A stretch of DNA of 64,000 bases from Streptomyces aquilus (GTDB taxonomy: Bacteria > Actinomycetota > Actinomycetes > Streptomycetales > Streptomycetaceae): contig NZ_CP034463.1 of NCBI RefSeq assembly GCF_003955715.1, forward strand, positions 9,486,001 to 9,550,000, read 5' to 3'. This document shows, in pieces, positions 1-64,000 of this stretch. The notes beneath the pieces are model-generated. The model searched no databases. It worked only from the letters and a program-made list of their open reading frames with translations, and was not told where the DNA came from. The position numbers were made by a program, and so were the translations under genes. The first letter of the stretch is position 1, and every line of letters starts with the position of its first letter.

Positions 1-373
1 CGCGGGCCTGCCGCCGGCGTCCGCGGCCGCCGCTCTCACCGCCCTCCGACTGATCCGCGAGGAACCCGAACGCGTCACCCGGCTGCACGACAACGCGGCC
101 CTGTTCCTGCGGCTCGCGGCCGAGGCCGGCGTCGACGTGGGCACCAGCGAGGGCACCCCGGTCGTGCCCGCGATCACCGGCGACTCCGCGAAGGCCCTGC
201 TCCTGGCCGACCGCCTCTACGCCCGCGGCGTCAGCGCCAACCCGATCCTGCACCCGGCGGTGGAGGAACGCCTCGCCCGGCTGCGGTTCTTCATCACCTC
301 CGAGCACACCGAGGAGCAGATCACCACCGCGGTGCGCATCCTCGGCGAGGAACTGGCCGCGCTGTCCTCCTGA
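1..373 (+). CDS. PLP-dependent alpha-oxoamine synthase family enzyme, C-terminal end (partial)
   Basis: The 5' part lies left of the window; reading frame 2 is open from the edge to TGA at 371-373 (about 123 residues). The segment reads AGLPPASAAAAL, then an LHDNAALF helix, GTSEGTPVVPAITGD, and SANPILHPAVEERLARLRFFITSEHT, which is the small C-terminal domain of the AONS/KBL/ALAS group of fold-type I PLP enzymes (acyl-CoA + amino acid giving an aminoketone, with decarboxylation). The catalytic lysine is outside the window, so substrate cannot be judged. It precedes an oxidoreductase and an acyl-CoA dehydrogenase, which suggests a biosynthetic role rather than biotin or threonine metabolism. 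That role is inference; family assignment is fairly secure. Confidence 0.8.
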   Translation, partial: AGLPPASAAAALTALRLIREEPERVTRLHDNAALFLRLAAEAGVDVGTSEGTPVVPAITGDSAKALLLADRLYARGVSANPILHPAVEERLARLRFFITSEHTEEQITTAVRILGEELAALSS

Positions 374-388
374 CGCCCCCCCCGCACG

Positions 389-437
389 GCACCGGGGCGG
401 AACCGGCCGGTTCCCCCGCCGACGGCCGCCCCGGTGC
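389..437 (+). terminator. Strong intergenic hairpin (terminator or attenuator)
   Basis: Perfect 12-bp arms GCACCGGGGCGG (389-400) and CCGCCCCGGTGC (426-437) enclose a second perfect palindrome AACCGGCCGGTT (401-412). It lies 16 nt after the PLP gene stop and 43 nt before the next start. No T-run follows, as is usual in Streptomyces. It may end the first transcript or set relative expression inside the cluster. Confidence 0.65.
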
Positions 438-479
438 GTCCCGCACTCGCCCCCGTCCCTCCCCAGACGAGGAAGAACC

Positions 480-1601
480 ATGACCGAACCGATTCGTGTA
501 GGTGTCATCGGCGCCGGTACCGAACGGGGCTGGGCCAGGACGGCCCATCTCCCGGCCCTCGCGGCGCTGCCGGAGTACGAGCTGACGGCGGTCGCCACGA
601 CCCGCGCCGGCAGCGCCCGCCGCGCCGCCGAACAGTACGGAGCCGCCCACGCCTTCACCGACCCGGCCCGCCTCAGCGGCCACGCCGAGGTGGACCTGGT
701 GGTCGTCGCGGTGAAGACACCGGACCACGCCGACCTGGTGCTGCCCGCCCTGGAAGCGGGCAAGCACGTCTACTGCGAATGGCCGCTCGGCCGCACCACC
801 AAGGAAGCCGAGGTGATGGCCGAGGCCGCCCGGCGGGCAGGCGTCCACGCGGCCGTCGGCCTCCAGGCGCGGCACGCACCCGCCGCCCGGCACGCCCGCC
901 GGCTGCTCACCTCCGGCGCCATCGGCCGGGTCACCGCGGCCAACGTCTTCGCCACCCGCGCCAAGGGAGCCGGCGGCACCGTCACGTCCGACGCCGTCTA
1001 CACCCTCGACCGGCGAGCCGGCGCCGGAACCCTGGAGGTCGCCGGCGGGCACACCCTGGACCTGCTGGAGTTCCTGTGCGGATCCGTCGGCAGGCTCTGG
1101 GCGTCCCTCTCCGTCCAGCAGCCCCGGCTGACCGTGTCCGACACCGCCGAGAGCGTCGGCGTCACCAGCGCCGACCACCTCGTCATCGGCGGGTTCCTGG
1201 TCACCGGCGTGCCCGTGTCGGTGCACGTCCACGACGGCAAGGCCGGGCACGCCCGCACCCGCCTGGAGTTCTCCGGCACCCGTGGCACCCTGACCCTCGT
1301 CTCCGAAGGGCCCGGCGCGGGACACGGCATCCAGATCAGCGACATCCGCCTGTACGAGGACAAGAGCGCCGCCACCGACGGCCGCCAGGAGGTGGCGGTG
1401 CCGCCGGACTGCCGGACCGCCGTGGACGTGCCGGACACCGCCGTACGCAATGTGGCGGAGCTCTACGCCGCACTGGCCCGCGACATCCGCGGCGGCTCGC
1501 ACACCGTCCCCGACTTCGAGACCGGACTGCGACTGCACCGGCTCCTCGACACCGTCCGCTCCGCCGACCAGGCCGCGGCGAGCCAGGTCCGGGAGGTATG
1601 A
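480..1601 (+). CDS. Gfo/Idh/MocA family oxidoreductase, Gal80-like
   Basis: 373 residues, usual length for the family. An N-terminal Rossmann fold is visible (IRVGVIGAGTERGW, residues about 4-17; VDLVVVAVKTPDHADLVLPALEAGKHVYCEW near 75-105), followed by the typical alpha/beta C-terminal domain. In most members the EKP motif supplies the catalytic lysine; here it reads EWPLG, as in the Gal80-like branch, so the protein may bind NAD(P) and sugar-like ligands without standard catalysis, or use another residue. Start: ATG 480 with GAGGAAG just upstream (470-476). The stop TGA (1599-1601) is one base before the next start, so it is coupled to the acyl-CoA dehydrogenase gene. Confidence 0.85.
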   Translation: MTEPIRVGVIGAGTERGWARTAHLPALAALPEYELTAVATTRAGSARRAAEQYGAAHAFTDPARLSGHAEVDLVVVAVKTPDHADLVLPALEAGKHVYCEWPLGRTTKEAEVMAEAARRAGVHAAVGLQARHAPAARHARRLLTSGAIGRVTAANVFATRAKGAGGTVTSDAVYTLDRRAGAGTLEVAGGHTLDLLEFLCGSVGRLWASLSVQQPRLTVSDTAESVGVTSADHLVIGGFLVTGVPVSVHVHDGKAGHARTRLEFSGTRGTLTLVSEGPGAGHGIQISDIRLYEDKSAATDGRQEVAVPPDCRTAVDVPDTAVRNVAELYAALARDIRGGSHTVPDFETGLRLHRLLDTVRSADQAAASQVREV

Positions 1602-1602
1602 G

Positions 1603-3321
1603 ATGACCGTCCAAGTCTTCGCGCAGCGCCCGACGGCGCAGCCCACGCGGCAGCCCGCGGCGAGCTTCCTGACCGCACTCACCGGCGGCGACCCGTCCTG
1701 GGACGCCTGGCGCGACCCGTCCGTACCCGAGAACGTCGAACACCCGCCCGAGGTGGTACGGCTCCTGGCCTTCCTCGACACCGAGGTCGACCCGGACGCC
1801 GTCGACCGGGAGGGTGAGATCCCGCCGTTCGTGATCGCGCGGCTGCGCGACCTCGGCGCCTTCCGGCTCGCGGCGGGCGAGGACCTCGGCGGGCTCGGGC
1901 TGACGCCGTACGCGCTGTTCCGGACCGTGGAGGCGGTCGCCTCCCGCTCCGTCGCGATCGGCTTCCTGCTCGCCGTCCACAACGGCATCGGGGTCGCCAC
2001 CTCGCTGCTGCCGACGCTGCCGCACGGCGCCCTGCGCGATCTGATCCGGCGCCGCACCCGCGAGGGCATGATCTCCGGCTTCGCCGACACCGAGCCCGCC
2101 GGACAGGGCAACCAGTGGCCGCGGACGACCGCCACCCCCACCCCCGACGGCTCGGCGTACGTCCTCAACGGCGACAAGCTGTTCATCAGCAACGGACCCG
2201 TCGCCGACCTCCTGGGCGTCACCGTGACCGTCCGCGACGAGGACGGCCCCTGTGTCGGCCTCGCCGTCGTGGACACCCGCACCCCAGGCTTCGAGGTCCG
2301 AGCCGGCCTGGAGTGCCTGGGCGTACGGGGCCTGCCCAACGGGTGGCTGCGCCTGAACGGAGTCACGATTCCCAGGGACCATGTGGTCACGGTCGCCCAC
2401 GGCGACCCCCGCCGCACCCCGGAACGGACCTCGGCCCTCCTGACCGCGCGGCTGCTCATCCAAGGGGCCCCCGCACTCGCCCTCGCCCGCAACTGCCTGC
2501 GCTGGTCAAGGGAGTTCACCGCGCGCCGCCGCGTCGACGGCATCGGCCTGGGGGAGTACGACCTCATCCAGCGCACCCTCGCCGCCAACGCGGCGGACGT
2601 ACGCGCCATGGACGCCGTGGTCCGCTGGAGCCTCGGCGCCCCGGCCCCCGGCGAACGCTGGTTCGAGCGCATGCTCGCCCGCAACTTCTGCACCGAGGCG
2701 GCCACCAGGGTCGTGGACCGTACGGTCTCCCTCCTGGGTGGCGAAGGGCTGGAGACCGACCGCTCCAAACGCCGGCGCGGGGCACCGCCCGTGCCGCTGG
2801 AGCGGGCCTACCGGGACATCAGGGTGCTGCGCACCGCGGGCGGCGTGGACGACCTGATCGACGTCCAGGCGGCCCAGGCCCTGCTCGCGCACCTCGCGGA
2901 CACCGAGCCGGCCGGCGGTTTCCGTGACGGTGCCGTACCGGGCGTGCTCCCGGCCACCGAGAACTTCTTCCCGCGCAACGCCCGTCACCTGCACGACCTG
3001 CACGAGGACCTGGCCCGCTTCGCCGCCGCCTGCCATGACATCGGCACCCGCGCGGCGAAGGGGCGGCCATCAGGTTCTCAGCAGTACCCGCTGTTGCTGA
3101 TCGGCCGCATCGCCCGCGAACTGCTGGGCACCGCGGCCGCCCTCGCCACGGCCGAACAGGACGGTCACCAGCGGCTCACCGACGTCCACTGCACGGCCGC
3201 CCGGTTCCGGCTGCGCGACCTGTGGGCACAGCTCGACGCACCGGACCAGCCGGACCACGCCGGCATCGCCCGCGCGGTGCTCTCCCGGGACCGGCACCTC
3301 GACGGTCTGCTCGGCCTGTGA
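1603..3321 (+). CDS. Acyl-CoA dehydrogenase family protein with C-terminal extension
   Basis: 572 residues against about 380 for a simple acyl-CoA dehydrogenase. N-terminal helical domain (EIPPFVIARLRDLGAFRLAAGEDLGGLGL, about 70-100), middle beta domain (GFADTEPAGQGNQWP; LNGDKLFISNGPVADLLGVTV, about 150-210) and the C-terminal four-helix domain (RVVDRTVSLLGGEGL; ERAYRDIRVLRTAGGVDDLIDVQ, about 365-420) are all visible. The last 150 residues form an additional helical segment like those of the long ACAD forms. It likely introduces an alpha,beta double bond in an acyl thioester using FAD. Start ATG 1603 follows the upstream stop by one base and is preceded by GGGAGGT at 1591-1597; a longer reading from GTG 1450 is rejected because it overlaps the upstream gene. 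Confidence 0.88.
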   Translation: MTVQVFAQRPTAQPTRQPAASFLTALTGGDPSWDAWRDPSVPENVEHPPEVVRLLAFLDTEVDPDAVDREGEIPPFVIARLRDLGAFRLAAGEDLGGLGLTPYALFRTVEAVASRSVAIGFLLAVHNGIGVATSLLPTLPHGALRDLIRRRTREGMISGFADTEPAGQGNQWPRTTATPTPDGSAYVLNGDKLFISNGPVADLLGVTVTVRDEDGPCVGLAVVDTRTPGFEVRAGLECLGVRGLPNGWLRLNGVTIPRDHVVTVAHGDPRRTPERTSALLTARLLIQGAPALALARNCLRWSREFTARRRVDGIGLGEYDLIQRTLAANAADVRAMDAVVRWSLGAPAPGERWFERMLARNFCTEAATRVVDRTVSLLGGEGLETDRSKRRRGAPPVPLERAYRDIRVLRTAGGVDDLIDVQAAQALLAHLADTEPAGGFRDGAVPGVLPATENFFPRNARHLHDLHEDLARFAAACHDIGTRAAKGRPSGSQQYPLLLIGRIARELLGTAAALATAEQDGHQRLTDVHCTAARFRLRDLWAQLDAPDQPDHAGIARAVLSRDRHLDGLLGL

Positions 3322-3349
3322 CCCCGCCCGCGGACCCGACAGGAGCCTC

Positions 3350-3691
3350 GTGATGCACCCCGCCACCCCGCACCCCGCCCGGCACGCCACCCCGCCGCCT
3401 CCACCCGCGGGCCCGCACCGCACGACAGCCGCGCTCCCGCCCGTGGACCCCGACCGCTCGACGGCCCTGCTCCTGCCTGCCGACCCCTACCGCACGACAG
3501 CCGTCCTCCCGCCCGCGGACCCCGACCCCACGACGGCCCTGCTCCTGCCTGCCGACCCCTACCGCACGACAGCCGTGCTCCCGTCCGCGGCCACGCACCT
3601 GCTCTCCTCGCACGAGATGTTCCACCGGCTGATGGCCGCCCCCTGGGCGAACCGCCCGCCCGCCCATGCCGTTCCCACGAGGCGCCCGTGA
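3350..3691 (+). CDS. Small proline-rich protein built of five 12-residue repeats
   Basis: 113 residues, no recognised family. After a short Pro/His-rich lead (1-20) come five consecutive 12-residue units (21-80): GPHRTTAALPPV, DPDRSTALLLPA, DPYRTTAVLPPA, DPDPTTALLLPA, DPYRTTAVLPSA; then a 33-residue tail with HEMFHRLMAAPW and a basic end. AGGAG at 3341-3345 precedes GTG 3350 (an ATG is the next codon). Its stop overlaps the avrD-like start (GTGA at 3688-3691), the coupling expected of a translated gene. No signal peptide or TM segment. The repeats could be a scaffold, a carrier or a multi-copy precursor peptide; none of these is shown by the sequence. Confidence 0.6.
   Translation: MMHPATPHPARHATPPPPPAGPHRTTAALPPVDPDRSTALLLPADPYRTTAVLPPADPDPTTALLLPADPYRTTAVLPSAATHLLSSHEMFHRLMAAPWANRPPAHAVPTRRP
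3410..3589 (+). repeat. In-frame tandem repeats encoding five 36-bp units (two 72-bp super-units)
   Basis: Units 2-3 (3446-3517) and 4-5 (3518-3589) form two 72-bp copies that are nearly identical at DNA level, including long shared blocks such as CTGCTCCTGCCTGCCGACCC. This points to recent duplication inside the small gene. Unit 1 (3410-3445) is more diverged. Confidence 0.85.
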
Positions 3692-4743
3692 CGGGCCCGG
3701 CCGGGGCCCGGCTGAGCGTCGCCGCCATCGACGACTATCTCGGGCCCGGCGAGCACCGCTACTTCGGTGCCGGCTTCCGTCGGGTGCTGCACCGGCTGGA
3801 GGCCATCCGGGTCTCCCGCCGGCCCGACTCCACCGAGGCGACCGCCCGCGCGTCCGTGACGTACCCCGCCCACTGGTCCGCGAAGGGCACCGGCGAGCTT
3901 CTCCCGCACCTCAGCAGCGTCGACGGCCTCGCCCTGGGAGCGCAGCTCGCCGAGATCCTGCTCGGCCACGCCTACGGCCTCGACGCGGGTGCCCGCTCCC
4001 GCATGTGGCTGCGCGCGGTCCGCCTGCGCGCCGGCGTCCATCCCCAAGAGGACCTCGACGACATCCCCGTGCACGGCGTCTTCCGCCCCGCAGAGTCGGA
4101 GCGCGTCGCCGACGGCCTGCTGGCCTCCTGCCTGGACGTCCGGATCGGCTCGATGGAGGTCCGGTGCGAGATCCAGCACGAAGTGGCGGGCGGTTACCGG
4201 CCCGACCGTGCCGAAGCCCGTCACGCGAGCGCCGAGGACGCCCTGGGCGAGCCGTGCCGGCGGTACTTCGCCGAGCTCTTCCGCCACCGCGACCAGCGGG
4301 TCACCCGTCTGACCGTCGACCGGGACGCGGGGCGTGTGGACGCCACCGTCCGCATCACACCCGCGCCCGGCGAGAGCCGGCTGCGGCCCACCGGACTGGA
4401 GTCCGCCTACCTGCCCAGCGCGTCCATGCTCGACGCCATCACCGTGACGGGCCAGCTCGCCCAGGTCCTGCTGTACGAACTCGACGGCATCGAGCGCGGT
4501 GACAGCGGCACCCTCTGGCTGCGCAAGGCAGCCCTGTCCACCCGTATGCCGCTGCGGGCAGTGGATCACGCCTTCCCCGTGCACGCGCACATCGAGGACA
4601 CCCGCCTGCTGATCATCGCCGACGACACCTGGCGGGTCTGCGACCTCGGCTACGCCTTCCACGGCATCACCGGAGGGTTCTCCGTGGCACACCGACTACC
4701 CGACTCCGTGGCACACCGACTACCCGACCGAGGACCACGATGA
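3688..4743 (+). CDS. AvrD family protein (putative syringolide-type lactone/signal biosynthesis)
   Basis: 351 residues. The opening (AAIDDYLGPGEHRYFGAGFRRVLHR), the segment ASVTYPAHWSAKGTGELLPHLSSVDGLALGAQLAE and the later matching half (MLDAITVTGQLAQVLLYELDGIERGDSGTLWLRKA) look like the two-domain AvrD family, whose Pseudomonas member directs synthesis of syringolides from a sugar and a beta-ketoacyl precursor. This is pattern recognition from memory; an AfsA-like hotdog protein was considered, but the AfsA motifs are not seen. Start GTG 3688 overlaps the preceding stop, and its own stop overlaps the next start (ATGA, 4740-4743), so the genes are coupled. The last 20 residues contain a duplicated octapeptide SVAHRLPD caused by an exact 24-bp tandem duplication. 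Confidence 0.62.
   Translation: MTGPAGARLSVAAIDDYLGPGEHRYFGAGFRRVLHRLEAIRVSRRPDSTEATARASVTYPAHWSAKGTGELLPHLSSVDGLALGAQLAEILLGHAYGLDAGARSRMWLRAVRLRAGVHPQEDLDDIPVHGVFRPAESERVADGLLASCLDVRIGSMEVRCEIQHEVAGGYRPDRAEARHASAEDALGEPCRRYFAELFRHRDQRVTRLTVDRDAGRVDATVRITPAPGESRLRPTGLESAYLPSASMLDAITVTGQLAQVLLYELDGIERGDSGTLWLRKAALSTRMPLRAVDHAFPVHAHIEDTRLLIIADDTWRVCDLGYAFHGITGGFSVAHRLPDSVAHRLPDRGPR
4681..4728 (+). repeat. Exact 24-bp tandem duplication at the 3' end of the avrD-like gene
   Basis: Two identical copies (4681-4704 and 4705-4728) beginning TCCGTGGCACACCGACTACC. In frame; duplicates SVAHRLPD near the C terminus without disturbing the overlap with the next gene. Confidence 0.95.
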
Positions 4744-5492
4744 CGACCACAGCCCCCACACCGGAGCGCGCGGAAGGCAACCGTACGTCCATGCGGCGCC
4801 TGGCCGTCTCCGGTACGTACAGCACCGGCAAGACCACGACGACCATCGCCCTCGCCCACCTCACGGGGGTACCGCGCACCCACGCCCGGACCATGCGCGA
4901 GATCCTGGCCGACGTGCTGCCGGGCAAACGCCTGGAGGAGTGCACGGCCGCCGAACTGATCCAGCTGGGCATCCACCGGTTCACCGAGCGGACCGTGCAC
5001 GAGTCCCACCTCCCCGACGGGTTCGTCTCCGACGGCTCCTCCCTGCACGAGTGGGTCTACGGCAAGGTGCGCGTCCGCGCCGGGATCCATCCCACCGACG
5101 GCTACGAGACCGGCGGATCGGCGCCGGCCTTCTACGAGGAGGTGATCGACGCCCTGGGCGCCGTGCTGAAGGACCACGCTCGCCGGGCCTACGACGTCTT
5201 CATCCATCTGCCGGTGGAGTTCGACCTGGTCGCCGACGGGCACCGCCCGGTTTCCGAGCGCTTCCGGAGCATGTCCGACGAGCTGCTGCGCGACACGCTC
5301 GACGAGCTGCGCATTCCGTACCACGTCGTCGGCGGCACCCTTGAGAACCGCCTCGCCACCATCGTCGACATCTTCGGCCTGCCCGCGCGAACGAGCCTGG
5401 AACGCGCGATGGAACTGGCCCGCCGGGAGACAGCCGACGCCTACCGCCAGACCGCCCGGGCCGCGCGGACCGCCGAGCGCCGCTCCGCGTGA
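4740..5492 (+). CDS. P-loop ATPase/kinase, NadR-like AAA domain
   Basis: 250 residues. Walker A GTYSTGKT at residues 25-32 is followed by a helical region with LPGKRLEECTAAELIQLGIHRFTER and a Walker B-like VSDGSSLHEWVY, then KDHARRAYDVFIHLP, as in small NadR/Ttd14-like ATPases that phosphorylate nucleosides, nucleotides or small molecules. Cytosolic; no signal. ATG 4740 overlaps the stop of the avrD-like gene, so it is probably made with it and may modify or activate a cluster intermediate (inference). The last 30 residues are Ala/Arg-rich and without clear structure. Confidence 0.75.
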   Translation: MTTTAPTPERAEGNRTSMRRLAVSGTYSTGKTTTTIALAHLTGVPRTHARTMREILADVLPGKRLEECTAAELIQLGIHRFTERTVHESHLPDGFVSDGSSLHEWVYGKVRVRAGIHPTDGYETGGSAPAFYEEVIDALGAVLKDHARRAYDVFIHLPVEFDLVADGHRPVSERFRSMSDELLRDTLDELRIPYHVVGGTLENRLATIVDIFGLPARTSLERAMELARRETADAYRQTARAARTAERRSA

Positions 5493-5497
5493 GAACG

Positions 5498-5542
5498 CGC
5501 CGGGGAGCGACCGGCCCGTGCCTCCGGCGCGGATCCCCGGCG
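5498..5542 (+). terminator. Hairpin after the ATPase gene
   Basis: Perfect 9-bp arms CGCCGGGGA (5498-5506) and TCCCCGGCG (5534-5542), loop 27 nt, starting 5 nt after the ATPase stop. It separates the coupled genes from the flavin oxidoreductase gene. Confidence 0.5.
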
Positions 5543-5588
5543 GGTCCGTACGGCATGGCCTGGCCCGCCGTCCTGGCCCGCCCGCCCA

Positions 5589-5643
5589 GCGCGCCACCTC
5601 ACCTTTCACGACCCCAGTCCCTGACGGTGCGCGCCACCTCACC
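5589..5643 (+). promoter_or_regulatory. 15-bp direct repeats 40 bp apart upstream of the OYE gene
   Basis: GCGCGCCACCTCACC occurs at 5589-5603 and again at 5629-5643, so the copies are on the same helical face. They lie just upstream of the OYE start (5681). Candidate binding sites for a regulator; no matching regulator is encoded alongside. Confidence 0.4.
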
Positions 5644-5680
5644 CCGCTGACGTCCGACCTCTGCAACCGAGGGAGCCCTC

Positions 5681-6805
5681 ATGCCCGGTACCACCACCTC
5701 CGCCCCCCGAACGACTGCCCCCACGCCCGCTTCCGTCCCTGCGGTGGCCCCCCTGTTCCGCCCCTTCTCGGTGGGCGGGCTGCACCTGCCCAACCGTGTC
5801 GTCATGGCGCCGATGACGCGCAACTTCTCGCCCGGCGGCGTCCCCGGCCCCGAGGTCGCCGAGTACTACGCGCGCCGGGCCCGGGGCGGCGTCGGCCTCA
5901 TCGTCACCGAGGGCACGGTCGTCGGCCACCCCGCGGCCGCCCCCACCGCCACCGTTCCGCGCTTCCACGGCGAGGACGCCCTCGCGGGCTGGGCCCGGGT
6001 CGTGGAAGCGGTCCACGCCGAAGGCGGCCGCATCATCCCGCAGTTGTGGCACGCCGGCCTGGAACGCAAGGGCGACGACGTGCCCGACCCGCAGGTGCCC
6101 GCCGCCGGGCCCGGCACGCTCTCCGAGTCCGACATCGCCGAGGTGGTCGCCGCGTTCGCCCAGGCCGCCGCGGACGCACAGCGCCTGGGCTTCGACGGTC
6201 TCGAACTGCACGGCGGACACGGCTACTTGATCGACCAGTTCCTCCGTCCCGAGACCAACACGCGCACCGACGGATACGGCGGTGACCTCGGCGGCCGCAC
6301 CCGCTTCCCGGCCGAGCTGGTGGCGGCGTGCAGGGCCGCGGTCGGCTATGACTTCCCCCTCTTCCTGCGGATCTCCCAGTGGACCGTCGGCGACTTCGGC
6401 GCCCGGCTGGCGGCCACCCCCGACGAACTGGAACTGATGCTCGGCCCGCTGATCGAGGCGGGCGTCGACGTCATCGACTGCTCGACCAGGCGCTTCTGGC
6501 TGCCGGAGTTCCCGGGCTCGGACCTCTCGCTGGCGGGCTGGGTGAAGAAGCTGACCGGCCTGCCGACGGTCGCCGTCGGCTCGGTCGGGCTCGACGACAG
6601 CGAGTTCCTGAGCGCGCTCATCGAGGGCAAGGGCGCGGCGAACGGTTCCCTGGACCGCCTGGTGGAGCGCATGGAGCGGGACGAGTTCGACCTCGTGGCT
6701 GTCGGCCGGCTGCTGCTCTCGGACCCGGAGTGGGTGGCCAAGATCCGTGACGGCCGCGAGGGCGAACTACGCCCGTTCTCCGCCGAGGCCCTGCTCAGCC
6801 TCTGA
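5681..6805 (+). CDS. NADH:flavin oxidoreductase, Old Yellow Enzyme family
   Basis: 374 residues, standard OYE length, FMN-binding TIM barrel. Visible: LFRPFSVGGLHLPNRVVMAPMTRN at the first strand, GLIVTEGT, PQLWHAG, then the hallmark HGGHGYLIDQFLRPETNTRTDGYGG (about 184-208) carrying the paired substrate-binding His/His, and VGRLLLSDPEWVAK near the end. It reduces activated C=C bonds such as enones or enoates with NAD(P)H. ATG 5681 has GGGAG 9 nt upstream. It ends the cluster: the next gene is convergent, its stop beginning one base after this TGA. A substrate made by the acyl-CoA dehydrogenase or avrD-like product is plausible but unproven. Confidence 0.92.
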   Translation: MPGTTTSAPRTTAPTPASVPAVAPLFRPFSVGGLHLPNRVVMAPMTRNFSPGGVPGPEVAEYYARRARGGVGLIVTEGTVVGHPAAAPTATVPRFHGEDALAGWARVVEAVHAEGGRIIPQLWHAGLERKGDDVPDPQVPAAGPGTLSESDIAEVVAAFAQAAADAQRLGFDGLELHGGHGYLIDQFLRPETNTRTDGYGGDLGGRTRFPAELVAACRAAVGYDFPLFLRISQWTVGDFGARLAATPDELELMLGPLIEAGVDVIDCSTRRFWLPEFPGSDLSLAGWVKKLTGLPTVAVGSVGLDDSEFLSALIEGKGAANGSLDRLVERMERDEFDLVAVGRLLLSDPEWVAKIRDGREGELRPFSAEALLSL

Positions 6806-6806
6806 T

Positions 6807-8237
6807 TCACCGGATGCGGTGCTGCTTCCAGAAGGCGGTCAGGTCCTTGTCCGTCACGGACTGCGCCGCCTTCTTGAAGTCGGCGGTGGTGGAGACGCCG
6901 TACCAGTGGTCGTGGGCGTACCGCTTGAGGAGGCGTGCCATCGGTTCGGCTCCGACGGTGCGCTCCAGGTCGGCCAGGGCGCAGGGGCCGGCCGTGTAGA
7001 TGAGGTGGTACTCGCCTGGATGCGTGCTCCAGTACGCCATCGAGTTGGTGAGCGCGCTGGACTGGTTGGGCCAGCCGACGTCCGACCAGCAGTCGCGGGT
7101 GTTCACGCCGTAGAAGCGGTAGTTGGCGTACTGGGCGAAGCTCTCGTCCAGCCAGGGTGCGCCGTACTCGTCGTTGCCGACGATGCCGTACCACCACTGG
7201 TGGGCCACCTCGTGGGTGACGGCGCTGCCTTCCGCGGTGGTGCCGAGGATGACCAGGCCGGGGTACTCCATGCCGCCGCCGAAGTCCTTGGTCATCACGA
7301 AGTCGATCTCGCCGTAGGGATACTGGCCGAACTCCTTGCTGAACCGGTCGACGGCGGCGACGCCGTCCTTGCGGTTGATGCGCACACCCGCGGCGGGTGT
7401 GTTCGGCGCCCAGTACGACTTCACGCGCACGCCGCCGGGCGAGGTGTCCGTCGCCGTACGGAACGGGCCCGCTGCCCATGCGAAGTCCCGCACCTGGTGC
7501 GCGATGCTGTGCGTGACCGTGCGTCCGGGCTCGCCGCGGGTCGTCCAAGTGCGACCCGTGGCCGGGACCTTGAGGGCTGACGGGTGGTCGATACGCACAC
7601 GGAAGTCGCTCGCCAGTGCGTAGAAGCTCTCGCCCGTCGACACGTAGGGGTCGAGGTGCCAGCCCTTCGCATCGTGCACGGCGAGCACCGGCAGCGCATT
7701 GCCGAGGAACCGGAACGTGCCCTCGCGGCCGAAGCGGGCGTTGCGCTGCGGCACGGCGACGGACACGTCGAAGGAGAGTGCCGTCCGTTCGCCGTGCGCG
7801 AGGGGCTTGGGCAGGGTGATGCGCAGTGCCGTGCAGTTCACGCTCAGGCGGCCCGCGGTGCCACCGTGGATGTCGGACACCTTGACGGGGCTTGGCTTGC
7901 CCGGTGTGCCGCACTTGTCGTCGCCGTTGCCCCACAGACGTATGTACACCTCACGCAGGGGCCGGTCGGAGGCATTCCTGAACGACACCCGCTGGTGCCC
8001 CGCCCAGTGGGAGCCGTCGGCGTCGCCGCGCAGGGACACGTCGTAGCGAAGCCGGTCGGGCGTCGCGGCGCCGGCGTCGGGAGCCGCTGCCGGCGCGGCA
8101 CCGGTGGCGCCCGCCGCCACCAGCAGGGTGACGGGGACAACGAGCAGGCGCCGAACGGCTGTTGACCACCAAACAGGTGCACGAAAAGACAACATGCCAG
8201 CGGATCCTGCCACAATGCCACCCCAGACACCCGCCAC
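6807..8237 (-). CDS. Secreted M1 family (aminopeptidase N-like) zinc metallopeptidase
   Basis: 476 residues. Zinc site HEVAHQ with H342, E343, H346 and distal E365 in WLDESFAQY; upstream GGGMEYPG stands for the family GAMEN exopeptidase loop, with Tyr replacing Asn. The N terminus (AVRRLLVVPVTLLVAAGATGAAPAAA) is a signal peptide, so the enzyme acts outside the cell. Compared with about 850-residue family members it lacks the large C-terminal helical domain, as in the short secreted Streptomyces forms. Two starts are possible: GTG 8237 with an excellent GGGAGGTG site, or ATG 8195 with AGGA; the first is given because of its ribosome site. Confidence 0.88.
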   Translation of the reverse strand: MAGVWGGIVAGSAGMLSFRAPVWWSTAVRRLLVVPVTLLVAAGATGAAPAAAPDAGAATPDRLRYDVSLRGDADGSHWAGHQRVSFRNASDRPLREVYIRLWGNGDDKCGTPGKPSPVKVSDIHGGTAGRLSVNCTALRITLPKPLAHGERTALSFDVSVAVPQRNARFGREGTFRFLGNALPVLAVHDAKGWHLDPYVSTGESFYALASDFRVRIDHPSALKVPATGRTWTTRGEPGRTVTHSIAHQVRDFAWAAGPFRTATDTSPGGVRVKSYWAPNTPAAGVRINRKDGVAAVDRFSKEFGQYPYGEIDFVMTKDFGGGMEYPGLVILGTTAEGSAVTHEVAHQWWYGIVGNDEYGAPWLDESFAQYANYRFYGVNTRDCWSDVGWPNQSSALTNSMAYWSTHPGEYHLIYTAGPCALADLERTVGAEPMARLLKRYAHDHWYGVSTTADFKKAAQSVTDKDLTAFWKQHRIR

Positions 8238-8333
8238 GCCCCACCTCCCGAGTGCGTGGCGCTGAACTCCTTCGCCACCTGGGTGAGTTGGGTGCCGCGG
8301 GCGGTCCAGGGGCAGCGTTTCTCGTTGGATGGT

Positions 8334-8978
8334 TCAGCCCGAGCGGATCACGGTGGACGTCGAGGGGTGTGGCGCGTGCGATGCGGTGAGGAGTGCGCCG
8401 TGCACGGTCGCGGATGCCGCCCTGGCGGCATAGCGCGCGGTGTCCGGTGGCCACACGTCACGGTCCTGGTGGATGAGGAGGCTGACCGCGCCGTGTACGC
8501 CGGAACACAGCAGTCTGGCGGTCTCGGTGGTGCTCTCCACCGGCACGCCGGCGTCCGCGCAGGCCGCGACCTTGTCCCGGAAGTAGCGGAAACACGCGTC
8601 CTCGTTCTGGCGGCTGGCCTCGGTCGCCTCGCCGTCCATCACCAGTCGGTACTGGGCGGGATGGCGAAGCCCGAACGCGATGTAGGCGACGCAGGTTTCG
8701 TAGAGGGCGGTCACCGGATCCGGGACCCCCTGGGACACGGCTTCCAGTTCGATGAACAGCGAACTCCACACCCGCAGGCACGTGGCGTGGACGAGTTCCC
8801 TCTTCGAGGCGAAGTGGAGGTAGACGGCCGGCGGGGTGACTCCCGCGCTGGTCGCCACCGCGCGAATCGTCACCGCGTCGCCACCACCGTCGTCGAGCAG
8901 TTGACCGGCGATGTCGAGAAGCTGCTCCCGGAGCAGGCCTCCTTGGCCCTTGGCGGCGCGAACACGGGCGCCCGTCAT
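8334..8978 (-). CDS. TetR/AcrR family transcriptional regulator
   Basis: 214 residues. N-terminal HTH: LREQLLDIAGQLLDDGG, then VTIRAVATSAGVTPPAVYLHFASKRELVHA (about 35-66), followed by an all-helical ligand domain resembling TetR_C_33-type regulators (HPAQYRLVMDG). It lies 28 bp after the thioesterase gene and is probably in the same transcript, so it likely represses its own operon through the palindrome at 9438-9457. Confidence 0.9.
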   Translation of the reverse strand: MTGARVRAAKGQGGLLREQLLDIAGQLLDDGGGDAVTIRAVATSAGVTPPAVYLHFASKRELVHATCLRVWSSLFIELEAVSQGVPDPVTALYETCVAYIAFGLRHPAQYRLVMDGEATEASRQNEDACFRYFRDKVAACADAGVPVESTTETARLLCSGVHGAVSLLIHQDRDVWPPDTARYAARAASATVHGALLTASHAPHPSTSTVIRSG

Positions 8979-9006
8979 GGGAAGGTGCTTCGAGAGGAGA
9001 GCGGCA

Positions 9007-9411
9007 TCAGGCTGTCCTCGGTTTGACGGCGGTGACCACCTGGGTCACCCGGGCGCACAGTTCGCCTTCGGCGTCATGCACGTCGACCTCGATGACGGTG
9101 TTGCGCCCCACGCGCAGCGGGCGCGCTGTCGCGACCACACTGGTGTGCGCCGGCCGAAGAAAGTGCGTGGTCGACTCCACGGTGGCCGGCGCGGCGCCGA
9201 CCGGACCGTTGAGGGCGGCGCACACGGCGGCGCTCACATCGGCGAGTCCCATCAACGCTCCTCCGTGGAGGCCGCCGCCCACCGTGGAGAGCGAATGATC
9301 GTGCGCCAGCGTGGCCCGCACGCCGGCCGGCGTCATCTCGTCGAACACGACCCCGAGGGTCTTGGCGTACGGCGCGAGCGCGTAGACGTCTTCGGCTGCG
9401 AGTGCGGGCAC
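9007..9411 (-). CDS. PaaI-type hotdog-fold acyl-CoA thioesterase
   Basis: 134 residues, single hotdog domain. GGGLHGGALMGLADVSAAVCA (about 45-65) is the helix with the conserved HGG motif, followed by STTHFLRPAHTSVVATARPLRVGRNTVIEVDVHDAEGELCARVTQVV, the usual beta sheet. It hydrolyses acyl- or aroyl-CoA thioesters in the cytosol. GTG 9411 is preceded by GGGAG. First gene of a two-gene unit with the TetR gene. Confidence 0.88.
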   Translation of the reverse strand: MPALAAEDVYALAPYAKTLGVVFDEMTPAGVRATLAHDHSLSTVGGGLHGGALMGLADVSAAVCAALNGPVGAAPATVESTTHFLRPAHTSVVATARPLRVGRNTVIEVDVHDAEGELCARVTQVVTAVKPRTA

Positions 9412-9437
9412 GGGCTGCTCCCATCTGAGTCGAGGCC

Positions 9438-9457
9438 GTTAAGTTATCGACGTTAAC
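9438..9457. promoter_or_regulatory. Imperfect palindrome, candidate operator of the TetR regulator
   Basis: GTTAA at 9438-9442 and TTAAC at 9453-9457 flank GTTATCGACG; the AT-rich block stands out in its surroundings. It lies 27 nt upstream of the thioesterase start, where it would overlap the promoter of the thioesterase-TetR operon. Confidence 0.5.
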
Positions 9458-9515
9458 TCAGGCGGTCAACGGGGGACTTGCGGCCGGTGGCACGTCTCGG
9501 ATGTGCTCGGCCCGG

Positions 9516-10007
9516 TCACCTCCCGCTGAAGGCGTCCCGCAGTCGCACCAGTTCACGTCGGCGGCGTCGTGCCCGTAGCAGGACCAGGACGGCGGTGGCG
9601 GTCAGGGCGGCCCCGCCCGCGGCGGTGGCCGCCAGGTCGGCGGTGCTGCCGCGGGCTGCGGCGAGCGCCACCGCGCCCAGGGTGGTGATCACGGTCGCCG
9701 CCAGCGCGATCCGGGCGGACAGCACCCAGTCCTGGGCGAACAGCGGCCGGCGTCTGCTCAGCACCCAAGCGGCGAAGACGGCCCAGGCCAGCCCGATGGC
9801 GATCAGCGCGGCGAACGCCGCCCGGGTCCGCGTCGGCAGTGCGTGCGGCTCGGTGGCCCACAGCACCGCGATGACGGCCGCGCCGCATCCCCCGGCCAGG
9901 CCCACGGCGAGATGGCGCAGCCGGGACCGCAGTGACACCTCCGCGGCCAGCGCACGCTCGAGTCGCTCGGGCACCGTCCGCCGCGCTGGTCGGTTGTGCT
10001 CGGTCAT
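9516..10007 (-). CDS. Four-TM membrane protein paired with the ECF sigma factor
   Basis: 163 residues; a basic N terminus (PARRTVPERLERALAAEVSLRSRLRHL) is followed by four hydrophobic helices (near LAVGLAGGCGAAVIAVLW, AAFAALIAIGLAWAVFAAWVL, ARIALAATVITTLGAVALAA, LAATAAGGAALTATAVLVLL) and a basic tail. Its ATG overlaps the sigma factor stop (ATGA), implying stoichiometric synthesis. Position suggests a membrane anti-sigma factor or sensor, but no zinc-binding anti-sigma motif is visible. Confidence 0.7.
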   Translation of the reverse strand: MTEHNRPARRTVPERLERALAAEVSLRSRLRHLAVGLAGGCGAAVIAVLWATEPHALPTRTRAAFAALIAIGLAWAVFAAWVLSRRRPLFAQDWVLSARIALAATVITTLGAVALAAARGSTADLAATAAGGAALTATAVLVLLRARRRRRELVRLRDAFSGR

Positions 10008-10537
10008 GGCTGGTGTCCCTTCTCGGCAAGGTGGTTGCGCAGCAGGCGCCGGGCGCGGTGCAGCCTGCTCTTGACCGTGCCGGTCGGCACGCCGAGCACC
10101 TGCGCGCAGGATGCCAGGGACAGGTCCTCCAGGTGGTGGAGGATCAGTACCTCGCGCTCCAGCGGCGGCAGAGCGTCAAGACCCGCCTCGATCTGCATCG
10201 TGGTGAGCACGGTGTCGAGGTCGTCGTCGGCGACGACGGTGGCGGCTTCCTCCATGGCCGTTTCCCGAGTTCTGTACGTGTGCCGCAGATGGTCGGTGAC
10301 CGTGCGCCGGGCGATGGTGAACAGCCAGGGGGCGAACCGCTCCGGCTGCCGCAGCCGTGGCAGGCCGCGTACCACGGCGACCCACGCCTCCTGAGCGAGA
10401 TCGTCCGCGAGGTGCGCGGAGCCGACCATGCCCCGGACATAGCGCCACAGCGGCGGATGCCACCTGGCCACCAGTTCGCGGAACGCCTCCCGCTCCCCGA
10501 GCTGGCAGCGCACCACCAGCAACGCGTCGCCGCCCAC
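10004..10537 (-). CDS. ECF-type RNA polymerase sigma factor
   Basis: 177 residues with region 2 (FRELVARWHPPLWRYVRGMVGSAHLADDLAQEAWVAVVRGL, about 15-60; RFAPWLFTIARRTVTDHLR) and region 4 (LDALPPLEREVLILHHLEDLSLASCAQVLGVPTGTVKSRLHRARRLL, about 120-168). No regions 1 or 3 and no C-terminal extension. GTG 10537 has GAGGAGGT upstream. Divergent from the secreted lectin gene and coupled to the four-TM protein that follows. Confidence 0.93.
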   Translation of the reverse strand: MGGDALLVVRCQLGEREAFRELVARWHPPLWRYVRGMVGSAHLADDLAQEAWVAVVRGLPRLRQPERFAPWLFTIARRTVTDHLRHTYRTRETAMEEAATVVADDDLDTVLTTMQIEAGLDALPPLEREVLILHHLEDLSLASCAQVLGVPTGTVKSRLHRARRLLRNHLAEKGHQP

Positions 10538-10724
10538 CGCACCTCCTCACCCCGCACCGTCCGTCACACAGGGAGTCGGCGTCCAGGGCGGAAAGGTTCA
10601 CGGAACCCCGAGCACCCGGCGACCGCGAACCTCCTTTCGGATATAGCTGAAACGTCTGGTCACCATGAGGCCCCGGTTCCAGTCTTGGCGTGCGAGTCCG
10701 ACCACTCAGCATCCGGGGGATGAC

Positions 10725-11198
10725 ATGAAGTCACTCAAAACCGCGGCGGCGGCCCTGCTCTGCGCGGGCGCACTGGTCACCACGACCGGTAGCGCCGAGG
10801 CCGTACAGGAGTCCCAGGACGGCGGCACCGCCGTCCTGGTCGTGAACACCTTCCAGAGCCTCGGCACGCAGCGTTGCATGGACGACAGCTATGAATACGG
10901 GTTCCGTACGTTCCCCTGCAACAGCGGCCCCTACCAGCAGTGGGACGTCCACGTCTTCAACGACGGCACGCGCCGCTTCCAGAACAAGGTCACGGGACGC
11001 TGTGTCTACGACGGCCCGGCCGGGTTCAGCGCCCAGTACTGCGACAGCTCCGAGTACGTGAGCTGGTACGTCAGCCGCCACCACTCGGTGCGCCTCACCT
11101 TCCGCAACCAGTACACCGACCGCTGCATCGACGACAGCGACGACAGCGGATTCCGCACCACCCGCTGCAACGGCGGCATCTACCAGGACTGGGTCTGA
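10725..11198 (+). CDS. Secreted ricin-type beta-trefoil lectin-like protein
   Basis: 157 residues from ATG 10725 (GGGGGATG upstream; an in-frame ATG at 10665 is rejected because the signal peptide begins at MKSLKTAAAALLCAGALVTTTGSAEA). The mature part has three similar subdomains with Cys pairs and Q-x-W type ends: GTQRCMDDSYEYGFRTFPCNSGPYQQWDV, GRCVYDG...SWYV, and DRCIDDSDDSGFRTTRCNGGIYQDWV. The family binds sugars; no catalytic domain is attached. Released outside the cell. Confidence 0.82.
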   Translation: MKSLKTAAAALLCAGALVTTTGSAEAVQESQDGGTAVLVVNTFQSLGTQRCMDDSYEYGFRTFPCNSGPYQQWDVHVFNDGTRRFQNKVTGRCVYDGPAGFSAQYCDSSEYVSWYVSRHHSVRLTFRNQYTDRCIDDSDDSGFRTTRCNGGIYQDWV

Positions 11199-11226
11199 CG
11201 CCCCACCACACGGAGAAGAGGCGCAC

Positions 11227-13458
11227 ATGGCCGACGAGATGGTGGAACGCGCGCAGCAGTTCATCAACTCCTACAACGTGCCGGGCATCCCGAAGGTGGA
11301 GGTGAACGGGCGCACCAGCTGGACGGTGATGTACGGCCTGACCCGGGCGCTCCAGTACGAGCTGGGCATCACCACGCTGTCGGACTCCTTCGGCCCGACG
11401 ACCCTGAGCCAGCTCCAGTCCCGGTACGGGGCGCAGATCGACGACCGGACCCGGCACGAGAACATCTACCGGATCATCCAGGCGGGCCTGTACTGCAAGG
11501 GCTACGACGGCGGCGGCATCGACGGCACCTACAACGGCAGGACCGCGGACTCGGTCGCCCGGCTCAAGGCCGACATGGGCGTGGGCGGGACCTATCCGGG
11601 CAGCGGACTGCAACCGAAGGTCTTCAAGGCGCTCCTCACGATGGACCCGTACGTGCGGGTCGGCAACGGCACCGAGCAGGTGCGCCAGATCCAGCAGTGG
11701 CTCAACGGCCGGTACGTCCAGCGGCGGGAGTTCTTCATCTGCCCCGCCGACGGGAACTTCTCCCGGGACGTGCAGAAGGCGCTGGTCTTCGCCCTCCAGT
11801 ACGAGATCGGCATGAGTGACGACGTCGCCAACGGGCGTTTCGGTCCCGGCACTCAGGACGGCATCAGAGCGCAGGCGATGCTCGGCCTCGGTTCGGCCGA
11901 CAGCGCCAAGCAGTTCGTGCACCTGTTCCAGGCGGCGATGCGGTTCAACGGCTGGGACGTCGCGTTCGACGGCTTCTACTCGGGGTCGCTGCTCAGTACC
12001 GTCGTGGACTTCCAGCGCTTCGCCCAACTGCTGCCCACCACCGGCACCGCGGACTTCCGCACCTGGGCCTCGCTGCTGGTCAGCACCGGCGACCCGAGCC
12101 GGCCCGGCACCGCGGCCGACTGCATCACCGAGATCACCCCGGCTCGCGCCCAGTCGCTGCGCGCCGCCGGATACACCACGGTCGGGCGGTACCTGACCAA
12201 CGCGAACGTCACGAACCCGAAGAACAAGAAGATCCAGCCCGGCGAACTCGCCGCCATCGTCGCGGGCGGCCTCTCGGTCTTCCCGATCTACCAGACCAAC
12301 GGCGGCGACCCGGAGTACTTCAACGCGCGCCAGGGCGCCACGGACGCCCTGGCGGCCCTGGAGGCGGCGCGCGGGCACGGCTTCCGTGCCGGGACCACCA
12401 TCTACTTCTCCGTCGACTACGACGCCGTCGACGAGGAGATCACCAGCCGGGTCATCCCGCACTTCCGCGGGCTGGTGGGCCGTATGGCCGCCTACGGCAG
12501 CGAGTACCGCGTCGGCGTCTACGCGCCCCGCAACATCTGCAGCCGGCTCGCCAAGGCCGGTCTGACGGTGTCCAGTTTCGTGTCGGACATGTCGACCGGC
12601 TACAGCGGCAACCTGGGTTTCCCGCTGCCGAAGGACTGGGCCTTCGACCAGATCGCGACGATCACCGTGGGCTCGGGTACCGGCTTCATCGAGATCGACA
12701 AGGATGTCGCCTCCGGACGCGACACCGGGCAGACCCAGTTCACGCCCCGGGGGCCGGACACCGCGCTGGACGTGCCCTTCGACATGAGCCGCCGGGGTGC
12801 CCTGACCACGGATCTCGTCCGCTACATCGTGGACAACGGCTACGACGACCTGCACCGGCTCCGCAGCGCCGAGGAGTGCGCCACCAAGGTCCTCGACATG
12901 GATGCACTGATCACGGGTCTCGCCCGGTCCTTCCGGATGCGCAAGTCGCTCATGCAGGCCGTGATCTTCTGGGAGTACCAGGCCGACTACTCGGACGAGC
13001 TCGCGGACGGCCTGGTCGACAACTACTACAGCTGGAAGGAGGCGATGGCCGCCTGGGAGGAGAACCCCATCGGGCCACCGCCCCCGCAGCCGCCCACGTT
13101 CAGGGACGACTCCAGCACGGGCGTCGCCCAGATCTTCGGCAGGACCGGGATCAGGGCCCGTAACCACTGCATCCGCGCGGACGTGATCTCGGGCCCGATC
13201 CAGGACACGGAGGACTGGCGGGCGCGCCGGGCGGTCTGGGACCAGCTGCGCAACGACGACGACTACAACGTGAGCACCGTCCCGCTGATCCACATCTGGT
13301 CCGCTGCCATCAACGGCATCACCGCCGACCGGCTGAGCTACACCGACGCCGACATCGTCACGGTGCTGGCCCAGTACAACGGCGCTGACGAGTACGGGCG
13401 TCGAGCTCGCGACCTCTACCGCATCTTCGAGACCTACAACGCGGCCCTGCGCGGCTGA
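11227..13458 (+). CDS. Multidomain murein hydrolase-like protein (PG-binding repeats, Rv2525c/DUF1906 domain, lytic-transglycosylase-like domain)
   Basis: 743 residues. Residues about 25-295 hold peptidoglycan-binding-like segments (GLYCKGYDGGGIDGTYNGRTADSVARLKADMG; WDVAFDGFYSGSLLSTVVDFQ). About 297-510 is a Rv2525c-like glycoside-hydrolase fold domain (ARAQSLRAAGYTTVGRYLTN; TTIYFSVDYDA; YRVGVYAP). The C-terminal part resembles a goose-type/lytic transglycosylase domain: MQAVIFWEYQ with candidate catalytic E583, then DDSSTGVAQIF at about 627 and a late VLAQYNG. No signal peptide is visible at the N terminus (MADEMVERAQQFINSYNVPG), odd for a wall enzyme. GAAGAGG precedes ATG 11227. Confidence 0.78.
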   Translation: MADEMVERAQQFINSYNVPGIPKVEVNGRTSWTVMYGLTRALQYELGITTLSDSFGPTTLSQLQSRYGAQIDDRTRHENIYRIIQAGLYCKGYDGGGIDGTYNGRTADSVARLKADMGVGGTYPGSGLQPKVFKALLTMDPYVRVGNGTEQVRQIQQWLNGRYVQRREFFICPADGNFSRDVQKALVFALQYEIGMSDDVANGRFGPGTQDGIRAQAMLGLGSADSAKQFVHLFQAAMRFNGWDVAFDGFYSGSLLSTVVDFQRFAQLLPTTGTADFRTWASLLVSTGDPSRPGTAADCITEITPARAQSLRAAGYTTVGRYLTNANVTNPKNKKIQPGELAAIVAGGLSVFPIYQTNGGDPEYFNARQGATDALAALEAARGHGFRAGTTIYFSVDYDAVDEEITSRVIPHFRGLVGRMAAYGSEYRVGVYAPRNICSRLAKAGLTVSSFVSDMSTGYSGNLGFPLPKDWAFDQIATITVGSGTGFIEIDKDVASGRDTGQTQFTPRGPDTALDVPFDMSRRGALTTDLVRYIVDNGYDDLHRLRSAEECATKVLDMDALITGLARSFRMRKSLMQAVIFWEYQADYSDELADGLVDNYYSWKEAMAAWEENPIGPPPPQPPTFRDDSSTGVAQIFGRTGIRARNHCIRADVISGPIQDTEDWRARRAVWDQLRNDDDYNVSTVPLIHIWSAAINGITADRLSYTDADIVTVLAQYNGADEYGRRARDLYRIFETYNAALRG

Positions 13459-13471
13459 AGGGGGAACCGGC

Positions 13472-14095
13472 ATGCAGATCAGAGACACGGACACGCCGGG
13501 CGGCAGAGGCCTGCCCCGGCGGACCCTGCTGCTCACCGGACTCGCGGGGGCGGTGGCGGCCGGCATCTCCTTGCCGACGGCCGCTCCCGCCTCGGCCGCG
13601 GCCCGAACCACCAGCACCAACGGATGGCCGCTCACCACCACCGGCATCAACACCCTGCCGGTCCCGGGCACCCCGGCCTCTGTCGCACTGCTGGAGGGCG
13701 ATGTCTCCACGGTGCTCGTGCACGTCATCCGCCGCTTCCACTACGAGGTCGAGGAGGTGGCCCGCCACGAACTCGCCGGGCACCGCCCCGCGGCGGGGCT
13801 GACAGGACACACCACCAACTACGCCTCCGGCACGGCCGTCGAGATACGCCCGGCCGCCTACCCCCTGGCCGCGACCGGCGTGCTGTTCCCCCACCAGCTG
13901 GCCGTGGTGCGCGACATCCTCAAGGAGTGCGGGGGAGTGCTGGCCTGGGGCGGCCACCTGCGCCGACCGCATGCGGCGCACTTCCAGATCGCCGTACGCC
14001 CCGGTGATCCCCGGCTCCACGGCCTCGCCCAGCGGATCCAGGGTTGGACCCGGGCTCCGGGGCAGGGCGCGGGAGTGCTCACCCTGGGCGCCTGA
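13472..14095 (+). CDS. Tat-exported peptidase M15-like protein with altered zinc site
   Basis: 207 residues. Twin-arginine signal LPRRTLLLTGLAGAVAAG (about 14-31) with an Ala-x-Ala cleavage region. The mature domain has the M15/VanY layout: a SxHxxGxAxDI-like segment TNYASGTAVEI and a late GGHLRRPHAAHFQI. At the first motif the zinc-ligand His is Tyr (Y117) and the Asp is Glu (E124), so it may be inactive, a binding protein, or use different ligands. It starts 13 bp after the murein hydrolase-like gene with GGGGGAA upstream, so the two are probably cotranscribed and both act on the cell wall. Confidence 0.7.
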   Translation: MQIRDTDTPGGRGLPRRTLLLTGLAGAVAAGISLPTAAPASAAARTTSTNGWPLTTTGINTLPVPGTPASVALLEGDVSTVLVHVIRRFHYEVEEVARHELAGHRPAAGLTGHTTNYASGTAVEIRPAAYPLAATGVLFPHQLAVVRDILKECGGVLAWGGHLRRPHAAHFQIAVRPGDPRLHGLAQRIQGWTRAPGQGAGVLTLGA

Positions 14096-14107
14096 CCTGG
14101 GCCGCAT

Positions 14108-15112
14108 TCATCCGGACGGGACCGGTGGAACGCCGCGGCGGCCGTCCACCAGCGCCTCCCCCAGCGGGGTCGCGCTGTGGTGGACGGCCGGTCCGCGGCG
14201 CCGGGTGACGATCAGCCCGGAGTCCCGCAGAGCGGCGGTGTGGTGCGACACCGAGGCAGGGGAGACGACGAGCCGCTGGGCCAGCTCCCCCGTCGACCCA
14301 CCGTCCGTGGTGAGGGCGGCGAGCAGATCGGCGCGGGTCCGGCCCAGGAGGGTGCGCAGGGCCTCCCGGGGGTCGCGGAGCAGTTCGGCGTCCGGCTGTG
14401 CCCAGCCCAGGTCGTGGGCTATCGGGTGGACTATGACCGGGGGCAGACCGGGATCGCGCAGGGTGATCGGAGCGCGCCAGCAGAAGAACGACGGCAGCAG
14501 GAGCAGACCCCGCCCGTCGAGGTGGATGTCGCGGTCGCAGGCGCTGGTCATGGTGAGCCGGCCGGGCAGCCAGCGCAGGTCCGGGTGCAGGGTGGCCAGC
14601 ATGCCCTCGACGCCCCCGTCCGTCATGGCCCGCATCCGCAGCGCACGGTCTCGGTCGAAGGCCGTGCGCACCCGGGTCCAGTGCGGCCGCAGCGCGACGG
14701 CGAAGTAGTCGCGCAGGGTCCGGTCGAGGCGGCGCAGGGTGGCCAGGTCCCCCTCGGCCAGGGAACGGGTCCAGGTGCCGGGACGCTGAGCGGCGGCCAG
14801 CCACCCGACGTCCCGGCGCAGCACCCGTCTCGGGGTGGACAGAACGGCGTCGAGTCCCGCCTCCAGCCCGTCCCCGCCGGGGGCCGGGGTGAGGAAGTCG
14901 GCCGAGTAGCCCCGGGGCGGGGCGAGGTCGAAGAGCATGTGGACGGCGGCGGAGAGCCGCGACCGCACCTGTCTCTTCCACGGGCCGAAGACGACCGCGC
15001 CGTCGTCGCCCCTGACCAGATGCAGGCTGAGCAGCAGCTCCCACATCGGATCCGGTCTGCTCGCCACCCGTACGCGTGCGATGTCCGCGCTCGTGAAATG
15101 GAACGTCAGCAT
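14108..15112 (-). CDS. ArsR-type winged-helix transcriptional regulator with large N-terminal domain
   Basis: 334 residues from ATG 15112 (GGGGGATGAC upstream). The N-terminal 240 residues match the DUF5937-like ligand domain common in actinobacterial regulators (FTSADIARVRVASRPDPMWELLLSLH), and the C-terminal part is a winged helix: REALRTLLGRTRADLLAALTTDGGSTGELAQRLVVSPASVSHHTAALRDSGLIVTRRRGPAVHHSATPLGEALV. No metal-binding ELCVCDL motif, so metals are unlikely ligands. Convergent with the M15-like gene (12 bp between stops). Confidence 0.85.
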   Translation of the reverse strand: MLTFHFTSADIARVRVASRPDPMWELLLSLHLVRGDDGAVVFGPWKRQVRSRLSAAVHMLFDLAPPRGYSADFLTPAPGGDGLEAGLDAVLSTPRRVLRRDVGWLAAAQRPGTWTRSLAEGDLATLRRLDRTLRDYFAVALRPHWTRVRTAFDRDRALRMRAMTDGGVEGMLATLHPDLRWLPGRLTMTSACDRDIHLDGRGLLLLPSFFCWRAPITLRDPGLPPVIVHPIAHDLGWAQPDAELLRDPREALRTLLGRTRADLLAALTTDGGSTGELAQRLVVSPASVSHHTAALRDSGLIVTRRRGPAVHHSATPLGEALVDGRRGVPPVPSG

Positions 15113-15235
15113 GTCATCCCCCGAAATGCGAGGCAGGCCTTGGTCAGGGGCCTGGAAATGGTTCCGCAAAAGTAGGAGCCTCATGCTGGCACGAGGGTTG
15201 TGGGAGTGGCCGATACCGGCTGGAGAATGGCGGGT

Positions 15236-15664
15236 TCAGGGCAGGTTCGTCCACCGGTGCGAGGAGATGTTGTCGTTGAGCCATTCCCCTGACCCCGGGC
15301 CCGTGTTCGCGTCGAAGGTCCACTCGCGAAGGTCGCTGAGTCCTACGCCGTTGTAGACGCCCCGACGCGCACCGGTGTAATTCAGGCCCCAGTACACCCA
15401 GATGTCGTCCAGGTTGCCCGGATAGCCGTTGTTCCAGAGCGAGCTCACCTGGTTACGGCAGCTGCCCCAGTCCGGGGCCTCTCCCGACCAGTCGTCGCAC
15501 CACCCCGAGTAGCCCCTGTTGTAGTAGACGTGGAGATAACCGTCGGCGGCCGCGCGCGCCGAGGGCACGGGAACGGGTTCGGATGCCTGGGCGGTGAGCG
15601 GTGTGGCCGCCACCGTCACGGCGGCGAGAGCCGCGCCGATCAGAGTGGTGCGTACTGTTCCCAT
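15236..15664 (-). CDS. Secreted peptidase inhibitor I36-like protein
   Basis: 142 residues from ATG 15664 (GAGAGGAAA upstream). Signal peptide MGTVRTTLIGAALAAVTVAATPLTAQAS. The mature region, rich in Trp, Tyr, Gly and Asp (YLHVYYNRGYSGWCDDWSGEAPDWGSCRNQVSSLWNNGYPGNLDDIWVYWGLNYTGARRGVYNGVGLSDLR), fits the crystallin-like I36 family (SMPI-type metalloprotease inhibitors) with two cysteines forming a likely disulfide. A secreted M1 metallopeptidase is encoded 7 kb away, but a functional link is not shown. Confidence 0.72.
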   Translation of the reverse strand: MGTVRTTLIGAALAAVTVAATPLTAQASEPVPVPSARAAADGYLHVYYNRGYSGWCDDWSGEAPDWGSCRNQVSSLWNNGYPGNLDDIWVYWGLNYTGARRGVYNGVGLSDLREWTFDANTGPGSGEWLNDNISSHRWTNLP

Positions 15665-15693
15665 GGTCTTTCCTCTCGTTGCGGATTTCGGAT

Positions 15694-16635
15694 TCATGAG
15701 GACGTGCCGGCCTTCCGTGTGAGATCGCGGGCACGGGAGAGCGCGCTCAGTTGCAGTTCCCGGTAGGTACGCACGGCCGACTGGTATTGCCGGTCAAGGC
15801 GGTGGGCGTACTGCAGGTCCAAGTCCCTCGCGGTCTTGGCCAAGCCTGAAGTGTGGGCGCACCGCGCCTCGGTGACGGCCAGGGCGATCTCCTGGCTCCT
15901 GGGAAGAGGGGACGTGCGCGAACCGGTCGCCGCTCGCAGGTCGGCCGGGCTCGTGGCCGGGTGACCTGCGGCCCGCATGCACGCGGACCAGGGCTTGACC
16001 GCCTTCGCGAACCGCGGATCCTCGGTGACCCTGACACGGCGGAGTTCCGTGAGCGCGTCCGCGGTGACTTTCGCCTGGAACCATGTCTCCAGGTCTCCGT
16101 AGAGCGTCGCGTCGGCCTCCGACTGGCAGCCCTTGGGACTGCGTTGGTACACCATGCCGTCGGGGGTCCTGGCCGTCACGGTCAGGGGGCGTGAACCGTT
16201 GGCCGCTGTCAGAGCCGCTGCCCGTCGCGTGGCCGGCAGTCCACGGAAATACCGCTGATTGACATCCGTTTTCCTCAGCTCGGACAGTTCGTGCTGTATG
16301 TCCGTGCCGTAGCCGTGTTTCCGGGCCCACGCCACGTCGTTGAGCACGTAGGGAAACTCCCGGGCCTCCGGAACCGGGTTCTCTTCGACCGGTCGGTATT
16401 CGAAGCCCCTGCGTTGCATGCAGTCACGCAGCAGGATCTGGCCGGCGTCATGCAGAAGACTCAACTCCTGCGGTGACGGCTCACGCGGTTCGTGTCCGGC
16501 CGCAGCAGTCGCGGAGGACGGCGGGGAATCGGTGAACGTGTGAATACCGCCCGCCACGGCGGCCAAAGCAACGCACACGACACCGACCGTGACAAAGGGG
16601 CCACCTGTGCCGCGAGTTCGCCGAAATGCCGCCAC
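15694..16635 (-). CDS. Membrane-anchored hypothetical protein
   Basis: 313 residues from GTG 16635, chosen for the GAGGGGG site just upstream; an ATG at 16734 would add 33 residues without a ribosome site. One N-terminal TM anchor (FVTVGVVCVALAAVAGGIHTF), then a soluble extracytoplasmic region with conserved-looking Cys pairs (LLRDCMQRRGFEYRPV; SACMRAAGHPATSPADLR; EARCAHTSGLAKTARDLDLQYAHRLDRQYQSAVR). This Cys/Arg pattern occurs in many uncharacterised Streptomyces secreted proteins. It ends 29 bp before the I36-like start, so the two may be one transcript. Confidence 0.7.
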   Translation of the reverse strand: MAAFRRTRGTGGPFVTVGVVCVALAAVAGGIHTFTDSPPSSATAAAGHEPREPSPQELSLLHDAGQILLRDCMQRRGFEYRPVEENPVPEAREFPYVLNDVAWARKHGYGTDIQHELSELRKTDVNQRYFRGLPATRRAAALTAANGSRPLTVTARTPDGMVYQRSPKGCQSEADATLYGDLETWFQAKVTADALTELRRVRVTEDPRFAKAVKPWSACMRAAGHPATSPADLRAATGSRTSPLPRSQEIALAVTEARCAHTSGLAKTARDLDLQYAHRLDRQYQSAVRTYRELQLSALSRARDLTRKAGTSS

Positions 16636-16774
16636 TGCTGGCCCCCTCTTATCGCATCTGGTAGCGCCAGCAGATACTCGCGTGACCGGTCGACGACCGG
16701 CAATGAATTCGATGACGATGGAAAGGTTGGGCACAGCGCCGGAGAAGCAATACGCAGGCTTCTCCTGGGGACGG

Positions 16775-17839
16775 TCAGGGGATGCGTGCCGTCCAAGCCG
16801 GTGAGGTGAACTTGGTACGCATGAGTTCGCGCGCCTTGGCCATCTCCGCGTCCGTCACCCGGCCGTCGCCGAGCCCGTACCGTGCCCGGAAGGAGTCGAC
16901 CAGCCCGTCGATGACGGCGGCCCGGGCCAGACCAGTCTGTCGTCGCAGCGGATCCACCCGCTTGTTCGCGCTCTTCGTGCCCTTGTCCGACAGCTTCTCC
17001 CGCCCCGTACGCAGCACGCGAACCATCTTGTCGGCGTCGATGTCGTAGGCCATGGTCACGTGGTGCAGCACGGCGCCCGGACCGCCGTCCGGCCCCACGA
17101 GACGCTTCTGCGCCGCGCCGGCGATCTTGCCCTGGTCGGTGGCGATGTCGTTGAGCGGCTGGTACCACGCCTTGATGCCCAAGGTGCCGAGGGCGTCGAG
17201 GACCCAGTCGTCGAGGTAGGCGTAGCTGTCCTGGAAGGACAGCCCTTGGACCAGTGCCTCGGGCACCGACAGCGAGTAAGTGATCGTGTTGCCCGGCTCG
17301 ACGAACATCGCTCCGCCACCGGAGATACGGCGCACCACCTGCATGCCGTGCTCCTCGGCGGCTTGCAGGTCGACCTCGTTGCGCAGGGACTGGAAGCTCC
17401 CGATGATCACCGCGGGGCTTGCCCATTCCCACACCCTGAGCGTCGGCGGGCGGCGTCCGGCCGCGACTTCGGAGGTGATCACCTCGTCCAGCGCCATGTG
17501 CAGCGCCGGGCTCTGAGGACCGTCGTGGATGAGTTGCCAGTCGTAGTCGGTCCAGTCACTGGCGTGGGCGAGGGCTCGTCGTACGGCGATGGCGACACCC
17601 TCCGAGGTCAGCCCGTACATGACCGTCCCGTCGGGGAGCGCGTCGTCGATGCGGGCCGCCAGCCCGGCGGCGTCGGTGTCCGCCGGAGCGCCGTCCAGGG
17701 CGCGGTTCACGGCGCCGAGGGCTTCGTCGGGTTCGAGGAAGAAGTCGCCGGCGACCTGGGGATGCCGCAGCACGCCGTCCTCGACGTCGACGTCCACGAC
17801 GACGAGCTTGCCGCCGGGAACCTTGTACTCACCGTGCAT
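16775..17839 (-). CDS. Lipoate-protein ligase A-like protein with N-terminal accessory domain
   Basis: 354 residues from ATG 17839 (GGAGAGAG upstream). The catalytic domain is clear: VVRRISGGGAMFVEPGNTITYSL and the later GKIAGAAQKR carrying the lipoyl-AMP lysine region, then VLHHVTMAYDID. The first about 75 residues (GEYKVPGGKLVVVDVDVEDGVLRHPQVAGDFFLEPDEALGAVNRAL) resemble the accessory domain that sits at the C terminus of E. coli LplA, so the order is swapped. It attaches lipoate or a related acid to E2/GcvH domains. It lies 111 bp downstream of the WD40 gene on the same strand. Confidence 0.85.
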   Translation of the reverse strand: MHGEYKVPGGKLVVVDVDVEDGVLRHPQVAGDFFLEPDEALGAVNRALDGAPADTDAAGLAARIDDALPDGTVMYGLTSEGVAIAVRRALAHASDWTDYDWQLIHDGPQSPALHMALDEVITSEVAAGRRPPTLRVWEWASPAVIIGSFQSLRNEVDLQAAEEHGMQVVRRISGGGAMFVEPGNTITYSLSVPEALVQGLSFQDSYAYLDDWVLDALGTLGIKAWYQPLNDIATDQGKIAGAAQKRLVGPDGGPGAVLHHVTMAYDIDADKMVRVLRTGREKLSDKGTKSANKRVDPLRRQTGLARAAVIDGLVDSFRARYGLGDGRVTDAEMAKARELMRTKFTSPAWTARIP

Positions 17840-17950
17840 GATCTCTCTCCTGCCTGCCGTGCGGTGCAACAGCGTGAGAGGTGCGCGTGTTCCAGGAGCG
17901 GCACGCACGGGGGCGCGTGGCGTGCGTCACTCGCCGCTCATGCCGACCGG

Positions 17951-20900
17951 CTACTGCGCGGTGCTGGGGCAGCCGGTGTCGGTGGACCGGTCGTGCAGGT
18001 ATGCCGATCGTTCGCGTGGGGTGAGGGGGTCGGTGTCGGCCTGGCAGATGGTGCGGATCGCCTGGTCGGGGTCGGGTAGGTCGATGTTCCACAGCTCGGC
18101 GGTGCCGCCGTCGGCGACGGCGAGCGTGCGTCCGTCGGGGCTGAATTCCAGGGTTGTCGGCTTGCGGGCGGGCAGCGTGGTGCGGGGCTGGAGGGTGGCG
18201 AGGTCCCACAACTGGATTCCGCGTGGGCTGCCGGTGGCCAGGGTGTGTCCGTCGGGGCTGAAGGCGAGCGAGGACACCTCGGCACTGACACGGAAGGTGT
18301 CCTGGAGTCGTCCGGTGCGGGTGTCCCAGGTCCTGACGGTCCCGTTGCCGGTGCTCGCGGTGGCCAGCGTGTGTCCGTCGGGGCTGAACGTCAGGGTCAG
18401 TCCGGCTGTGGTGCCGGGGTCGATGGTGCGCCGGGGGTGCCCGGTCGCGGCGTCGTGCAGGGTGATCTGATCGCCGTCCGCTGTGATGCGTACGACGGCG
18501 AGGGTGCGGCCGTCGGACGTGAAGGCGACCGCTCTGACGGGCTCGTCGTGGCCGGTACGGGCGACGCGGAGGGCGCCGGTCGCAAGGCTCCAGATCCGCA
18601 CCGAACCGTCTCTGCCGACGAGCGCGAGGCGTGTGCCGTCAGGGTCGAAGACGGCCCCGTCGAGGGCGCCTTGGACCCGGCTGTGGCGCAGGCGGCCGGT
18701 CGCGACGTCCCGGACTTCGATCCGCTGGTCACGGACGGAGGTGCGGAGCGTCCGGGCGGCCAGGCCCTGGCCGGTCGGGCCGAGCGTCACGGCGGCGGGG
18801 CGGGGCATCACGAACGGCTCGGGCCATCCGTGCGGTGCCGGGTCGGTGTCGAGCCTCAGGACGGATCGGGGGTGGCCGGTACGGGCGTTCCAGAGCTGGA
18901 TGACCCCGCGGCCCGGCGGGCCTGGGCGCACGGTCGCCAGCGTGCGCCCGTCCCGGCTGAAGGCCAGGTCGCTGAGGGAAGTGCCGGTGCCGGTCGGGCC
19001 GGTGAGGGTGGTCCGCGGACGGTCGGCGGGCAGACGGTGGACTCGGACGGTGGGGTCGAGGTTGCCGCTGGTGATCAGGGTCCGGTTGTCCGGGCCGAGG
19101 GCCACGGTCATGAGCCCGCGGCCATGACGGCCTGCGGTGACGGTGGACCGCAGGGTGCCGGTGGCGGTGTCCCACAGGCCCACGGTGTCGCCGATGCCCG
19201 GGACGGCGAGGGTGCGTCCGTCGGGGGAGAAGGCCACTCGGCTCGACGTGCCGGGGCCGGCGTCGATGGTGTGCCGGACCTCGTCGGTGGCCACGTCCCG
19301 TAGTTGCAAGGTCCCGTCGGTGCCGGCATACGCGTAGGTCCGGCTGTCAGGACTGAAGACCGCCGTGTACGTGTAGGGAGGCATGCGGTGGCCGCCGGTG
19401 GTGCGGGTCCGGCCGGTGGCTGTGTCCCACACCCGCGTGCGCCCGTCGAGGGCGACCGTGGCGAGGGTGTGTCCGCCTGGACCGAAGGCAACCGCCTCCG
19501 GGTCGGGCAGGCCGGTGAAGTGGTGGCGGGTATGGCCGGTGACGACGTCCCAGATCCGTACGCCCGTGTGGGAGGCGGCCGCGATGTTGTGGCCGTCGGG
19601 GCTGAAGGCGACGGCGCGTACCGGATTGTCGGGTACGGCGAAGGTGGCGAGCTTCCGGCCCGCTTCCGCATCCCACAGCATGACCTGGCCGGTCCTGCCC
19701 TCGGCAGTCGTGGCCAGGGTGTGTCCGTCGGGACTGAACGCCGCGACGGACGTGATGCGGTGGTCGGTGAGCGTGCGCAGGAGCCTGCCCTCGGGCAGGT
19801 TCCATATCCGTACGGTGCCGTCCGCGCTCTGGGTGGCGAGGGTGTCTCCGTCCGGGCTGAGGGCGAGGGACTGCACGGGTGCGGTGCCCGCGGTCAACCG
19901 TTGGGGCAGCGGTAGCGCGGCGGCGGCATACAGGGCGGCGCTGGCTTCGCGGCTCGGGCTGGTGCGGTAGGCGTGGACGGCGAGCAGTGCGGCGAGGTCG
20001 GGTTCGGTGTCCAGCAGGGCGCGGGACTGGGCGGCCAACTGCCGCGACTGGGCCAGCTGTTGGGCGCTGACCGCGCTGTGCCACTGTCTGACCGCGAGGC
20101 CGGCGGCGATGAGGGCGAGGCACAGGGCGGTCGTGACGGCGCCGAGCAGCAGCCGATGGCGGCGGCGCCCCTTGTGCGCATGGGCGCGGCTGGCGTCGAG
20201 GAAGGCACGCTCCAGGTCGGTCAACTCCCCGTGCGGCGCGGTGCCGAGGGTTTCCCGGGCGAGGGCGAGCCGACTGCCTCGGTACAAGGCGCCCGGGTCG
20301 CGGTCCAGTTCCAGCCAGGCGTGGGCCGCCTCGGTGAGGCCCCGGTGCACGCGCAGGCGTTCGCGGCCCTCCTCGATCCAGCCGCGCAACCGGGGCCAGG
20401 CCGTGATCAGGGCCTCGTGGGCCAGCTCGACCCTTTCACCGTCCAGGGTGAGCAGCCGGGTGGCGGCCAGCGCCTCCAGCACCTCGGCGCTGTCGCCCGC
20501 TTCGGTGCCGCGCAGTTCGGCGCGCTCGACGGGACGGCGGGTGTCGGGGGTGCCGTCCCCCGGGGCGATCAGGCGCAGCAGGATCCGGCGGCAGGCCGCT
20601 GCCTGGTCGGCGGTGAAACGGTCGTACAACTGCTCGGCGCTCTGCGCGATCGCGCCGTCCAGGCATCCGGCCGCCTCGTAGCCCGCCAGGGTGAGGGTCT
20701 TGCCGCGTCGTCGGCGCCAGGTCTCCAGGAGCGCGTGGGACAGCAGCGGCAGCCCGCCCGGCGCGTCGGCGACGTCCTCGACCAGCCGGGCGGTCAGGGC
20801 GCGTTCCACCTTCAGTCCGGCGTGCGTGGCCGGCTTGACGACGGCGTGCCGCAGTTCCGCCGGGGTCATCGCGCCGACCAGCAGGTTGGCGTCGCGCAGC

Positions 20901-21685
20901 GCGTCGGCCAGGTCGCGGTGCTCGGCGCAGCGGCCGTAGAAGTCGCCGCGCACCGCGAGCAGCACCCGCATGCGGTGCTCGGGCTGCCGGGCGCTGAGGA
21001 GCAGGTCGATGAAGCGGGCGCGCTCCGCCGGGTCGTGGCAGAGGGTGAAGACCTCCTCGAACTGGTCGACGATGACGAACGTGTCGGCATCGGCGTCCGG
21101 GCTGTCGGCCGGGGTGAGCAGGGGTGCGTGGGTGCGGGCGGGGCGCTCGCCCGGCGTCAGGATCCGGATCGCGGCCGCGGGCGGGTCCGGCGGGCCGGGG
21201 CGTCGCAGGGCGGGTATCAGCCCGGCCCGCAGCAGGGAGGACTTGCCGCTGCCGGACGGGCCGAAGAGCGCGGCGACACGTCGACGGCGCATCAGGTCGA
21301 CCAGGTCGGCCGTGAGCCGTTCCCGGCCGTAGAAGAGATGGCTGTCATGGGGCTCGAATCGTGCCAGGCCCCGGTACGGCGCAAGGGCCCCGTGCTCCTT
21401 CCCAGGCGCGCCGTCGGCGCACTCCCGCACGGCCTGCTGCCACCGGGCTTCCCATTGGACGGCATCACCGCCGCAGCCCCGTACATAGGCCAGCACCACC
21501 GGCAGCGTCGGCAACTGCTCACCCGCTGCCGCCTGCGACAGCGTCGTCACGGAATAGCCCGCGCGCGAGGCCAGCGCCCGGTAGGTCACCCCACCCGCCT
21601 CCGCCCGCAGCCGACGTAACTCGAACGCGAACCGCTGCACCGGACCCGCCGCCGGGTCCACCGGCACCTCACGACGCCCCGCCAC
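17951..21685 (-). CDS. HTH - nSTAND NTPase - WD40 repeat protein
   Basis: 1244 residues from GTG 21685 (GAGGAGG upstream). Order: Xre-like HTH (VTYRALASRAGYSVTTLSQAAAGEQLP, about 33-59); nSTAND1 NTPase with P-loop GPSGSGKS (142-149) and Walker B TFVIVDQFEEVF; a winged/helical connector; one TM helix (LLLGAVTTALCLALIAAGLAV, about 515); then, from about residue 590, 14 WD40-type blades recognised by recurring FSPDGxTLA signatures, enough for two seven-bladed propellers. STAND proteins act as nucleotide-gated signalling switches; in actinobacteria this architecture is uncharacterised, with signalling or defence roles possible. Confidence 0.88.
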   Translation of the reverse strand: MAGRREVPVDPAAGPVQRFAFELRRLRAEAGGVTYRALASRAGYSVTTLSQAAAGEQLPTLPVVLAYVRGCGGDAVQWEARWQQAVRECADGAPGKEHGALAPYRGLARFEPHDSHLFYGRERLTADLVDLMRRRRVAALFGPSGSGKSSLLRAGLIPALRRPGPPDPPAAAIRILTPGERPARTHAPLLTPADSPDADADTFVIVDQFEEVFTLCHDPAERARFIDLLLSARQPEHRMRVLLAVRGDFYGRCAEHRDLADALRDANLLVGAMTPAELRHAVVKPATHAGLKVERALTARLVEDVADAPGGLPLLSHALLETWRRRRGKTLTLAGYEAAGCLDGAIAQSAEQLYDRFTADQAAACRRILLRLIAPGDGTPDTRRPVERAELRGTEAGDSAEVLEALAATRLLTLDGERVELAHEALITAWPRLRGWIEEGRERLRVHRGLTEAAHAWLELDRDPGALYRGSRLALARETLGTAPHGELTDLERAFLDASRAHAHKGRRRHRLLLGAVTTALCLALIAAGLAVRQWHSAVSAQQLAQSRQLAAQSRALLDTEPDLAALLAVHAYRTSPSREASAALYAAAALPLPQRLTAGTAPVQSLALSPDGDTLATQSADGTVRIWNLPEGRLLRTLTDHRITSVAAFSPDGHTLATTAEGRTGQVMLWDAEAGRKLATFAVPDNPVRAVAFSPDGHNIAAASHTGVRIWDVVTGHTRHHFTGLPDPEAVAFGPGGHTLATVALDGRTRVWDTATGRTRTTGGHRMPPYTYTAVFSPDSRTYAYAGTDGTLQLRDVATDEVRHTIDAGPGTSSRVAFSPDGRTLAVPGIGDTVGLWDTATGTLRSTVTAGRHGRGLMTVALGPDNRTLITSGNLDPTVRVHRLPADRPRTTLTGPTGTGTSLSDLAFSRDGRTLATVRPGPPGRGVIQLWNARTGHPRSVLRLDTDPAPHGWPEPFVMPRPAAVTLGPTGQGLAARTLRTSVRDQRIEVRDVATGRLRHSRVQGALDGAVFDPDGTRLALVGRDGSVRIWSLATGALRVARTGHDEPVRAVAFTSDGRTLAVVRITADGDQITLHDAATGHPRRTIDPGTTAGLTLTFSPDGHTLATASTGNGTVRTWDTRTGRLQDTFRVSAEVSSLAFSPDGHTLATGSPRGIQLWDLATLQPRTTLPARKPTTLEFSPDGRTLAVADGGTAELWNIDLPDPDQAIRTICQADTDPLTPRERSAYLHDRSTDTGCPSTAQ

Positions 21686-21766
21686 CCCGTCCACCTCCTC
21701 GCACCGCACCGCACCACGGCAGGCGGCCAGCCCGCACACCTCTACGAGGACATATACGGCCCGTCA

Positions 21767-21799
21767 TTGTTCGATCGCCAAAACGGTGCTGCCGAACAA
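21767..21799. promoter_or_regulatory. Inverted repeat between the WD40 and acyltransferase genes
   Basis: TTGTTCG (21767-21773) and CGAACAA (21793-21799) form perfect 7-bp arms with 19 nt between. It sits in the 232-bp divergent intergenic region, about 80 bp upstream of the WD40 start. The WD40 protein has its own HTH, so autoregulation through this site is possible. Confidence 0.4.
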
Positions 21800-21917
21800 C
21801 GCCCCGGCGACTGAACTCGTTGACGTGCGTGGCGCCCCTGCCCCCGGAACGGACGGCACCCGCCCGCACCTCATCCGCACTCCGCCCCCACGTCACCGAA
21901 GAGGACGCTGCCCCGGC

Positions 21918-23186
21918 ATGGAATCACCGCCCCCCGCCCCCGCTTCACCCGCACCCGCACCGTCCGCCCCGGAAACATCACCGAGAGCCGCCGCCGCGAC
22001 CGCGGGGCAGTCGCGGCTGGGATGGCTGGACGCGTTGCGCGGCCTCGCCGCACTCGTCGTGGTCTTCGACCACGCGTCGTACACGTTCATGGCGGACTTC
22101 CGGCGGGAGCTGATGCCGCAGTTCAACACCAGCCGCTACGGCATCATGGTGTTCTTCCTGGTCAGCGGCTACATCATCCCCGCGTCGCTGGAACGCCGGG
22201 GCTGCGTCCGCACGTTCTGGACCGGACGGTTCTTCCGCATGTACCCGATGGGGGCGGCAGCCGTCGCGGCGCTCGTCGCCATGAACCTCATGGGACTGGC
22301 CAGGCTGCCGGACCTCGGCGGGCTCAGCGCCGCCACGGTGGCCGTCGCCCACGTCACCATGCTCCAGGAGCTGCTGGGCACACCGAGCCTCCTGCTCACC
22401 CTGTGGACCCTCTCGTACGAGATGGCGTTCTATCTCCTGGTCGTCGCGCTCTTCACGGTCCGCCGGCACCAGCAATCCGCCGCCCTCGCCGTCACGTTGG
22501 CCGTGCTCGCCGCCGTGAGCGTGGCAGCGCAGACGGTGCTGCGGCCCTCCGCGCTGTCCGCCACCGCCGGCACCGGCCCGACGGCCGTTGCCGCAGCGAT
22601 CGCCGTGGCGGTCGCCGTCTGCTGCGCGAGTGCCGGCTCACCCGTGCTGCGGAGATTCGGGGGATTGCTGGGCGGGCTGCTGGCGCTCGTCCTGGTCGTG
22701 CTCAACGGCACGGTCCCGACCTGGGAAGGCCTGGTGATCCTCGCCGTGATGTTCCTCGGTACGGCCGTCTACCGCGCCGAGAAGCAACAGATCAGCCGGC
22801 GGCTCGCGACCGGCACCGCGGTCGTCGTCATCGCCTGTGCCGTGGGCAGCGCGTACCGGTTCGGCGACGGTGACCACTTCACACGGCGCGGCTGGATCGC
22901 GGCCTTCGTACTCGCCGTCCTCACCTTCGGCGCCGCACTGGCGTTGCGCCACCGGGGCATCCCCCGCCCGCTCACCGCGCTGGGAACCATCAGCTACTCC
23001 GTCTATCTGGTGCACCCGGTCCTGCTGGCGGTGATCGACCACACCCTCGGCCGGCAACAGCGGGACAGCCCCACACTGTTGGCGGCGTTCTTCCTCGTAC
23101 TGCTGCCGTTGTGTGCTCTGACCCACCGCTGCATCGAAGCGCCGAGCCAGGCCTGGGGACGCAGGTACGCGCTAACTCGGCGTTGA
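21918..23186 (+). CDS. OafA/YrhL-type membrane acyltransferase
   Basis: 422 residues from ATG 21918. After a Pro/Ala-rich cytosolic lead of about 35 residues come RLGWLDALRGLAALVVVFDHASY (the acyltransferase-3 signature with the catalytic-type His), a VFFLVSGYIIPASL motif and about ten TM helices ending with GTISYSVYLVHPVLLAVI. The family transfers acyl groups from cytosolic donors to surface glycans or antibiotics. Its 3' end overlaps the HEAT-repeat gene by 15 bp in convergent orientation. Confidence 0.9.
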   Translation: MESPPPAPASPAPAPSAPETSPRAAAATAGQSRLGWLDALRGLAALVVVFDHASYTFMADFRRELMPQFNTSRYGIMVFFLVSGYIIPASLERRGCVRTFWTGRFFRMYPMGAAAVAALVAMNLMGLARLPDLGGLSAATVAVAHVTMLQELLGTPSLLLTLWTLSYEMAFYLLVVALFTVRRHQQSAALAVTLAVLAAVSVAAQTVLRPSALSATAGTGPTAVAAAIAVAVAVCCASAGSPVLRRFGGLLGGLLALVLVVLNGTVPTWEGLVILAVMFLGTAVYRAEKQQISRRLATGTAVVVIACAVGSAYRFGDGDHFTRRGWIAAFVLAVLTFGAALALRHRGIPRPLTALGTISYSVYLVHPVLLAVIDHTLGRQQRDSPTLLAAFFLVLLPLCALTHRCIEAPSQAWGRRYALTRR

Positions 23187-24548
23187 GTCAGTCCTGTTCG
23201 CGATCCCTCGGGCGGCGGCCTGGCGCACCGACGCATCCGCGTCGTCCAAGTGCCGCGCGAAGAGCGGCAGATCGTGCGGAGTGTCGGCGTCCGTCGCAAG
23301 GTGCGGGTCCAAGAGCGACAGCGCGGTGGCCCGGACCAAAGGGGAGGGGGTATCGTCCACCAGCTGCCGCAGGCCGGGCAGGGCTTCCGCCAGGCCGGTG
23401 AGGACCCTCTCCGCCACCCCGACCAGGTTGGAGTGGGCGCCGAGACGGGGCACCAGCGCCCGGGCGACCGCCGCGCGTTCCCACGGTCGGAATCCGGTGT
23501 CCGCCAGGGCGTCGAGGCCGCGCAGCGCACCTTCGTACACCTCGGGCGCGGCATGGTCCAGCAGGGGGAGCAGCAACCACACGGCATCCCATCTGCCCAG
23601 GTCGCCGTACGCCGTCGCTGCCGCCGCGAGGGTGGGGGCGGGCGTTGCCGGGTCGGTGAGACGAGCCCGCAGGAGCCTCGCGGCGGCCTTGCCGCCGACG
23701 GATGCCAGAGCAGCGGCGGCCGACGGCCCCGCCCGCTCGTCGCCCAGCCAGCGCGAGGCCGGCTCCAGCAGCCGATCGTCACCCGATCGTGCGAGCTGAG
23801 ACAGCAGCTCTGTCGCCACCCGCGGGTCCCGTTCCGCTGCCAGGGCAGTGAAAAGCGCGTCCCGCGCCTGTGGGCGATCCACATGTGCCAGCCGGAAAGC
23901 CACGGCGCAGCGCACCTCGGACGAAGGGCCGCCGGCCAGATCCCTCACCAACGAGGGCAGCAGAGGGTCGATGTGCCGGTCCGGCAGCATCCATAGGGCG
24001 GGCACACGGGCGGCGTCCGCCCCCCACCGGGCCGTACGCACCAGCTCCGCCTCGACGTCCGGGTCCGCCTTGCACAAGGAGACCACGGCCCGCGCCCGAC
24101 CCCAGACGTCAGGGTGAGGATCACCCAGCAGCCGCAGCAGCGCGGGGACATCACCGGGCACGCCCAACTCCCACAACCCGTCCAGGGCGTTGATCCGCAG
24201 GTGATGGTCCGGGTCGCTGAGCAGCCGCCCATAGGCGTCCACGACCTCACGGTCGCGCAGCCCCAGCCGAAGAGACGCCAGCGAGGCCTGCCTGCGCACC
24301 CACGGATCGTCGTCGTCCATCAGCGCGGGCAGGACCTTGGCCCCGGCTGCGTGGACTCCCAGCCTGCCCAGGCCCACCGCCGCGCCTTCCCGGACCTCGG
24401 GCGCGGGGTCGGCGGCCGCCCGCGTCAGCACTGCGGCGTGCTCGATGTCACCGAGTTTCCCGAGCCCCTTCGCCGCCGCCGCCCGTCGCCAGGTGTCGCC
24501 CGTCTCCAGTTCCTTGAGGAAGAAGGCAACCTGATGGTCCGTCGTCAT
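23172..24548 (-). CDS. HEAT-repeat protein
   Basis: 458 residues made almost entirely of about 30-residue paired helices: RRAAAAKGLGKLGDIEHAAVLTRAAADPAPEVREGAAVGLGRLG, DPWVRRQASLASLRLGLRD, DPHPDVWGRARAVVSLCK, RDPRVATELLSQLARSGDD and so on. No catalytic residues, signal or TM. HEAT/PBS-lyase-like repeats serve as binding scaffolds. Start ATG 24548 with GGGGTG just upstream; GTG 24554 is an alternative. Partner unknown. Confidence 0.82.
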   Translation of the reverse strand: MTTDHQVAFFLKELETGDTWRRAAAAKGLGKLGDIEHAAVLTRAAADPAPEVREGAAVGLGRLGVHAAGAKVLPALMDDDDPWVRRQASLASLRLGLRDREVVDAYGRLLSDPDHHLRINALDGLWELGVPGDVPALLRLLGDPHPDVWGRARAVVSLCKADPDVEAELVRTARWGADAARVPALWMLPDRHIDPLLPSLVRDLAGGPSSEVRCAVAFRLAHVDRPQARDALFTALAAERDPRVATELLSQLARSGDDRLLEPASRWLGDERAGPSAAAALASVGGKAAARLLRARLTDPATPAPTLAAAATAYGDLGRWDAVWLLLPLLDHAAPEVYEGALRGLDALADTGFRPWERAAVARALVPRLGAHSNLVGVAERVLTGLAEALPGLRQLVDDTPSPLVRATALSLLDPHLATDADTPHDLPLFARHLDDADASVRQAAARGIANRTDSTPS

Positions 24549-24605
24549 GAGCACCCCGGGAAGTAAGACCGGCGAACTGACGGGAGGTTGCGTCGACGGA
24601 CCCGC

Positions 24606-25259
24606 TCACGGCTTGGCGGCCGGCGGTGCGGCCTCCCACACGAAGCCGTCCGGGTCGGTGAAGCCGTCGGTGGCGCCGCCGAGGACGATGCGATGGGAGC
24701 CGGTGCCGTCGGCCGGGACACCGAGGTCCTTGGCCAGGGCCGCACGCTTGTACAGCGCCAGCTTCACGGGGCTGTTTCCGGCGGGGGCGAACTCGACGTA
24801 CTTGCCGCCGAAGCTCTTCGCCACGCTCAGGCCCTGACCGACGTAGCACTGCTTGGTGGCCTTCACGTCCTCGACGCCGAGGAGAAGGACCACTTCGTCG
24901 ATCGTGCGGGTGTCGGGTCCGGTGTCCTTCTTCGCCGAGGTCGCGATCTTCCAGATCGTGCCGTCCGGCGCCTGGACGACGCCGCCATAGCCCCAGAACG
25001 ATTTCGAGGCGGCCTTCAGCACGGTGGCGCCGGCCTCCACGGCGGCACCGACGAAGCCGTCGACGGTGGCCGGTTGGGAGACCGTGAGCGCGACCGTGCA
25101 GCCGCGGAACCCGGTGGTCGGCGCCTGGGACGTCTGGAGGCGTACGTACGCGTCCACGCCGAAAGCGCGGTAGAACGTGCGGGCGGCGGCCAGGTCGTTC
25201 ACCTCCAGGGTGACGGACGTGAGGGAGATACCGGCTGCGGTGGAAGTCTTGGTTGCCAT
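24606..25259 (-). CDS. VOC family (glyoxalase/bleomycin resistance fold) protein, two modules
   Basis: 217 residues from ATG 25259 (GTG and ATG codons two and four positions earlier are alternatives; no strong ribosome site). Two beta-alpha-beta-beta-beta modules are visible: ISLTSVTLEVNDLAAARTFYRAFGVDAYV...GYGGVVQAPDGTIWKIA and EVVLLLGVEDVKATKQCYVGQGLSVAKSFGGKYVEFAP...GFTDPDGFVWE. Function of this subgroup is unknown; metal-dependent detoxification or ligand binding is typical of the superfamily. Confidence 0.82.
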   Translation of the reverse strand: MATKTSTAAGISLTSVTLEVNDLAAARTFYRAFGVDAYVRLQTSQAPTTGFRGCTVALTVSQPATVDGFVGAAVEAGATVLKAASKSFWGYGGVVQAPDGTIWKIATSAKKDTGPDTRTIDEVVLLLGVEDVKATKQCYVGQGLSVAKSFGGKYVEFAPAGNSPVKLALYKRAALAKDLGVPADGTGSHRIVLGGATDGFTDPDGFVWEAAPPAAKP

Positions 25260-25417
25260 GACCATCACGCTAGGACCGGCACGGGTCCCGGGGCTTCTCC
25301 GATCCTGACCGGTCCTGCCAGAGGCCGCCCTCACCGCCACGGAACGACTCGTGGCGCCGGCCTGTCGACTCCGCTTCCGCGGCCATGGCCGCGGCGATGC
25401 GGGGAAACCGTTGAGGC

Positions 25418-26170
25418 ATGAAGCTGACGCCCCAACGGCACCTCATGCCTACGACGTTGTTGCTGCTGCTGGCCCTGCCGTTCGCGGCGTCCTGCGACGG
25501 CGGCGGCACCGGCGCCTCCCGGGCCGACAACGCGCTGCGTGCGGCCGCGTCCGGGGACGAAGTGCTGATCAGCACCGACAACGGACTGCGGCTGCGCCCG
25601 GCCGACGGCGACCGCGTCACCGTGGACGACCGGATCGACGGGCACTGGTCCCACCACGGCGACCGCTGGACCCTGGATCTGGACTGCGCCGACCGCGACG
25701 GCCACGGCTGTCCACGGATGCCGTACGTCAAGATCCCTGACGGCTCGAAGATCACCGTCACCGCCCGCAACGCCGGCGTCGACGTGGTGGACGTCGCCGC
25801 CGCGCTGGACGTCACGACCGTCAACGGGGACGTGACGGTGACCCACTCCGGTCAGCAGGACGCCCCGTCGCGGCTGTCCACCCGCAATGGTTCGGTGCGC
25901 GCGACGTCCCTTGAGGCCGACCGGCTGCACGCGAGCACCGTCAACGGTGACGTGGTGATGCAGTGCGCTGCCGCGCCCGCGAGCGTGACCGCGAGGACCG
26001 TCAACGGCTCGGTCGACGTCACCGTCCCCCGCGGTGCCCCGGCCTACCGCGTCACGATGAGTACCGACAACGGGCGCACGACGACCGATGTCCACGCTCA
26101 GAACGCTGACCGAAACCGCCGGATGACGCTGTCCACGATCAACGGTGACGTCACGGCCCGCCGGGACTGA
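25418..26170 (+). CDS. DUF4097-type lipoprotein with beta-repeat domain
   Basis: 250 residues. Signal with lipobox LPFAASC near residue 26, so lipid-anchored outside the membrane. The rest is a run of short beta strands with repeating NGDV/NGSV turns: LDVTTVNGDVTVTHSG, RLSTRNGSVRATSLEADRLHASTVNGDVVMQC, TARTVNGSVDVTVPRG, MTLSTINGDVTARRD, the right-handed helical pattern of DUF4097. Role unknown; often associated with envelope stress. It ends 18 bp before the parS site. Confidence 0.82.
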   Translation: MKLTPQRHLMPTTLLLLLALPFAASCDGGGTGASRADNALRAAASGDEVLISTDNGLRLRPADGDRVTVDDRIDGHWSHHGDRWTLDLDCADRDGHGCPRMPYVKIPDGSKITVTARNAGVDVVDVAAALDVTTVNGDVTVTHSGQQDAPSRLSTRNGSVRATSLEADRLHASTVNGDVVMQCAAAPASVTARTVNGSVDVTVPRGAPAYRVTMSTDNGRTTTDVHAQNADRNRRMTLSTINGDVTARRD

Positions 26171-26187
26171 GGCGTGACTAGGTGTCA

Positions 26188-26201
26188 GTTTCACGTGAAA
26201 C
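26188..26201. promoter_or_regulatory. parS: parS - ParB chromosome-partitioning site
   Basis: GTTTCACGTGAAAC is a perfect 14-bp palindrome identical to the actinobacterial parS core bound by ParB during chromosome segregation. It is in the intergenic region upstream of htpG, as Streptomyces parS sites usually lie between or near gene ends. Adjacent flanks (GGTGTCA before, ACCCTGAC after) add partial symmetry. Known Streptomyces parS sites concentrate in the central chromosome around oriC, so this gives a position clue. An operator for htpG regulation at the same spot cannot be excluded. Confidence 0.9.
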
Positions 26202-26275
26202 ACCCTGACGTGGTGTTTTAAAGTGACTGTCGCTAGTTTTCCGCGACTCAGGGACCTGTGAGGGACACGCGAATC

Positions 26276-28180
26276 ATGTCCACCGAAACGTTTGAGTTTC
26301 AGGTAGAGGCCCGTCAGCTGCTTCAGCTGATGATCCATTCGGTCTACTCGAACAAGGACGTCTTCTTGCGGGAGCTCGTCTCCAACGCCTCGGACGCGCT
26401 CGACAAGCTGCGCCTGGCCGCCCTGCGCGACGACAGCCTCGGCGCGGACCTCTCCGACCTGCACATCCAGATCGACGTGGACCCGGAGGCCCGTACGCTC
26501 ACCGTGCGGGACAACGGTATCGGGATGTCGTACGACGAGGTCGGCACGTTGATCGGCACCATCGCCAACTCCGGTACGGCCGCCCTCCTCAAGGAGCTGG
26601 AGGAGGCCCAGGACGAGGCCGGCGCGGAGGGGCTGATCGGCCGGTTCGGCATCGGGTTCTACGCCGGCTTCATGGTGGCCGACGAGATGACCCTGGTGAC
26701 CCGGCGCCTCGGCGAGAGCGGCGGCACGCGCTGGTCGTCCCGCGGTGAGGGCACGTACTCGCTGGAGAAGGTCGAGGACGCGCCGCAGGGCACGTCCGTG
26801 ACGCTCCATCTCAAGCCCGCCGACCCCGAGAACCAGCTGCACGACTACACGTCCCCCTGGAAGATCAGGGAGATCGTCAAGCGGTACTCGGACTTCATCA
26901 CCTGGCCGATCCGTCTCGTCCCGCAGCCCGGTGACGGCGAGGAGGCGGCCGAGCCGGAGACGCTCAACTCGCGCAAGGCCCTGTGGGCGCGCTCGCGCGA
27001 GGAGGTCTCGGCGGACGAGTACCACGAGCTGTACAAGCACGTCAGCCACGACTGGCGCGACCCTCTGGAGACGATCCGGCTCCAGGCCGAGGGCACCTTC
27101 GAGTACCAGGCACTGCTGTTCCTGCCGGCCCACGCCCCGCACGACCTGTTCACCCGGGACTTCCGGCGCGGTCTGCAGCTCTACGTCCGACGTGTGCTGA
27201 TCATGGACGACTGCGAGGCGCTGCTGCCGCCGTACCTCCGCTTCGTGAAGGGTGTCGTCGACGCGCAGGACCTGTCGCTCAACGTCTCCCGGGAGATCCT
27301 CCAGCAGGACCGCCACATCAGGATGATCCAGCGACGGCTGACCAAGAAGGTCCTGTCGTCGGTCAAGGAGATGAAGGCCAACGACGCCGAGAAGTACGCC
27401 ACGTTCTGGCGTGAGTTCGGTGCCGTGCTGAAGGAGGGGCTGCTCGGCGACCCGGACAACCGCGACGCCATCCTCGCGGTCGCGTCCTTCGCCAGCACCC
27501 GTGAAGGGGACGAGCCGACGACGCTCCAGCAGTATGTGGAGCGGATGAAGGACGGCCAGGAGCACATCTACTACCTGACCGGCGAGTCCCGGCAGAGCAT
27601 CGAGAACTCCCCGCACATGGAGGTGTTCAAGGCCCGGGGCGTGGAAGTCCTGCTGCTGACCGACCCCGTCGACGAGGTGTGGGTCGACGCCGTGGGCGAG
27701 TTCGAGGGCAAGCAACTGCGGTCCGTCGCGAAGGGCGAGATCGAGCTCGACGTGCAGGGCGGCGACCAGCAGGACGGCGCACGTGAGGAGCAGGACGAGA
27801 GCTATGCCGGCCTGCTGGAGTGGATGAAGGAGCAGCTGGGGGAGGAGGTCAAGGACGTCCGGCTGTCGACCCGGCTGACCGTCTCACCTGCGTGTGTGGT
27901 CTCCGATGCCCACGACCTCACCCCGGCGCTGGAGAACATGTACCGGGCGATGGGCCAGGAGGTGCCGGTCACCCAGCGGATTCTCGAACTCAACCCTGAT
28001 CACGCGCTCGTCCGTGGCCTGCGGCAGACCTACGCGGAGCAGGGGAAGGACCGGGCGGAGCTCGCCGAGACCGCCCAACTGCTGCACGGACTCGCCGTGC
28101 TCGCGGAAGGCGGACAGCCCAAGGAGCCTGCCCGGTTCGTCAAGCTGGTCGCGGAACGGCTGGAGCGCACGCTGCGCTGA
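26276..28180 (+). CDS. htpG: Molecular chaperone HtpG (Hsp90)
   Basis: 634 residues, full length. GHKL ATPase domain: [52 protein letters not shown] (about 32-130); middle domain with [45 protein letters not shown]-terminal dimerisation domain. ATP-dependent cytosolic protein folding. Start ATG 26276 (MSTETFEF) is preferred over GTG 26258 because it matches the family N terminus; AGGGA lies 10 nt upstream. Convergent with the PhzF-like gene. Confidence 0.97.
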
Positions 28181-28202
28181 CGAGGAGGGGCTGGTCGTCG
28201 CC

Positions 28203-29051
28203 TCAGTGTCCGTCGCGGACCACCGCCAACCCGCCGACCCGGGTCGTGATGCCCGTCGGTCCGCGTCGGGCCGAGGCGAGCACGCCGGCCGGTCGGCCGA
28301 GGGCGTCGCCCTGCTCCACCTCGATCTCGACCGTCCGCGCTCCTGTCGTGTCGAGCAGGTGGGCGGCCAGGCAGCCGGTGCTGTTGGCGTTGGCGACGTC
28401 CTCGTCGACACCGATCGCCGGCGCGAACATCCGCGCCGCGCCCGGTCGGTCGTCCACCGGCGGTACGTACACGAAACAGCCGAGGAGCCCGTACCGCCGG
28501 CTTGCCGCTGCCAGCCTGCCGAGGTGGGGGCGGACCCGGAGCAGCGCCGACCGGTCGCGGACCGGTACCAGCATGCGTGGTGCGCCGGGCGCGGCGATCC
28601 GTGGCGCGTCGGTCGGATGCGGATCGTCCGCGGTCAGCCCGAGCGCGGCGACGATCGCGGCACGCTCGTCCGGTGCCGGGTGACGCAGTGCGACGAGGCC
28701 TTGGTCGAACCACACCTCTATGCCGTGGGGGCGGCGGATGGCGGTGGTGTCGAACGTGCGCCCGCCGGTGTGCTGGTGGTCGTTCAGCTCGTCCAGCGCG
28801 GTGCGGGTCAACCGGACGGCCTGCGCGGCAACGGTGCCGTGGCCGCAGCCGGACAGTTCGGCGCCGGCGGTGAAGAACCGGACCGGCCAGCCGCCGTCCG
28901 GCGCCCGCGCCGAGCCGAGGAACGCCGCGTGCGAGGTGCCGGCCGCGGCGGCGACCGCACGCCGGTCCGCGTCCGTCGCCGCCGGGTCGTCGTCGGTGAC
29001 GGCCGTGGGACTGCCGCCCCGGCCGTCGCGCCGTACGCACGCATCGACCAT
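28203..29051 (-). CDS. PhzF family isomerase-like protein lacking the catalytic Glu
   Basis: 282 residues. Two PhzF/DapF-like halves: FLGSARAPDGGWPVRFFTAGAELSGCGHGTVAAQAVRL (about 35-75) with the conserved GCGHG, and later VANANSTGCLAAHLLD. In PhzF the active-site Glu lies in a SETxF motif; here the aligned stretch is SHAAF, so the general acid/base is missing, and the second-half DPxTGSA motif reads NANSTGC. It may bind a ligand without PhzF isomerisation. Start ATG 29051 (GTG 29057 possible). It follows the EthD gene by 44 bp and is probably cotranscribed under the HxlR regulator. Confidence 0.75.
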   Translation of the reverse strand: MVDACVRRDGRGGSPTAVTDDDPAATDADRRAVAAAAGTSHAAFLGSARAPDGGWPVRFFTAGAELSGCGHGTVAAQAVRLTRTALDELNDHQHTGGRTFDTTAIRRPHGIEVWFDQGLVALRHPAPDERAAIVAALGLTADDPHPTDAPRIAAPGAPRMLVPVRDRSALLRVRPHLGRLAAASRRYGLLGCFVYVPPVDDRPGAARMFAPAIGVDEDVANANSTGCLAAHLLDTTGARTVEIEVEQGDALGRPAGVLASARRGPTGITTRVGGLAVVRDGH

Positions 29052-29095
29052 CGTCACATCCGGCCAGGACAATGGCCTGCCCTTGCCGGCCTGTC

Positions 29096-29425
29096 TCAAC
29101 CGGTGCCGCCCTGCGCCGGATAGTGGATGACGACCGCGCCGCCGGTGGCGTAGTTGGCGACATCGGCGGCCAGGCGCTGGCCGTGCGCCGACGCCCGCGC
29201 CGCGGCCATGGCGTCGGCGTCGGCGAAGTCGGCTTCGAAGACCGCGAAATACGGCGTTTCGCCCTTGGTCGCGGACCCCGGAGAGACGGCCGCCACGTCG
29301 AAGCTGTAGCGCCACGCAAGCACGCCGGGCCAATTCGCGACCAGCGGAAGGTGGTTGGTCACGTAGTAGTCGCGGAAGTGGTCAGGGTCGTCGGGTTCGG
29401 CATACAGGACCACCAACTTGTGCAT
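29096..29425 (-). CDS. EthD family dimeric alpha/beta-barrel protein
   Basis: 109 residues from ATG 29425 (GGAGG upstream). VVLYAEPDDPDHFRDYYVTNHLPLVANWPG is the typical EthD opening with the conserved H-x-P, followed by YFAVFEADFADADAMAAARAS. Members bind small organic acids or assist oxidation/cyclisation. It is divergent from the HxlR gene with twin palindromes between them, so it is the likely regulated target. Confidence 0.87.
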   Translation of the reverse strand: MHKLVVLYAEPDDPDHFRDYYVTNHLPLVANWPGVLAWRYSFDVAAVSPGSATKGETPYFAVFEADFADADAMAAARASAHGQRLAADVANYATGGAVVIHYPAQGGTG

Positions 29426-29472
29426 GACGACCTCCGTCAAGAGACGTGGGCATCGGCTCTCCCGCCGAGTTC

Positions 29473-29489
29473 GTTTCGAAATCAGAAAC
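29473..29489. promoter_or_regulatory. Operator copy 1 for the HxlR regulator
   Basis: GTTTCG-AAATC-AGAAAC, a 17-bp inverted repeat with one mismatch, located between the EthD and HxlR starts. Same layout as the perfect copy 35 bp downstream. Confidence 0.6.
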
Positions 29490-29507
29490 ACCGGGGTTGA
29501 TGCTAGT

Positions 29508-29524
29508 GTTTCGAATAACGAAAC
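29508..29524. promoter_or_regulatory. Operator copy 2 for the HxlR regulator
   Basis: GTTTCG-AATAA-CGAAAC, a perfect inverted repeat with 5-bp spacer, 12 bp upstream of the HxlR start. Together with copy 1 it suggests two dimers controlling both divergent promoters. Confidence 0.7.
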
Positions 29525-29536
29525 GCAAGGAGGGTC

Positions 29537-29890
29537 ATGTCGACACCGCGCCCAGGAACACCGGTTCGTGGATCGACGACCGGCCGTCCCCTCATGGCCG
29601 CGTTGGACCTGTTCGGCCGCAGGTGGGCGCTGCGCATTCTCTGGGAACTGCGTGCGGGGCCGCTCGGCGCCCGCGCGCTGCTGGCACGGTGCGAAGGACT
29701 GTCGTCCAGCGTCCTCTACCAGCGGCTCCGCGAACTCGTGGCGAGCGGGATCATCGCGCCCTCGGCCGATGGCTACGAGCTGACCCCGCTGGGGACAGCC
29801 CTCCGTGATGCCCTCCGTCCGCTCGACGAATGGGCGAGCGTGTGGGCGAAGGAGCAGGAACGCGACGATCAGCAGCCCACGGAGACGTGA
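29537..29890 (+). CDS. HxlR family winged-helix transcriptional regulator
   Basis: 117 residues. GRPLMAALDLFGRRWALRILWELRAGPLGARALLARCEGLSSSVLYQRLRELVASGIIAPSADGYELTPLGTALRDALRPLDEWASVWA is a full HxlR/MarR-like winged helix with no sensing cysteine, so redox control is unlikely; a small-molecule ligand or protein abundance would be needed. AAGGAGG precedes ATG 29537. Divergent from the EthD-PhzF operon. Confidence 0.9.
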   Translation: MSTPRPGTPVRGSTTGRPLMAALDLFGRRWALRILWELRAGPLGARALLARCEGLSSSVLYQRLRELVASGIIAPSADGYELTPLGTALRDALRPLDEWASVWAKEQERDDQQPTET

Positions 29891-29936
29891 GGGTCACGTC
29901 CGACCGGACGGTGTGGTCAAGCGGTGCCGGCAGGCG

Positions 29937-30914
29937 TCAGTCGTCCGGTGGGAGCAGGAGGCGGCCCTGCTGGGAGAGTCTTCGCCACCGGCTGGGGGTG
30001 GTGCCGTAGGTCTGGCGGAAGCGCCGGGAGAAGAACGCGGGGTTGGTGAAACCCCAGCTGCGGGCGACGGTGTCGATCGTGCGGTGCGCGTGCCGGGGGG
30101 CTGCCAGGTCGGCACGGGCTCCCTCCAGCCGGCGGCGGACGATCCACTTTTCGAGGCTGACTCCGCCGTCGTCGCACAACCGGTACAGCGTCCGCACGGA
30201 GGTGTTGTGTGCCCAGGCGATCCGCTGGGGGGTGAGGTCGGGTTCCCTGAGATGGGTGCGGGCGTAGGCCAGGACACGGGTGAGGAGGGTTTCCCTGCCC
30301 ACAGCCCGGCGGGTGAGGTCGTCGCCGGCGACGGACACCACCCAGGCTCGGACGAGTTCCACGGTGGCGGAGGCGAGGGCGTCGGCTTCGGGGCCGATGT
30401 CGATCTCGTCGGCGATGCGGTGCAGGCCGAGCACGTGGTTGATCAGCAGCCGTCCGACGGGGCTGTGCTCGAGCGTCGGGATGGAGGCGCGGATCGTCTC
30501 TTCGGGCAGGCCGAGGCGTTCGGTGTCGAACATCAGGGCCAGCGTGCTGCCGAGGCCGGACCACCAGTACTCGTACCCGGCGGGCATGTGGTGCATGGTC
30601 GCGCTGTTCGGGCCGATGCGCCGGCGATGGTCGGCCCAGGCGAACCCGCCGACTCCCTGCTGGTGGATGTTGATCGCGACGGTGTCCATCACATCGCGCC
30701 GCGCCTGCCGGAGTGAGCGGGTGATGCGCATCCCCGTGCCCTGGGTGTGGAAGAGCGTGAGCGGGCCGAGGTGCCAGAGTTCGAGCCGTTTCCAGGTCGT
30801 GGCCTCGTCCTGCTCCTCCTGGACGGAGGAGACGCCGCCTTCACCGGCGGCCACCGCCTCGAAGGTCGCGATCCGGTCACCGACCCGCAGGTCGTTGGTG
30901 TCGAGGACGAGCAC
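29937..30914 (-). CDS. AraC family transcriptional regulator
   Basis: 325 residues from GTG 30914 (GGGAGG upstream). The N terminus LVLDTNDLRVGDRIATFEAVAA fits the AraC_binding_2 sensor domain, and the C-terminal 100 residues hold the double HTH: LAYARTHLREPDLTPQRIAWAHNTSVRTLYRLCDDGGVSLEKWIVRRRLEGARADL and the second, IDTVARSWGFTNPAFFSRRFRQTYGTTPSRWRR. A longer reading upstream (ATG 31022) has no ribosome site. Divergent from the haloperoxidase-like gene, its likely target. Confidence 0.9.
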   Translation of the reverse strand: MLVLDTNDLRVGDRIATFEAVAAGEGGVSSVQEEQDEATTWKRLELWHLGPLTLFHTQGTGMRITRSLRQARRDVMDTVAINIHQQGVGGFAWADHRRRIGPNSATMHHMPAGYEYWWSGLGSTLALMFDTERLGLPEETIRASIPTLEHSPVGRLLINHVLGLHRIADEIDIGPEADALASATVELVRAWVVSVAGDDLTRRAVGRETLLTRVLAYARTHLREPDLTPQRIAWAHNTSVRTLYRLCDDGGVSLEKWIVRRRLEGARADLAAPRHAHRTIDTVARSWGFTNPAFFSRRFRQTYGTTPSRWRRLSQQGRLLLPPDD

Positions 30915-31225
30915 GGCGCCTCCCGTTCCGGACGGCGCCAGGCCGCCGCCCAGGGTGCGAGTGTCCGCCGCGCGGAGCTTTCCGGGCAAAGGTGCGTGTA
31001 CAGCGCACCGGTATGCGTACATGTCTGCTGTGACTGGCGATGCCGCAGGTGCACGGGTGTCCTGCGCGGCCCGATCCGTGGCACGCAGGGGACAGGCTCT
31101 GGCAGGCAGGGTCAAGCCGGCCGGTGGCGCCCGTGCCACGCTCACGCACAAGTCCTTCACAACTACGGGGTGCGGCAGGGAGGACGGGTTCTTGCGGCGC
31201 CCCGGCCACCGGTTGGGAGAAGCCC
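30915..31225. other. 311-bp divergent intergenic region (AraC / hydrolase)
   Basis: No gene is supported here. It must hold the two divergent promoters. One inverted repeat is visible, TGTAC (30997-31001) and GTACA (31017-31021) separated by 15 bp and centred near ACCGGT; it is a candidate AraC site of low certainty. Confidence 0.4.
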
Positions 31226-32050
31226 ATGCCCTACGTCACCGCATCCGACGACGCCCGGATCCACTACAAGGACTGGGGAACGGGTCGCCCGGTCGTCCTC
31301 AGCCACGGCTGGCCGCTGAACTCCGACAGCTGGGAGGCCCAGCAGCTGTTCCTGGCCGGCCACGGCTACCGCGTCATCGCGCACGACCGGCGCGGCCACG
31401 GCCGCTCCACCCAGACGTGGAACGGCAACGAGATGGACACCTACGCCGACGACCTGGCCACGCTCATCGACACCCTGGACCTGCGTGACGCCACCCTGGT
31501 CGGGTTCTCCACCGGTGGCGGCGAGGTCGCCCGCTATGTCGGCCGCCACGGCACCGCCCGGGTCGCCCAGGTCGTGCTCGTCTCCGCGGTCCCACCGTTC
31601 ATGCTCCGGACCGACGACAACCCCGGCGGCGTCCCGATCGAGACCTTCGACGCGATCCGGGCCGGATCGCTCGCCGACCGCTCGCAGCTGTACCACGACC
31701 TGGCCGACGGGCCGTTCTTCGGCAACAACCGGCCCGGCGCCGACGTCTCCCCGGGCATCCGCGAGGCGTTCTGGCTCCAGAGCATGCAGGCCGGGCACCG
31801 GGCCGCCTACGAGTGCATCGCGGCCTTCTCCGCGACCGACTTCCGCACCGACCTGGACGCCATCGACGTCCCCACGCTGGTCATCCACGGCGACGACGAC
31901 CAGGTCGTGCCCTTCGAGGTCGGGGGCAAGGCGTCGGCGGCCCGCATCAAGAACGCGACGCTGAAGGTCTACCCGGGCGCCCCGCACGGCATCACCGACA
32001 CCCACAAAGAGCAGCTCGGCGCCGATCTGCTGGAGTTCCTCAATTCCTGA
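31226..32050 (+). CDS. Alpha/beta hydrolase, cofactor-free haloperoxidase-like
   Basis: 274 residues. [27 protein letters not shown] (oxyanion region), [36 protein letters not shown], nucleophile elbow [16 protein letters not shown] with the acidic residue and [10 protein letters not shown] with the catalytic His match the Streptomyces non-heme chloroperoxidase/perhydrolase group. Cytosolic. It heads a four-gene run of hydrolases under the divergent AraC regulator. Hydrolysis of an ester or lactone is the likely physiological activity. Confidence 0.88.
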
Positions 32051-32063
32051 CGCACTCACACCC

Positions 32064-32090
32064 GCGTCCCCGGCCGCCCTGCGGGGACGC
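32064..32090 (+). terminator. Intergenic hairpin after the first hydrolase gene
   Basis: GCGTCCCCG (32064-32072) pairs perfectly with CGGGGACGC (32082-32090), 9-nt loop, 13 nt after the stop. No T-run; it may be a partial terminator or an mRNA-stabilising element inside an operon. Confidence 0.5.
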
Positions 32091-32110
32091 CCGAGCACAG
32101 GAGCCCACAC

Positions 32111-32950
32111 ATGATCCTCAGCGGTCAGCGGCCTCGCCGCCGTACCGTCAGCGCCTGCCTGCTCGCCGCCGCGCTCGTGGCCGGCGTGGGCGGCGCGGTC
32201 GCCCCCGTCTCCGCCACCACGGCGCACCCGAGCGGCCCCAAGCCGACCGTCGTGCTCGTCCACGGCGTGTTCGCCGACGCCTCCGGCTGGTACCAGACCA
32301 TCGCCGCCCTTCAGAAGGCCGGCTACCCGGTCATCGCCCCGGCCAACCCGCTGCGCGACCTGGGCGGCGACTCGGCCTACGTCTCCAGCATCCTCGACAG
32401 CATCGACGGCCCGGTCATCCTGGTCGGCCACTCCTACGGCGGCGAGGTCATCACCAACGCCGCCCGCGGCCACAGCAACGTCAAGGCCCTCGTCTACGTC
32501 GCCGCGTTCGCCCCCGACCAGGGCGAGAGCGCGCTGCAACTGGCCGGCAAGTTCCCCGGCAGCAAGCTGCCGGACGCGCTGATCGCCCGCGACTACCCGC
32601 TACCGGACGGCAGCACGGGCCAGGACGGCTACATCGATCCGGCCAAGTTCCGCGACGTGTTCGCCGCCGACCTGCCCTCTTCCCGGACCCGGCTGATGGC
32701 GGCCGCGCAACGTCCCGGCAGCGTGGGCGGGTTGGCCGGCCCGAGCGGCGCACCGGCATGGAAGGACCTGCCGTCCTGGTACGTCATCCCCACCGCGGAC
32801 CACGTCATCCCGGCCGCCGCGCAGCGCTTCATGGCCGAGCGCGCCCAGAGCCGCACCGTCGAGGTCAAGGGCTCGTCCCACGTCGTGATGATGTCCCACC
32901 CCGACATCGTGGTCCGCCAGATCCAGGCTGCCCACCAGGCCACCCGCTGA
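32111..32950 (+). CDS. Secreted alpha/beta hydrolase
   Basis: 279 residues. Signal peptide with an RPRRRT n-region and hydrophobic ACLLAAALVAGVGGAVAP. The mature part has TVVLVHGVFADASGWYQTIAALQKAGYPVIAPANPLRDLGGD, nucleophile GHSYGG, IPTADHVIP (acid) and GSSHVVMMSHP (His), the layout of the salicylate-esterase-like/EstC group often called alpha/beta hydrolase in Streptomyces. Eleven bp before the next gene, so cotranscribed. Extracytoplasmic esterase activity is expected; substrate unknown. Confidence 0.85.
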   Translation: MILSGQRPRRRTVSACLLAAALVAGVGGAVAPVSATTAHPSGPKPTVVLVHGVFADASGWYQTIAALQKAGYPVIAPANPLRDLGGDSAYVSSILDSIDGPVILVGHSYGGEVITNAARGHSNVKALVYVAAFAPDQGESALQLAGKFPGSKLPDALIARDYPLPDGSTGQDGYIDPAKFRDVFAADLPSSRTRLMAAAQRPGSVGGLAGPSGAPAWKDLPSWYVIPTADHVIPAAAQRFMAERAQSRTVEVKGSSHVVMMSHPDIVVRQIQAAHQATR

Positions 32951-32961
32951 GGAGCACACCG

Positions 32962-33756
32962 ATGCAACCCGACACCATCGTTCTCGTCCACGGCTTCTGG
33001 GTGACACCGCGCGCCTGGGAGAGCTGGATCGCCCACTACCAGGACAAGGGCTTCAGGGTCATCGCGCCGCCTTACCCCGGCTTCGAGGCGGAGGTCGAGG
33101 CACTCAACGCCGACCCGACCCCGATCGAGGCCGTGACCGTGCCCGCCATCATCTCCGGCCTGGAGAAGGTCATCACCGAGCTGGACCGGCCGCCCGTCAT
33201 CATGGGGCACTCCGCCGGCGGCGCGTTCACCCAGATCCTGCTCGACCGCGGCTTCGGCGCGGCCGGAGTGGCGATCAACTCCGCACCCACCGAAGGCGTG
33301 GCCGTCGTACCGCTGTCCCAGGTCCGCTCGACCTTCCCGGTGCTGAAGAACCCGGCCAACCGCCACCGCGCCGTCGGCTTCGACTACGACCACTGGCGCT
33401 ACGCCTTCACCAACACCTTCCCCGAGGAGCAGGCCCACGCCACGTACGAGCGCTACCACATCCCCGCCCCCGGCAGCATCGTCTGGGGCAGCGCCCTGGC
33501 CAACATCCACCCCGGCCACACCGACACCTACGTCGACTACCACAACGCGGGCCGGGCGCCGCTGCTGTTCTGCTCGGGAGAGAACGACCACCTCATGCCG
33601 CCCAAGGTGCAGCAGTCCAACGCCAAGCACTACAAGGCCGAGGGCACCGTCACCGAGGTCACGGTGTTCCCCGGCCGCTCCCATCTGATGCCCGCCCAGG
33701 ACGGCTGGGAAGAGGTCGCCGACCACGCCCTGGACTGGGCCCTGGCCCACGCCTGA
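32962..33756 (+). CDS. Alpha/beta hydrolase
   Basis: 264 residues, no signal peptide. IVLVHGFWVTPRAWESWIAHYQDKGFRVIAPPYPG, nucleophile GHSAGGAF, SGENDHLMP and PGRSHLMPAQDGWEEV give a complete Ser-Asp-His triad. Distinct from its two neighbours, with a long lid-like insertion (YAFTNTFPEEQAHATYERYHIPAPGSIVWGS). GAGGAGC precedes ATG 32962. Third hydrolase in the same direction. Confidence 0.86.
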   Translation: MQPDTIVLVHGFWVTPRAWESWIAHYQDKGFRVIAPPYPGFEAEVEALNADPTPIEAVTVPAIISGLEKVITELDRPPVIMGHSAGGAFTQILLDRGFGAAGVAINSAPTEGVAVVPLSQVRSTFPVLKNPANRHRAVGFDYDHWRYAFTNTFPEEQAHATYERYHIPAPGSIVWGSALANIHPGHTDTYVDYHNAGRAPLLFCSGENDHLMPPKVQQSNAKHYKAEGTVTEVTVFPGRSHLMPAQDGWEEVADHALDWALAHA

Positions 33757-33770
33757 GCCCTCATCGGCCA

Positions 33771-33799
33771 GCCCGGGACGTGCGTCGCCCGTCCCGGGC
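33771..33799 (+). terminator. Intergenic hairpin before the MBL gene
   Basis: GCCCGGGACG (33771-33780) and CGTCCCGGGC (33790-33799), perfect 10-bp arms, 9-nt loop. It ends 18 nt before the next start, close to its ribosome site, so it could attenuate translation as well as transcription. Confidence 0.5.
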
Positions 33800-33817
33800 C
33801 CGGAAGAAGGCAACCTC

Positions 33818-34609
33818 ATGAGCGACCTGCGGCTCACCCACATCGGCGGTCCCACCGCCCTCATCGAGACGGGCGGTTGGCGGCTGTTGACCGACCCCAC
33901 CTTCGACCCGCCCGGACAGCGCTACCGCTTCGGCTGGGGCACCGCCTCCCACAAGTCCGCCGGCCCCGCCCTCGCCGCCTCCGACCTGCCGCCGATCGAC
34001 GCCGTCCTGCTCAGCCACGACCAGCACGGCGACAACCTCGACCGCACCGGACGCGACGTCCTGCGTACCGCCCCGACCGTCCTGACCACCCCGGCCGGCG
34101 CCCGCCGCCTCGGCCGGGGGGCTCACGGCCTCGCCCCGTGGACCGTGACCCGCCTGCACGCGCCGGGCCGCCCCACCCTGACCGTCACCGCCACCCCGGC
34201 CCGCCACGGCCCGCCCCTGTCCCGGCCGCTGACCGGACACGTCACCGGCTTCGCCCTCACCTGGGAGGGCCAGCAGCACGGCGCCCTGTGGATCTCCGGG
34301 GACACGGTCCTGTACGGCGGCGCGCGCGAGGTGGCCAGGCGCCTGGCCGTGGGCACCGCCCTGCTGCATGTAGGCGGTGTGCGCTTCCCGATCACCGGAC
34401 CGGTCCGCTACACCATGACCGCCGCCCAGGCCGTCCACCTGTGCCGCCTGCTGCGCCCCCGCACCGCCATCCCCGTCCACTACGAGGGCTGGCACCACTT
34501 CCACGAAGGCCGCGACGCCATCGAGCGAGAGCTCGCCCGCGCACCCGCGGACGTCCGCGACCGCTTCCGCTGGCTACCCACCGGAACAGCCACGGACATC
34601 ACCGCCTGA
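33818..34609 (+). CDS. MBL-fold metallo-hydrolase (UlaG-like)
   Basis: 263 residues. LTHIGGPTALIETGGWRLLTDPTFD, then AVLLSHDQHGDNLD (the metal-binding H-x-H-x-D motif modified to HDQHGDN), TPARHGPP, WISGDTVLYGG and IPVHYEGWHHF provide the metal ligands of an MBL fold. Family members hydrolyse lactones, phosphodiesters or nucleotides. Last gene of the run; convergent with a decayed transporter gene. Confidence 0.86.
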   Translation: MSDLRLTHIGGPTALIETGGWRLLTDPTFDPPGQRYRFGWGTASHKSAGPALAASDLPPIDAVLLSHDQHGDNLDRTGRDVLRTAPTVLTTPAGARRLGRGAHGLAPWTVTRLHAPGRPTLTVTATPARHGPPLSRPLTGHVTGFALTWEGQQHGALWISGDTVLYGGAREVARRLAVGTALLHVGGVRFPITGPVRYTMTAAQAVHLCRLLRPRTAIPVHYEGWHHFHEGRDAIERELARAPADVRDRFRWLPTGTATDITA

Positions 34610-34656
34610 TCCGGCGTCCACACCCCCTCAGCCACGGCAATGGCGGTAGCGGCGCG

Positions 34657-34940
34657 TCAGCGCACCAGGAACTGCACGACCGCGATGACGCCGACGACGA
34701 CGATCACACTACGCATGGCGGCGGGCGGGAGGCGCCGGCCGACCTTGGGGCCGATCTGTGTTCGGTGCGGTAGCCGATGGCTCCGCTGACGGAGCCGGGC
34801 ACGAGGCCCAGGGCGTTGGAGACGTTGGCGGTGATCGGCGGCAGCCCGGTGGCGAGCAGTACCGGGAAGGTGATCAGGGTGCCGGAGCCGACGATGGTGT
34901 TGATCGTGCCGGCTCCTGTGCCGGCGTGTGTGCCCAGCAT
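34657..34940 (-). pseudogene. Decayed TauE/SafE-type sulfite/anion exporter (internal deletion and frameshift)
   Basis: Reading from 34940, one frame gives GTHAGTGAGTINTIVGSGTLITFPVLLATGLPPITANVSNALGLVPGSVSGAIGYRTE, the N-terminal half-repeat of a TauE/SafE permease. At about 34760 the sequence jumps to the C-terminal half-repeat in another frame: GPKVGRRLPPAAMRSVIVVVGVIAVVQFLVR, ending at 34657. About 150 residues between the two halves are missing. The result cannot form the usual 7-8 helix transporter. Confidence 0.8.
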
Positions 34941-35122
34941 GTGAGGAGGTGCTCGGGGCCGGTGCGGGTCGCCGGCGCGAGCCTTGAGATACATGGCCCG
35001 CACACGTCCCGTTCCGGTATTGGGCGGGGCAGTGCGCGGCCAGTGCCTGCGGGGCGGCCTGGTTGAAGAGCCGCAGAGGCCGCCCGGATGCGCGCGACGG
35101 GCCCCGGCCCCACGCTGAGATC

Positions 35123-35338
35123 ATGGCTACCGACCAGCCCGTCGTCATCTACCCGCCCGCGGAAGACGGTGGGCGCCGCGTTCGCATCGATGGGCATTTC
35201 ATCGGGATTGCTTACGGCCTGCTCGACGTCGTGGCCTTCGTGCAGGAGGCCGGCCTTCAGGACTGGGACGAGATGGACGTGGTCCAGTCGTCGCTGATCG
35301 AGTGGCGGGGCGCTGGCCCGGATGCGTGGGCGCCCTGA
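35123..35338 (+). CDS. Small conserved-looking hypothetical protein
   Basis: 71 residues: MATDQPVVIYPPAEDGG then RRVRIDGHFIGIAYGLLDVVAFVQEAGLQDWDEMDVVQSSLIEWRGAGPDAWAP. Acidic, no signal or TM; one helix and a few strands likely. Small proteins with this opening and WRG ending occur in Streptomyces genomes, but no function is known to me. Start ATG 35123 gives the cleanest N terminus. Convergent with the cupin gene. Confidence 0.6.
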   Translation: MATDQPVVIYPPAEDGGRRVRIDGHFIGIAYGLLDVVAFVQEAGLQDWDEMDVVQSSLIEWRGAGPDAWAP

Positions 35339-35395
35339 CGCCTGGAGTTCTGATGCGACGCTGCGTCCAGGCCGGGTGGGCCGGCCGGACCCCGG

Positions 35396-35914
35396 TCAGA
35401 CGCCGGGCGGCGGCGTGAGGTCGAAGCGTGCGATGACGTCCGGCAGCCAGGCGGGCCGCCCGAACTCGAGCCCGTACTTGGCTGCGAGCACCGCCACCGC
35501 ATCCTCGGTCGGCGGCGGTCCGTCGGCGAGCATGTCGGCGATCTCGCGGAAGCAGTGCTCGAATCCGGCCGGACTGATGATCTCGATCATGCGGGCCGGA
35601 ACGGGGCCCGCGTTCCACATCGCGTGCAGCTCTCCACGTGGCTTGGTGATGTAGCCACCGGGCCCCAGGACGGTTTCACGGTCGCCGGAACGGAAACCGA
35701 TCTCGCCCTCGGTGACGATCGAGTACTCGTCCTCCCGGGTGTGCAGGTGCGGCGGCACCAACGCCCCGACGGGGAACGGGTGCTCGACGACGGAGAGCGC
35801 TCCACCGGTATCGGCACCCCACAGCTTGAAGGCGACGCCGATGGAACCGAGGAAGCCCTCGGCCCCCTCGCCTGGACGGACGACAGTGAGCGGTGGGGCC
35901 GGCGACTCTGTCAT
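35396..35914 (-). CDS. Cupin domain protein
   Basis: 172 residues from ATG 35914 (GGAGTG upstream). Cupin motif 1: PFPVGALVPPHLHTREDEYSIVTEGEIGFRSGD (metal ligands His, His, Glu) and motif 2: GGYITKPRGELHAMWNAGPVPARMIEIISPAGFEHCF. A quercetinase/pirin-like or small dioxygenase-like enzyme; substrate unknown. Divergent from a TetR regulator, so probably its target. Confidence 0.87.
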   Translation of the reverse strand: MTESPAPPLTVVRPGEGAEGFLGSIGVAFKLWGADTGGALSVVEHPFPVGALVPPHLHTREDEYSIVTEGEIGFRSGDRETVLGPGGYITKPRGELHAMWNAGPVPARMIEIISPAGFEHCFREIADMLADGPPPTEDAVAVLAAKYGLEFGRPAWLPDVIARFDLTPPPGV

Positions 35915-35955
35915 GGTGATCACTCCTCGGCGTATTTTGGGGATACGCTGGTGTT

Positions 35956-35968
35956 CTCCTAAAAGGAG
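35956..35968. promoter_or_regulatory. Inverted repeat between cupin and TetR genes
   Basis: CTCCT-AAA-AGGAG, perfect 5-bp arms, in the 84-bp divergent region, 31 bp before the TetR start. Short, but well placed for an operator; part of it could also be a ribosome-site-like sequence. Confidence 0.35.
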
Positions 35969-35998
35969 TCTCCGTCGCGGCACCCGAGGCGTCAAGAA

Positions 35999-36607
35999 TT
36001 GAGTGAACAGAGACGTTCGTCGAATTCGCGCGGCTACGAGATGCGCAAACGTGCCGAGGATGTGCGGCGGACACGGCAGCGCATCGTCGAGGCCGCCGTG
36101 CATCTTCACGGCACCGCCGGCCCGGCATTGACGAGCATCTCGGCGATCGCCGAGCGCGCCGGGGTCACTCGGCTGACCGTCTACCGGCATTTCCCGGATG
36201 AGACGGCGCTGTTCGAGGCGTGCTCCAGTCACTGGCTGTCCCAGCAGAGGCGGCCTCGGCCCGAGGCGTGGGGCGCGATCGAGAATCCCCTGGAGAGGCT
36301 GACGGCCGGGCTCGCTGACATCTACCGCTTTTATCGCGCGGGCGAGCAGATGCTGACGCTGGGCATGCGCGACCAGCACGCCGTGCCCGAGCCGGTCCGC
36401 GCGGCCTGGGAGGAGATGACCAGGGAGTACGTCGAGGTGCTGGTCGCTGGAGGGGCGGAGGCCGACGACCCCGTCCGGCGGGCGGTCATCGGCCATGCCG
36501 TGGCGTTCTCGACGTGGCGTTCCCTGTGCCGGGAGCAGGGCCTCACGGATCGCGACGCGGTCGAGGTCATGGTCACGTTGGCGGAAGCGGTCGGCACCGA
36601 CCGCTGA
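35999..36607 (+). CDS. TetR family transcriptional regulator
   Basis: 202 residues if TTG 35999 is used (GAGG about 10 nt upstream); ATG 36041 is the alternative, giving 188 residues and still an intact HTH. DVRRTRQRIVEAAVHLHGTAGPALTSISAIAERAGVTRLTVYRHFPDETALFEAC is a complete TetR HTH; the rest is the helical ligand domain. Divergent from the cupin gene and convergent with the methyltransferase gene. Confidence 0.88.
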   Translation: MSEQRRSSNSRGYEMRKRAEDVRRTRQRIVEAAVHLHGTAGPALTSISAIAERAGVTRLTVYRHFPDETALFEACSSHWLSQQRRPRPEAWGAIENPLERLTAGLADIYRFYRAGEQMLTLGMRDQHAVPEPVRAAWEEMTREYVEVLVAGGAEADDPVRRAVIGHAVAFSTWRSLCREQGLTDRDAVEVMVTLAEAVGTDR

Positions 36608-36625
36608 GGTCAGAGGACGTGCTCT

Positions 36626-37456
36626 TCAGGTGGTGGGGGAGCGGGTCGAGGTGATCACGACGGAGGTGTAGGGCATGGTGGCGTGGCCACCGAGCCTGTC
36701 GATCGCGGTTCCGGCGCTGTCCAGGACGTCGGCCATTTTGTCGGCGGGGAGTTGGGTGAGGCCGCCGAACGTGGGGAGCTGGTCGAGCCACTCCTCTCGG
36801 GTGTACGTGCGCTCCCAGGTGAAGTGCCACTGTTCCGGCTCGCTGAACCGGCCGGTCCGACGGATGCCGTCGGCGATTTTCGCGAACAGCGGCTGGTAGG
36901 CGTCCAGAGCCGAGCCTTGCAGCAGGCCGGGGTTGAACGGGGAGTCGGGGGCGACGCGTTGAAGGGCTTCGGTGAGGGCGGCGATCAGCTCGGCCGGGAG
37001 CTGCGGGACGTGGTGGAAGGGGGCGAGGCGGCCGCCGGGCCGCAGCGCCTGGGCCGCCTTGGCCGCGCCGGCGACGGGGTCCACCCAGTGCCAGGCGGTG
37101 CCGGCGATGACCGCGTCGAACTGCCGCCCGGCTGGCTGCCAGTCCTCGAACCTGGAGACCTCGACCTCGATGCGGCTGCGTCGCGCGAAGGCGGCCATGC
37201 GTGCGTCGGGCTCGACACCGAGCACCGTGCAGCCGGCCGCCTGGAATTGGCGGGCCTCGATGCCGGTCCCGGCTCCTACGTCGAGGACGTGCCGGCCGGG
37301 GCTTGCCGCGATGATCCGGTCCACCAAGGCCTGGGGATAGGGCGGTCGGGCGCGGTCGTAGCGTTCGGGGTCCACGCCGAACGACTCGGCTGTCTGCCGG
37401 TGACGGTGGGGCTCGGGTCCGGAGCCGCCGGGCTGTCCCTGCGTTAAAGTGGGCAT
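36626..37456 (-). CDS. Class I SAM-dependent methyltransferase
   Basis: 276 residues. VDPERYDRARPPYPQALVDRIIAASPGRHVLDVGAGTGIEARQFQAAGCTVLGVEPDARM holds motif I (DVGAGTG) and the acidic motif II; FDAVIAGTAWHWVDPVAGAAKAAQALRPGGRLAPF covers post-I and motif III. Ubiquinone/menaquinone-type small-molecule methyltransferase, substrate unknown. Start ATG 37456 lies inside a palindrome that is probably bound by the divergent TetR regulator. Confidence 0.9.
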   Translation of the reverse strand: MPTLTQGQPGGSGPEPHRHRQTAESFGVDPERYDRARPPYPQALVDRIIAASPGRHVLDVGAGTGIEARQFQAAGCTVLGVEPDARMAAFARRSRIEVEVSRFEDWQPAGRQFDAVIAGTAWHWVDPVAGAAKAAQALRPGGRLAPFHHVPQLPAELIAALTEALQRVAPDSPFNPGLLQGSALDAYQPLFAKIADGIRRTGRFSEPEQWHFTWERTYTREEWLDQLPTFGGLTQLPADKMADVLDSAGTAIDRLGGHATMPYTSVVITSTRSPTT

Positions 37457-37465
37457 GCGCCCACC
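37448..37465. promoter_or_regulatory. TetR operator copy 1 (overlaps methyltransferase start)
   Basis: AGTGGGCA-TG-CGCCCACC, an imperfect 18-bp palindrome (two mismatched pairs) overlapping the methyltransferase start codon. Same arm sequence as the perfect copy 20 bp away. Confidence 0.6.
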
Positions 37466-37467
37466 CT

Positions 37468-37485
37468 AGTGGGCAGTTGCCCACT
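37468..37485. promoter_or_regulatory. TetR operator copy 2
   Basis: AGTGGGCA-GT-TGCCCACT, a perfect 18-bp palindrome in the divergent region, two helical turns from copy 1. It should cover both promoters. Confidence 0.75.
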
Positions 37486-37517
37486 TGGTAAGACGGGGCG
37501 ACCTGGAAAGGAAGACG

Positions 37518-38159
37518 ATGCCGTCAGGGGTGCACATCCACAACGTGCGCGGCCAGCTGTTCGAAGCAGCCGAGCGCGTCCTGCTCCGGGACGGACCCGC
37601 CGCGCTGACCAGCCGGGCGGTCACGGACGAGGCGCACTGTGCCAAGGGTGTACTGCACCGGCACTTCACCGACTTCGATGCCTTCCTGGCGGAACTGGTC
37701 CTCGACCGCATCCGGGGCATCGAGGAGCGGACCACGACTCTGTGCGCGGCCGCCGGGACCGGGAGCGTGGTGGGCAACGTCGCCGACGCGCTACAGGACC
37801 TGTTCGTGCCGGTCACGGTGGCCATCGTCGCGCTCATCACCTTCCGCGACGGCCTGCGCGCCCGGCTGCGCGAGACGGGGCTGACCGGCCTTCCCCTGGT
37901 GGTGCAGGGCGCCTCCATGATCGCCGCCTATCTCACGGCCGAGCGGGAGTCGGGGCGCCTGGCCCCGGCCGCCGACATCGACACCCTCGCCCCCACCCTG
38001 GTCGGAGCCGGGCACCTGCTGTTCGCCGACCGGGCAAGCGCACCGCCGCAGCCGGCCGCCGTCCGCAAGATGGTGACCACCGTCATCGCCGGCGCCCTGC
38101 GACCCCCTCCTTCGCAGGACGAGCGCCGGACAGGTGACGGAAGAGAAGACCGGAGTTGA
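37518..38159 (+). CDS. TetR family transcriptional regulator
   Basis: 213 residues from ATG 37518 (AAGGAAG upstream; an earlier GTG at 37485 would lie in the operator). HTH: VRGQLFEAAERVLLRDGPAALTSRAVTDEAHCAKGVLHRHFTDFDAFLAELV; helical C-terminal domain. Likely represses the divergent methyltransferase gene and itself via the twin AGTGGGCA palindromes. Its TGA shares one base with the next start (TGATG), so the DUF2461 gene is translationally coupled. Confidence 0.9.
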   Translation: MPSGVHIHNVRGQLFEAAERVLLRDGPAALTSRAVTDEAHCAKGVLHRHFTDFDAFLAELVLDRIRGIEERTTTLCAAAGTGSVVGNVADALQDLFVPVTVAIVALITFRDGLRARLRETGLTGLPLVVQGASMIAAYLTAERESGRLAPAADIDTLAPTLVGAGHLLFADRASAPPQPAAVRKMVTTVIAGALRPPPSQDERRTGDGREDRS

Positions 38160-38815
38160 TGGACATGCCCAGGCAGTTCGCCGGTTGGGACGAGTCGGCG
38201 TTCGACGTGTTGCTGCGTCTCGACGGCGAGCCGTCACAAGAGGTGATGCGAGAGACCCGCAAGGACCGCGAACGTCTCGTACGGCAACCGATGGTCTCGC
38301 TCCTGCATGACCTGGCATGGGAAGATCCCGCGTTCGAGGACCACTCCGTGTGGCGTTACGGGAAGACCCCGTGGTGGTGGCAGAACCAGTCCGCCGTGGC
38401 ACGCGTCGCCCGGAACATCGAGATCGGGCTGCGCTTCAATCTGGACGGTCTGCGGGTGCAGGGCGCGTGGTGGTACGCCGACTCCGAGCAGATCAGCAGG
38501 TTCAGGGCGGCGGTCGCCGCTGAGGCAAGCGGCCGCGTACTGGTCGATGTGGTGGCGGAACTGCGCGGCAGGGGCTTCGAGATCACCGGGGACCTTCTGA
38601 AGCGTGTACCCCGGGAATACCCCGCCGACCATCCTCGGGCAGCGCTGCTGCGCCACCGATCGCTGCTCGCCGTGCGACACCTCGGCAGCGACGAACGGCT
38701 GCACACGCCGGAGGTCGTGGACCGGGTGCTGGCCACGTACGGGGAACTCAGGCCGCTGCTCACCTGGCTGACCACTCACGTAGCCGCTTGCGTTCCACCG
38801 GCGATCTCGGACTAG
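38159..38815 (+). CDS. DUF2461 family protein
   Basis: 218 residues. WDESAFDVLLRLDGEPSQEVMRETRKDRERLVRQPMVSLLHDLAW opens it, with WRYGKTPWWWQNQSAVARVA near 65 standing for the family DtRFsxDKxPYK region, and KRVPREYPADHPRAALLRHRSLLAVRHL near 150 matching the conserved LKRxPrGyxxDHP block. Function of the family is unknown. Coupled to the TetR gene, so part of that regulon. Confidence 0.75.
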   Translation: MDMPRQFAGWDESAFDVLLRLDGEPSQEVMRETRKDRERLVRQPMVSLLHDLAWEDPAFEDHSVWRYGKTPWWWQNQSAVARVARNIEIGLRFNLDGLRVQGAWWYADSEQISRFRAAVAAEASGRVLVDVVAELRGRGFEITGDLLKRVPREYPADHPRAALLRHRSLLAVRHLGSDERLHTPEVVDRVLATYGELRPLLTWLTTHVAACVPPAISD

Positions 38816-38886
38816 CGGGGTTCGTCGAGGCCGACGGGGCTCAACTCGGGGGCGCACCGGCGATGTTGTTGGGCAGAATGACCGCC

Positions 38887-39705
38887 ATGACGTACAAAGG
38901 CTCCGCCATCGACCCGTCCAAGCCCAGCATCGCCCGGGTCTACGACTATCTGCTCGGTGGCAAGGACAACTACGCCGTGGACCGTGAGATCGGGGACGTC
39001 TTCAAGCGTGACCTGCCCGGATCGGTGGCCATCGCCTTTGCCAACCGCGCGGCTCTGACCCGGGCGGTCAGGGAGATCGCGAGGACCACCGGCATCCGGC
39101 AGTTCGTGGACCTGGGGAGCGGCCTGCCGACCGCCGACAACGTCCATCAGGTCGCGCAACGGCACGCTCCCGAGTCCCGGGTGGTCTACGTCGACATCGA
39201 TCCCCAGGTGCTCGTTCACGGGCGCGCGCTGCTGGAGGACAACGACCTGACCCGTGTCGTCGCGGTCGATGTGCGCGATCCCGAGGGCATCCGGACACAC
39301 CCCGACACCGTTGAGATGATCGACTTCGACCGTCCGGTCGCTGTGATCTTCAGTGCCATCCTCCATCACGTCAACGATGACGAGGACCCGGCCGGCATCG
39401 TCCGTTACTGGCGCGACCACGTGGCGTCGGGCAGCTACTTCTTCATGAGTCACTTCCGCTCCGGCAACAACCCGGAGACCGTGGAAGCGGAGGCGGTGCT
39501 GCAGCAGACGTTCGGCCGTGGCCGGTGGCGGACCGACGCGGAGATCGCCTCCCTGCTGGACGGTCTGGAGATCCTCGACCCGGGGATCGTCCCCGCGTCC
39601 CTGTGGCGTCCCGACGAGAACGACGACGCCATGGACATCGGGCAGAGGCGCGAACTCACGGTCTGGGAACACCTCATTGCCGCCGGCCTGGCCCGGAAGG
39701 CGTAG
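38887..39705 (+). CDS. DUF574-type SAM-dependent methyltransferase
   Basis: 272 residues from ATG 38887 (ATG 38878 or 38863 are possible; none has a clear ribosome site). IDPSKPSIARVYDYLLGGKDNYAVDREIGD is the signature start of this actinobacterial family, followed by RQFVDLGSGLPTADNVHQVAQRHAPESRVVYVDIDPQVLVHG with the SAM-binding motif. Many copies exist per Streptomyces genome; substrates unknown. The stop codon is within the first copy of a 27-bp tandem duplication. Confidence 0.9.
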   Translation: MTYKGSAIDPSKPSIARVYDYLLGGKDNYAVDREIGDVFKRDLPGSVAIAFANRAALTRAVREIARTTGIRQFVDLGSGLPTADNVHQVAQRHAPESRVVYVDIDPQVLVHGRALLEDNDLTRVVAVDVRDPEGIRTHPDTVEMIDFDRPVAVIFSAILHHVNDDEDPAGIVRYWRDHVASGSYFFMSHFRSGNNPETVEAEAVLQQTFGRGRWRTDAEIASLLDGLEILDPGIVPASLWRPDENDDAMDIGQRRELTVWEHLIAAGLARKA

Positions 39706-39746
39706 GGCGGGTCCCTTCGCCGGAAGGCGTAGGGCGGGTCCCTTCG
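39694..39746 (+). repeat. 27-bp tandem duplication across the DUF574 stop codon
   Basis: CGGAAGGCGTAGGGCGGGTC plus CCTTCG occurs at 39694-39719 and 39721-39746 (period 27, 26 identical bases). The first copy contains the TAG stop; the second lies between the convergent genes. Confidence 0.9.
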
Positions 39747-39768
39747 GTAGCGCCCGGCCCGGTTCCGG

Positions 39769-40644
39769 TCAGGACGGCGGGGCGGCCAGGACGGCCTTGG
39801 CGGCCAGCCGCAGCTGCCTGATCATCGGATTCGGGTCGCCCTTGCGGCTGACCAGGGCGACCTGGCTGGGGGGAGCACCCTCGACCGGGACGGTGACGAG
39901 GCCGGGACGCAGTGAGCTGCGTCGGTCGCCGACCGGCAGGACGGCGATCGCCCCGCCGCTCGCGACGAGTTCCAGCTTGTCCTCATAGCTCTCGATCGGC
40001 GGCACGCCGGCCCCGAGGATCCGGTAGGAAGGCCAGTCCGCGGTCTCGAACGCGCACGGCGCCACCTCTTCGTCGGCCAGTTCGTCCGCGGTCACCGACG
40101 CGCGGTCGGCCAGCGGATGGTCGTGGGGGACCACGAGCATCCGGGGCTCCTCGTACAGCGGGGTGGTGACCACCTCGTCGGCGGCGAGCGGCAGCGGGGT
40201 CCGCGCGATCAGGGCGTCGACGTGCTTGTCGGCCAGCGCGCCGACGTCGCTGCAGCTCAGATGCCGGGTGGCGATCTCGGCGTCCGGGTGGCGGTGGCGC
40301 AGTTCCCGTACGGCGGCAGTGATCAGCAGGTCTTCGACGTAACCGATGGTGATGCGTGCGGTCTGGGCTTGTTCACGTACCGCCAGTTCGGCCTGGCGGG
40401 CGGCCTGGAGCAGGGCTTGGGCCCGGGGGAGGAACGTCTGGCCCGCCGGCGTGAGCCGGGTGCCCTGGGGGGTGCGGTCCAGCAGTCGTGTGCCGAGGTA
40501 CTTCTCGAGCCGTTGGACCTGGCGGCTCAGCGCCGGCTGGGCCACGTGCAGGTCGGCGGCGGCTCGGCCGAAGTGCTGGTGCGCCGCCACCACGGTGAAG
40601 TAGCGCACCAGCCGCAGTTCCAGGTCCTGTCCGAGATCGTTCAC
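39769..40644 (-). CDS. LysR family transcriptional regulator
   Basis: 291 residues from GTG 40644 (weak ribosome site). Winged HTH: LELRLVRYFTVVAAHQHFGRAAADLHVAQPALSRQVQRLEKYLGTRLLDRTPQGTRLTPAG; then the periplasmic-binding-like effector domain (ITIGYVEDLLITAAVRELRHRHPDAEIATRHL). Divergent from the MDR oxidoreductase gene and likely its regulator. Confidence 0.92.
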   Translation of the reverse strand: MNDLGQDLELRLVRYFTVVAAHQHFGRAAADLHVAQPALSRQVQRLEKYLGTRLLDRTPQGTRLTPAGQTFLPRAQALLQAARQAELAVREQAQTARITIGYVEDLLITAAVRELRHRHPDAEIATRHLSCSDVGALADKHVDALIARTPLPLAADEVVTTPLYEEPRMLVVPHDHPLADRASVTADELADEEVAPCAFETADWPSYRILGAGVPPIESYEDKLELVASGGAIAVLPVGDRRSSLRPGLVTVPVEGAPPSQVALVSRKGDPNPMIRQLRLAAKAVLAAPPS

Positions 40645-40669
40645 CCTTGCAGGGTACGTGCCATGCCGT

Positions 40670-40691
40670 TTCGGAATGACCGGTTGCCGAA
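40670..40691. promoter_or_regulatory. Candidate LysR binding site
   Basis: TTCGG (40670-40674) and CCGAA (40687-40691), perfect 5-bp arms with 12 nt between, compatible with the loose T-N11-A symmetry of LysR boxes. Located between the divergent LysR and oxidoreductase starts. Confidence 0.45.
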
Positions 40692-40765
40692 GAGGTCTTG
40701 GACGGCCGGACCGTCCAGCGCCTTGACTGAAGGAGCAACGTTTCCCTGAGAAAGCGACAGGCGCG

Positions 40766-41773
40766 ATGAAGGCGATCCAGTTCCACGAGGCGGGCGGGCC
40801 GGAAGTTCTGCGGTACGAAGAGGTGCCGGTTCCCGAGGTCGGCCCGGGCGAGGTGCTCGTCCGGGTGCACGCGGCGGGCATCAATCCGCCCGACTGGTAT
40901 CTGCGTGAGGGGATGAAGGTCATGCCGGCCGAGATGAGGCCGGTGCTGGAGTTCCCCCTGACCCCTGGAACGGACATGTCGGGCGTGGTCGAGGCGGTCG
41001 CCCCGGACGTGCGGGGGTTCACCGTCGGGGACGAGGTCTTCGGCATGCTGCGGTTCCCCGGATTCGACGGCCGGACGTACGCCGAGTACGTGGCGGCACC
41101 GGCCTCTGACCTGGCGCACAAGCCGGCCGGTATCGACCACGTCGAGGCGGCCGGTGCGCCGATGGCCCTGCTGACAGCCTGGCAGTACCTGGTCGACCTC
41201 GGCCACGACGTGCCGTCCCCCTTCACCGGCCAGGTGCACCAGCCGGTGCCGATCACGCCAGGGATGACCGTGCTGGTCAACGGTGCCGCGGGCGGCGTGG
41301 GGCACTTCGCGGTGCAGCTGGCGAAATGGAAGGGGGCCCACGTCATCGCGGTGGCCTCGGGTCGGCACGAGCCGTTCCTGCGCAAGCTCGGCGCCGATGA
41401 GTTCATCGACTACACCACGACACGGGCCGCGGACGTGGTCAGCGGCGTCGACCTGGTGATCGACACCGTGGGCGGCCCGGACAGCGCACGCTTCCTGAGC
41501 GTGCTCAGGCGCGGCGGCACCATGCTTCCGGTGTTCTTCGCCGAGTACGACCCGGAGGTGACGGCGCGTCTGGGCATCACCGTGTCGAACATCCAGGTGC
41601 GTTCCAACGGCCCCCAGCTCGCCGAGATCTCGCGCCTGTTCGACGAGGGCCAACTCCAGGTCGGGGTGGACAGCACCTACCCGCTGTCCGAAGCGGCCAG
41701 CGCCCACACCCGAGCCGCGCAGGGCCACATCCAGGGGAAGATCGTGCTGACGGTGGCGCCTCGTCACCGCTGA
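40766..41773 (+). CDS. Zinc-free MDR superfamily NADP-dependent oxidoreductase
   Basis: 335 residues. N-terminal GroES-like domain (IQFHEAGGPEVLRYEEVPVPEVGPGEVLVRVHAAGINPPDWYLREG), Rossmann fold with VLVNGAAGGVGHFAVQLAKWKGAHVIAVAS (about 170-200) and C-terminal GKIVLTV. No structural or catalytic zinc ligands, so it is of the quinone oxidoreductase/enoyl reductase type, reducing quinones or enones with NADPH. Under the divergent LysR regulator. Confidence 0.93.
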   Translation: MKAIQFHEAGGPEVLRYEEVPVPEVGPGEVLVRVHAAGINPPDWYLREGMKVMPAEMRPVLEFPLTPGTDMSGVVEAVAPDVRGFTVGDEVFGMLRFPGFDGRTYAEYVAAPASDLAHKPAGIDHVEAAGAPMALLTAWQYLVDLGHDVPSPFTGQVHQPVPITPGMTVLVNGAAGGVGHFAVQLAKWKGAHVIAVASGRHEPFLRKLGADEFIDYTTTRAADVVSGVDLVIDTVGGPDSARFLSVLRRGGTMLPVFFAEYDPEVTARLGITVSNIQVRSNGPQLAEISRLFDEGQLQVGVDSTYPLSEAASAHTRAAQGHIQGKIVLTVAPRHR

Positions 41774-41858
41774 CGTGACCCCATCGGTCGGGGACAGGCG
41801 TACCGCGTTCCTTCTTGCCGGTACGTTGGGCCGCAAGGCCCGGCAGGTGCGGGCGGAC

Positions 41859-41886
41859 ACACCAGTACGAACACACCAGTACGAAC
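41859..41886 (+). repeat. 14-bp tandem duplication upstream of the GNAT gene
   Basis: ACACCAGTACGAAC occurs twice back to back (41859-41872, 41873-41886), directly upstream of the GNAT ribosome site. It would lie in the leader of that mRNA or act as a direct-repeat binding site. Confidence 0.85.
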
Positions 41887-41901
41887 ACAACGGGGAACGC
41901 C

Positions 41902-42570
41902 ATGATCCGGTCGCTCCTGCGACGTCACCGAGCGGGCTCGGGCTCCGCGATCCCGGACGCGTGCACGCCCGGCCGGCACGCTCTGGCCACCCGGCACCTG
42001 CTGTTCTACACCCCGGTGACCAAGCTCGACGCGTTGGCGGCCATCGCCGCGGGCGCGGACCCCGATGCCCAGCACTGGCAGGGGAACCAGATGGACCAGG
42101 TCGTACCGGACGCCGACACCAGACGGACCCTGCTGGGCATGGGCCCGGCCGGCGCAACCCCCCGTTGGTTCATCCGGTCCAACCCCGAGCTGGCCGAGCC
42201 CTTCGAACCCAGCCCGGAATTGCCCGAGTTCATGGTCTGCGTACACCGCGACAGCGGGCGCTACGCCGGGTACCTCGAACTCCACCCGGACAGCGCGGAG
42301 ATCGGCGGCAATCTCGCCCCCGACCATCGAGGCCAGGGCCTCGGCTCCGAACTGTTCCTGGCGGGCGCGGAGTTCGCCCACAGCCACGCAGGTCTGCCGA
42401 CGGTACGGGCGGGAACAGCGACGGAGAACCTCGCCTGCCGCCGCGCCCTGGAACGCGCCGGCTTCGTCCCGGCCCCCGGCCCGCCCCGCCACACCCTCCC
42501 CGACGGCCGAGAGATGGACAGCGTCTGGTACCGGCACGAGGGCGCCGCGTCCGTGTGCGCGAGACCTTGA
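41902..42570 (+). CDS. GNAT family N-acetyltransferase
   Basis: 222 residues from ATG 41902 (GGGGAA upstream). FMVCVHRDSGRYAGYLELHPDSAEIGGNLAPDHRGQGLGSELFLAGAEFAHSH is the GNAT core with the acetyl-CoA pyrophosphate loop (HRGQGLG), followed by GTATENLACRRALERAGFVPAPGP. The N-terminal 90 residues (TKLDALAAIAAGADPDAQHWQGNQ) are an added substrate region. Substrate unknown. Confidence 0.88.
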   Translation: MIRSLLRRHRAGSGSAIPDACTPGRHALATRHLLFYTPVTKLDALAAIAAGADPDAQHWQGNQMDQVVPDADTRRTLLGMGPAGATPRWFIRSNPELAEPFEPSPELPEFMVCVHRDSGRYAGYLELHPDSAEIGGNLAPDHRGQGLGSELFLAGAEFAHSHAGLPTVRAGTATENLACRRALERAGFVPAPGPPRHTLPDGREMDSVWYRHEGAASVCARP

Positions 42571-42798
42571 GGTAGCAGCGGCAGAGCAGAGACAGGGGGT
42601 GACGCCTACCAACGCGCGTTGTCGGCCACACCAGTTCCGCCGTTCTGGCGAGCCTTCTGTTTCGCGGTCCCTTCGCTGCCGACATGCCCAACGAGGGACG
42701 AAACGCCCTTGTGACCCACCGGCCCTGGCCGCTGACCGGCAGGACAACGGCTGGGCTGCGCGGCATCGGTACGGAAACAGCTGACCTTCTCCGGCTGA
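42571..42798. other. Intergenic stretch between convergent genes
   Basis: About 230 bp between the GNAT stop and the terminator hairpin of the DUF4139 operon. No coding frame with a credible start and composition, no repeat and no RNA feature was recognised. Confidence 0.5.
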
Positions 42799-42813
42799 GG
42801 CGCGCGTTGCGCC
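42799..42813 (-). terminator. Hairpin after the DUF4139 operon
   Basis: GGCGC (42799-42803) pairs with GCGCC (42809-42813) around GCGTT, with partly matching TGAG/CTCA flanks. It begins 4 nt past the stop of the minus-strand gene. Confidence 0.45.
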
Positions 42814-42817
42814 TGTC

Positions 42818-44380
42818 TCAGAGCCCGGTCACCTTGCCGCTCGCCGAGATGTCGTAGACGAGGGTGAGCGTGCGGCGGCCGTTCGGTGGGAGGGGGGTGT
42901 CCCAGCGGGCGATGCCCTCGGCGTCGACCGTGTCCGGAGCCGGGGAGCAGGCGTCCTCGCGGATCCGTACCTCCACCGCCGAGACCTCGGAGACCGGGAT
43001 GCGCTCCCGTACGGTCACCACCCGCTCGCCTGCTTCACCCGGGGCGGAGAAGCGGGAGAGGTGCACCCGAACCGTGCGCGTGACGGTGGTGCGCTGGGAG
43101 AGCGCGGAGGAGTCACGGGACTCCTCCACCTCGCGCAGCACCCGGTAGTCGTCGTGACTGCCGAAGGCCAGCTCCAGGGGAGCGCCGGGAGCTGTGAAGC
43201 CCAGCGTCCCACGGCCGCCGAAGCCGCCTGCTCCGACCAGGTCCACCGGGCCCGCCAACAGCGCGTGCCCCGCGGGGTTGTCGCAGCGCACGACGTGCGT
43301 GACGAGGGGGGACAGTTCGGGCGAGCAGGCGTACTCGCTGCGTGCGACCGCGTCGGCTGCCGACAGCGGGATGCGGTGGGCGCGGCCGTCGGCGGGGACG
43401 GAGACGGGAGTGGGGGAGCGCAGGACCTGGGTGCGGCCGCCGTCGTCCACTCCTGGCAGGCCGAGCACCGGGGCGGGGCCCAGCTCGGCGATCTCCTCCT
43501 CGCGCAGTTCGACGGCGACCGTGCGGCGCTCCGCGGGGGAGCGGTCGGTGAGCGTCAGCCGGTCCGGCGTGAGGTGCGGCGGTTCGGTGGCCAGCGCCGA
43601 GCGGGCCGTGGACAACGCCAGGCGTACGTCGGTCCAGTCCTCGCCGGTGCACTGCCAGACCATGGCGTCGGTCTCCAGGCTGAGGTGCTCGCCGTCGAGC
43701 ACGGCCCGGTAGGCGGGGCGCCACAGGGCACACGCGGTGAGGTGACTCAGCCGCAGCCGGGCGGGGCCGGCGGTGGCGGCCTGCACGGTCAGCTCGACGT
43801 GGCCGACCAGTTCGGCCTGGCGCCGTTCCGACAACTCGATGGCGTGCTCCGCCTGATGGAGCTCGGTGGCGAGGGCCTTCAGCCGGGCCTCGACGGTGCG
43901 CACGTGCTCGCCGTGCGCGTCACGTTCGTCGTCCACCCGGTCCAGTTCCGCCGTCCACCGCGCGGTGTCGGTCTCGCCGTGACCGGCGCCCTCGCCGATC
44001 TCCCGCAGCAGGTCGGCGGCGAGGCGGGAGAGCAGGTCGAGGCGGGCACGCAGCCGGTCGCGCTGCCGTTCGAGCGCCGAGCGTTCCTCCTCGATGGCGT
44101 GGACGCGCAGACGCAGAGCGGAGTCGTCGGCGTCGGGCAGCGGCCCGCGTGGTGTCCAGGCGCGGACGATCTTGGCGTCGAGGACGGTCGCCTCGCCTTC
44201 GGCGGTGGTCACTTCGGCGTGGAGGGTCGGGTCGACCGCCAGAGCGCTGACCGGTCCGAGGCGCAGCCGCTGCACGCCGGCCTGGAGTTCGAGGGTGACG
44301 GACCGTTCGATCTGGGCCCGGTCCTCCAGGCAGGTGACGGCGGTGACGGGCAGCGGGATCGGGTCGAGGTCGGTGGACAT
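42818..44380 (-). CDS. DUF4139 domain protein (MuiA-like)
   Basis: 520 residues. N-terminal beta domain (LPVTAVTCLEDRAQIERSVTLELQAGVQRLRLGPVSALAVDPTL), a long coiled coil (LRVHAIEEERSALERQRDRLRARLDLLSRLAADLL, about 90-200), then the DUF4139 beta-sandwich with ALWRPAYRAVLDGEHLSLETDAMVWQCTGEDWTDVRLALSTA. No signal or TM. The family was first described as mucoidy inhibitor A; the biochemical role is unknown. Start ATG 44380 lies 6 bp after the stop of the second DUF4139 gene, so the pair is an operon. Confidence 0.88.
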   Translation of the reverse strand: MSTDLDPIPLPVTAVTCLEDRAQIERSVTLELQAGVQRLRLGPVSALAVDPTLHAEVTTAEGEATVLDAKIVRAWTPRGPLPDADDSALRLRVHAIEEERSALERQRDRLRARLDLLSRLAADLLREIGEGAGHGETDTARWTAELDRVDDERDAHGEHVRTVEARLKALATELHQAEHAIELSERRQAELVGHVELTVQAATAGPARLRLSHLTACALWRPAYRAVLDGEHLSLETDAMVWQCTGEDWTDVRLALSTARSALATEPPHLTPDRLTLTDRSPAERRTVAVELREEEIAELGPAPVLGLPGVDDGGRTQVLRSPTPVSVPADGRAHRIPLSAADAVARSEYACSPELSPLVTHVVRCDNPAGHALLAGPVDLVGAGGFGGRGTLGFTAPGAPLELAFGSHDDYRVLREVEESRDSSALSQRTTVTRTVRVHLSRFSAPGEAGERVVTVRERIPVSEVSAVEVRIREDACSPAPDTVDAEGIARWDTPLPPNGRRTLTLVYDISASGKVTGL

Positions 44381-44386
44381 GGTGTG

Positions 44387-46468
44387 TCAGCTCCTGCGGT
44401 TGCCGCCGACCAGGGCCTTCGCGGCCGGGATGCGGATCTCGTAGCCGCCGCTGCGGGTGGCGGTGCCTCCGGCGGGCAGGTCCACGCGCCACACGCGCGT
44501 GCCGGGGTCGGGGTGGTCGGCGGAAGCGGTGTCGTCGGGGACGGTCCAGTCGGCCTGTTCCTCGATGCGGATGTCCGCCTCGGTCGTGGTCGGGACCTGT
44601 TCGCGGACTTCGACGGTGACGGGCCCGCCAAGGGTGTTGGCCAGCTCCACATGGACGCCGTGGGCGAGCACGGTCACGTTGTTGCGCAGTCCGGCCGTCG
44701 ACTCCTTGAGGCTGGTGCGGCGGGTGACCCGGATGCTCTCGGCCGGCCCGAGGCCCATCCGCCGGGCGCCGCCCGGGGCGAGGGTGGGCAGCGCGGCAGC
44801 GACCACGAAGTCGTCGTCCACCCGGACCTCGACGGGACCGGCCAGGAGCGCCTGATCGGTGGCGTTCGACAGCACCAGAGTCGCGTACACCCGCTGCTCC
44901 ACCGCCGGCACACAGACGTACTCGGTCCGCAGACCGACCGGGATCCGGCCGACGGTGACGGTGTGCCAGGTGCCGTCCGAGGGAACGTCGGCGCGGGCGA
45001 CGGCGTCGTAGCGGTGGTCGAAGGAGCCCGCCGACGCGCGGGGCCGCACGGCGTGTGCGGGCAGCGGCAGCGCGGCGACCGCCTCGGCCCGTCGGCGGTG
45101 CTCCACGGCCACCGGGTCGAAGGACGGGGCGGGGAACAGCCTTCCCCTGCGGGCCGCCGGTTCGGCGGGGCCGTTGAGGACGAGCGCGGCGTAGTCGAGT
45201 TCGGCGCTGCTGGGCTGCGGTGGGCCGACGGGTGGGGCGGGTGGCGCCGGCGGCGGGGCCATCCCCCCGGAGGGCGCCGCTGGTGCGGCCGCGGGGGCGG
45301 CCTGGGGCGCGGCGTGGAGGGCCGCCATCCTCGGCTGCGCCGCTCGCGCGGACGCGACCGGTGCCGGGAGGCCGCCAGGTGCTGCGGGTGCCGAGGGCCT
45401 GCCGCCGTACGCCGGAGGGGCGGGCGGGACGGGAGCATCGGCGGCGCTCACGGAGGGAGGTACGGGCGGGAGGGCGGCGCCGTACACGTCGGGGGAGCGG
45501 GGAACGGCGCCGACGTGGACCGGCGCGGAGAGCGGAGCCGGGCGGGGACCCGCGGCGTCGTACGCCGTGAAGAGGTCGGCGAGCCCGGCGGGTGGCTCAC
45601 GCCAGCCGGACGGCTCGGGGGCGGGCTGGCGGCGGCCGATCCGCAGCGAGCGCAGCCGCGGCAGTTCCGTGGCGCGCCCCAGGTCGGCGGTGGCCAGCGC
45701 GATCCGTACGCCGGTCCAGTCCTCACCGGTGCGTTGGGCCACGGCGGCCCGCAGTACGAGGGTGCCGCTGTCGTCGGCCTGACGGCAGGTCAGGCGGTAG
45801 GCCGGCACCCACACGGCGCCCGGGACGCCGTACTCGATCTCCAGGTCCACCTCACCGGTTCCGCCGTCGAGGGTCACGGCCGCGCAGACCGTGGTGAGAA
45901 CCTGCCCGGACGGTGCGGCGGTGGAAGCACGTTCGCAGCGGTCCACGGCGATGGCCAGGTCGTGCTCCAGGCGGCGCAGCTCCTCCTCGGACTCGGCGAG
46001 GCGCTCGTGCAGGCGGGTGAGCCGCTCGTCGACGAAGTCCGCGAGCGTCAACCACGCCTCGGCAGGAGTACGGCGGTGGTGATCGGGATCATCGCGCTTG
46101 CGCGGCGGCGGAACCGGACGGAGCTCGGTGATCTCCTTGATCCGGACCAGGAGCCGCTCGTGCCGCTCCCGGGCCGCGGCGCAGGCATCTTCCAGCCGTT
46201 CCCTCTCCTGCCGCAGCCCGTCGGCGGATTCCCCGTCGGCGGGCTCGGCCTCCACCACGACGCGTACCGAGGTGACCCGCGCACCGGAGTCACCCGTGAC
46301 GCGGGCCCGCACGGAACCCGGGTCCACCGTGCGGGGCAGCCCCGTCACCAGCACACGGCCGTCGGGCGGAACCGTCCCCCGCGCCAGTCGGCTGCACAGC
46401 GCGCCCTGCGCGTAGACCACCACCGCGTCCAGAGCCGACGCCCACCGCGGCACCCCTTCGGACTTCAT
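44387..46468 (-). CDS. DUF4139 domain protein with Pro/Ala-rich insert
   Basis: 693 residues from ATG 46468 (GGGGG upstream). Same layout as its neighbour: N-terminal beta domain (SALDAVVVYAQGALCSRLARG), coiled coil (DGLRQERERLEDACAAARERHERLLVRIKEI; RLTRLHERLAESEEELRRLEHDLAIAVDRCERA) and DUF4139 (VWVPAYRLTCRQADDSGTLVLRAAVAQRTGEDWTGVRIALATADLG). A 150-residue low-complexity Pro/Ala insert (about 310-460) interrupts the beta-sandwich. Paralogue of the downstream gene; the two probably form a hetero-oligomer (inference from pairing). Confidence 0.87.
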   Translation of the reverse strand: MKSEGVPRWASALDAVVVYAQGALCSRLARGTVPPDGRVLVTGLPRTVDPGSVRARVTGDSGARVTSVRVVVEAEPADGESADGLRQERERLEDACAAARERHERLLVRIKEITELRPVPPPRKRDDPDHHRRTPAEAWLTLADFVDERLTRLHERLAESEEELRRLEHDLAIAVDRCERASTAAPSGQVLTTVCAAVTLDGGTGEVDLEIEYGVPGAVWVPAYRLTCRQADDSGTLVLRAAVAQRTGEDWTGVRIALATADLGRATELPRLRSLRIGRRQPAPEPSGWREPPAGLADLFTAYDAAGPRPAPLSAPVHVGAVPRSPDVYGAALPPVPPSVSAADAPVPPAPPAYGGRPSAPAAPGGLPAPVASARAAQPRMAALHAAPQAAPAAAPAAPSGGMAPPPAPPAPPVGPPQPSSAELDYAALVLNGPAEPAARRGRLFPAPSFDPVAVEHRRRAEAVAALPLPAHAVRPRASAGSFDHRYDAVARADVPSDGTWHTVTVGRIPVGLRTEYVCVPAVEQRVYATLVLSNATDQALLAGPVEVRVDDDFVVAAALPTLAPGGARRMGLGPAESIRVTRRTSLKESTAGLRNNVTVLAHGVHVELANTLGGPVTVEVREQVPTTTEADIRIEEQADWTVPDDTASADHPDPGTRVWRVDLPAGGTATRSGGYEIRIPAAKALVGGNRRS

Positions 46469-46565
46469 GCACTCAACCCCCGTCATGTCCGTGCGGGCGA
46501 AGCCTAGCGCCCGTGCCGGCCGGCGAGCTGGGCAGACCGTCACGGTCGTGGTCCTGCCCGGGGAG

Positions 46566-48317
46566 TCAGTCGGTGTCGCGCAGGGCGCCCCAGGTGTCGT
46601 GTGCCACCACTCCGTCGGCTTGCAGGCCCCGGTCGCTCTGGAACGCTTCCACCGCGGCCTGGGTGCCGGTCCCGAACTCCCCGTCGACGCCTGTGCTTCC
46701 GACGCTGTATCCGCGCTTGGTCAGCATGCACTGCACCTGTTGTACGCGTTTGCCGCTGTCACCGAGGCGGGTGCGTCCGTTGCCGGCGTAGTAGGTGCAC
46801 TCGGAGAGCCACGGGGCGGTGCCGGTGGACGCGGTGGGGGAGGGGGTGAGGGTGGGGGAGGCCGTGGGAGCCGGAGCGGTGTGGCTCGGGTCGGCGTCGG
46901 CGGAGGGCTGGGCCTCGGTCGGCGAAGTGGCCGTCTCCGTGCCGTCGTTGACGCCCTTGTCTGCGGCGCCGTCGACGTCCGGGCGGGTCAGGCCGCTGGT
47001 GCCCGAGGGCGCGGGGGCGGGCGTACGGCCTCCGGGCAGGGTGGAGATGGTGCTGCCGGAGCGGGTGCCGGTTTCCGGGGCGTCGGCGGTCGCGGGCCGC
47101 TCCTCGGGGAGGCTCCAGTAGGTCGCCGCAGCCAGGACGCAGGCCGAGAGGGAGGCGGCGGCGATCCATAACGCCCGTCTGCCGCGCGGGGACGACGTCC
47201 CGGCCCGGTCAGGCGGCCCCGACGGCGCCGGCTGCGGGCCGGGTTCGACCGGTACCGGTCGTGCCACGGGTGACGGAACAGGGCTGGGGACGCGCGCGGA
47301 GAGGCGCGCGGCGGGGAGGACCGGCGAGGGCGGGCGGGTCAGGGCCGACACGGGCAGGCGGCGCAGGGTCTCGTAAGCCTGTTGCCGGTCAAGCAGGTTG
47401 GCGCCCAGCGGCTCGGGCCAGGCGGCCGGCACCGTACGCGCCGCGGCGGCGTCGATCAGTTCCTGCGGGGTGGGCCGCTCCGCGGGCTCCTTGGCCAGGC
47501 AGGCGGTCAGCAAGCGGCCGAGGTCCGGGTCCGCCGCCGCGATCTCGCCGAGGACCTCGGGGTTCGCGTTCTCGTACGCCACCCGGTGCATGACGTCGAC
47601 GCCCGTGCCGTCGCCGAACGGCGCGCGTCCGGTGGCCGCGTAGACCAGGGTCCCGGCCAGCGAGAACACATCTGACCGGATGTCGGAGCGGCCCTCCTTG
47701 AGGTGCTCGGGCGACATGTACGCGGGAGTCCCGACGCGATTGCCCGTACCGGTGATGGCACTGGCGTCGGCGGCCTTGGAGACCCCGAAGTCGATCACAT
47801 GGGCGCCGTGGACGGACAGCAGTACGTTGGACGGCTTCAGGTCCCGGTGCACGATGTCCTCGGCACCGAGCCCCGCCAGGGCCTGCCCGAGGTCGGCCAC
47901 CAGGCGCCAGACGGAGTCCGTCGTCAGGGGCGCGTCCTCGCGTACGGTCTCGGCCAGGTCGAAGCCGGGGATGTAGTCGGTCGCCATCCACAGCAGGTCG
48001 TCGTCGAAGCCAGTGCCGCACAACCGGGGCGCGTACGGCATGCGCAGACGGGCGTGAACCGCCGCTTCCCGTTCGAAGCGGCGCCGGAATCTGGGGTCCT
48101 CCGCGTACTCCGGCCTGATCACCTTGGCCGCGACCAGCCCGGGGCCGTCGTGCGCGGGGCGCGCCAGATAGACCCGTCCCATACCGCCGCTGCCGAGCAG
48201 CGCCACGGGCACCCAGGGGCCGACCCGTCGCGGGTCGCCGGGCCGCAGGGGCGAGGCACCGGTCCGCCGCAGCGCGGTACCCGCGTCGTCCGTAGGCTCC
48301 GGCCGCTGTCCGGACAA
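46566..48317 (-). CDS. Ser/Thr protein kinase with extracellular peptidoglycan-binding domain
   Basis: 583 residues. Kinase domain: LLGSGGMGRVYLAR (P-loop), AAKVIRPEY, IVHRDLKPSNVLL (catalytic loop), VIDFGVSKAAD, GTPAYMSPEHL (about 38-290); Pro-rich juxtamembrane linker; one TM helix (LWIAAASLSACVLAAATYW, about 388); Thr/Ser/Pro spacer; then a PG_binding_1-like domain (RLGDSGKRVQQVQCMLTKRGYSVGSTGVDGEFGTGTQAAVEAFQSDRGLQADGVV, about 520-575). A PknB-type layout with PG-binding in place of PASTA repeats, so a wall sensor is likely. Start is TTG 48317 after GGGGGA. Confidence 0.92.
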   Translation of the reverse strand: MSGQRPEPTDDAGTALRRTGASPLRPGDPRRVGPWVPVALLGSGGMGRVYLARPAHDGPGLVAAKVIRPEYAEDPRFRRRFEREAAVHARLRMPYAPRLCGTGFDDDLLWMATDYIPGFDLAETVREDAPLTTDSVWRLVADLGQALAGLGAEDIVHRDLKPSNVLLSVHGAHVIDFGVSKAADASAITGTGNRVGTPAYMSPEHLKEGRSDIRSDVFSLAGTLVYAATGRAPFGDGTGVDVMHRVAYENANPEVLGEIAAADPDLGRLLTACLAKEPAERPTPQELIDAAAARTVPAAWPEPLGANLLDRQQAYETLRRLPVSALTRPPSPVLPAARLSARVPSPVPSPVARPVPVEPGPQPAPSGPPDRAGTSSPRGRRALWIAAASLSACVLAAATYWSLPEERPATADAPETGTRSGSTISTLPGGRTPAPAPSGTSGLTRPDVDGAADKGVNDGTETATSPTEAQPSADADPSHTAPAPTASPTLTPSPTASTGTAPWLSECTYYAGNGRTRLGDSGKRVQQVQCMLTKRGYSVGSTGVDGEFGTGTQAAVEAFQSDRGLQADGVVAHDTWGALRDTD

Positions 48318-48542
48318 GAAATCCCCCGAAGTTGCTTTCGGCGTACGCCAGTTCGTATGTGGTGGAAGAGGAGGCTAACCCAGCCCGCCCGCGCGTTCAG
48401 CGAATCGACGACTTCGATGCCGTGGAGGCTCCGGGCACCGAGTCTGCCGCGCTTCCCGGGGGAACGGAGGAAGGGGCCCGCGACGCCCGTGACCTACGAA
48501 GCGGCAGCCGTGAATGTCGCGCCGCCGTTCGCGCTTGACGGG
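48318..48542. other. Intergenic stretch upstream of the kinase gene
   Basis: 225 bp that should carry the kinase promoter. No credible gene, repeat or palindrome was recognised. Confidence 0.4.
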
Positions 48543-48932
48543 TCACCGCTCGCGGTCGAACCAGGCCGTCGACTCGGGCAGGAACAACAGCACGATCACC
48601 GGCACCCCGAGCAGGATCCGCACCGCCGCGTCGAGGAACGGCCCGGGCGACGCCGCCTCGCCCAGGCGTGTGACGGTCGGCAGCACCACGAGCGCCATCA
48701 GCACGAGGGTCGTCGTCCGTACCCCGCCGCGTGCGCTTCCGTCGTAGGTGAGGCAGAGCGCCGCGCTGACCCACACCAGCAGCCAGGGCGCCATCATCTC
48801 GCCCTGGCCGTAAGCGGTGAGGCTGTCGGAGAGCGCGAGCATCGAGACGATGCCGGCGAGGGCGAGCGTCAGCAGCAGGATCTGGACGGCTCGCAGCGGT
48901 GTGGGCATCACGCGTTCAGGCACGTCGGACAT
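48543..48932 (-). CDS. Small four-TM membrane protein
   Basis: 129 residues from ATG 48932 (GGGGGGATG upstream). Hydrophobic helices near AVQILLLTLALAGIVSMLAL, MMAPWLLVWVSAALCLTY, TTTLVLMALVVLPTVTRL and AAVRILLGVPVIVLLFLP. No recognised family motif. It lies 225 bp upstream of the kinase start in the same direction; cotranscription is possible but not evident. Confidence 0.7.
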   Translation of the reverse strand: MSDVPERVMPTPLRAVQILLLTLALAGIVSMLALSDSLTAYGQGEMMAPWLLVWVSAALCLTYDGSARGGVRTTTLVLMALVVLPTVTRLGEAASPGPFLDAAVRILLGVPVIVLLFLPESTAWFDRER

Positions 48933-49122
48933 CGGCTCATCCCCCCAGGCGAAGATCACATCGTAGCGGCCCGAACATCGCTGCGATCGCACGGCCGTTG
49001 GCGTGGGGGGTGAGGTCTGTTCATCGGCGGGTGCCGCGGAACTGTGAGACGCCGGAGGCTCTTTCAACGGCCCGTGGAGCAGGTGCGGGTGGCACTGCCG
49101 GCCCGCTGCCGCCTTGCACCGG

Positions 49123-49824
49123 TCACGACGGCTCGACCGCCGATACGGCGGTGACGGTCACCGTGTCGTCGCACTCGGCGAACTGCCCGTCGTCCAGGGC
49201 CACCTGGTGCGCCCCGGATCCCGGCAGTCCGACGACCATCGTGGGATACACCACGGGCGCTGAACCGGACACGCAGTATCCGTCGGCCTCTCCCTGCACC
49301 TGTACGAACGTCAGCTTCACCCACGCCTTGCCGCCGGGGGCCACGTTCACTGACGCCGTGGCTCCGGTCGGCTTGACGGTGAGAGGCACGTTCATCTCGG
49401 GAGAGCCGTTTCCGGCGCCGGCCACCGTGGGGTGCCCCTTGAGGGCGCAGGTCCGTCCGGACACGTTGGTGAACTCGACGACGGCCGCCCCGGTTCCCGT
49501 ACCGGCCGGCCGCACGGCGGCCTGACGTGCGGTCGCCTTGAGGCTGCCGGCGGAACAGGTCGCCGCCGACCCGCCCGGAGCGGGTGCGGAGGCGGTGGGC
49601 GCGGGCTGGGAGGCGGAAGGCGTAGAGGCACCGGGAGCGGAGTCGGCGGGTTTCGGGGTGTCGGGTGTGGAGGGGGCCGCCGAGCTGACGGCCCCGGACG
49701 GGGTGGCGCCGCTCGATCCGTTGTCCGTACCGCCCCCGTCGGGCTGACATCCCGACATCGCCAGCGCCGCTGACGTCACGATGACCGCCATCGCCGAACC
49801 GCGCACCGCGTTCACGTACCGCAT
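49123..49824 (-). CDS. DUF4232 domain lipoprotein
   Basis: 233 residues from ATG 49824 (GGGGGA upstream). Signal with lipobox ALAMSGC, then a 60-residue Ser/Pro/Ala/Thr spacer, then the DUF4232 beta domain: KATARQAAVRPAGTGTGAAVVEFTNVSGRTCALKGHPTVAGAG ... ADGYCVSGSAPVVYPTMVVGLPG ... GQFAECDDTVTVTAV, with conserved Cys residues. Surface-anchored, role unknown. Confidence 0.85.
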   Translation of the reverse strand: MRYVNAVRGSAMAVIVTSAALAMSGCQPDGGGTDNGSSGATPSGAVSSAAPSTPDTPKPADSAPGASTPSASQPAPTASAPAPGGSAATCSAGSLKATARQAAVRPAGTGTGAAVVEFTNVSGRTCALKGHPTVAGAGNGSPEMNVPLTVKPTGATASVNVAPGGKAWVKLTFVQVQGEADGYCVSGSAPVVYPTMVVGLPGSGAHQVALDDGQFAECDDTVTVTAVSAVEPS

Positions 49825-50157
49825 GCTGTCCCCCGTATCCCAGTCGTCCGGAGCCCGGCTCTTCGCCGCTCCGTCGAACCAGACAGAACCGTGGCGCTGG
49901 TCAGTTCTGCCGCACTCCGGCCTGTGACCCACTGGTGACGAAGTTCGGCCATAACCACGGTGGAAGGCCCCGGGGACCGGCGCTGCCGATCTCCGCGGGT
50001 GGCAGAGCTGTGACGGTGGCGATGGTGCTGTTGGCGGCGATGCTGTTCAGCGCAGGGCTGGGGGATGCGGGTCGCGGACCTGCGCGGGGTGGTCTCCCGG
50101 TCGCTGCGGCTGATCCGTACGATCCGACTCCTGCCCACGGGGCAAAGCGGGAAATGC
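49825..50157. other. 333-bp intergenic region with one doubtful small frame
   Basis: Holds the promoter side of the DUF4232 gene. On the + strand, GTG 50010 opens a frame reading TVAMVLLAAMLFSAGLGDAGRGP, like a signal peptide or TM remnant, but it soon runs antisense into the ArsI/CadI-like gene and loses protein character. It may be a fragment of a lost gene. Confidence 0.3.
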
Positions 50158-50613
50158 CTACCGTGCCGCCGCACCGTCGCAGGCGCAGCCCGCGGTGGTG
50201 CCGCAGCAGGCGTTCGGTGCGGCTGCCGTGCTCTTGCCGAGTGTGTCGGCGTCGGCCTTGACGACGTAGACCTCCCAGGGTTCCTGGCCCGGGCCGGTCA
50301 CCCAGGTCTTGTCCTGGACGGCGTAGCAGCAGGAGGTGTCGTTCTCCTCGGAGGTGGCCAGGCCCGCCTGCTGGAGCCGGGCGGTTGCGGCGGTGACCTG
50401 GTCGGTGGTGTCGACCTCGACGCCGAGGTGGTCGAGGCGGGTGTCCTCGCCGGCCTCGCCCTCGATCAGGACGAGCTTGAGCGGGGGCTCGGTGATGGCG
50501 AAGTTCGCGTAGCCGGGGCGGAGTTTGGCCGGCTCGGTGCCGAACAGCTTGGCGTAGAAGGCGATCGAGGCTTCGAGGTCGGCGACGCGCAGGGCGAGCT
50601 GAACGCGGGACAT
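50158..50613 (-). CDS. ArsI/CadI family metalloenzyme (glyoxalase fold; organoarsenical or heavy-metal resistance)
   Basis: 151 residues. VQLALRVADLEASIAFYAKLFGTEPAKLRPGYANFAITEPPLKLVLIEG, DHLGVEVDT, the paired cysteines in NDTSCCYAVQDKTWVTGPGQEPWEVYVV and a Cys-rich tail (NACCGTTAGCACDG) match the ArsI C-As lyase/CadI group. Where classical ArsI has an N-terminal metal-ligand His, this protein has Gln (residue 5), as in the CadI-type branch; the later His and Glu are present. Cytosolic. Divergent from arsR with repeats between, so arsenic- or metal-induced. Confidence 0.86.
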   Translation of the reverse strand: MSRVQLALRVADLEASIAFYAKLFGTEPAKLRPGYANFAITEPPLKLVLIEGEAGEDTRLDHLGVEVDTTDQVTAATARLQQAGLATSEENDTSCCYAVQDKTWVTGPGQEPWEVYVVKADADTLGKSTAAAPNACCGTTAGCACDGAAAR

Positions 50614-50639
50614 GGCGGGCTCCCTGATCGGAGTGTTGG

Positions 50640-50673
50640 TTCGATGTCTGTTGCGTGTTGTTTCGATGTCTGT
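50640..50673. promoter_or_regulatory. Direct repeats, candidate ArsR operator
   Basis: TTCGATGTCTGT at 50640-50651 and 50662-50673 (22-bp period); the second copy continues as TCGATGTCTGTCGA, giving a TCGA-N6-TCGA palindrome. Located between the divergent ArsI/CadI-like and arsR starts. Confidence 0.6.
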
Positions 50674-50722
50674 CGATACAGGGAGCTTGCCTCTCTGATT
50701 AGGCGGCTGTCAACATAGACGT

Positions 50723-51109
50723 ATGTCGAATCTGGAGCTGAAGGTGCTCGGCCAGGACGCGGAGGCGGCCGCGTGCTGCTCGCCGATGGTCCACGAGCCG
50801 CTCGACGGGGAAGCCGCCGTCCAACTGGCGAAGATGTTCAAGGCGCTGGCGGACCCGGTCCGGCTGCGGCTGCTGTCGCTGATCGCCTCCCATGAAGGCG
50901 GCGAGGCGTGCGTCTGCGACCTGACCGGCCCGTTCGACGTCTCCCAGCCGACCATCTCCCACCACCTCAAGGTGCTGCGCGAGGCCGGGCTCGTCGGCTG
51001 CGAGCGGCGCGGCACCTGGGTCTACTACTGGGTCCTGCCCGCCGCCCTGGCCAGGCTCTCCTCCCTGCTCCAGGCCCCGGCCGGCGCGAGTGCGGGAGCG
51101 GCGAGGTGA
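50723..51109 (+). CDS. ArsR/SmtB family metalloregulator
   Basis: 128 residues. LAKMFKALADPVRLRLLSLIASHEGGEACVCDLTGPFDVSQPTISHHLKVLREAGLVGCERRGTWVYYWVLP is a full ArsR winged helix with the metal-sensing CVC motif in the recognition region and an additional N-terminal AACCSP Cys pair. It represses ars genes and dissociates on As(III)/Sb(III) or similar. Divergent from the ArsI/CadI gene and upstream of an arsC remnant and an acetyltransferase. Confidence 0.93.
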   Translation: MSNLELKVLGQDAEAAACCSPMVHEPLDGEAAVQLAKMFKALADPVRLRLLSLIASHEGGEACVCDLTGPFDVSQPTISHHLKVLREAGLVGCERRGTWVYYWVLPAALARLSSLLQAPAGASAGAAR

Positions 51110-51192
51110 CCGGGGGAGCGGTGCTCGGCCGCGGAGGTCGTCGAGGACGGGCGCGCACTTCGACCTTGTGGTCATGCCGGCCGCCTGGCCGC

Positions 51193-51399
51193 ACCACCGA
51201 GGCGGTCCGGTCCTCCGACGTCGTCATCACCAGGGGCTGCGGCGACGCCTGCCCCTCCTTCCCCGGCGAGCGGTACCTGGACTGGCAGCCGGACGACCCG
51301 GCCGCCCAGGGCGCGGGCGCCGTCCGCCCCCTCCGCGACCGGATCGAGCAGCGGATCCGCGGCCTGCTCGCCGAGCTCGACATCGAGGTCACCCCGTGA
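51193..51399 (+). pseudogene. 3' remnant of an arsenate reductase (LMW-PTP type arsC)
   Basis: The frame ending at TGA 51397-51399 reads TTEAVRSSDVVITRGCGDACPSFPGERYLDWQPDD then PAAQGAGAVRPLRDRIEQRIRGLLAEL, the C-terminal half of the low-molecular-weight phosphatase-like arsenate reductase, including the usual CGDxCPxFPG. The N-terminal half with the catalytic CxxNxxRS loop is absent: only about 80 bp separate arsR from the fragment. Its stop overlaps the next gene (GTGA), a relic of operon coupling. Confidence 0.75.
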
Positions 51400-51899
51400 C
51401 CGCCGCAGCGGTGACCGTCACCGCGATGCTCCCCGAACACGCCGAGCAGGTCCTGGCGATCTACCAGGCCGGGATCGACGGCGGCGACGCCACCTTCGAG
51501 GAAACCGCCCCCACCTGGGAGGTCTTCGACGCCACCCGGCTCGCCGAGCACCGCCTCGCCGCCCTCGACGGCGACGGCCGGGTGCTCGGCTGGGCCGCCG
51601 CGGTCCCGGTCTCCGACCGGTGTGTGTATGCCGGGGTGGTCGAGCACTCCGTCTACGTCGATCCCGGCGCCCGAGGGCGCGGCGTCGGCCTCGCCCTGCT
51701 CCAGGCACTGCTGGCCTCCACGGACGCGGCCGGGATCTGGACCGTCCAGTCCGGCATCTTCCCGGAGAACACCGCCAGCCTCGCCCTGCACATGAAGGCC
51801 GGCTTCCGCGTTGTCGGCACCCGCGAACGGCTCGGCCGGCACCGCGGTCGCTGGCGCGACGTCGTCCTCGTCGAGCGCCGCAGCCCCGCCGTCGCCTGA
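51396..51899 (+). CDS. GNAT acetyltransferase, ArsN/phosphinothricin acetyltransferase type
   Basis: 167 residues from GTG 51396. AMLPEHAEQVLAIYQAGIDGGDATFEETAPTWEVFDATR opens it like phosphinothricin/methionine-sulfone acetyltransferases, followed by EHSVYVDPGARGRGVGLALLQALLASTDAAG (acetyl-CoA loop) and ENTASLALHMKAGFRVVGTRERLGRHRGRWRDVVLVER. In an ars operon such proteins (ArsN1) acetylate arsinothricin, an organoarsenical glutamine-synthetase inhibitor. That assignment is from context; activity on phosphinothricin-like compounds is the alternative. Confidence 0.8.
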   Translation: MTAAAVTVTAMLPEHAEQVLAIYQAGIDGGDATFEETAPTWEVFDATRLAEHRLAALDGDGRVLGWAAAVPVSDRCVYAGVVEHSVYVDPGARGRGVGLALLQALLASTDAAGIWTVQSGIFPENTASLALHMKAGFRVVGTRERLGRHRGRWRDVVLVERRSPAVA

Positions 51900-51960
51900 A
51901 CCGGCCCGGCGGCGAGCGCGGGTGGATCAACCGGCAGCAAGCCGGGGAGTCCAGCGTCCT

Positions 51961-52032
51961 GACGGCGTGACGACGTGACGGCGTGACGGCGTGACGGCGT
52001 GACGGCGTGACGGCGTGACGACGGGACGACGT
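51961..52032 (+). repeat. Nine tandem copies of an 8-bp unit
   Basis: GACGGCGT repeated nine times without gaps, with variants GACGACGT (copies 2 and 9) and GACGACGG (copy 8). It lies between convergent genes, 61 bp after the acetyltransferase stop. No direct-repeat/spacer structure of CRISPR type. Unit number may vary by slippage. Confidence 0.93.
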
Positions 52033-52108
52033 GGTTCAGGCTGCCAGGGGCATCGCCGTCGTGTCCCGTGCCAGGCGATCCGGTCGCTGTCTCACATGCG
52101 GGACCTGG

Positions 52109-52972
52109 TCAGAGCCGTACGGCCGTGCGGATCAGGCCGGCCAGGGTGAGGGAGCGGCTGTGGGCAGGCCAGGCGATATGAGTCACGATCGGCGATGCGT
52201 CGGCCAAAGGGACGGCCGTGTGCTCGGTCCACAGCCAGGAGCGGGCGGAGTCGGGGACGATCGCCACGGTGCGTCCGAGGGCGATGAGCTGGGCCAGTTG
52301 TGTCTGGTTGTGGATCTCCGGGCCAGGGCCGGGTGGGTAGGTGCCGCGCGTGGGCCAGCGGGCGAGCGGCAGACCGGGGATGTCCCTGACATCGGCGAGG
52401 GACAAGGTTTCGTGGGCGGCCAGGGGGTGCCCGGTCGGCAGGACGGCGACCTGCCCCTCGGTCGTCAGGGGCTCGCTGTCGAACCCGGCGAGGGAGTTCC
52501 ACGGCGTGTGCATGAGCGCGACGTCGGCGCGTCCGTCGCGCAGCAGTTCTTCCTGCTCGTTGATGCTGCACGGCAGCACCTCGATCTCGGCGCTGTCGGG
52601 CTCGGCCGCGTAGGCGTCGAGGAGCTTGCGCAGCAGGTCGTGGGAGGCGGCGGCCTTCACCGCGAGGACCAGCCGTTCGCGGGAGCCGCCGAAGCTGTCG
52701 GCACCGCCGGCGCGCCGGGTGCGGCGAGCGGCGGCGGCCGTCGCGTCGAGGGCCGCCCGTCCCTCCTGGAGCAGCACCTCTCCGGCACCGGTCAGGCGGA
52801 CACCGCGACGGTTGCGCTCCAGCAGGCGGACCCCGAGGCGCCGTTCGAGCTGCTGGATAGCCCGCGACAGCGGCGGCTGGGCCATGCCGAGGCGCTCGGC
52901 GGCCCGCCCGAAGTGCAGTTCCTCGGCGACGGCCACGAAGTACCTCAACTCGCGGGTTTCCAAGGTGTCCAC
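52109..52972 (-). CDS. LysR family transcriptional regulator
   Basis: 287 residues. TRELRYFVAVAEELHFGRAAERLGMAQPPLSRAIQQLERRLGVRLLERNRRGVRLTGAG is the LysR HTH; the effector domain follows (LVLAVKAAASHDLLRKLLDAYAAEPDSAEIEVLPC). Start GTG 52972, with little ribosome site. Divergent from an SDR gene with a perfect ATACCT/AGGTAT palindrome between them. Confidence 0.92.
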   Translation of the reverse strand: MDTLETRELRYFVAVAEELHFGRAAERLGMAQPPLSRAIQQLERRLGVRLLERNRRGVRLTGAGEVLLQEGRAALDATAAAARRTRRAGGADSFGGSRERLVLAVKAAASHDLLRKLLDAYAAEPDSAEIEVLPCSINEQEELLRDGRADVALMHTPWNSLAGFDSEPLTTEGQVAVLPTGHPLAAHETLSLADVRDIPGLPLARWPTRGTYPPGPGPEIHNQTQLAQLIALGRTVAIVPDSARSWLWTEHTAVPLADASPIVTHIAWPAHSRSLTLAGLIRTAVRL

Positions 52973-52992
52973 GGCCGCAGCATACGTGGGTG

Positions 52993-53007
52993 ATACCTGC
53001 TAGGTAT
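52993..53007. promoter_or_regulatory. LysR box between LysR and SDR genes
   Basis: ATACCT-GCT-AGGTAT, a perfect 15-bp inverted repeat of the ATAC-N7-GTAT LysR type, 20 bp upstream of the LysR start and 49 bp upstream of the SDR start. Confidence 0.75.
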
Positions 53008-53056
53008 GACAGGCCACCGTATCGGTGTTGGCCGCGCTGTTCGTCCGAGGGCCACC

Positions 53057-53803
53057 ATGATCAGCATGAGCGAAACGATGATCGCGCTGGTGACCGGCGC
53101 GAACAAGGGAATCGGGTACGAGATCGCGGCCGGGCTGGGCAGCCTCGGATACCGCGTGGGCGTGGGAGCCCGTGACGAGGCCCGACGCGACACCGCTGTC
53201 GGGAAGCTGCGCGCCCTCGGCGTGGACGCGTTCGGGGTGCCGCTGGACGTGACCGACGACCGGAGCGTGACCGATGCCGCGGAGCTGGTCGAACGGCTGG
53301 CCGGGCGCTTGGACGCCCTGGTCAACAATGCCGGTGTCTCGGGCGAGATGGGCCCGGGGTGGGAGCAGGACCCGACCGTGCTCGATCTGGAGGTGCTCCG
53401 CACGGTCGTGGACACCAACGTCATGGGTGTCGTCCGGGTGACCAACGCGATGCTGCCGCTGCTGCGACGCTCGGCCTCGCCCCGCATCGTCAACGTCTCC
53501 AGCAGCGTCGGCTCCCTGACCCGGCAGGCGGACCCCGACACCGAGATCGGCCCGATCATGGCGGCCTACGCGCCGTCGAAGTCCTTCCTCAACGCCCTCA
53601 CCGTCCAGTACGCCCGACAGTTCACCGGGACGAACATCCTGATCAACGCCGCCTGCCCGGGCCTGGTCGCCACCGACTTCACAGGCTTCCACGGACCCCG
53701 CACCCCCGAACAGGGCGCGGCCACACCGATCCGGCTCGCCACACTGCCCGACGGCGGCCCGAGCGGGTCGTTCTTCGAGGACGACGGCGTCGTCCCCTGG
53801 TGA
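53057..53803 (+). CDS. Short-chain dehydrogenase/reductase
   Basis: 248 residues from ATG 53057 (GAGGG upstream; ATG 53066 possible). TGANKGIGYEIAAGLGSLGYRVGVGARD (cofactor TGxxxGIG), NNAGVSGEMGPG, IVNVSSSVGSL with the catalytic Ser, and YAPSKSFLN with Tyr and Lys. The Arg after the glycine-rich loop region suggests NADP. A classical SDR of the carbonyl-reductase-like type, controlled by the divergent LysR regulator. Confidence 0.93.
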   Translation: MISMSETMIALVTGANKGIGYEIAAGLGSLGYRVGVGARDEARRDTAVGKLRALGVDAFGVPLDVTDDRSVTDAAELVERLAGRLDALVNNAGVSGEMGPGWEQDPTVLDLEVLRTVVDTNVMGVVRVTNAMLPLLRRSASPRIVNVSSSVGSLTRQADPDTEIGPIMAAYAPSKSFLNALTVQYARQFTGTNILINAACPGLVATDFTGFHGPRTPEQGAATPIRLATLPDGGPSGSFFEDDGVVPW

Positions 53804-53965
53804 CCACGATCTGCCCTCAACCGCGCCCACGCCGCCACCGCGAGCCGCCGTGGCTTCCTCTCTTCCTTGCGTCGGTGTGCCGCCCGCACCGGCGGCTGTG
53901 CCGGTGCAATACATTCTGGGAGGATTTCGGGCACATCGGGTGTCCCGTCGCAACGGGGGTCCGTC

Positions 53966-54733
53966 ATGCAAACCTCGCTCCGGCTCTTCGCGGTCCCGCT
54001 GGCCGCGGCACTTGTCGCCGGGTGCGGCAGCTCCAGCGGTTCGGGTGACGCCGGTGTTTCATCCAGGACGCCGACGAGCACCGTATCGGCGGGGATTCCC
54101 GGCTGCGCGCCGGAGTGCCTCTCAGGCGGTTCGGATCCCGGCACCCTGCCTGCGGGTTCACATCGGACGTCCCACTTCCTCAATGGGCAGCTGACGGTGG
54201 CCTTCACCGGGCGGTGGGAGAGCCATGAGGACCAGCCCGTCGAGTTCTCCGTGGCACCGGAGGGCAGCTGGGATGTGCACCGGGTCCTGTTCTGGTCCGA
54301 CCTGATCCCGGTGGGCAAGGATCGCAAACGTGCCGCAGGCGTGGCCAGTACCGCCTCGGAGCTCGTGGCCTGGCTGGGAACTCGGCCGAACCTGCACGTC
54401 TCCACACCGCGGAGCGGCAGCATCGGCAAGGCTCCTCTGCCGGCGAAGGTCGTCGACATCGCGATCTCCAGCGCGGCGGTCAACGAGGCCGCCGACTGCC
54501 CGGTGCGGGCCTGCGCGGACTTCCTGACCTGGCCGAACGCCGGCGACAATGTCTATGGCATCGCGGAGCCCGCGGTACTGCGGCTCTATCTGTCGGACGT
54601 CGAGTACGGGGGCAGGAATCATCTGCTCGCCGTCGGGATCGAAGGGCAGGACCGGGCCGACCTCAAGGACTTCCTCCCCGAAGCGGAGCGCCTCATCGCC
54701 ACTGCCGACGCCCCGCTCAGCCCGGCGTCCTGA
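53966..54733 (+). CDS. Hypothetical lipoprotein
   Basis: 255 residues from ATG 53966 (CGGGGGT upstream). Signal MQTSLRLFAVPLAAALVAGC with lipobox LVAGC, so lipid-anchored. The mature part has a beta-rich region (HFLNGQLTVAFTGRWESHEDQPVEFSVAPEGSWDVHRVLFWSDLIPVGKD) and a second part with two cysteines (AADCPVRACADFLTWP). No family recognised. Likely an envelope protein of unknown role. Confidence 0.75.
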   Translation: MQTSLRLFAVPLAAALVAGCGSSSGSGDAGVSSRTPTSTVSAGIPGCAPECLSGGSDPGTLPAGSHRTSHFLNGQLTVAFTGRWESHEDQPVEFSVAPEGSWDVHRVLFWSDLIPVGKDRKRAAGVASTASELVAWLGTRPNLHVSTPRSGSIGKAPLPAKVVDIAISSAAVNEAADCPVRACADFLTWPNAGDNVYGIAEPAVLRLYLSDVEYGGRNHLLAVGIEGQDRADLKDFLPEAERLIATADAPLSPAS

Positions 54734-54763
54734 GTTCTCACCTCCTCCAGCTGTGGAGCTGCG

Positions 54764-55645
54764 TCATCCGACGCCGGGGGCGGTGCGGGGGTACAGCGTG
54801 CGCAGGCCCTCGTTCAACGCGTACGGCAACGCCGACCCGTGCGTCTGCCTCGGGTACAGGCGGGAGGTGAGCTCCAGGGACGGGTAGTCGCGCAGCCGCA
54901 GCAACTGCGCCATGCGGGTCATCGACCCGAGGATGTCGACGGCGGCCAGATAGGGATCGGTCAGCTCCGCCTCGCCCGCGCCGAGGAACACCTTCGCCGC
55001 CAGGTCGTCGTGGGTCGCGGCGTATTCGGCTTCCAGCGTGAACAGCAGATCCTCGCATCCGCTGAGCGCAGGGCTGCTGGCCAGATAGCCGCCGAAGGCC
55101 GCCGGGCGGGACAGCAGGGCGAAGCCGACGAAGTGTCCGCCGCCGGAGAACCCCACGAGACCGTGGTGGTCGTCGAACCGGAACTCGCGCGCCAACCGCG
55201 GGCGCAACTCGTCCACCAGGAACGACAGAAACGCCTCGGCGCCGCCGCCCCTCGGCAGGTCGCCGGACTGTGCTTCCATGTGTGCGCCGCCGGGCCCTGC
55301 GTTGACCCATCTCGGCCTCGGATAGAAGTCGTGTGTTCTACGCGAGCCGAACTCGGCGGGATCGCTGTCGTCGGGAGCACCGACGCCGATCACGATGAGC
55401 TCGGCGACTTCCTGCACGGTGTGGAGCCAGTTCAACAGGCCGACGGTCAGCGGGAAGCTGAGGGAGGCGTCTGTCACCCACAGGACCGGGTAGCTGCGGT
55501 CATCGTGCTCGTACGACGGGGGGAGCGCGATGTGCACATCGTGCGGCCAGGGCACGTCGGTCCCCTGCGTCCGTCTGGTCGGCAGGACCTGATAGGTGTG
55601 CCGGGCCGGGGACACGACTTCCTCCTGCTGGTCGGTCGGCGTCAT
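54764..55645 (-). CDS. Esterase of the esterase D/Fes-like alpha/beta hydrolase group
   Basis: 293 residues. VHIALPPSYEHDDRSYPVLWVTDASLSFPLTVGLLNWL, IVIGVGAPDDSDPAEFGSRRTHDFYPRP, nucleophile GFSGGGHFVGFAL, LGAGEAELTDPYLAAVDILGSMTRMAQLL and a late RQTHGSALPYALNEGLRTLY (His) match PF00756-type esterases such as enterobactin esterases. No signal peptide. Its ATG overlaps the stop of the RibD-type reductase gene (ATGA), so the two are coupled. Confidence 0.85.
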   Translation of the reverse strand: MTPTDQQEEVVSPARHTYQVLPTRRTQGTDVPWPHDVHIALPPSYEHDDRSYPVLWVTDASLSFPLTVGLLNWLHTVQEVAELIVIGVGAPDDSDPAEFGSRRTHDFYPRPRWVNAGPGGAHMEAQSGDLPRGGGAEAFLSFLVDELRPRLAREFRFDDHHGLVGFSGGGHFVGFALLSRPAAFGGYLASSPALSGCEDLLFTLEAEYAATHDDLAAKVFLGAGEAELTDPYLAAVDILGSMTRMAQLLRLRDYPSLELTSRLYPRQTHGSALPYALNEGLRTLYPRTAPGVG

Positions 55646-56247
55646 GCCGAGGTGCCGAGTGGGGGGTGGTCGAGGACGCGGGGTTTGTACTCGACCAGCT
55701 GGATGCGGCCGTCGAACGTGCGGTGGTCGGTCATCTCCAGGGCCACGTCCGGATAGCCGTCGTAAATGCGTTCCTCGCCCGTGGCCCCGGTGATCACCGG
55801 GAACATCACGACGCGGAAGCGGTCGACGAGTCCGGCTCGGAGCAGGGAGCGGGACAGGCTGAGGCTGCCGATGGTGCTGAGGAGGCCCGAGCCGGTCGAC
55901 TTCATGGCGCGGACCGCCTCAACGGCGTCGTCGCGGACGAGCGTGGAGTTGGCCCACTTCAGGGGCTCTTCGAGGGTGGCGGAGAACACCACCTTGGATG
56001 CCTGCGTGAGTTGGTCGACGGAGGCTTCTTCCTCCGGACGGAACTCGTCTTGGCCGGCGGGGATCTCGCCTGCGGCGAAGCCCGACATCAGGCGGTAGGT
56101 GTTCGCTCCCATCAGGTACGTGACCTCGGGCTGTTCACCGAGCCATGCGAGGTACTCCGGGCCCTCCAGGCCCCAGAACCCGGGCCAGCCCTCTCCCGAG
56201 GCGTAGCCGTCCAGAGAGGTGATGAAGTCGACGAGAAGCTCCGACAT
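55642..56247 (-). CDS. Dihydrofolate reductase/RibD C-terminal family reductase
   Basis: 201 residues. LLVDFITSLDGYASGEGWPGFWG opens the DHFR-like fold, followed by TYLMGANTYRLMSGF, SKVVFSATLEEPLKWANSTLV, LLSTIGSLSLSRSLLRAGLVDRFRVVMFPVITGATGEERIYDGYPD. NADPH-dependent reduction of an unknown small molecule. Start ATG 56247; coupled to the esterase gene. A TCGTGA/TCACGA inverted repeat lies 13 bp upstream. Confidence 0.88.
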   Translation of the reverse strand: MSELLVDFITSLDGYASGEGWPGFWGLEGPEYLAWLGEQPEVTYLMGANTYRLMSGFAAGEIPAGQDEFRPEEEASVDQLTQASKVVFSATLEEPLKWANSTLVRDDAVEAVRAMKSTGSGLLSTIGSLSLSRSLLRAGLVDRFRVVMFPVITGATGEERIYDGYPDVALEMTDHRTFDGRIQLVEYKPRVLDHPPLGTSA

Positions 56248-56259
56248 GACAGCGTCCTT

Positions 56260-56275
56260 TCGTGAGGTGTCACGA
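56260..56275. promoter_or_regulatory. Inverted repeat upstream of the reductase-esterase operon
   Basis: TCGTGA-GGTG-TCACGA, perfect 6-bp arms, 13 bp upstream of the reductase start. Candidate operator or leader hairpin. The remaining bases up to 56548 contain no recognised gene. Confidence 0.45.
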
Positions 56276-56548
56276 GCTTGGACCGGGCGGGAGCCGCGAA
56301 CTCATCGGCCGTGCCGGGGAGCAACGAGAAAAGCCCATGACGCCTTGTTGCTGTCCGTCTGTCGTGCCTGGTCCAGGCTGCGCCGGAGCCGGGCCTGTTG
56401 CGGGGGGCGTGGACACGGGATGAGTCTCCGTCCAGCGTCCCAGGCCCGCCGACCTCCGCCACTCCGGGCGACGGCTGCCTCACCGGGCCGATGTGGCGTC
56501 GCGGCGTGACAATGAGAGACGGCGGCTGCTCAGGATCTGGGAGGCACC

Positions 56549-56803
56549 GTGAGTGATCTCGAGTTCGAACAGAAGCGGACGCTGTCGCGTGTCGAGGCGG
56601 CCGACCAGCTGGAGGCCGTGGCGGCCGCGCTCAGACGCGGTGGGCAGGCGGAGCTGGACATCGGCCCCGGCCGGCTGACGGTGCGCATCCCGGACGAGCT
56701 GCGCACCGAGCTTGAGGTCGAGCTGGAGGACGGCGAGATCGACCTGGAGATCGAGCTGTCCTGGCGGACGCCGCAGGCCGGCCGCGCGGCGGACGAGGAC
56801 TGA
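56549..56803 (+). CDS. Amphi-Trp domain protein
   Basis: 84 residues from GTG 56549 (GGGAGG upstream). DLEFEQKRTLSRVEAADQLEAVAAALRRGGQAELDIGPGRLTVRIPDELRTELEVELEDGEIDLEIELSWR is the full amphi-Trp domain with the single conserved W near the end. Small acidic cytosolic protein of unknown role. The gene's end is duplicated (22-bp repeat). Confidence 0.88.
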   Translation: MSDLEFEQKRTLSRVEAADQLEAVAAALRRGGQAELDIGPGRLTVRIPDELRTELEVELEDGEIDLEIELSWRTPQAGRAADED

Positions 56804-56834
56804 CGGGGGAGGGGACGAGGACTGACGGGGGAGG
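56791..56834 (+). repeat. 22-bp tandem duplication across the amphi-Trp stop codon
   Basis: Two exact copies of GGACGAGGACTGACGGGGGA plus GG (56791-56812 and 56813-56834). The first contains the TGA stop. Confidence 0.95.
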
Positions 56835-56870
56835 GCCGGAGGCGTTCCGTGATCCGATCCGTGAAGACGC

Positions 56871-57173
56871 TCAGCCGAGGATCCGGCGCTTCTGGGCCTG
56901 CATCTCCTCGTCGGTCAGGATTCCCTGGGCCTTGAGGTCGGCGAGCTGCTTGAGCTGGTCGATCTTGTTGGACATGTCGTCGCCGGTGGAGGACGGTGCC
57001 GCTGGCTGGGCCGGGGCGGGCGGTGGCGCGGCGGCCGGCTGTTCGTAAGAGGGCTGCCGCTGCTCCTGCTGTGCCCAGCGGCCGGCCTGACGCCTGGAGA
57101 CACGGTTGGACACCGCTGTGGCAGTGCCTGAGATCACGGCGGTCCGTGCGACGCCTCGAAGAAGTCCCGGCAT
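56871..57173 (-). CDS. SHOCT domain protein
   Basis: 100 residues. N-terminal GLLRGVARTAVISGTATAVSNRVSRRQAGRWA (possible weak membrane-associating helix), Pro/Ala linker, then the SHOCT motif DMSNKIDQLKQLADLKAQGILTDEEMQAQKRRILG at the C terminus. SHOCT is a short oligomerisation/tether module. It follows the DUF6325 gene by 88 bp, a pairing also common elsewhere in Streptomyces. Confidence 0.88.
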   Translation of the reverse strand: MPGLLRGVARTAVISGTATAVSNRVSRRQAGRWAQQEQRQPSYEQPAAAPPPAPAQPAAPSSTGDDMSNKIDQLKQLADLKAQGILTDEEMQAQKRRILG

Positions 57174-57261
57174 GGTGTGTCCTTGGTGTTGTACGCGGTC
57201 AGGAACGGGGATTCGGGGCTCCCAGGGGAGCCGGGAGGGGCCTGCGTCAGACCTTCACCGG

Positions 57262-57708
57262 TCAGCTCGACGGGGTGGTCTGCTCGAGGGCGTCCAGCGA
57301 CGCGAGGAGGGCCTGCACCGGGATTCTGCCGCCGGCCACCATCTGGGCGCCGCCGCGTCGCAGCTCGCGGGCCAGCGGTGCGGCCCAGGTGTTCTCGTAC
57401 ACCAGGATCGCGGCCGAGGTGTCCGCCTCCAGTGCCGCGGCTGCGTCCTGGAGGTCGCTGTGGTCGAGGAGGCCTGAGGAGGCTCCTTCGAACACGGTCA
57501 GGTCGACCCCCTCGCCGATGTCCTGAAGCTCCAGCGCGGCCACCGAGCCGTCCGCTTCCTTACGGACGAACACCAGGTCGAGGATGCGGATGATGCCGCG
57601 GTCGACGAGGTCGAGGAGCAGGGGAAAACCCTGTCCCGTCATGCGGTTGCCGGGGAATTCGAGGACCAGGTAGTCGACAGGTCCCATGTCTTCCAGCTCT
57701 GTGTTCAC
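57262..57708 (-). CDS. DUF6325-like (DUF1269-type) protein
   Basis: 148 residues from GTG 57708 (GGGGAG upstream). MGPVDYLVLEFPGNRMTGQGFPLLLDLVDRGIIRILDLVFVRKEADGSV, then ELQDIGEGVDLTVFEGASSGLLDHSDLQDAAAALEADTSAAILVYENTWAAPLARELRRGGAQMVAGGRIP is a ferredoxin-like alpha/beta fold found with SHOCT genes in actinobacteria. Function unknown. Confidence 0.82.
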   Translation of the reverse strand: MNTELEDMGPVDYLVLEFPGNRMTGQGFPLLLDLVDRGIIRILDLVFVRKEADGSVAALELQDIGEGVDLTVFEGASSGLLDHSDLQDAAAALEADTSAAILVYENTWAAPLARELRRGGAQMVAGGRIPVQALLASLDALEQTTPSS

Positions 57709-57867
57709 GACCACTCCCCACAAGCGGATTCGGTCCATCGTGGCGTCCGGAGCAAGTGCACCTGGGCCGGCACGTCGGCGACCGCGAGGGTGACTCCTGT
57801 CAGCCCATTGCAGCATCGGGCGGGCGGCCCCGCACCTCATGCGGGGCCGGGGGCGGCATGACCGGGC

Positions 57868-58242
57868 TCAGGCCGTTGTCGGGTCCTTCGACGGCGGGGG
57901 AACCACGACGGCGAGGCCGTTCTGGCGAAGTCGCTCGCTTCCCCAAGCGCCGAGCGGGCGCAGTGCCTCGTTGAGCGCGGCACCTGCCTCCGTGAGTGAG
58001 TACTCGACCTTCGGCGGCACCTCTGCGTAGACCTCGCGGTGGATGAGCCCGTCCTCCTCCATCTGGCGAAGGTGCTGGGTGAGCATCTTCTCGCTCACTC
58101 CGGGGAGCGCTCGACGCAACTCGGCGAAGCGGCGGGTGCCGTGGGCATGCAACTCCCAGAGGATGAGGCCCTTCCACTTTCCGCTCACGACATCGAGTGC
58201 GGCATCGATTCCGCAGATGTAGGGACCTCGACGGGCAGGCAT
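57868..58242 (-). CDS. HxlR family transcriptional regulator
   Basis: 124 residues from ATG 58242 (GAGGTG upstream). YICGIDAALDVVSGKWKGLILWELHAHGTRRFAELRRALPGVSEKMLTQHLRQMEEDGLIHREVYAEVPPKVEYSLTEAGAALNEALRPLGAWG is a full HxlR winged helix with a single N-terminal Cys (about residue 9), the position used for redox sensing in YodB/HypR-like members. Divergent from the dehydrogenase-like gene. Confidence 0.93.
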   Translation of the reverse strand: MPARRGPYICGIDAALDVVSGKWKGLILWELHAHGTRRFAELRRALPGVSEKMLTQHLRQMEEDGLIHREVYAEVPPKVEYSLTEAGAALNEALRPLGAWGSERLRQNGLAVVVPPPSKDPTTA

Positions 58243-58269
58243 GGGCACCTCGTTCGGTTCGGTTGGGTG

Positions 58270-58297
58270 GGGGTACTTACCAATTGGTGTGTACCCC
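58270..58297. promoter_or_regulatory. 28-bp palindromic operator of the HxlR regulator
   Basis: GGGGTAC and GTACCCC arms around a perfect central ACCAATTGGT, with only two mismatched pairs. Located between the divergent HxlR and dehydrogenase-like starts, 28 bp from the HxlR start. Confidence 0.8.
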
Positions 58298-58411
58298 ACT
58301 ATTTAGTCGGTACTTCCGGGGGACGGTGGTGAAGGCGAAGCTGGTCGACAAGTGATCAAGGGATCTAGAGATCCAGAGATCAAACCCCAGCGTCTTCAAG
58401 GAGTTTCGCGC

Positions 58412-59302
58412 ATGACCACTCGCTCACCTGTCACCGTGCTCGGTCTCGGGCCGATGGGCCAGGCAATGGCCCGCTCCCTCATGCGAGCCGGACACCCGGT
58501 CACGGTGTGGAACCGCACGCCAGGTCGCGCCGAGGAGGTGGTCGCGGCAGGGGCACAGCTCGCCGCCACCCCCGCGCAGGCCGTCGCCGCCGGTGACCTC
58601 AGCATCCTCAGCCTGACCGACTACCAGGCGATGTGGGACACCCTGGGCGGCGCGACGGCGTCTCTACGGGGGCGGACCTTGGTCAATCTCAGCTCCGACA
58701 CCCCGGACCGCACCCGTGAGGCCGCGGTATGGGCGGCCGGCCACGGAGCGACGTTCCTGACCGGCGGTGTGATGGTGCCGGCCCCGATGGTCGGCACCGA
58801 GGCGGCGTACGCGTACTACAGCGGACCCCGTGAGGCGATGGACCGGCATCGGGAGACACTCGCCCGGATCGGGACGCCGCGCTATCTCGGCGAGGACCCC
58901 GGCCTGGCCCAGCTCATGTACCTGGCGCATCTCGACGTGTTCCTCACCACGCTGTCGTCGCTGACGCACGCCGTCGCGCTGCTGCAGTCGGAGGGCCTCA
59001 AGGCGAGCGACGTCTTCCCGGAGCTGATGCCGACGCTGGTCGGCATCCCGGCCATGCTGGAGGCGGGCCGGAATCCTGCCGCCCAGATCGACGCCGGTGA
59101 ACACCCGGGCAACCTGAGCACCGCGACGATGATGGGAGCCACCGCCGACCACATCGTCGCGGCGAGTGAGCAGGCGGGCATCGATCTCGCCCTGCCTCGC
59201 GCGGTGCAGCGCCATTACGCCCGCGCGATCGCCGACGGGCACGGCGGCGACAACTGGACCCGCATCATCGACGGCATCCGCACACCGCACCCGGAGGCCT
59301 GA
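58412..59302 (+). CDS. NAD(P)-binding 6PGDH-like reductase (imine reductase/beta-hydroxyacid dehydrogenase type)
   Basis: 296 residues from ATG 58412 (AAGGAG upstream). VTVLGLGPMGQAMARSLMRAGHPVTVWNRTPGRAEEVVAAGA is the NADP-binding Rossmann start (GLGPMG, WNRT), followed by LVNLSSDTPDRTREAAVWAAGHGATFLTGGVMVPAPMVGTEAAYAYYSG and a helical dimerisation domain (LAHLDVFLTTLSSLTHAVALLQSEG). The catalytic Lys of beta-HAD enzymes is not at its usual place, as in imine reductases. Under the divergent HxlR regulator. Confidence 0.88.
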   Translation: MTTRSPVTVLGLGPMGQAMARSLMRAGHPVTVWNRTPGRAEEVVAAGAQLAATPAQAVAAGDLSILSLTDYQAMWDTLGGATASLRGRTLVNLSSDTPDRTREAAVWAAGHGATFLTGGVMVPAPMVGTEAAYAYYSGPREAMDRHRETLARIGTPRYLGEDPGLAQLMYLAHLDVFLTTLSSLTHAVALLQSEGLKASDVFPELMPTLVGIPAMLEAGRNPAAQIDAGEHPGNLSTATMMGATADHIVAASEQAGIDLALPRAVQRHYARAIADGHGGDNWTRIIDGIRTPHPEA

Positions 59303-59310
59303 GCGCTGTC

Positions 59311-59338
59311 CTCGGCGGGGACCTTGCGTGCCGCCGAG
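59311..59338 (+). terminator. Hairpin after the reductase gene
   Basis: CTCGGCGG (59311-59318) and CCGCCGAG (59331-59338), perfect 8-bp arms and 12-nt loop, 8 nt past the stop, between convergent genes. No T-run. Confidence 0.6.
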
Positions 59339-59407
59339 TACAGCGGTGTCGAGACGGTCGCCGTGCCCGCGTTGATCAGGTCGGCGAGAACAAGTCCGAC
59401 CGCCGCT

Positions 59408-61018
59408 TCATACGGCCATGACTCTTTCGTGGATGTCGGTCACGACCTTGCGGGCCGAGCTGAACGCGCCGTGCTGCCAGGCGATGACATGGCTGAGCCA
59501 GTCGCCGGCGAAGTAGACGTGCCCGGCCGGCTGGTTGAGCAGCTTGTACTCGGGACCGCTCTGCGAGGGCCAGCCCACCCAGCCCGCCTCGATGTGAGGC
59601 GTGCGATGCCAGGCCACGCTGAAGGAGTGATCGAGTTCGGTGCGGTACTTGTCACCGTGGATCTTCACACCCCGGCTCACCGCCCGCGCGACGCGCTCAG
59701 CGTGCGGCAGATCGCTGTAGGCGACGGCGCTGGCACCGAAGTTGTAGTAGCCGATGAGTGTGCCGCGGCGGCCCTGGTAGCCGTACGAGGGGTACCAGAT
59801 GGTCGCCAGGTCCGTGTCGGTCGGCGTGATGCCGCCGTAGATGTGCTCGTCCGTCTCCCACCAGCGGCTGCGGTACTCGAGCCCCACCTTGCCGACAGGC
59901 GTCGGGGAGGCGTACTTCAGCGCGGCGGTGACGTTCGTGCCCAGGTTGTGCTTGAGGCGGGCCATGACCATCGGCGGCATGGCCGCGACGACGAAGTCGG
60001 CGCGCTGGGTGCGGTTGTGGCCGCCGGTGTCCTTGTACGTGACCTCGGCGCCGTCCGGCAGGTCCTTGACCTCCAGCACCGTGGCGCCATAGGTGATGCG
60101 GTGCCGGCCGATCGCCTTGGCCAGGGCGTACGGGATGGCGTCCATGCCGCCCACCGGCTGGAACATCAACATGGCCTGGTCGTAGCCGAATTCGAAGGCG
60201 AAGCGCTGCCCCACGCCGCTGGCCACGACATCCGACAACGTTGGCACCGGGCCGAGGACCGTGCCCTCCTCGAAGGCCGCGCCGGGTTCGACGGAGTAGC
60301 CTCGGCGGTCGCTGCCGGTGTAGGCGTAGCCGTCGGCCTTGCCTTTGATGGCGCCGAAGCTCTGCAGGAACGCGATCAGCCGTTCCTTGTCCTGCGCGGT
60401 GAGCCGTGCGTCAAGGGCGCCCTGGTTGGTGGCCTTGGCGAGCAGTTCGGAGAGGTAGCCGTAGACGTCGGCCTTCGCCGTGCGCCAGCGCATGGGCTTG
60501 CCCGCGAGGGCGGCGCTGTTCTCGTGGTAGATGTACGCGTTGGCGTTCTGGTTGGTGAACACCTGGAGTTCGACGCCGAGTTCGCGGCAGTACTCGAGGG
60601 TGACGTGGGACTGCGGCAGCCGGGCCGGGCCCGCGTTCATGTACTGGCCCTTGGTGAACGACGCCGTCTGCGTGCGGCCGTCGAGGTCGGTCAGCTCGGT
60701 GCCGCCGCGGACCGTCCAATTGCGGCCCCCGGGACGGTCGTTCGCCTCCAGGATGCGGCAGTCGTAACCGGCCTTGCCCAGCTCGTACGCCGTCGCCAGG
60801 CCGGCTATGCCGCCGCCGAGCACGAGCACCTTCTTGCCGCTGCGCCCGGTGAGCGCGAAGTCGCTTTGCCGGGGCGCCCGGTACTCGTCCGCCCGTACGT
60901 CGGGCACCGGGGCGAGCCCGAGTGCGCCCATCGTCGAGTACAGCACTCCGGCGCCGCCCGCGGCACCGACGGATCTCAGGAAGTCACGGCGGGACGCGGG
61001 GGATTGCTCTGGAGCCAT
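59408..61018 (-). CDS. Tat-exported FAD-dependent amine/amino-acid oxidase
   Basis: 536 residues from ATG 61018 (GAGGAGGAATTG upstream). Twin-arginine signal SRRDFLRSVGAAGGAGVLYS at the N terminus. KKVLVLGGGIAGLATAYELGKAGYDCRILEANDRPGGRNWTVRGG is the FAD-binding fold (about 62-105); QPVGGMDAIPYALAKAIG is the monoamine-oxidase-family motif; GWVGWPSQSGPEYKLLNQPAGHVYFAGDWLSHVIAWQHGAFSSARKV closes it with the second FAD contact. Matches secreted L-amino-acid oxidases/flavin monoamine oxidases that release H2O2. Exported folded with FAD. Confidence 0.92.
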   Translation of the reverse strand: MAPEQSPASRRDFLRSVGAAGGAGVLYSTMGALGLAPVPDVRADEYRAPRQSDFALTGRSGKKVLVLGGGIAGLATAYELGKAGYDCRILEANDRPGGRNWTVRGGTELTDLDGRTQTASFTKGQYMNAGPARLPQSHVTLEYCRELGVELQVFTNQNANAYIYHENSAALAGKPMRWRTAKADVYGYLSELLAKATNQGALDARLTAQDKERLIAFLQSFGAIKGKADGYAYTGSDRRGYSVEPGAAFEEGTVLGPVPTLSDVVASGVGQRFAFEFGYDQAMLMFQPVGGMDAIPYALAKAIGRHRITYGATVLEVKDLPDGAEVTYKDTGGHNRTQRADFVVAAMPPMVMARLKHNLGTNVTAALKYASPTPVGKVGLEYRSRWWETDEHIYGGITPTDTDLATIWYPSYGYQGRRGTLIGYYNFGASAVAYSDLPHAERVARAVSRGVKIHGDKYRTELDHSFSVAWHRTPHIEAGWVGWPSQSGPEYKLLNQPAGHVYFAGDWLSHVIAWQHGAFSSARKVVTDIHERVMAV

Positions 61019-61278
61019 CAATTCCTCCTCATCCGAACCCCGGCACGCGCGCCGCCCGGGGTGCGGTCGGTCGGTCAACCCGGTCACGTGGGGGGTGAGT
61101 TGCTGAGGGGACCGGAGGTGCGTCGCCATGAGCCTCCGTCAGGACTGTTACAGCGCCATGCCACTGACGTAACCGGTCCGAGCCGTGAGCCGCGGGCCGC
61201 GAGGAAGGAACGGGCACGCGTAATTCAGGTGCTCATCCAGGACTGCCGTATTACGGTGAACCCCGTTCAGGTGCGCAG

Positions 61279-61366
61279 GTTGCGGCTACTTCTCCTGCAA
61301 AGAGAGCAACGCGGGTTCGAATCCCGTCGCCGGCTTCCGGCCGGTGTCGTCCAGCGGCCCAGGACG
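61279..61366 (+). ncRNA. tRNA-like halves in permuted order (3' half before 5' half)
   Basis: 61290-61335 is a complete 3' tRNA half: anticodon arm TTCTC-CTGCAAA-GAGAG (anticodon GCA at 61297-61299), CAAC, T-arm GCGGG-TTCGAAT-CCCGT, acceptor strand CGCCGGC, discriminator T. After TCCG comes a 5' half: acceptor GCCGGTG (61340-61346), TC, D-arm GTCC-AGCGGCCCA-GGAC, G (61366). The two acceptor strands pair 7 of 7 (one G-U), and the halves rejoined give a 73-nt cloverleaf. GTTGC (61279-61283) also pairs with GCAAC (61306-61310). No 5' half precedes the 3' half. A terminator follows. Permuted tRNA, tRNA-derived RNA or relic are all possible. Confidence 0.45.
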
Positions 61367-61412
61367 CTTACGTCGCCGCCGCCGATCTTGATCTCTGAAC
61401 ACCACGGCGCAG

Positions 61413-61447
61413 GCCGCCCGTCACGGGGGAAACCGGCGGGCGGCTTT
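61413..61447 (+). terminator. Rho-independent-type terminator with T-run
   Basis: GCCGCCCG (61413-61420) and CGGGCGGC (61437-61444), perfect 8-bp arms, then TTTGT. The T-run on the + strand means it terminates a rightward transcript, and the only + strand candidate upstream is the tRNA-like locus. It also separates that locus from the convergent isomerase gene. Confidence 0.72.
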
Positions 61448-61474
61448 GTCGCGTCGGATGGTCGGGCGAGGGCG

Positions 61475-62431
61475 TCATGCTCGTGCAGTGCGTGCCACGG
61501 CTATCCCCGACTGGAGCGCGGCAACCGGATCGGATGCCTCATCGAGCTCGATGAGCACGGTGGCGGCGCCGGGAGTTCGCGCCATCTCTGCGGCCCATGC
61601 GGTGAAGTCCACGATGCCCGTGCCCAGTTGCGTCATGTAGGGCTGTTGCTGCGCGAAGACCGTCTCGTCGATGGTGAGTTCGACGTCGATCGGCCTGACC
61701 GCGTCCTTCCAGTGCGCCAGCGCGATGCGCTGGGAATGGCGGCGCGCGACGGCGACGGGGTCGCCTCCGCCGAGCGCGATGTGACAGGAGTCGGGGCAGA
61801 GCCAGACGTAGCGCGGGTCGGTCAGGGCCATGAACAGGTCGATGTCCCTCTCGTACCAGAGCGTGCTGTTGGACTCGGTGTGGAAGGCCAGGCGCACTCC
61901 GTACTGGGCGACGGCCTCTCCCACCACGTGGGCGATGCCGGCCATGCGGGTCATGTACGCGGCGTCGACGAAGAAAGGGGGACGCGTGCCGAACGTGGCC
62001 CGCATGGGCAGTCCGGCGACGAGAATGTCCGCCCCGACTTCGGCGAGGAAGGCCGCGCGTCGCTCGGCGTCGGCGACGATCGCGGGCAGATTCGAGCCGT
62101 CGCGCCAGTCGGGGCTTTCGCTCGCCGCGATGAAGGCACTCACGACGGACAGGCCGCGGGCCGCGAGGTCGCGGCGGAACGCCGGGGCGTCGCCGAAGGT
62201 CCGAAGGACCGAGTCGATGTCACCGGGCGCGAAAGTCAGCTCGATGCCGGTGACCCCGGCCTCGGTCAGCGCGTCCAGCACCCGTTCCCAGAACCGCTCG
62301 GGGTTCTTGGCGGCCCAGTCGCGGAAGGCGTCGGCGGAATCCAGCCCCCAGAACTCCGGGTGGTAGAAGGTGACGATGTCGGTGGCGAAGCGTGGTTGCG
62401 CGGCGTGCGTCTGCGGGGTCGGTCGGGTCAC
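61475..62431 (-). CDS. Sugar phosphate isomerase/epimerase-like TIM-barrel protein
   Basis: 318 residues from GTG 62431. GVTGIELTFAPGDIDSVLRTFGDAPAFRRDLAARGLSVVSAFIAAS, FLAEVGADILVAGLP, GVRLAFHTESNSTLWYERDIDLFMALTDPRYVWLCPDSCHIALGGGDPVAVARRHSQRIALAHWKDAV and VLIELDEASDP carry the metal-binding Glu/Asp/His/Glu set of the IolE/xylose-isomerase-like barrel family. Related barrels act in inositol and in C-glycoside breakdown. Its start overlaps the deaminase stop (GTGA), so it is coupled to the GMC-deaminase operon. Confidence 0.85.
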   Translation of the reverse strand: MTRPTPQTHAAQPRFATDIVTFYHPEFWGLDSADAFRDWAAKNPERFWERVLDALTEAGVTGIELTFAPGDIDSVLRTFGDAPAFRRDLAARGLSVVSAFIAASESPDWRDGSNLPAIVADAERRAAFLAEVGADILVAGLPMRATFGTRPPFFVDAAYMTRMAGIAHVVGEAVAQYGVRLAFHTESNSTLWYERDIDLFMALTDPRYVWLCPDSCHIALGGGDPVAVARRHSQRIALAHWKDAVRPIDVELTIDETVFAQQQPYMTQLGTGIVDFTAWAAEMARTPGAATVLIELDEASDPVAALQSGIAVARTARA

Positions 62432-63036
62432 GCGGCACCTGCGCGGGCGTTGTAGACGACCGTGCCGTCGGCGTCGACGGCTTTGCGGTAGCCGCGGAAC
62501 ACGGCGAGCGCCTCCTCGCGGAGCACGTCCCCGGCGACCTCGATGCCGCGCGCCTGGAACTGCTCGGCCCAGTCCGCGCCGAGCGGGCCCTCGTCGAACG
62601 TGGTGATCTCCTCCAGTTCCGGGCCCTCGCCGGCGACCACCAGAGCGCGCACCCCGGACCACATCGTCGCGCCGTAGCACTGGACGCACGGACGCCAGTT
62701 CACGACGAGTTCGTGGGCCGGCATTCCGTCGCCGCCGAGGTCCCAGCCGCCCGCCGCCGTCTGGGCCAGTGAGAGCGCGACGACCTCGGCGTGCGCGCTG
62801 GAGACGCCGGAGGCGAGGACGACGTTCACGCCCGCCGAGACGATCCGGCCGGTGTCCCGCTCGGCGACGAGGGCCGCGAACGGACCGCCGTTGCCCTCAC
62901 GCCAGTTGCGGTCGGCGAGTCGGTGGACGAGGCGCATCCGGTCGTCGCGGCCGGGGACGACGGCGGGCACGTCGGCGAGTTCGTCGTCGATCCACGCGGG
63001 CAGTGCCACGCGGTACTCCTTGGGGATGTCCAGCAC
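62428..63036 (-). CDS. Cytidine/deoxycytidylate deaminase-family protein
   Basis: 202 residues from GTG 63036, chosen because GAGAGGAAA lies upstream and it avoids overlapping the GMC gene; ATG 63102 is an alternative. Zinc site: SSAHAEVVAL (H82, E84) and RPCVQCYGATMWSGV (C117, C120), as in guanine deaminase/TadA-like nucleoside deaminases. N-terminal DRMRLVHRLADRNWREGNGGPFAALVAERDTGRIVSAGVN also fits. An aminohydrolase on a nucleobase or another heterocycle; link to the flanking sugar-type enzymes is unknown. Confidence 0.87.
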   Translation of the reverse strand: MLDIPKEYRVALPAWIDDELADVPAVVPGRDDRMRLVHRLADRNWREGNGGPFAALVAERDTGRIVSAGVNVVLASGVSSAHAEVVALSLAQTAAGGWDLGGDGMPAHELVVNWRPCVQCYGATMWSGVRALVVAGEGPELEEITTFDEGPLGADWAEQFQARGIEVAGDVLREEALAVFRGYRKAVDADGTVVYNARAGAA

Positions 63037-63052
63037 GGGGTGGGGTTTCCTC

Positions 63053-64000
63053 TCAGTGAGCGGTGAGTCCGTGAGCGGTGAGTCCGGAAGTGGTGAGGCC
63101 ATGAGCGGCGAGGGCGCGGGACCGTTCGACGACGGCGCGGGCGGCGCGAACGGCCGTCACCGCACCGGTCAGGGTGACGTTGGCCGCCATCGCGGTCGGG
63201 ATGACGCCGTTCCCGGCGAGGTACAGGTTGTCGTACCCCCACACCCGGCCGTCCGGGCCGCACACGCTGGTGCCGTCGTCGGTGGTGCCTGACCGGACGG
63301 TGCCCGTCTGGTGCAGGGACGAGCCGGGTGGCAGTACGGCGCGTTCGGTGGCGGGATCGAACGGGCCGAACGCCTCGGCGAGTGACGCGACTTCGTCGAG
63401 TGCCCGCCGGATGAGTGCCCGGTCCGTGGCCGAGTAGTCGAACTCGATACCGATGCGTGGCATCCCGGCGAGGTCTGTTTCCGTCGGCGAGAACACGAGC
63501 CGGTTCTCCGGGCGCGACTCGACGGGGACGTACAGCGACAGGCCCACCGAGTGGGCCAGGGGGTGGCCGGCCTCGTCCACGTAGGTGCGGTTCATGATCT
63601 GGCCGTGGAACGGCTGGGCCGCTCCGTTGCGGGGCAGCCACAGCGAGTCCGTGCTGAACTCGCCGGGGCGCGGCAGGGGCAGGGCGCTCACGTCGAGGCC
63701 GAACCGGTCGAGGTCGAGCAGGACGCGGGCGGTGACGAAGGCGTGCTCGTTGAGGTACCGGCCCAGCGCTTCGGGCCGGATCCCGGAGGCGAACAGCAGC
63801 TGGGGGGTGCGCAGCGCGTCGGCGCAGACCACCACGGTGTCCGCGAGGAGTTCCGACTCGGCGCCGTCGGCTGTGCGGCGCAGGCGGACACCGGCGACCC
63901 GGCCGTCGTCGCGGACGATGAGCGATGTCGCGAGTGTTCCGGTCATGAGGGTGAATGCCGGGTCCCCGCCGGTCGCGATGGCGGTGAAGATCGTCCCTGG
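63053..64000 (-). CDS. GMC family oxidoreductase, C-terminal part (partial)
   Basis: The frame is open to the right edge (316 residues visible), so the FAD-binding N terminus lies outside; the internal ATG at 63946 is not the real start. ADTVVVCADALRTPQLLFASGIRPEALGRYLNEHAFV is the GMC second signature region, and SSLHQTGTVRSGTTDDGTSVCGPDGRVWGYDNLYLAGNGVIPTAMAANVTLTGAVTAVRAARAV is the C-terminal FAD/catalytic part with the active-site His in HQTG and Asn in AANVTLT. Closest in feel to pyranose oxidase-like GMC enzymes. The C-terminal end is built of a duplicated GLTAH pentapeptide. Confidence 0.88.
   Translation of the reverse strand, partial: PGTIFTAIATGGDPAFTLMTGTLATSLIVRDDGRVAGVRLRRTADGAESELLADTVVVCADALRTPQLLFASGIRPEALGRYLNEHAFVTARVLLDLDRFGLDVSALPLPRPGEFSTDSLWLPRNGAAQPFHGQIMNRTYVDEAGHPLAHSVGLSLYVPVESRPENRLVFSPTETDLAGMPRIGIEFDYSATDRALIRRALDEVASLAEAFGPFDPATERAVLPPGSSLHQTGTVRSGTTDDGTSVCGPDGRVWGYDNLYLAGNGVIPTAMAANVTLTGAVTAVRAARAVVERSRALAAHGLTTSGLTAHGLTAH
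63056..63085 (-). repeat. 15-bp tandem duplication at the 3' end of the GMC gene
   Basis: GTGAGCGGTGAGTCC occurs twice (63056-63070, 63071-63085) with a diverged third copy to 63100. On the minus strand it encodes GLTAHGLTAH directly before the stop. Confidence 0.92.

Follow-up and report, generated by a model that had tools for sequence, protein, structure and literature searches.

A stand-alone Streptomyces RNA with a permuted tRNA-like module, very probably a bacterial Y RNA of the YrlA kind

Our results support a model in which the RNA at positions 61267-61405 of the window, by which we mean the whole 64-kb stretch of DNA that was analysed, is a YrlA-like bacterial Y RNA that carries a permuted tRNA mimic as its inserted module, and we consider this reading very probable. 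In bacterial Y RNAs of the YrlA kind, an end-to-end stem binds Ro60 (Rsr) and an inserted module docks a second protein. The first-pass annotation had described a circularly permuted tRNA-like locus, and the elements that it named all lie where it placed them: the 3' half of a tRNA precedes the 5' half at 61290-61366, the acceptor strands pair at seven of seven positions with one G-U, and when 61340-61366 is joined to 61290-61335 the product is a 73-nt cloverleaf, called as tRNA-Cys(GCA) by ARAGORN. In native order, the whole 64-kb window yields neither a tRNA nor a tmRNA with ARAGORN, and no Rfam family reaches its curated gathering cut-off there. The flanking segments GCGGC (61282-61286) and GCCGC (61375-61379), which had been proposed to hold the ends together, do pair and covary in relatives, but they are more than a 5-bp clamp, since they belong to a full Y-RNA stem formed by 61267-61289 with 61372-61398. 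The Y stem and the permuted cloverleaf are one covarying RNA, which lies between two minus-strand genes and has the following parts:

61252-61257, plus strand: −10-like promoter element TACGGT, from column conservation, accompanied further upstream by a conserved AA at 61222-61223
61267-61405, plus strand: Y-RNA-like RNA containing the permuted tRNA module, the stretch covered by the R1 model, from the full-length alignment of relatives and an R1 match of 160.8 bits, the window itself being one of the six rows used to build R1
61267-61270, plus strand: outermost helix of the Y stem, 5' strand, partner 61395-61398; outer pair C-G, U-A, G-C or U-G, third pair A-U, C-G or G-C
61274-61275, plus strand: short inner helix of the Y stem, 5' strand, partner 61389-61390; 93.5% of cells paired, 0 pairs changed on both sides
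61278-61289, plus strand: upper helix of the Y stem, 5' strand, whose TAC end abuts the anticodon stem; 98-99% of cells paired, four pairs changed on both sides
61290-61306, plus strand: closed anticodon-like hairpin of 5 bp with loop CTGCAAA, stem 61290-61294/61302-61306, triplet GCA at 61297-61299; 98.5% of cells paired
61311-61327, plus strand: T arm with loop TTCGAAT; 100% of cells paired
61328-61334, plus strand: acceptor stem, 3' strand CGCCGGC; both-side changes in six of seven pairs
61335-61339, plus strand: loop TTCCG closing the acceptor stem; such cap loops measure 3-5 nt in 47 of 56 rows
61340-61346, plus strand: acceptor stem, 5' strand GCCGGTG, on the same basis as the 3' strand
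61349-61365, plus strand: D arm GTCC/GGAC; 99.1% of cells paired, both-side changes in three of four pairs
61372-61383, plus strand: upper helix of the Y stem, 3' strand, from the covariation alignment
61388-61398, plus strand: TTGATCTC, a segment frequent in relatives, with the outer Y-stem 3' strand, from alignment columns
61411-61447, plus strand: terminator-like hairpin with a 12-bp stem and a TTT end, whose letters recur in many relatives
59408-61129, minus strand: neighbouring flavin amine oxidase gene (PF01593), outside the unit
61475-62689, minus strand: neighbouring xylose-isomerase-like TIM-barrel gene (PF01261), outside the unit, its true start maybe inside the frame

Covariation covers the Y stem and all four tRNA arms. 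In our main alignment (A5; 56 RNAs in 55 distinct rows including the window, with 37 pairs), standard pairs fill 98.8% of cells, compared with 30-57% when partners are slid, and a smaller alignment of 34 rows has 98.3% of cells paired, figures that lean towards the structure because the alignments were fitted to it. Both sides have changed in 19 of the 37 pairs of A5, and its covariation score is 0.321, compared with 0.126 in shuffles. When the modules were un-permuted, ARAGORN called a tRNA in 32 of 32 rows, a test that omitted two short Y RNAs without a full tRNA module (L113:1655-1724 and L114:1380-1488), and in every one of the 56 rows of the larger set, as opposed to 0 of 640 random rotations. 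ARAGORN also called ordinary tRNAs in native order in two of the 32 rows and at 12 of 23 viral loci, which limits how far a tRNA caller can be relied on for these RNAs. Nine of the calls at those 12 loci (L224, L226-L228, L230-L235, L237 and L245) are tRNA-Ser(GCT), and databases may mis-annotate such RNAs. Single-sequence folding of the window did not return the whole cloverleaf as the minimum-energy structure; a consensus fold of eight sequences gave the whole cloverleaf, and a consensus fold of all 20 was less complete.

As the first-pass annotation had expected of a genuine unit, both halves are conserved together in relatives. A 152-nt query matched two congeners over its full length (G033 at 90% and G016 at 86%) and others in part (G032, 86% over 136 nt; G025, 79% over 126 nt), as well as G074 from another family (77% over 126 nt), and a relative on a 678-kb Streptomyces plasmid has 89.6% identity over 96% of the query. 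In its own genome, the whole query matches only itself, and a second locus at 2.746 Mb, which is part of an array, has a 72% match to it across 96 positions (E 0.0013). A pattern scan of GTDB species representatives returned 52 named loci, 49 of them in Streptomyces and one each in Glycomyces, Planomonospora and "Actinobacteria bacterium", a set that leans towards window-like RNAs because the pattern was written from window-like sequences. One of these loci, L154, which is absent from A5, holds a copy at 3674 that has lost the acceptor 5' strand and the D arm and kept the 3' end of the Y stem. The covariance model R1, built from six sequences with the structure set by hand, matched 169 of 392 genomes of the genus at E ≤ 1e-12 (eight candidates scored per genome, tallied by hand); this threshold was used because many genomes have single matches at about 1e-6 to 1e-8 that are presumably tandem tRNAs. 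Across the phylum, eight of 396 genomes matched at E ≤ 1e-9, of which seven belong to the window's genus and the eighth, G477, is weak at 1.5e-11. The relatives have common ends either side of the module, 5' GGTGCGnAGG...TACTTC and, in most of them, 3' TTGATCTCnG, and the same ends are also present in short RNAs without a tRNA module.

The alignment also indicates where the Y stem joins the tRNA scaffold. The closed anticodon hairpin has changes of its own, with pair 27-37 occurring as UA 37 times, GC 16 times and CG twice, and pair 28-36 as CG 51 times, AU three times and GC once; the Y stem thus enters between the D stem and the anticodon stem. This sets the window RNA apart from Rfam YrlA (RF02553), which it resembles in having a Y stem round a permuted module and the order T arm, acceptor hairpin and D arm. 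In RF02553, the stem runs through a split anticodon-like helix with which it is continuous, whereas the hairpin at 61290-61306 of the window is closed and covaries; the window copy, unlike the copies matching RF02553 best, which adjoin rsr, is also unlinked to that gene. RF02553 nonetheless scores higher on the stretch than any other Rfam family, at 16.6 bits (E 1.1) against a gathering cut-off of 69, a value reached in none of 61 genomes of the genus, and rsr-linked copies score up to 59 bits with it (L080). Tandem ordinary tRNA genes score about 40 bits with RF02553 and are a source of false positives.

Both kinds of junction occur in Streptomyces. The copy 3 Y RNAs of Streptomyces rsr arrays (for example L036:3885-4024), together with the rsr-linked L080, share the Y stem ends and the permuted module with the window RNA, but their anticodon stem is split and covaries, so that they are permuted inside the anticodon loop, as in RF02553. 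The split stem is paired in 36 of 40 cells (eight sequences), compared with 15-43% when slid, in an alignment (A6) that retains a row, G027, shifted by one base in the anticodon helix; its covariation score was reached by 0 of 500 shuffles, and for two others of the five measures 93 and 102 of 500 shuffles did as well. By eye, the copy 1 Y RNAs of the same arrays and an RNA of Gordonia phage BearBQ have the window's topology, with a closed anticodon-like hairpin of 5 bp and 7 nt and a Y stem between the D stem and the anticodon stem; they differ in being linked to a Ro60 gene and in the sequence of the D arm. The split and closed-hairpin kinds indicate two break points on one scaffold, even within one array. 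As a separate observation, the copy 3 RNA of the window genome's own rsr array (L028:3866-4012, minus strand; G000:C1:2745865-2746011) is nearest to tRNA-Leu(gag), and its variable arm is long, like that of a class II tRNA. Across species, the modules at this same array position are nearest to Leu, Arg, His and Lys tRNAs, as if swapped (11 copies: L028, L034-L038, L040, L041, L044, L046 and L047), and that of G033 has long runs in common with tRNA-Arg(acg) of the window genome (G000).

The link to Ro60 is seen at many of the relatives, downstream of which a protein starts that in this genome has 526 amino acids and a partial TROVE match (model positions 290-351 of 442 only; 50.9 bits, cut-off 23). 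By sequence, this protein is the predicted Ro60 orthologue Rsr. Its gene is an open frame without stops (G000:C1:2744236-2745813), and ahead of it, at 2745865-2746214, lie two Y RNAs that bear a tRNA module. The window copy itself is an orphan at 9.547 Mb, 6.8 Mb apart from rsr at 2.744 Mb. It nevertheless combines an end-to-end stem shared with rsr-adjoining RNAs, a tRNA-like module and a genome that encodes Rsr. Judged by architecture and relatives, the window RNA belongs to the wider bacterial Y RNA class, but by score and topology it falls outside Rfam YrlA.

Among the 52 named loci, rsr lies directly downstream in eight, and this is also the case at L032, L033, L101, L113 and L114; the other 44 have no rsr in the available stretch, a count that includes four not firmly orphans, with less than 350 nt (L126, L163 and L165) or less than 500 nt (L125) available downstream of the match start. 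At the level of genomes, 192 of the 392 have a TROVE match, and with R1 counted at E ≤ 1e-12, 162 have both, seven R1 only, 30 TROVE only (eight candidates scored per genome) and 193 neither; this co-occurrence is largely direct linkage. Of the seven R1-only genomes, four have no rsr by protein search, including G235, which has two strong R1 matches (C2:1089808-1089944 and C2:752005-752142) and no rsr by TROVE or protein search, and three, each with a strong Y RNA match, hold rsr fragments only (G342:C13:128452-128853, G164:C2:137187-137733 and G209:C1:6106851-6107311). The comparison of most relevance to the window is that of the orphans. TROVE is encoded in 25 of the 26 genomes with a fetched orphan, compared with 167 of 366 others (Fisher p 1.2e-7, a value that is indicative, since the genomes counted are related and it overstates their independence). 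The fetched set comprised 30 loci, 26 of them without rsr within about 1.5 kb, including L108, which shows only about 600 nt downstream.

Ro60 genes also accompany these RNAs in viral sequence. The sole match among 50,697 phage records, in BearBQ, covers 26% of the query and lies directly upstream of a gene annotated as 'Ro-like RNA binding protein', which has TROVE and Ro60 vWA domains. In the BearBQ gap that precedes this Ro-like gene, where there is no annotated feature (L222:1316-1728), we observed a Y-like RNA with a tRNA module and an apparent second one without. A Ro60-like gene is present in the available stretch of 22 of 23 viral contigs with the motif, the exception being L225, although not all of these contigs are phages, as several look like host rsr loci.

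The window lineage stands by itself, carries its own promoter-like and terminator-like elements and is found nearly always in Rsr-encoding genomes. We compared the flanks of loci without linked rsr, the window included, with 43 of the 44 loci usable on each side owing to contig ends. In the 70 nt upstream of 43 RNAs, TACnGT at −15 to −10 and AA at −45/−44 are conserved, and a hairpin with a T tail follows in 23 of 43 downstream stretches, compared with 207 of 2000 random windows, with hairpin letters that recur across species. It is from these conserved flanking elements that the plus-strand transcription unit with its own terminator, as proposed in the first-pass annotation, draws its support. 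The terminator itself stands as a strong hairpin (61411-61446), but its T-run amounts to three T (61445-61447), and neither a sigma-70 consensus scan nor a stricter terminator consensus scan made a call at the locus. By flanking similarity, 53 loci fall into 31 groups, a number inflated by short contigs and by plastic Streptomyces arms; the window's own neighbourhood recurs in L155, from Streptomyces sp. GKU 895. When the 56 RNAs are placed in a midpoint-rooted tree, the orphans come out separately from the rsr-linked copies, a candidate grouping drawn from short sequences of about 139 nt.

That grouping would also be expected if the orphans were tRNA-derived regulatory or decoy RNAs, descended from a Y RNA and now free of Rsr, for example baiting enzymes that recognise the anticodon arm. 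The G235 genome, with its two orphans and no rsr found, and the combination of a closed anticodon hairpin, a U33 present in 56 of 56 rows and a variable triplet point the same way. However, orphan-bearing genomes still encode TROVE in nearly every case, and the orphans keep the Y stem that they share with rsr-linked copies, which makes loss of the Rsr connection improbable. Among the alternatives listed in the first-pass annotation, a tRNA-derived regulatory RNA nonetheless came nearest to what was found.

Less probable again, and in our view very unlikely, is that the locus is a functional circularly permuted tRNA-Cys gene, whose precursor would be cut at the acceptor ends and rejoined between the D arm and the anticodon arm to give a decoding tRNA. 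The circularly permuted tRNA genes of algae and archaea likewise have the 3' half ahead of the 5' half and yield a rejoined cloverleaf, and the window RNA has the reversed order, the full cloverleaf, paired flanks and the triplet GCA after U33. In those genes, however, the anticodon is retained and the product matures into a tRNA, whereas the RNAs described here have a drifting triplet and closed acceptor ends. No anticodon identity is conserved among the 56 RNAs, which have 13 different triplets: CTC in 18, GTC in 13, GCA and GCT in five each, GCC in four, GTA in three, TCC in two and CCA, ATC, CAT, GTT, TGG and AGG in one each. With the anticodon loop masked, the nearest tRNA of this genome is tRNA-Glu for 36 of the 56 modules, tRNA-Trp for 10, tRNA-Cys for one and others for nine. 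The cap loop that closes the acceptor stem, 3-5 nt in most rows and 6-17 nt in nine, leaves at the shorter lengths scant or no room for a discriminator and CCA or for a leader. The genome already has two distinct ordinary tRNA-Cys(GCA) sequences, and the association with Ro60, whose gene often lies beside members of the family, also argues against a tRNA gene. The variable triplet, the kept fold and the small acceptor-closing loops indicate a tRNA mimic rather than a decoding tRNA.

We also found no normally ordered parent tRNA, and rejected a scrambled copy of a tRNA of this genome: among its 71 distinct tRNA sequences from fetched stretches, the best match to the unmasked module is tRNA-Glu(ttc), at only 54 identical of 78 aligned columns and narrowly ahead of tRNA-Cys(gca) at 53 of 77. 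Those sequences come from 75 above-cut-off matches, with one at 10385371, the mirror of 8544, left out. These two matches (G000:C1:8544-8617 and 10385371-10385444) score equally, in opposite orientation and equidistant from the chromosome ends, as expected of a mirrored tRNA pair inside terminal inverted repeats. The ordinary tRNA or tmRNA was likewise rejected, as neither is called in the window by ARAGORN or by Rfam at gathering score. A permuted tmRNA-like piece was also among the first-pass suggestions. The window RNA resembles the permuted two-piece tmRNA in being a bacterial RNA with permuted acceptor ends, but ARAGORN makes no tmRNA call in the window, and tmRNA families are absent from the three matches listed at E ≤ 10 for 61100-61600, a listing from which a further overlapping hit to the tRNA clan, with a lower score, had been dropped. 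That a deletion fused two tandem tRNA genes and left as a relic a 3' half and then a 5' half has next to no probability. Although tandem tRNA genes imitate the order (RF02553 gives 39.3 bits to two neighbouring tRNA genes at G000:3528661-3528774), such a relic is rejected by the covariation, with acceptor strands that pair and have changed on both sides in six of seven pairs, flanks that form a covarying stem and a whole unit conserved in many species.

If the window RNA is a Y RNA of the YrlA kind, a mechanism can be proposed in which the orphan is transcribed and Rsr, encoded 6.8 Mb away, would bind its Y stem in trans, while the tRNA-shaped module would offer a tRNA-like surface to a second protein. 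By analogy with other bacteria, that protein may be PNPase or a tRNA-handling enzyme. The RNA would thereby tether or gate Rsr, as known bacterial Y RNAs suggest, and we put the probability of such a tether or gate mechanism at about one half. The module would not be chargeable as long as its acceptor ends stay closed. Given the free anticodon-like hairpin with U33 throughout, what the second partner recognises may be the anticodon arm's shape rather than a fixed triplet.

A broader reading, which we put forward tentatively and hold at slightly less than an even call, is that Y RNAs captured tRNAs more than once, with different break points, and that Streptomyces has a stand-alone cassette that serves Rsr in trans. 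The two kinds would be those broken in the anticodon loop (Rfam YrlA and copy 3) and those broken between positions 26 and 27 (the window RNA, copy 1 and BearBQ). The cassette, derived from the second of these kinds, would consist of promoter, RNA and terminator, set in many neighbourhoods, and would present a full tRNA shape with a free, non-decoding anticodon arm: in an image, a tRNA decoy held on a Ro60 leash.

These results have implications for annotation as well as for the origin of Y RNAs. RF02553 stays below its cut-off in all 61 genomes of the genus scored with it, and ARAGORN takes some of these RNAs for ordinary tRNAs, so that Ro60 partner RNAs of a common class are probably under-annotated. 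With two permutation points and modules like different isotypes on one Y scaffold, the origin of tRNA mimicry in Y RNAs becomes directly testable, as does the question of which tRNA feature the second partner reads, given that both kinds of module and the orphan occur in one strain. More generally, where a bacterial genome shows a permuted tRNA, the locus may encode a Y RNA instead of being a rearranged tRNA gene.
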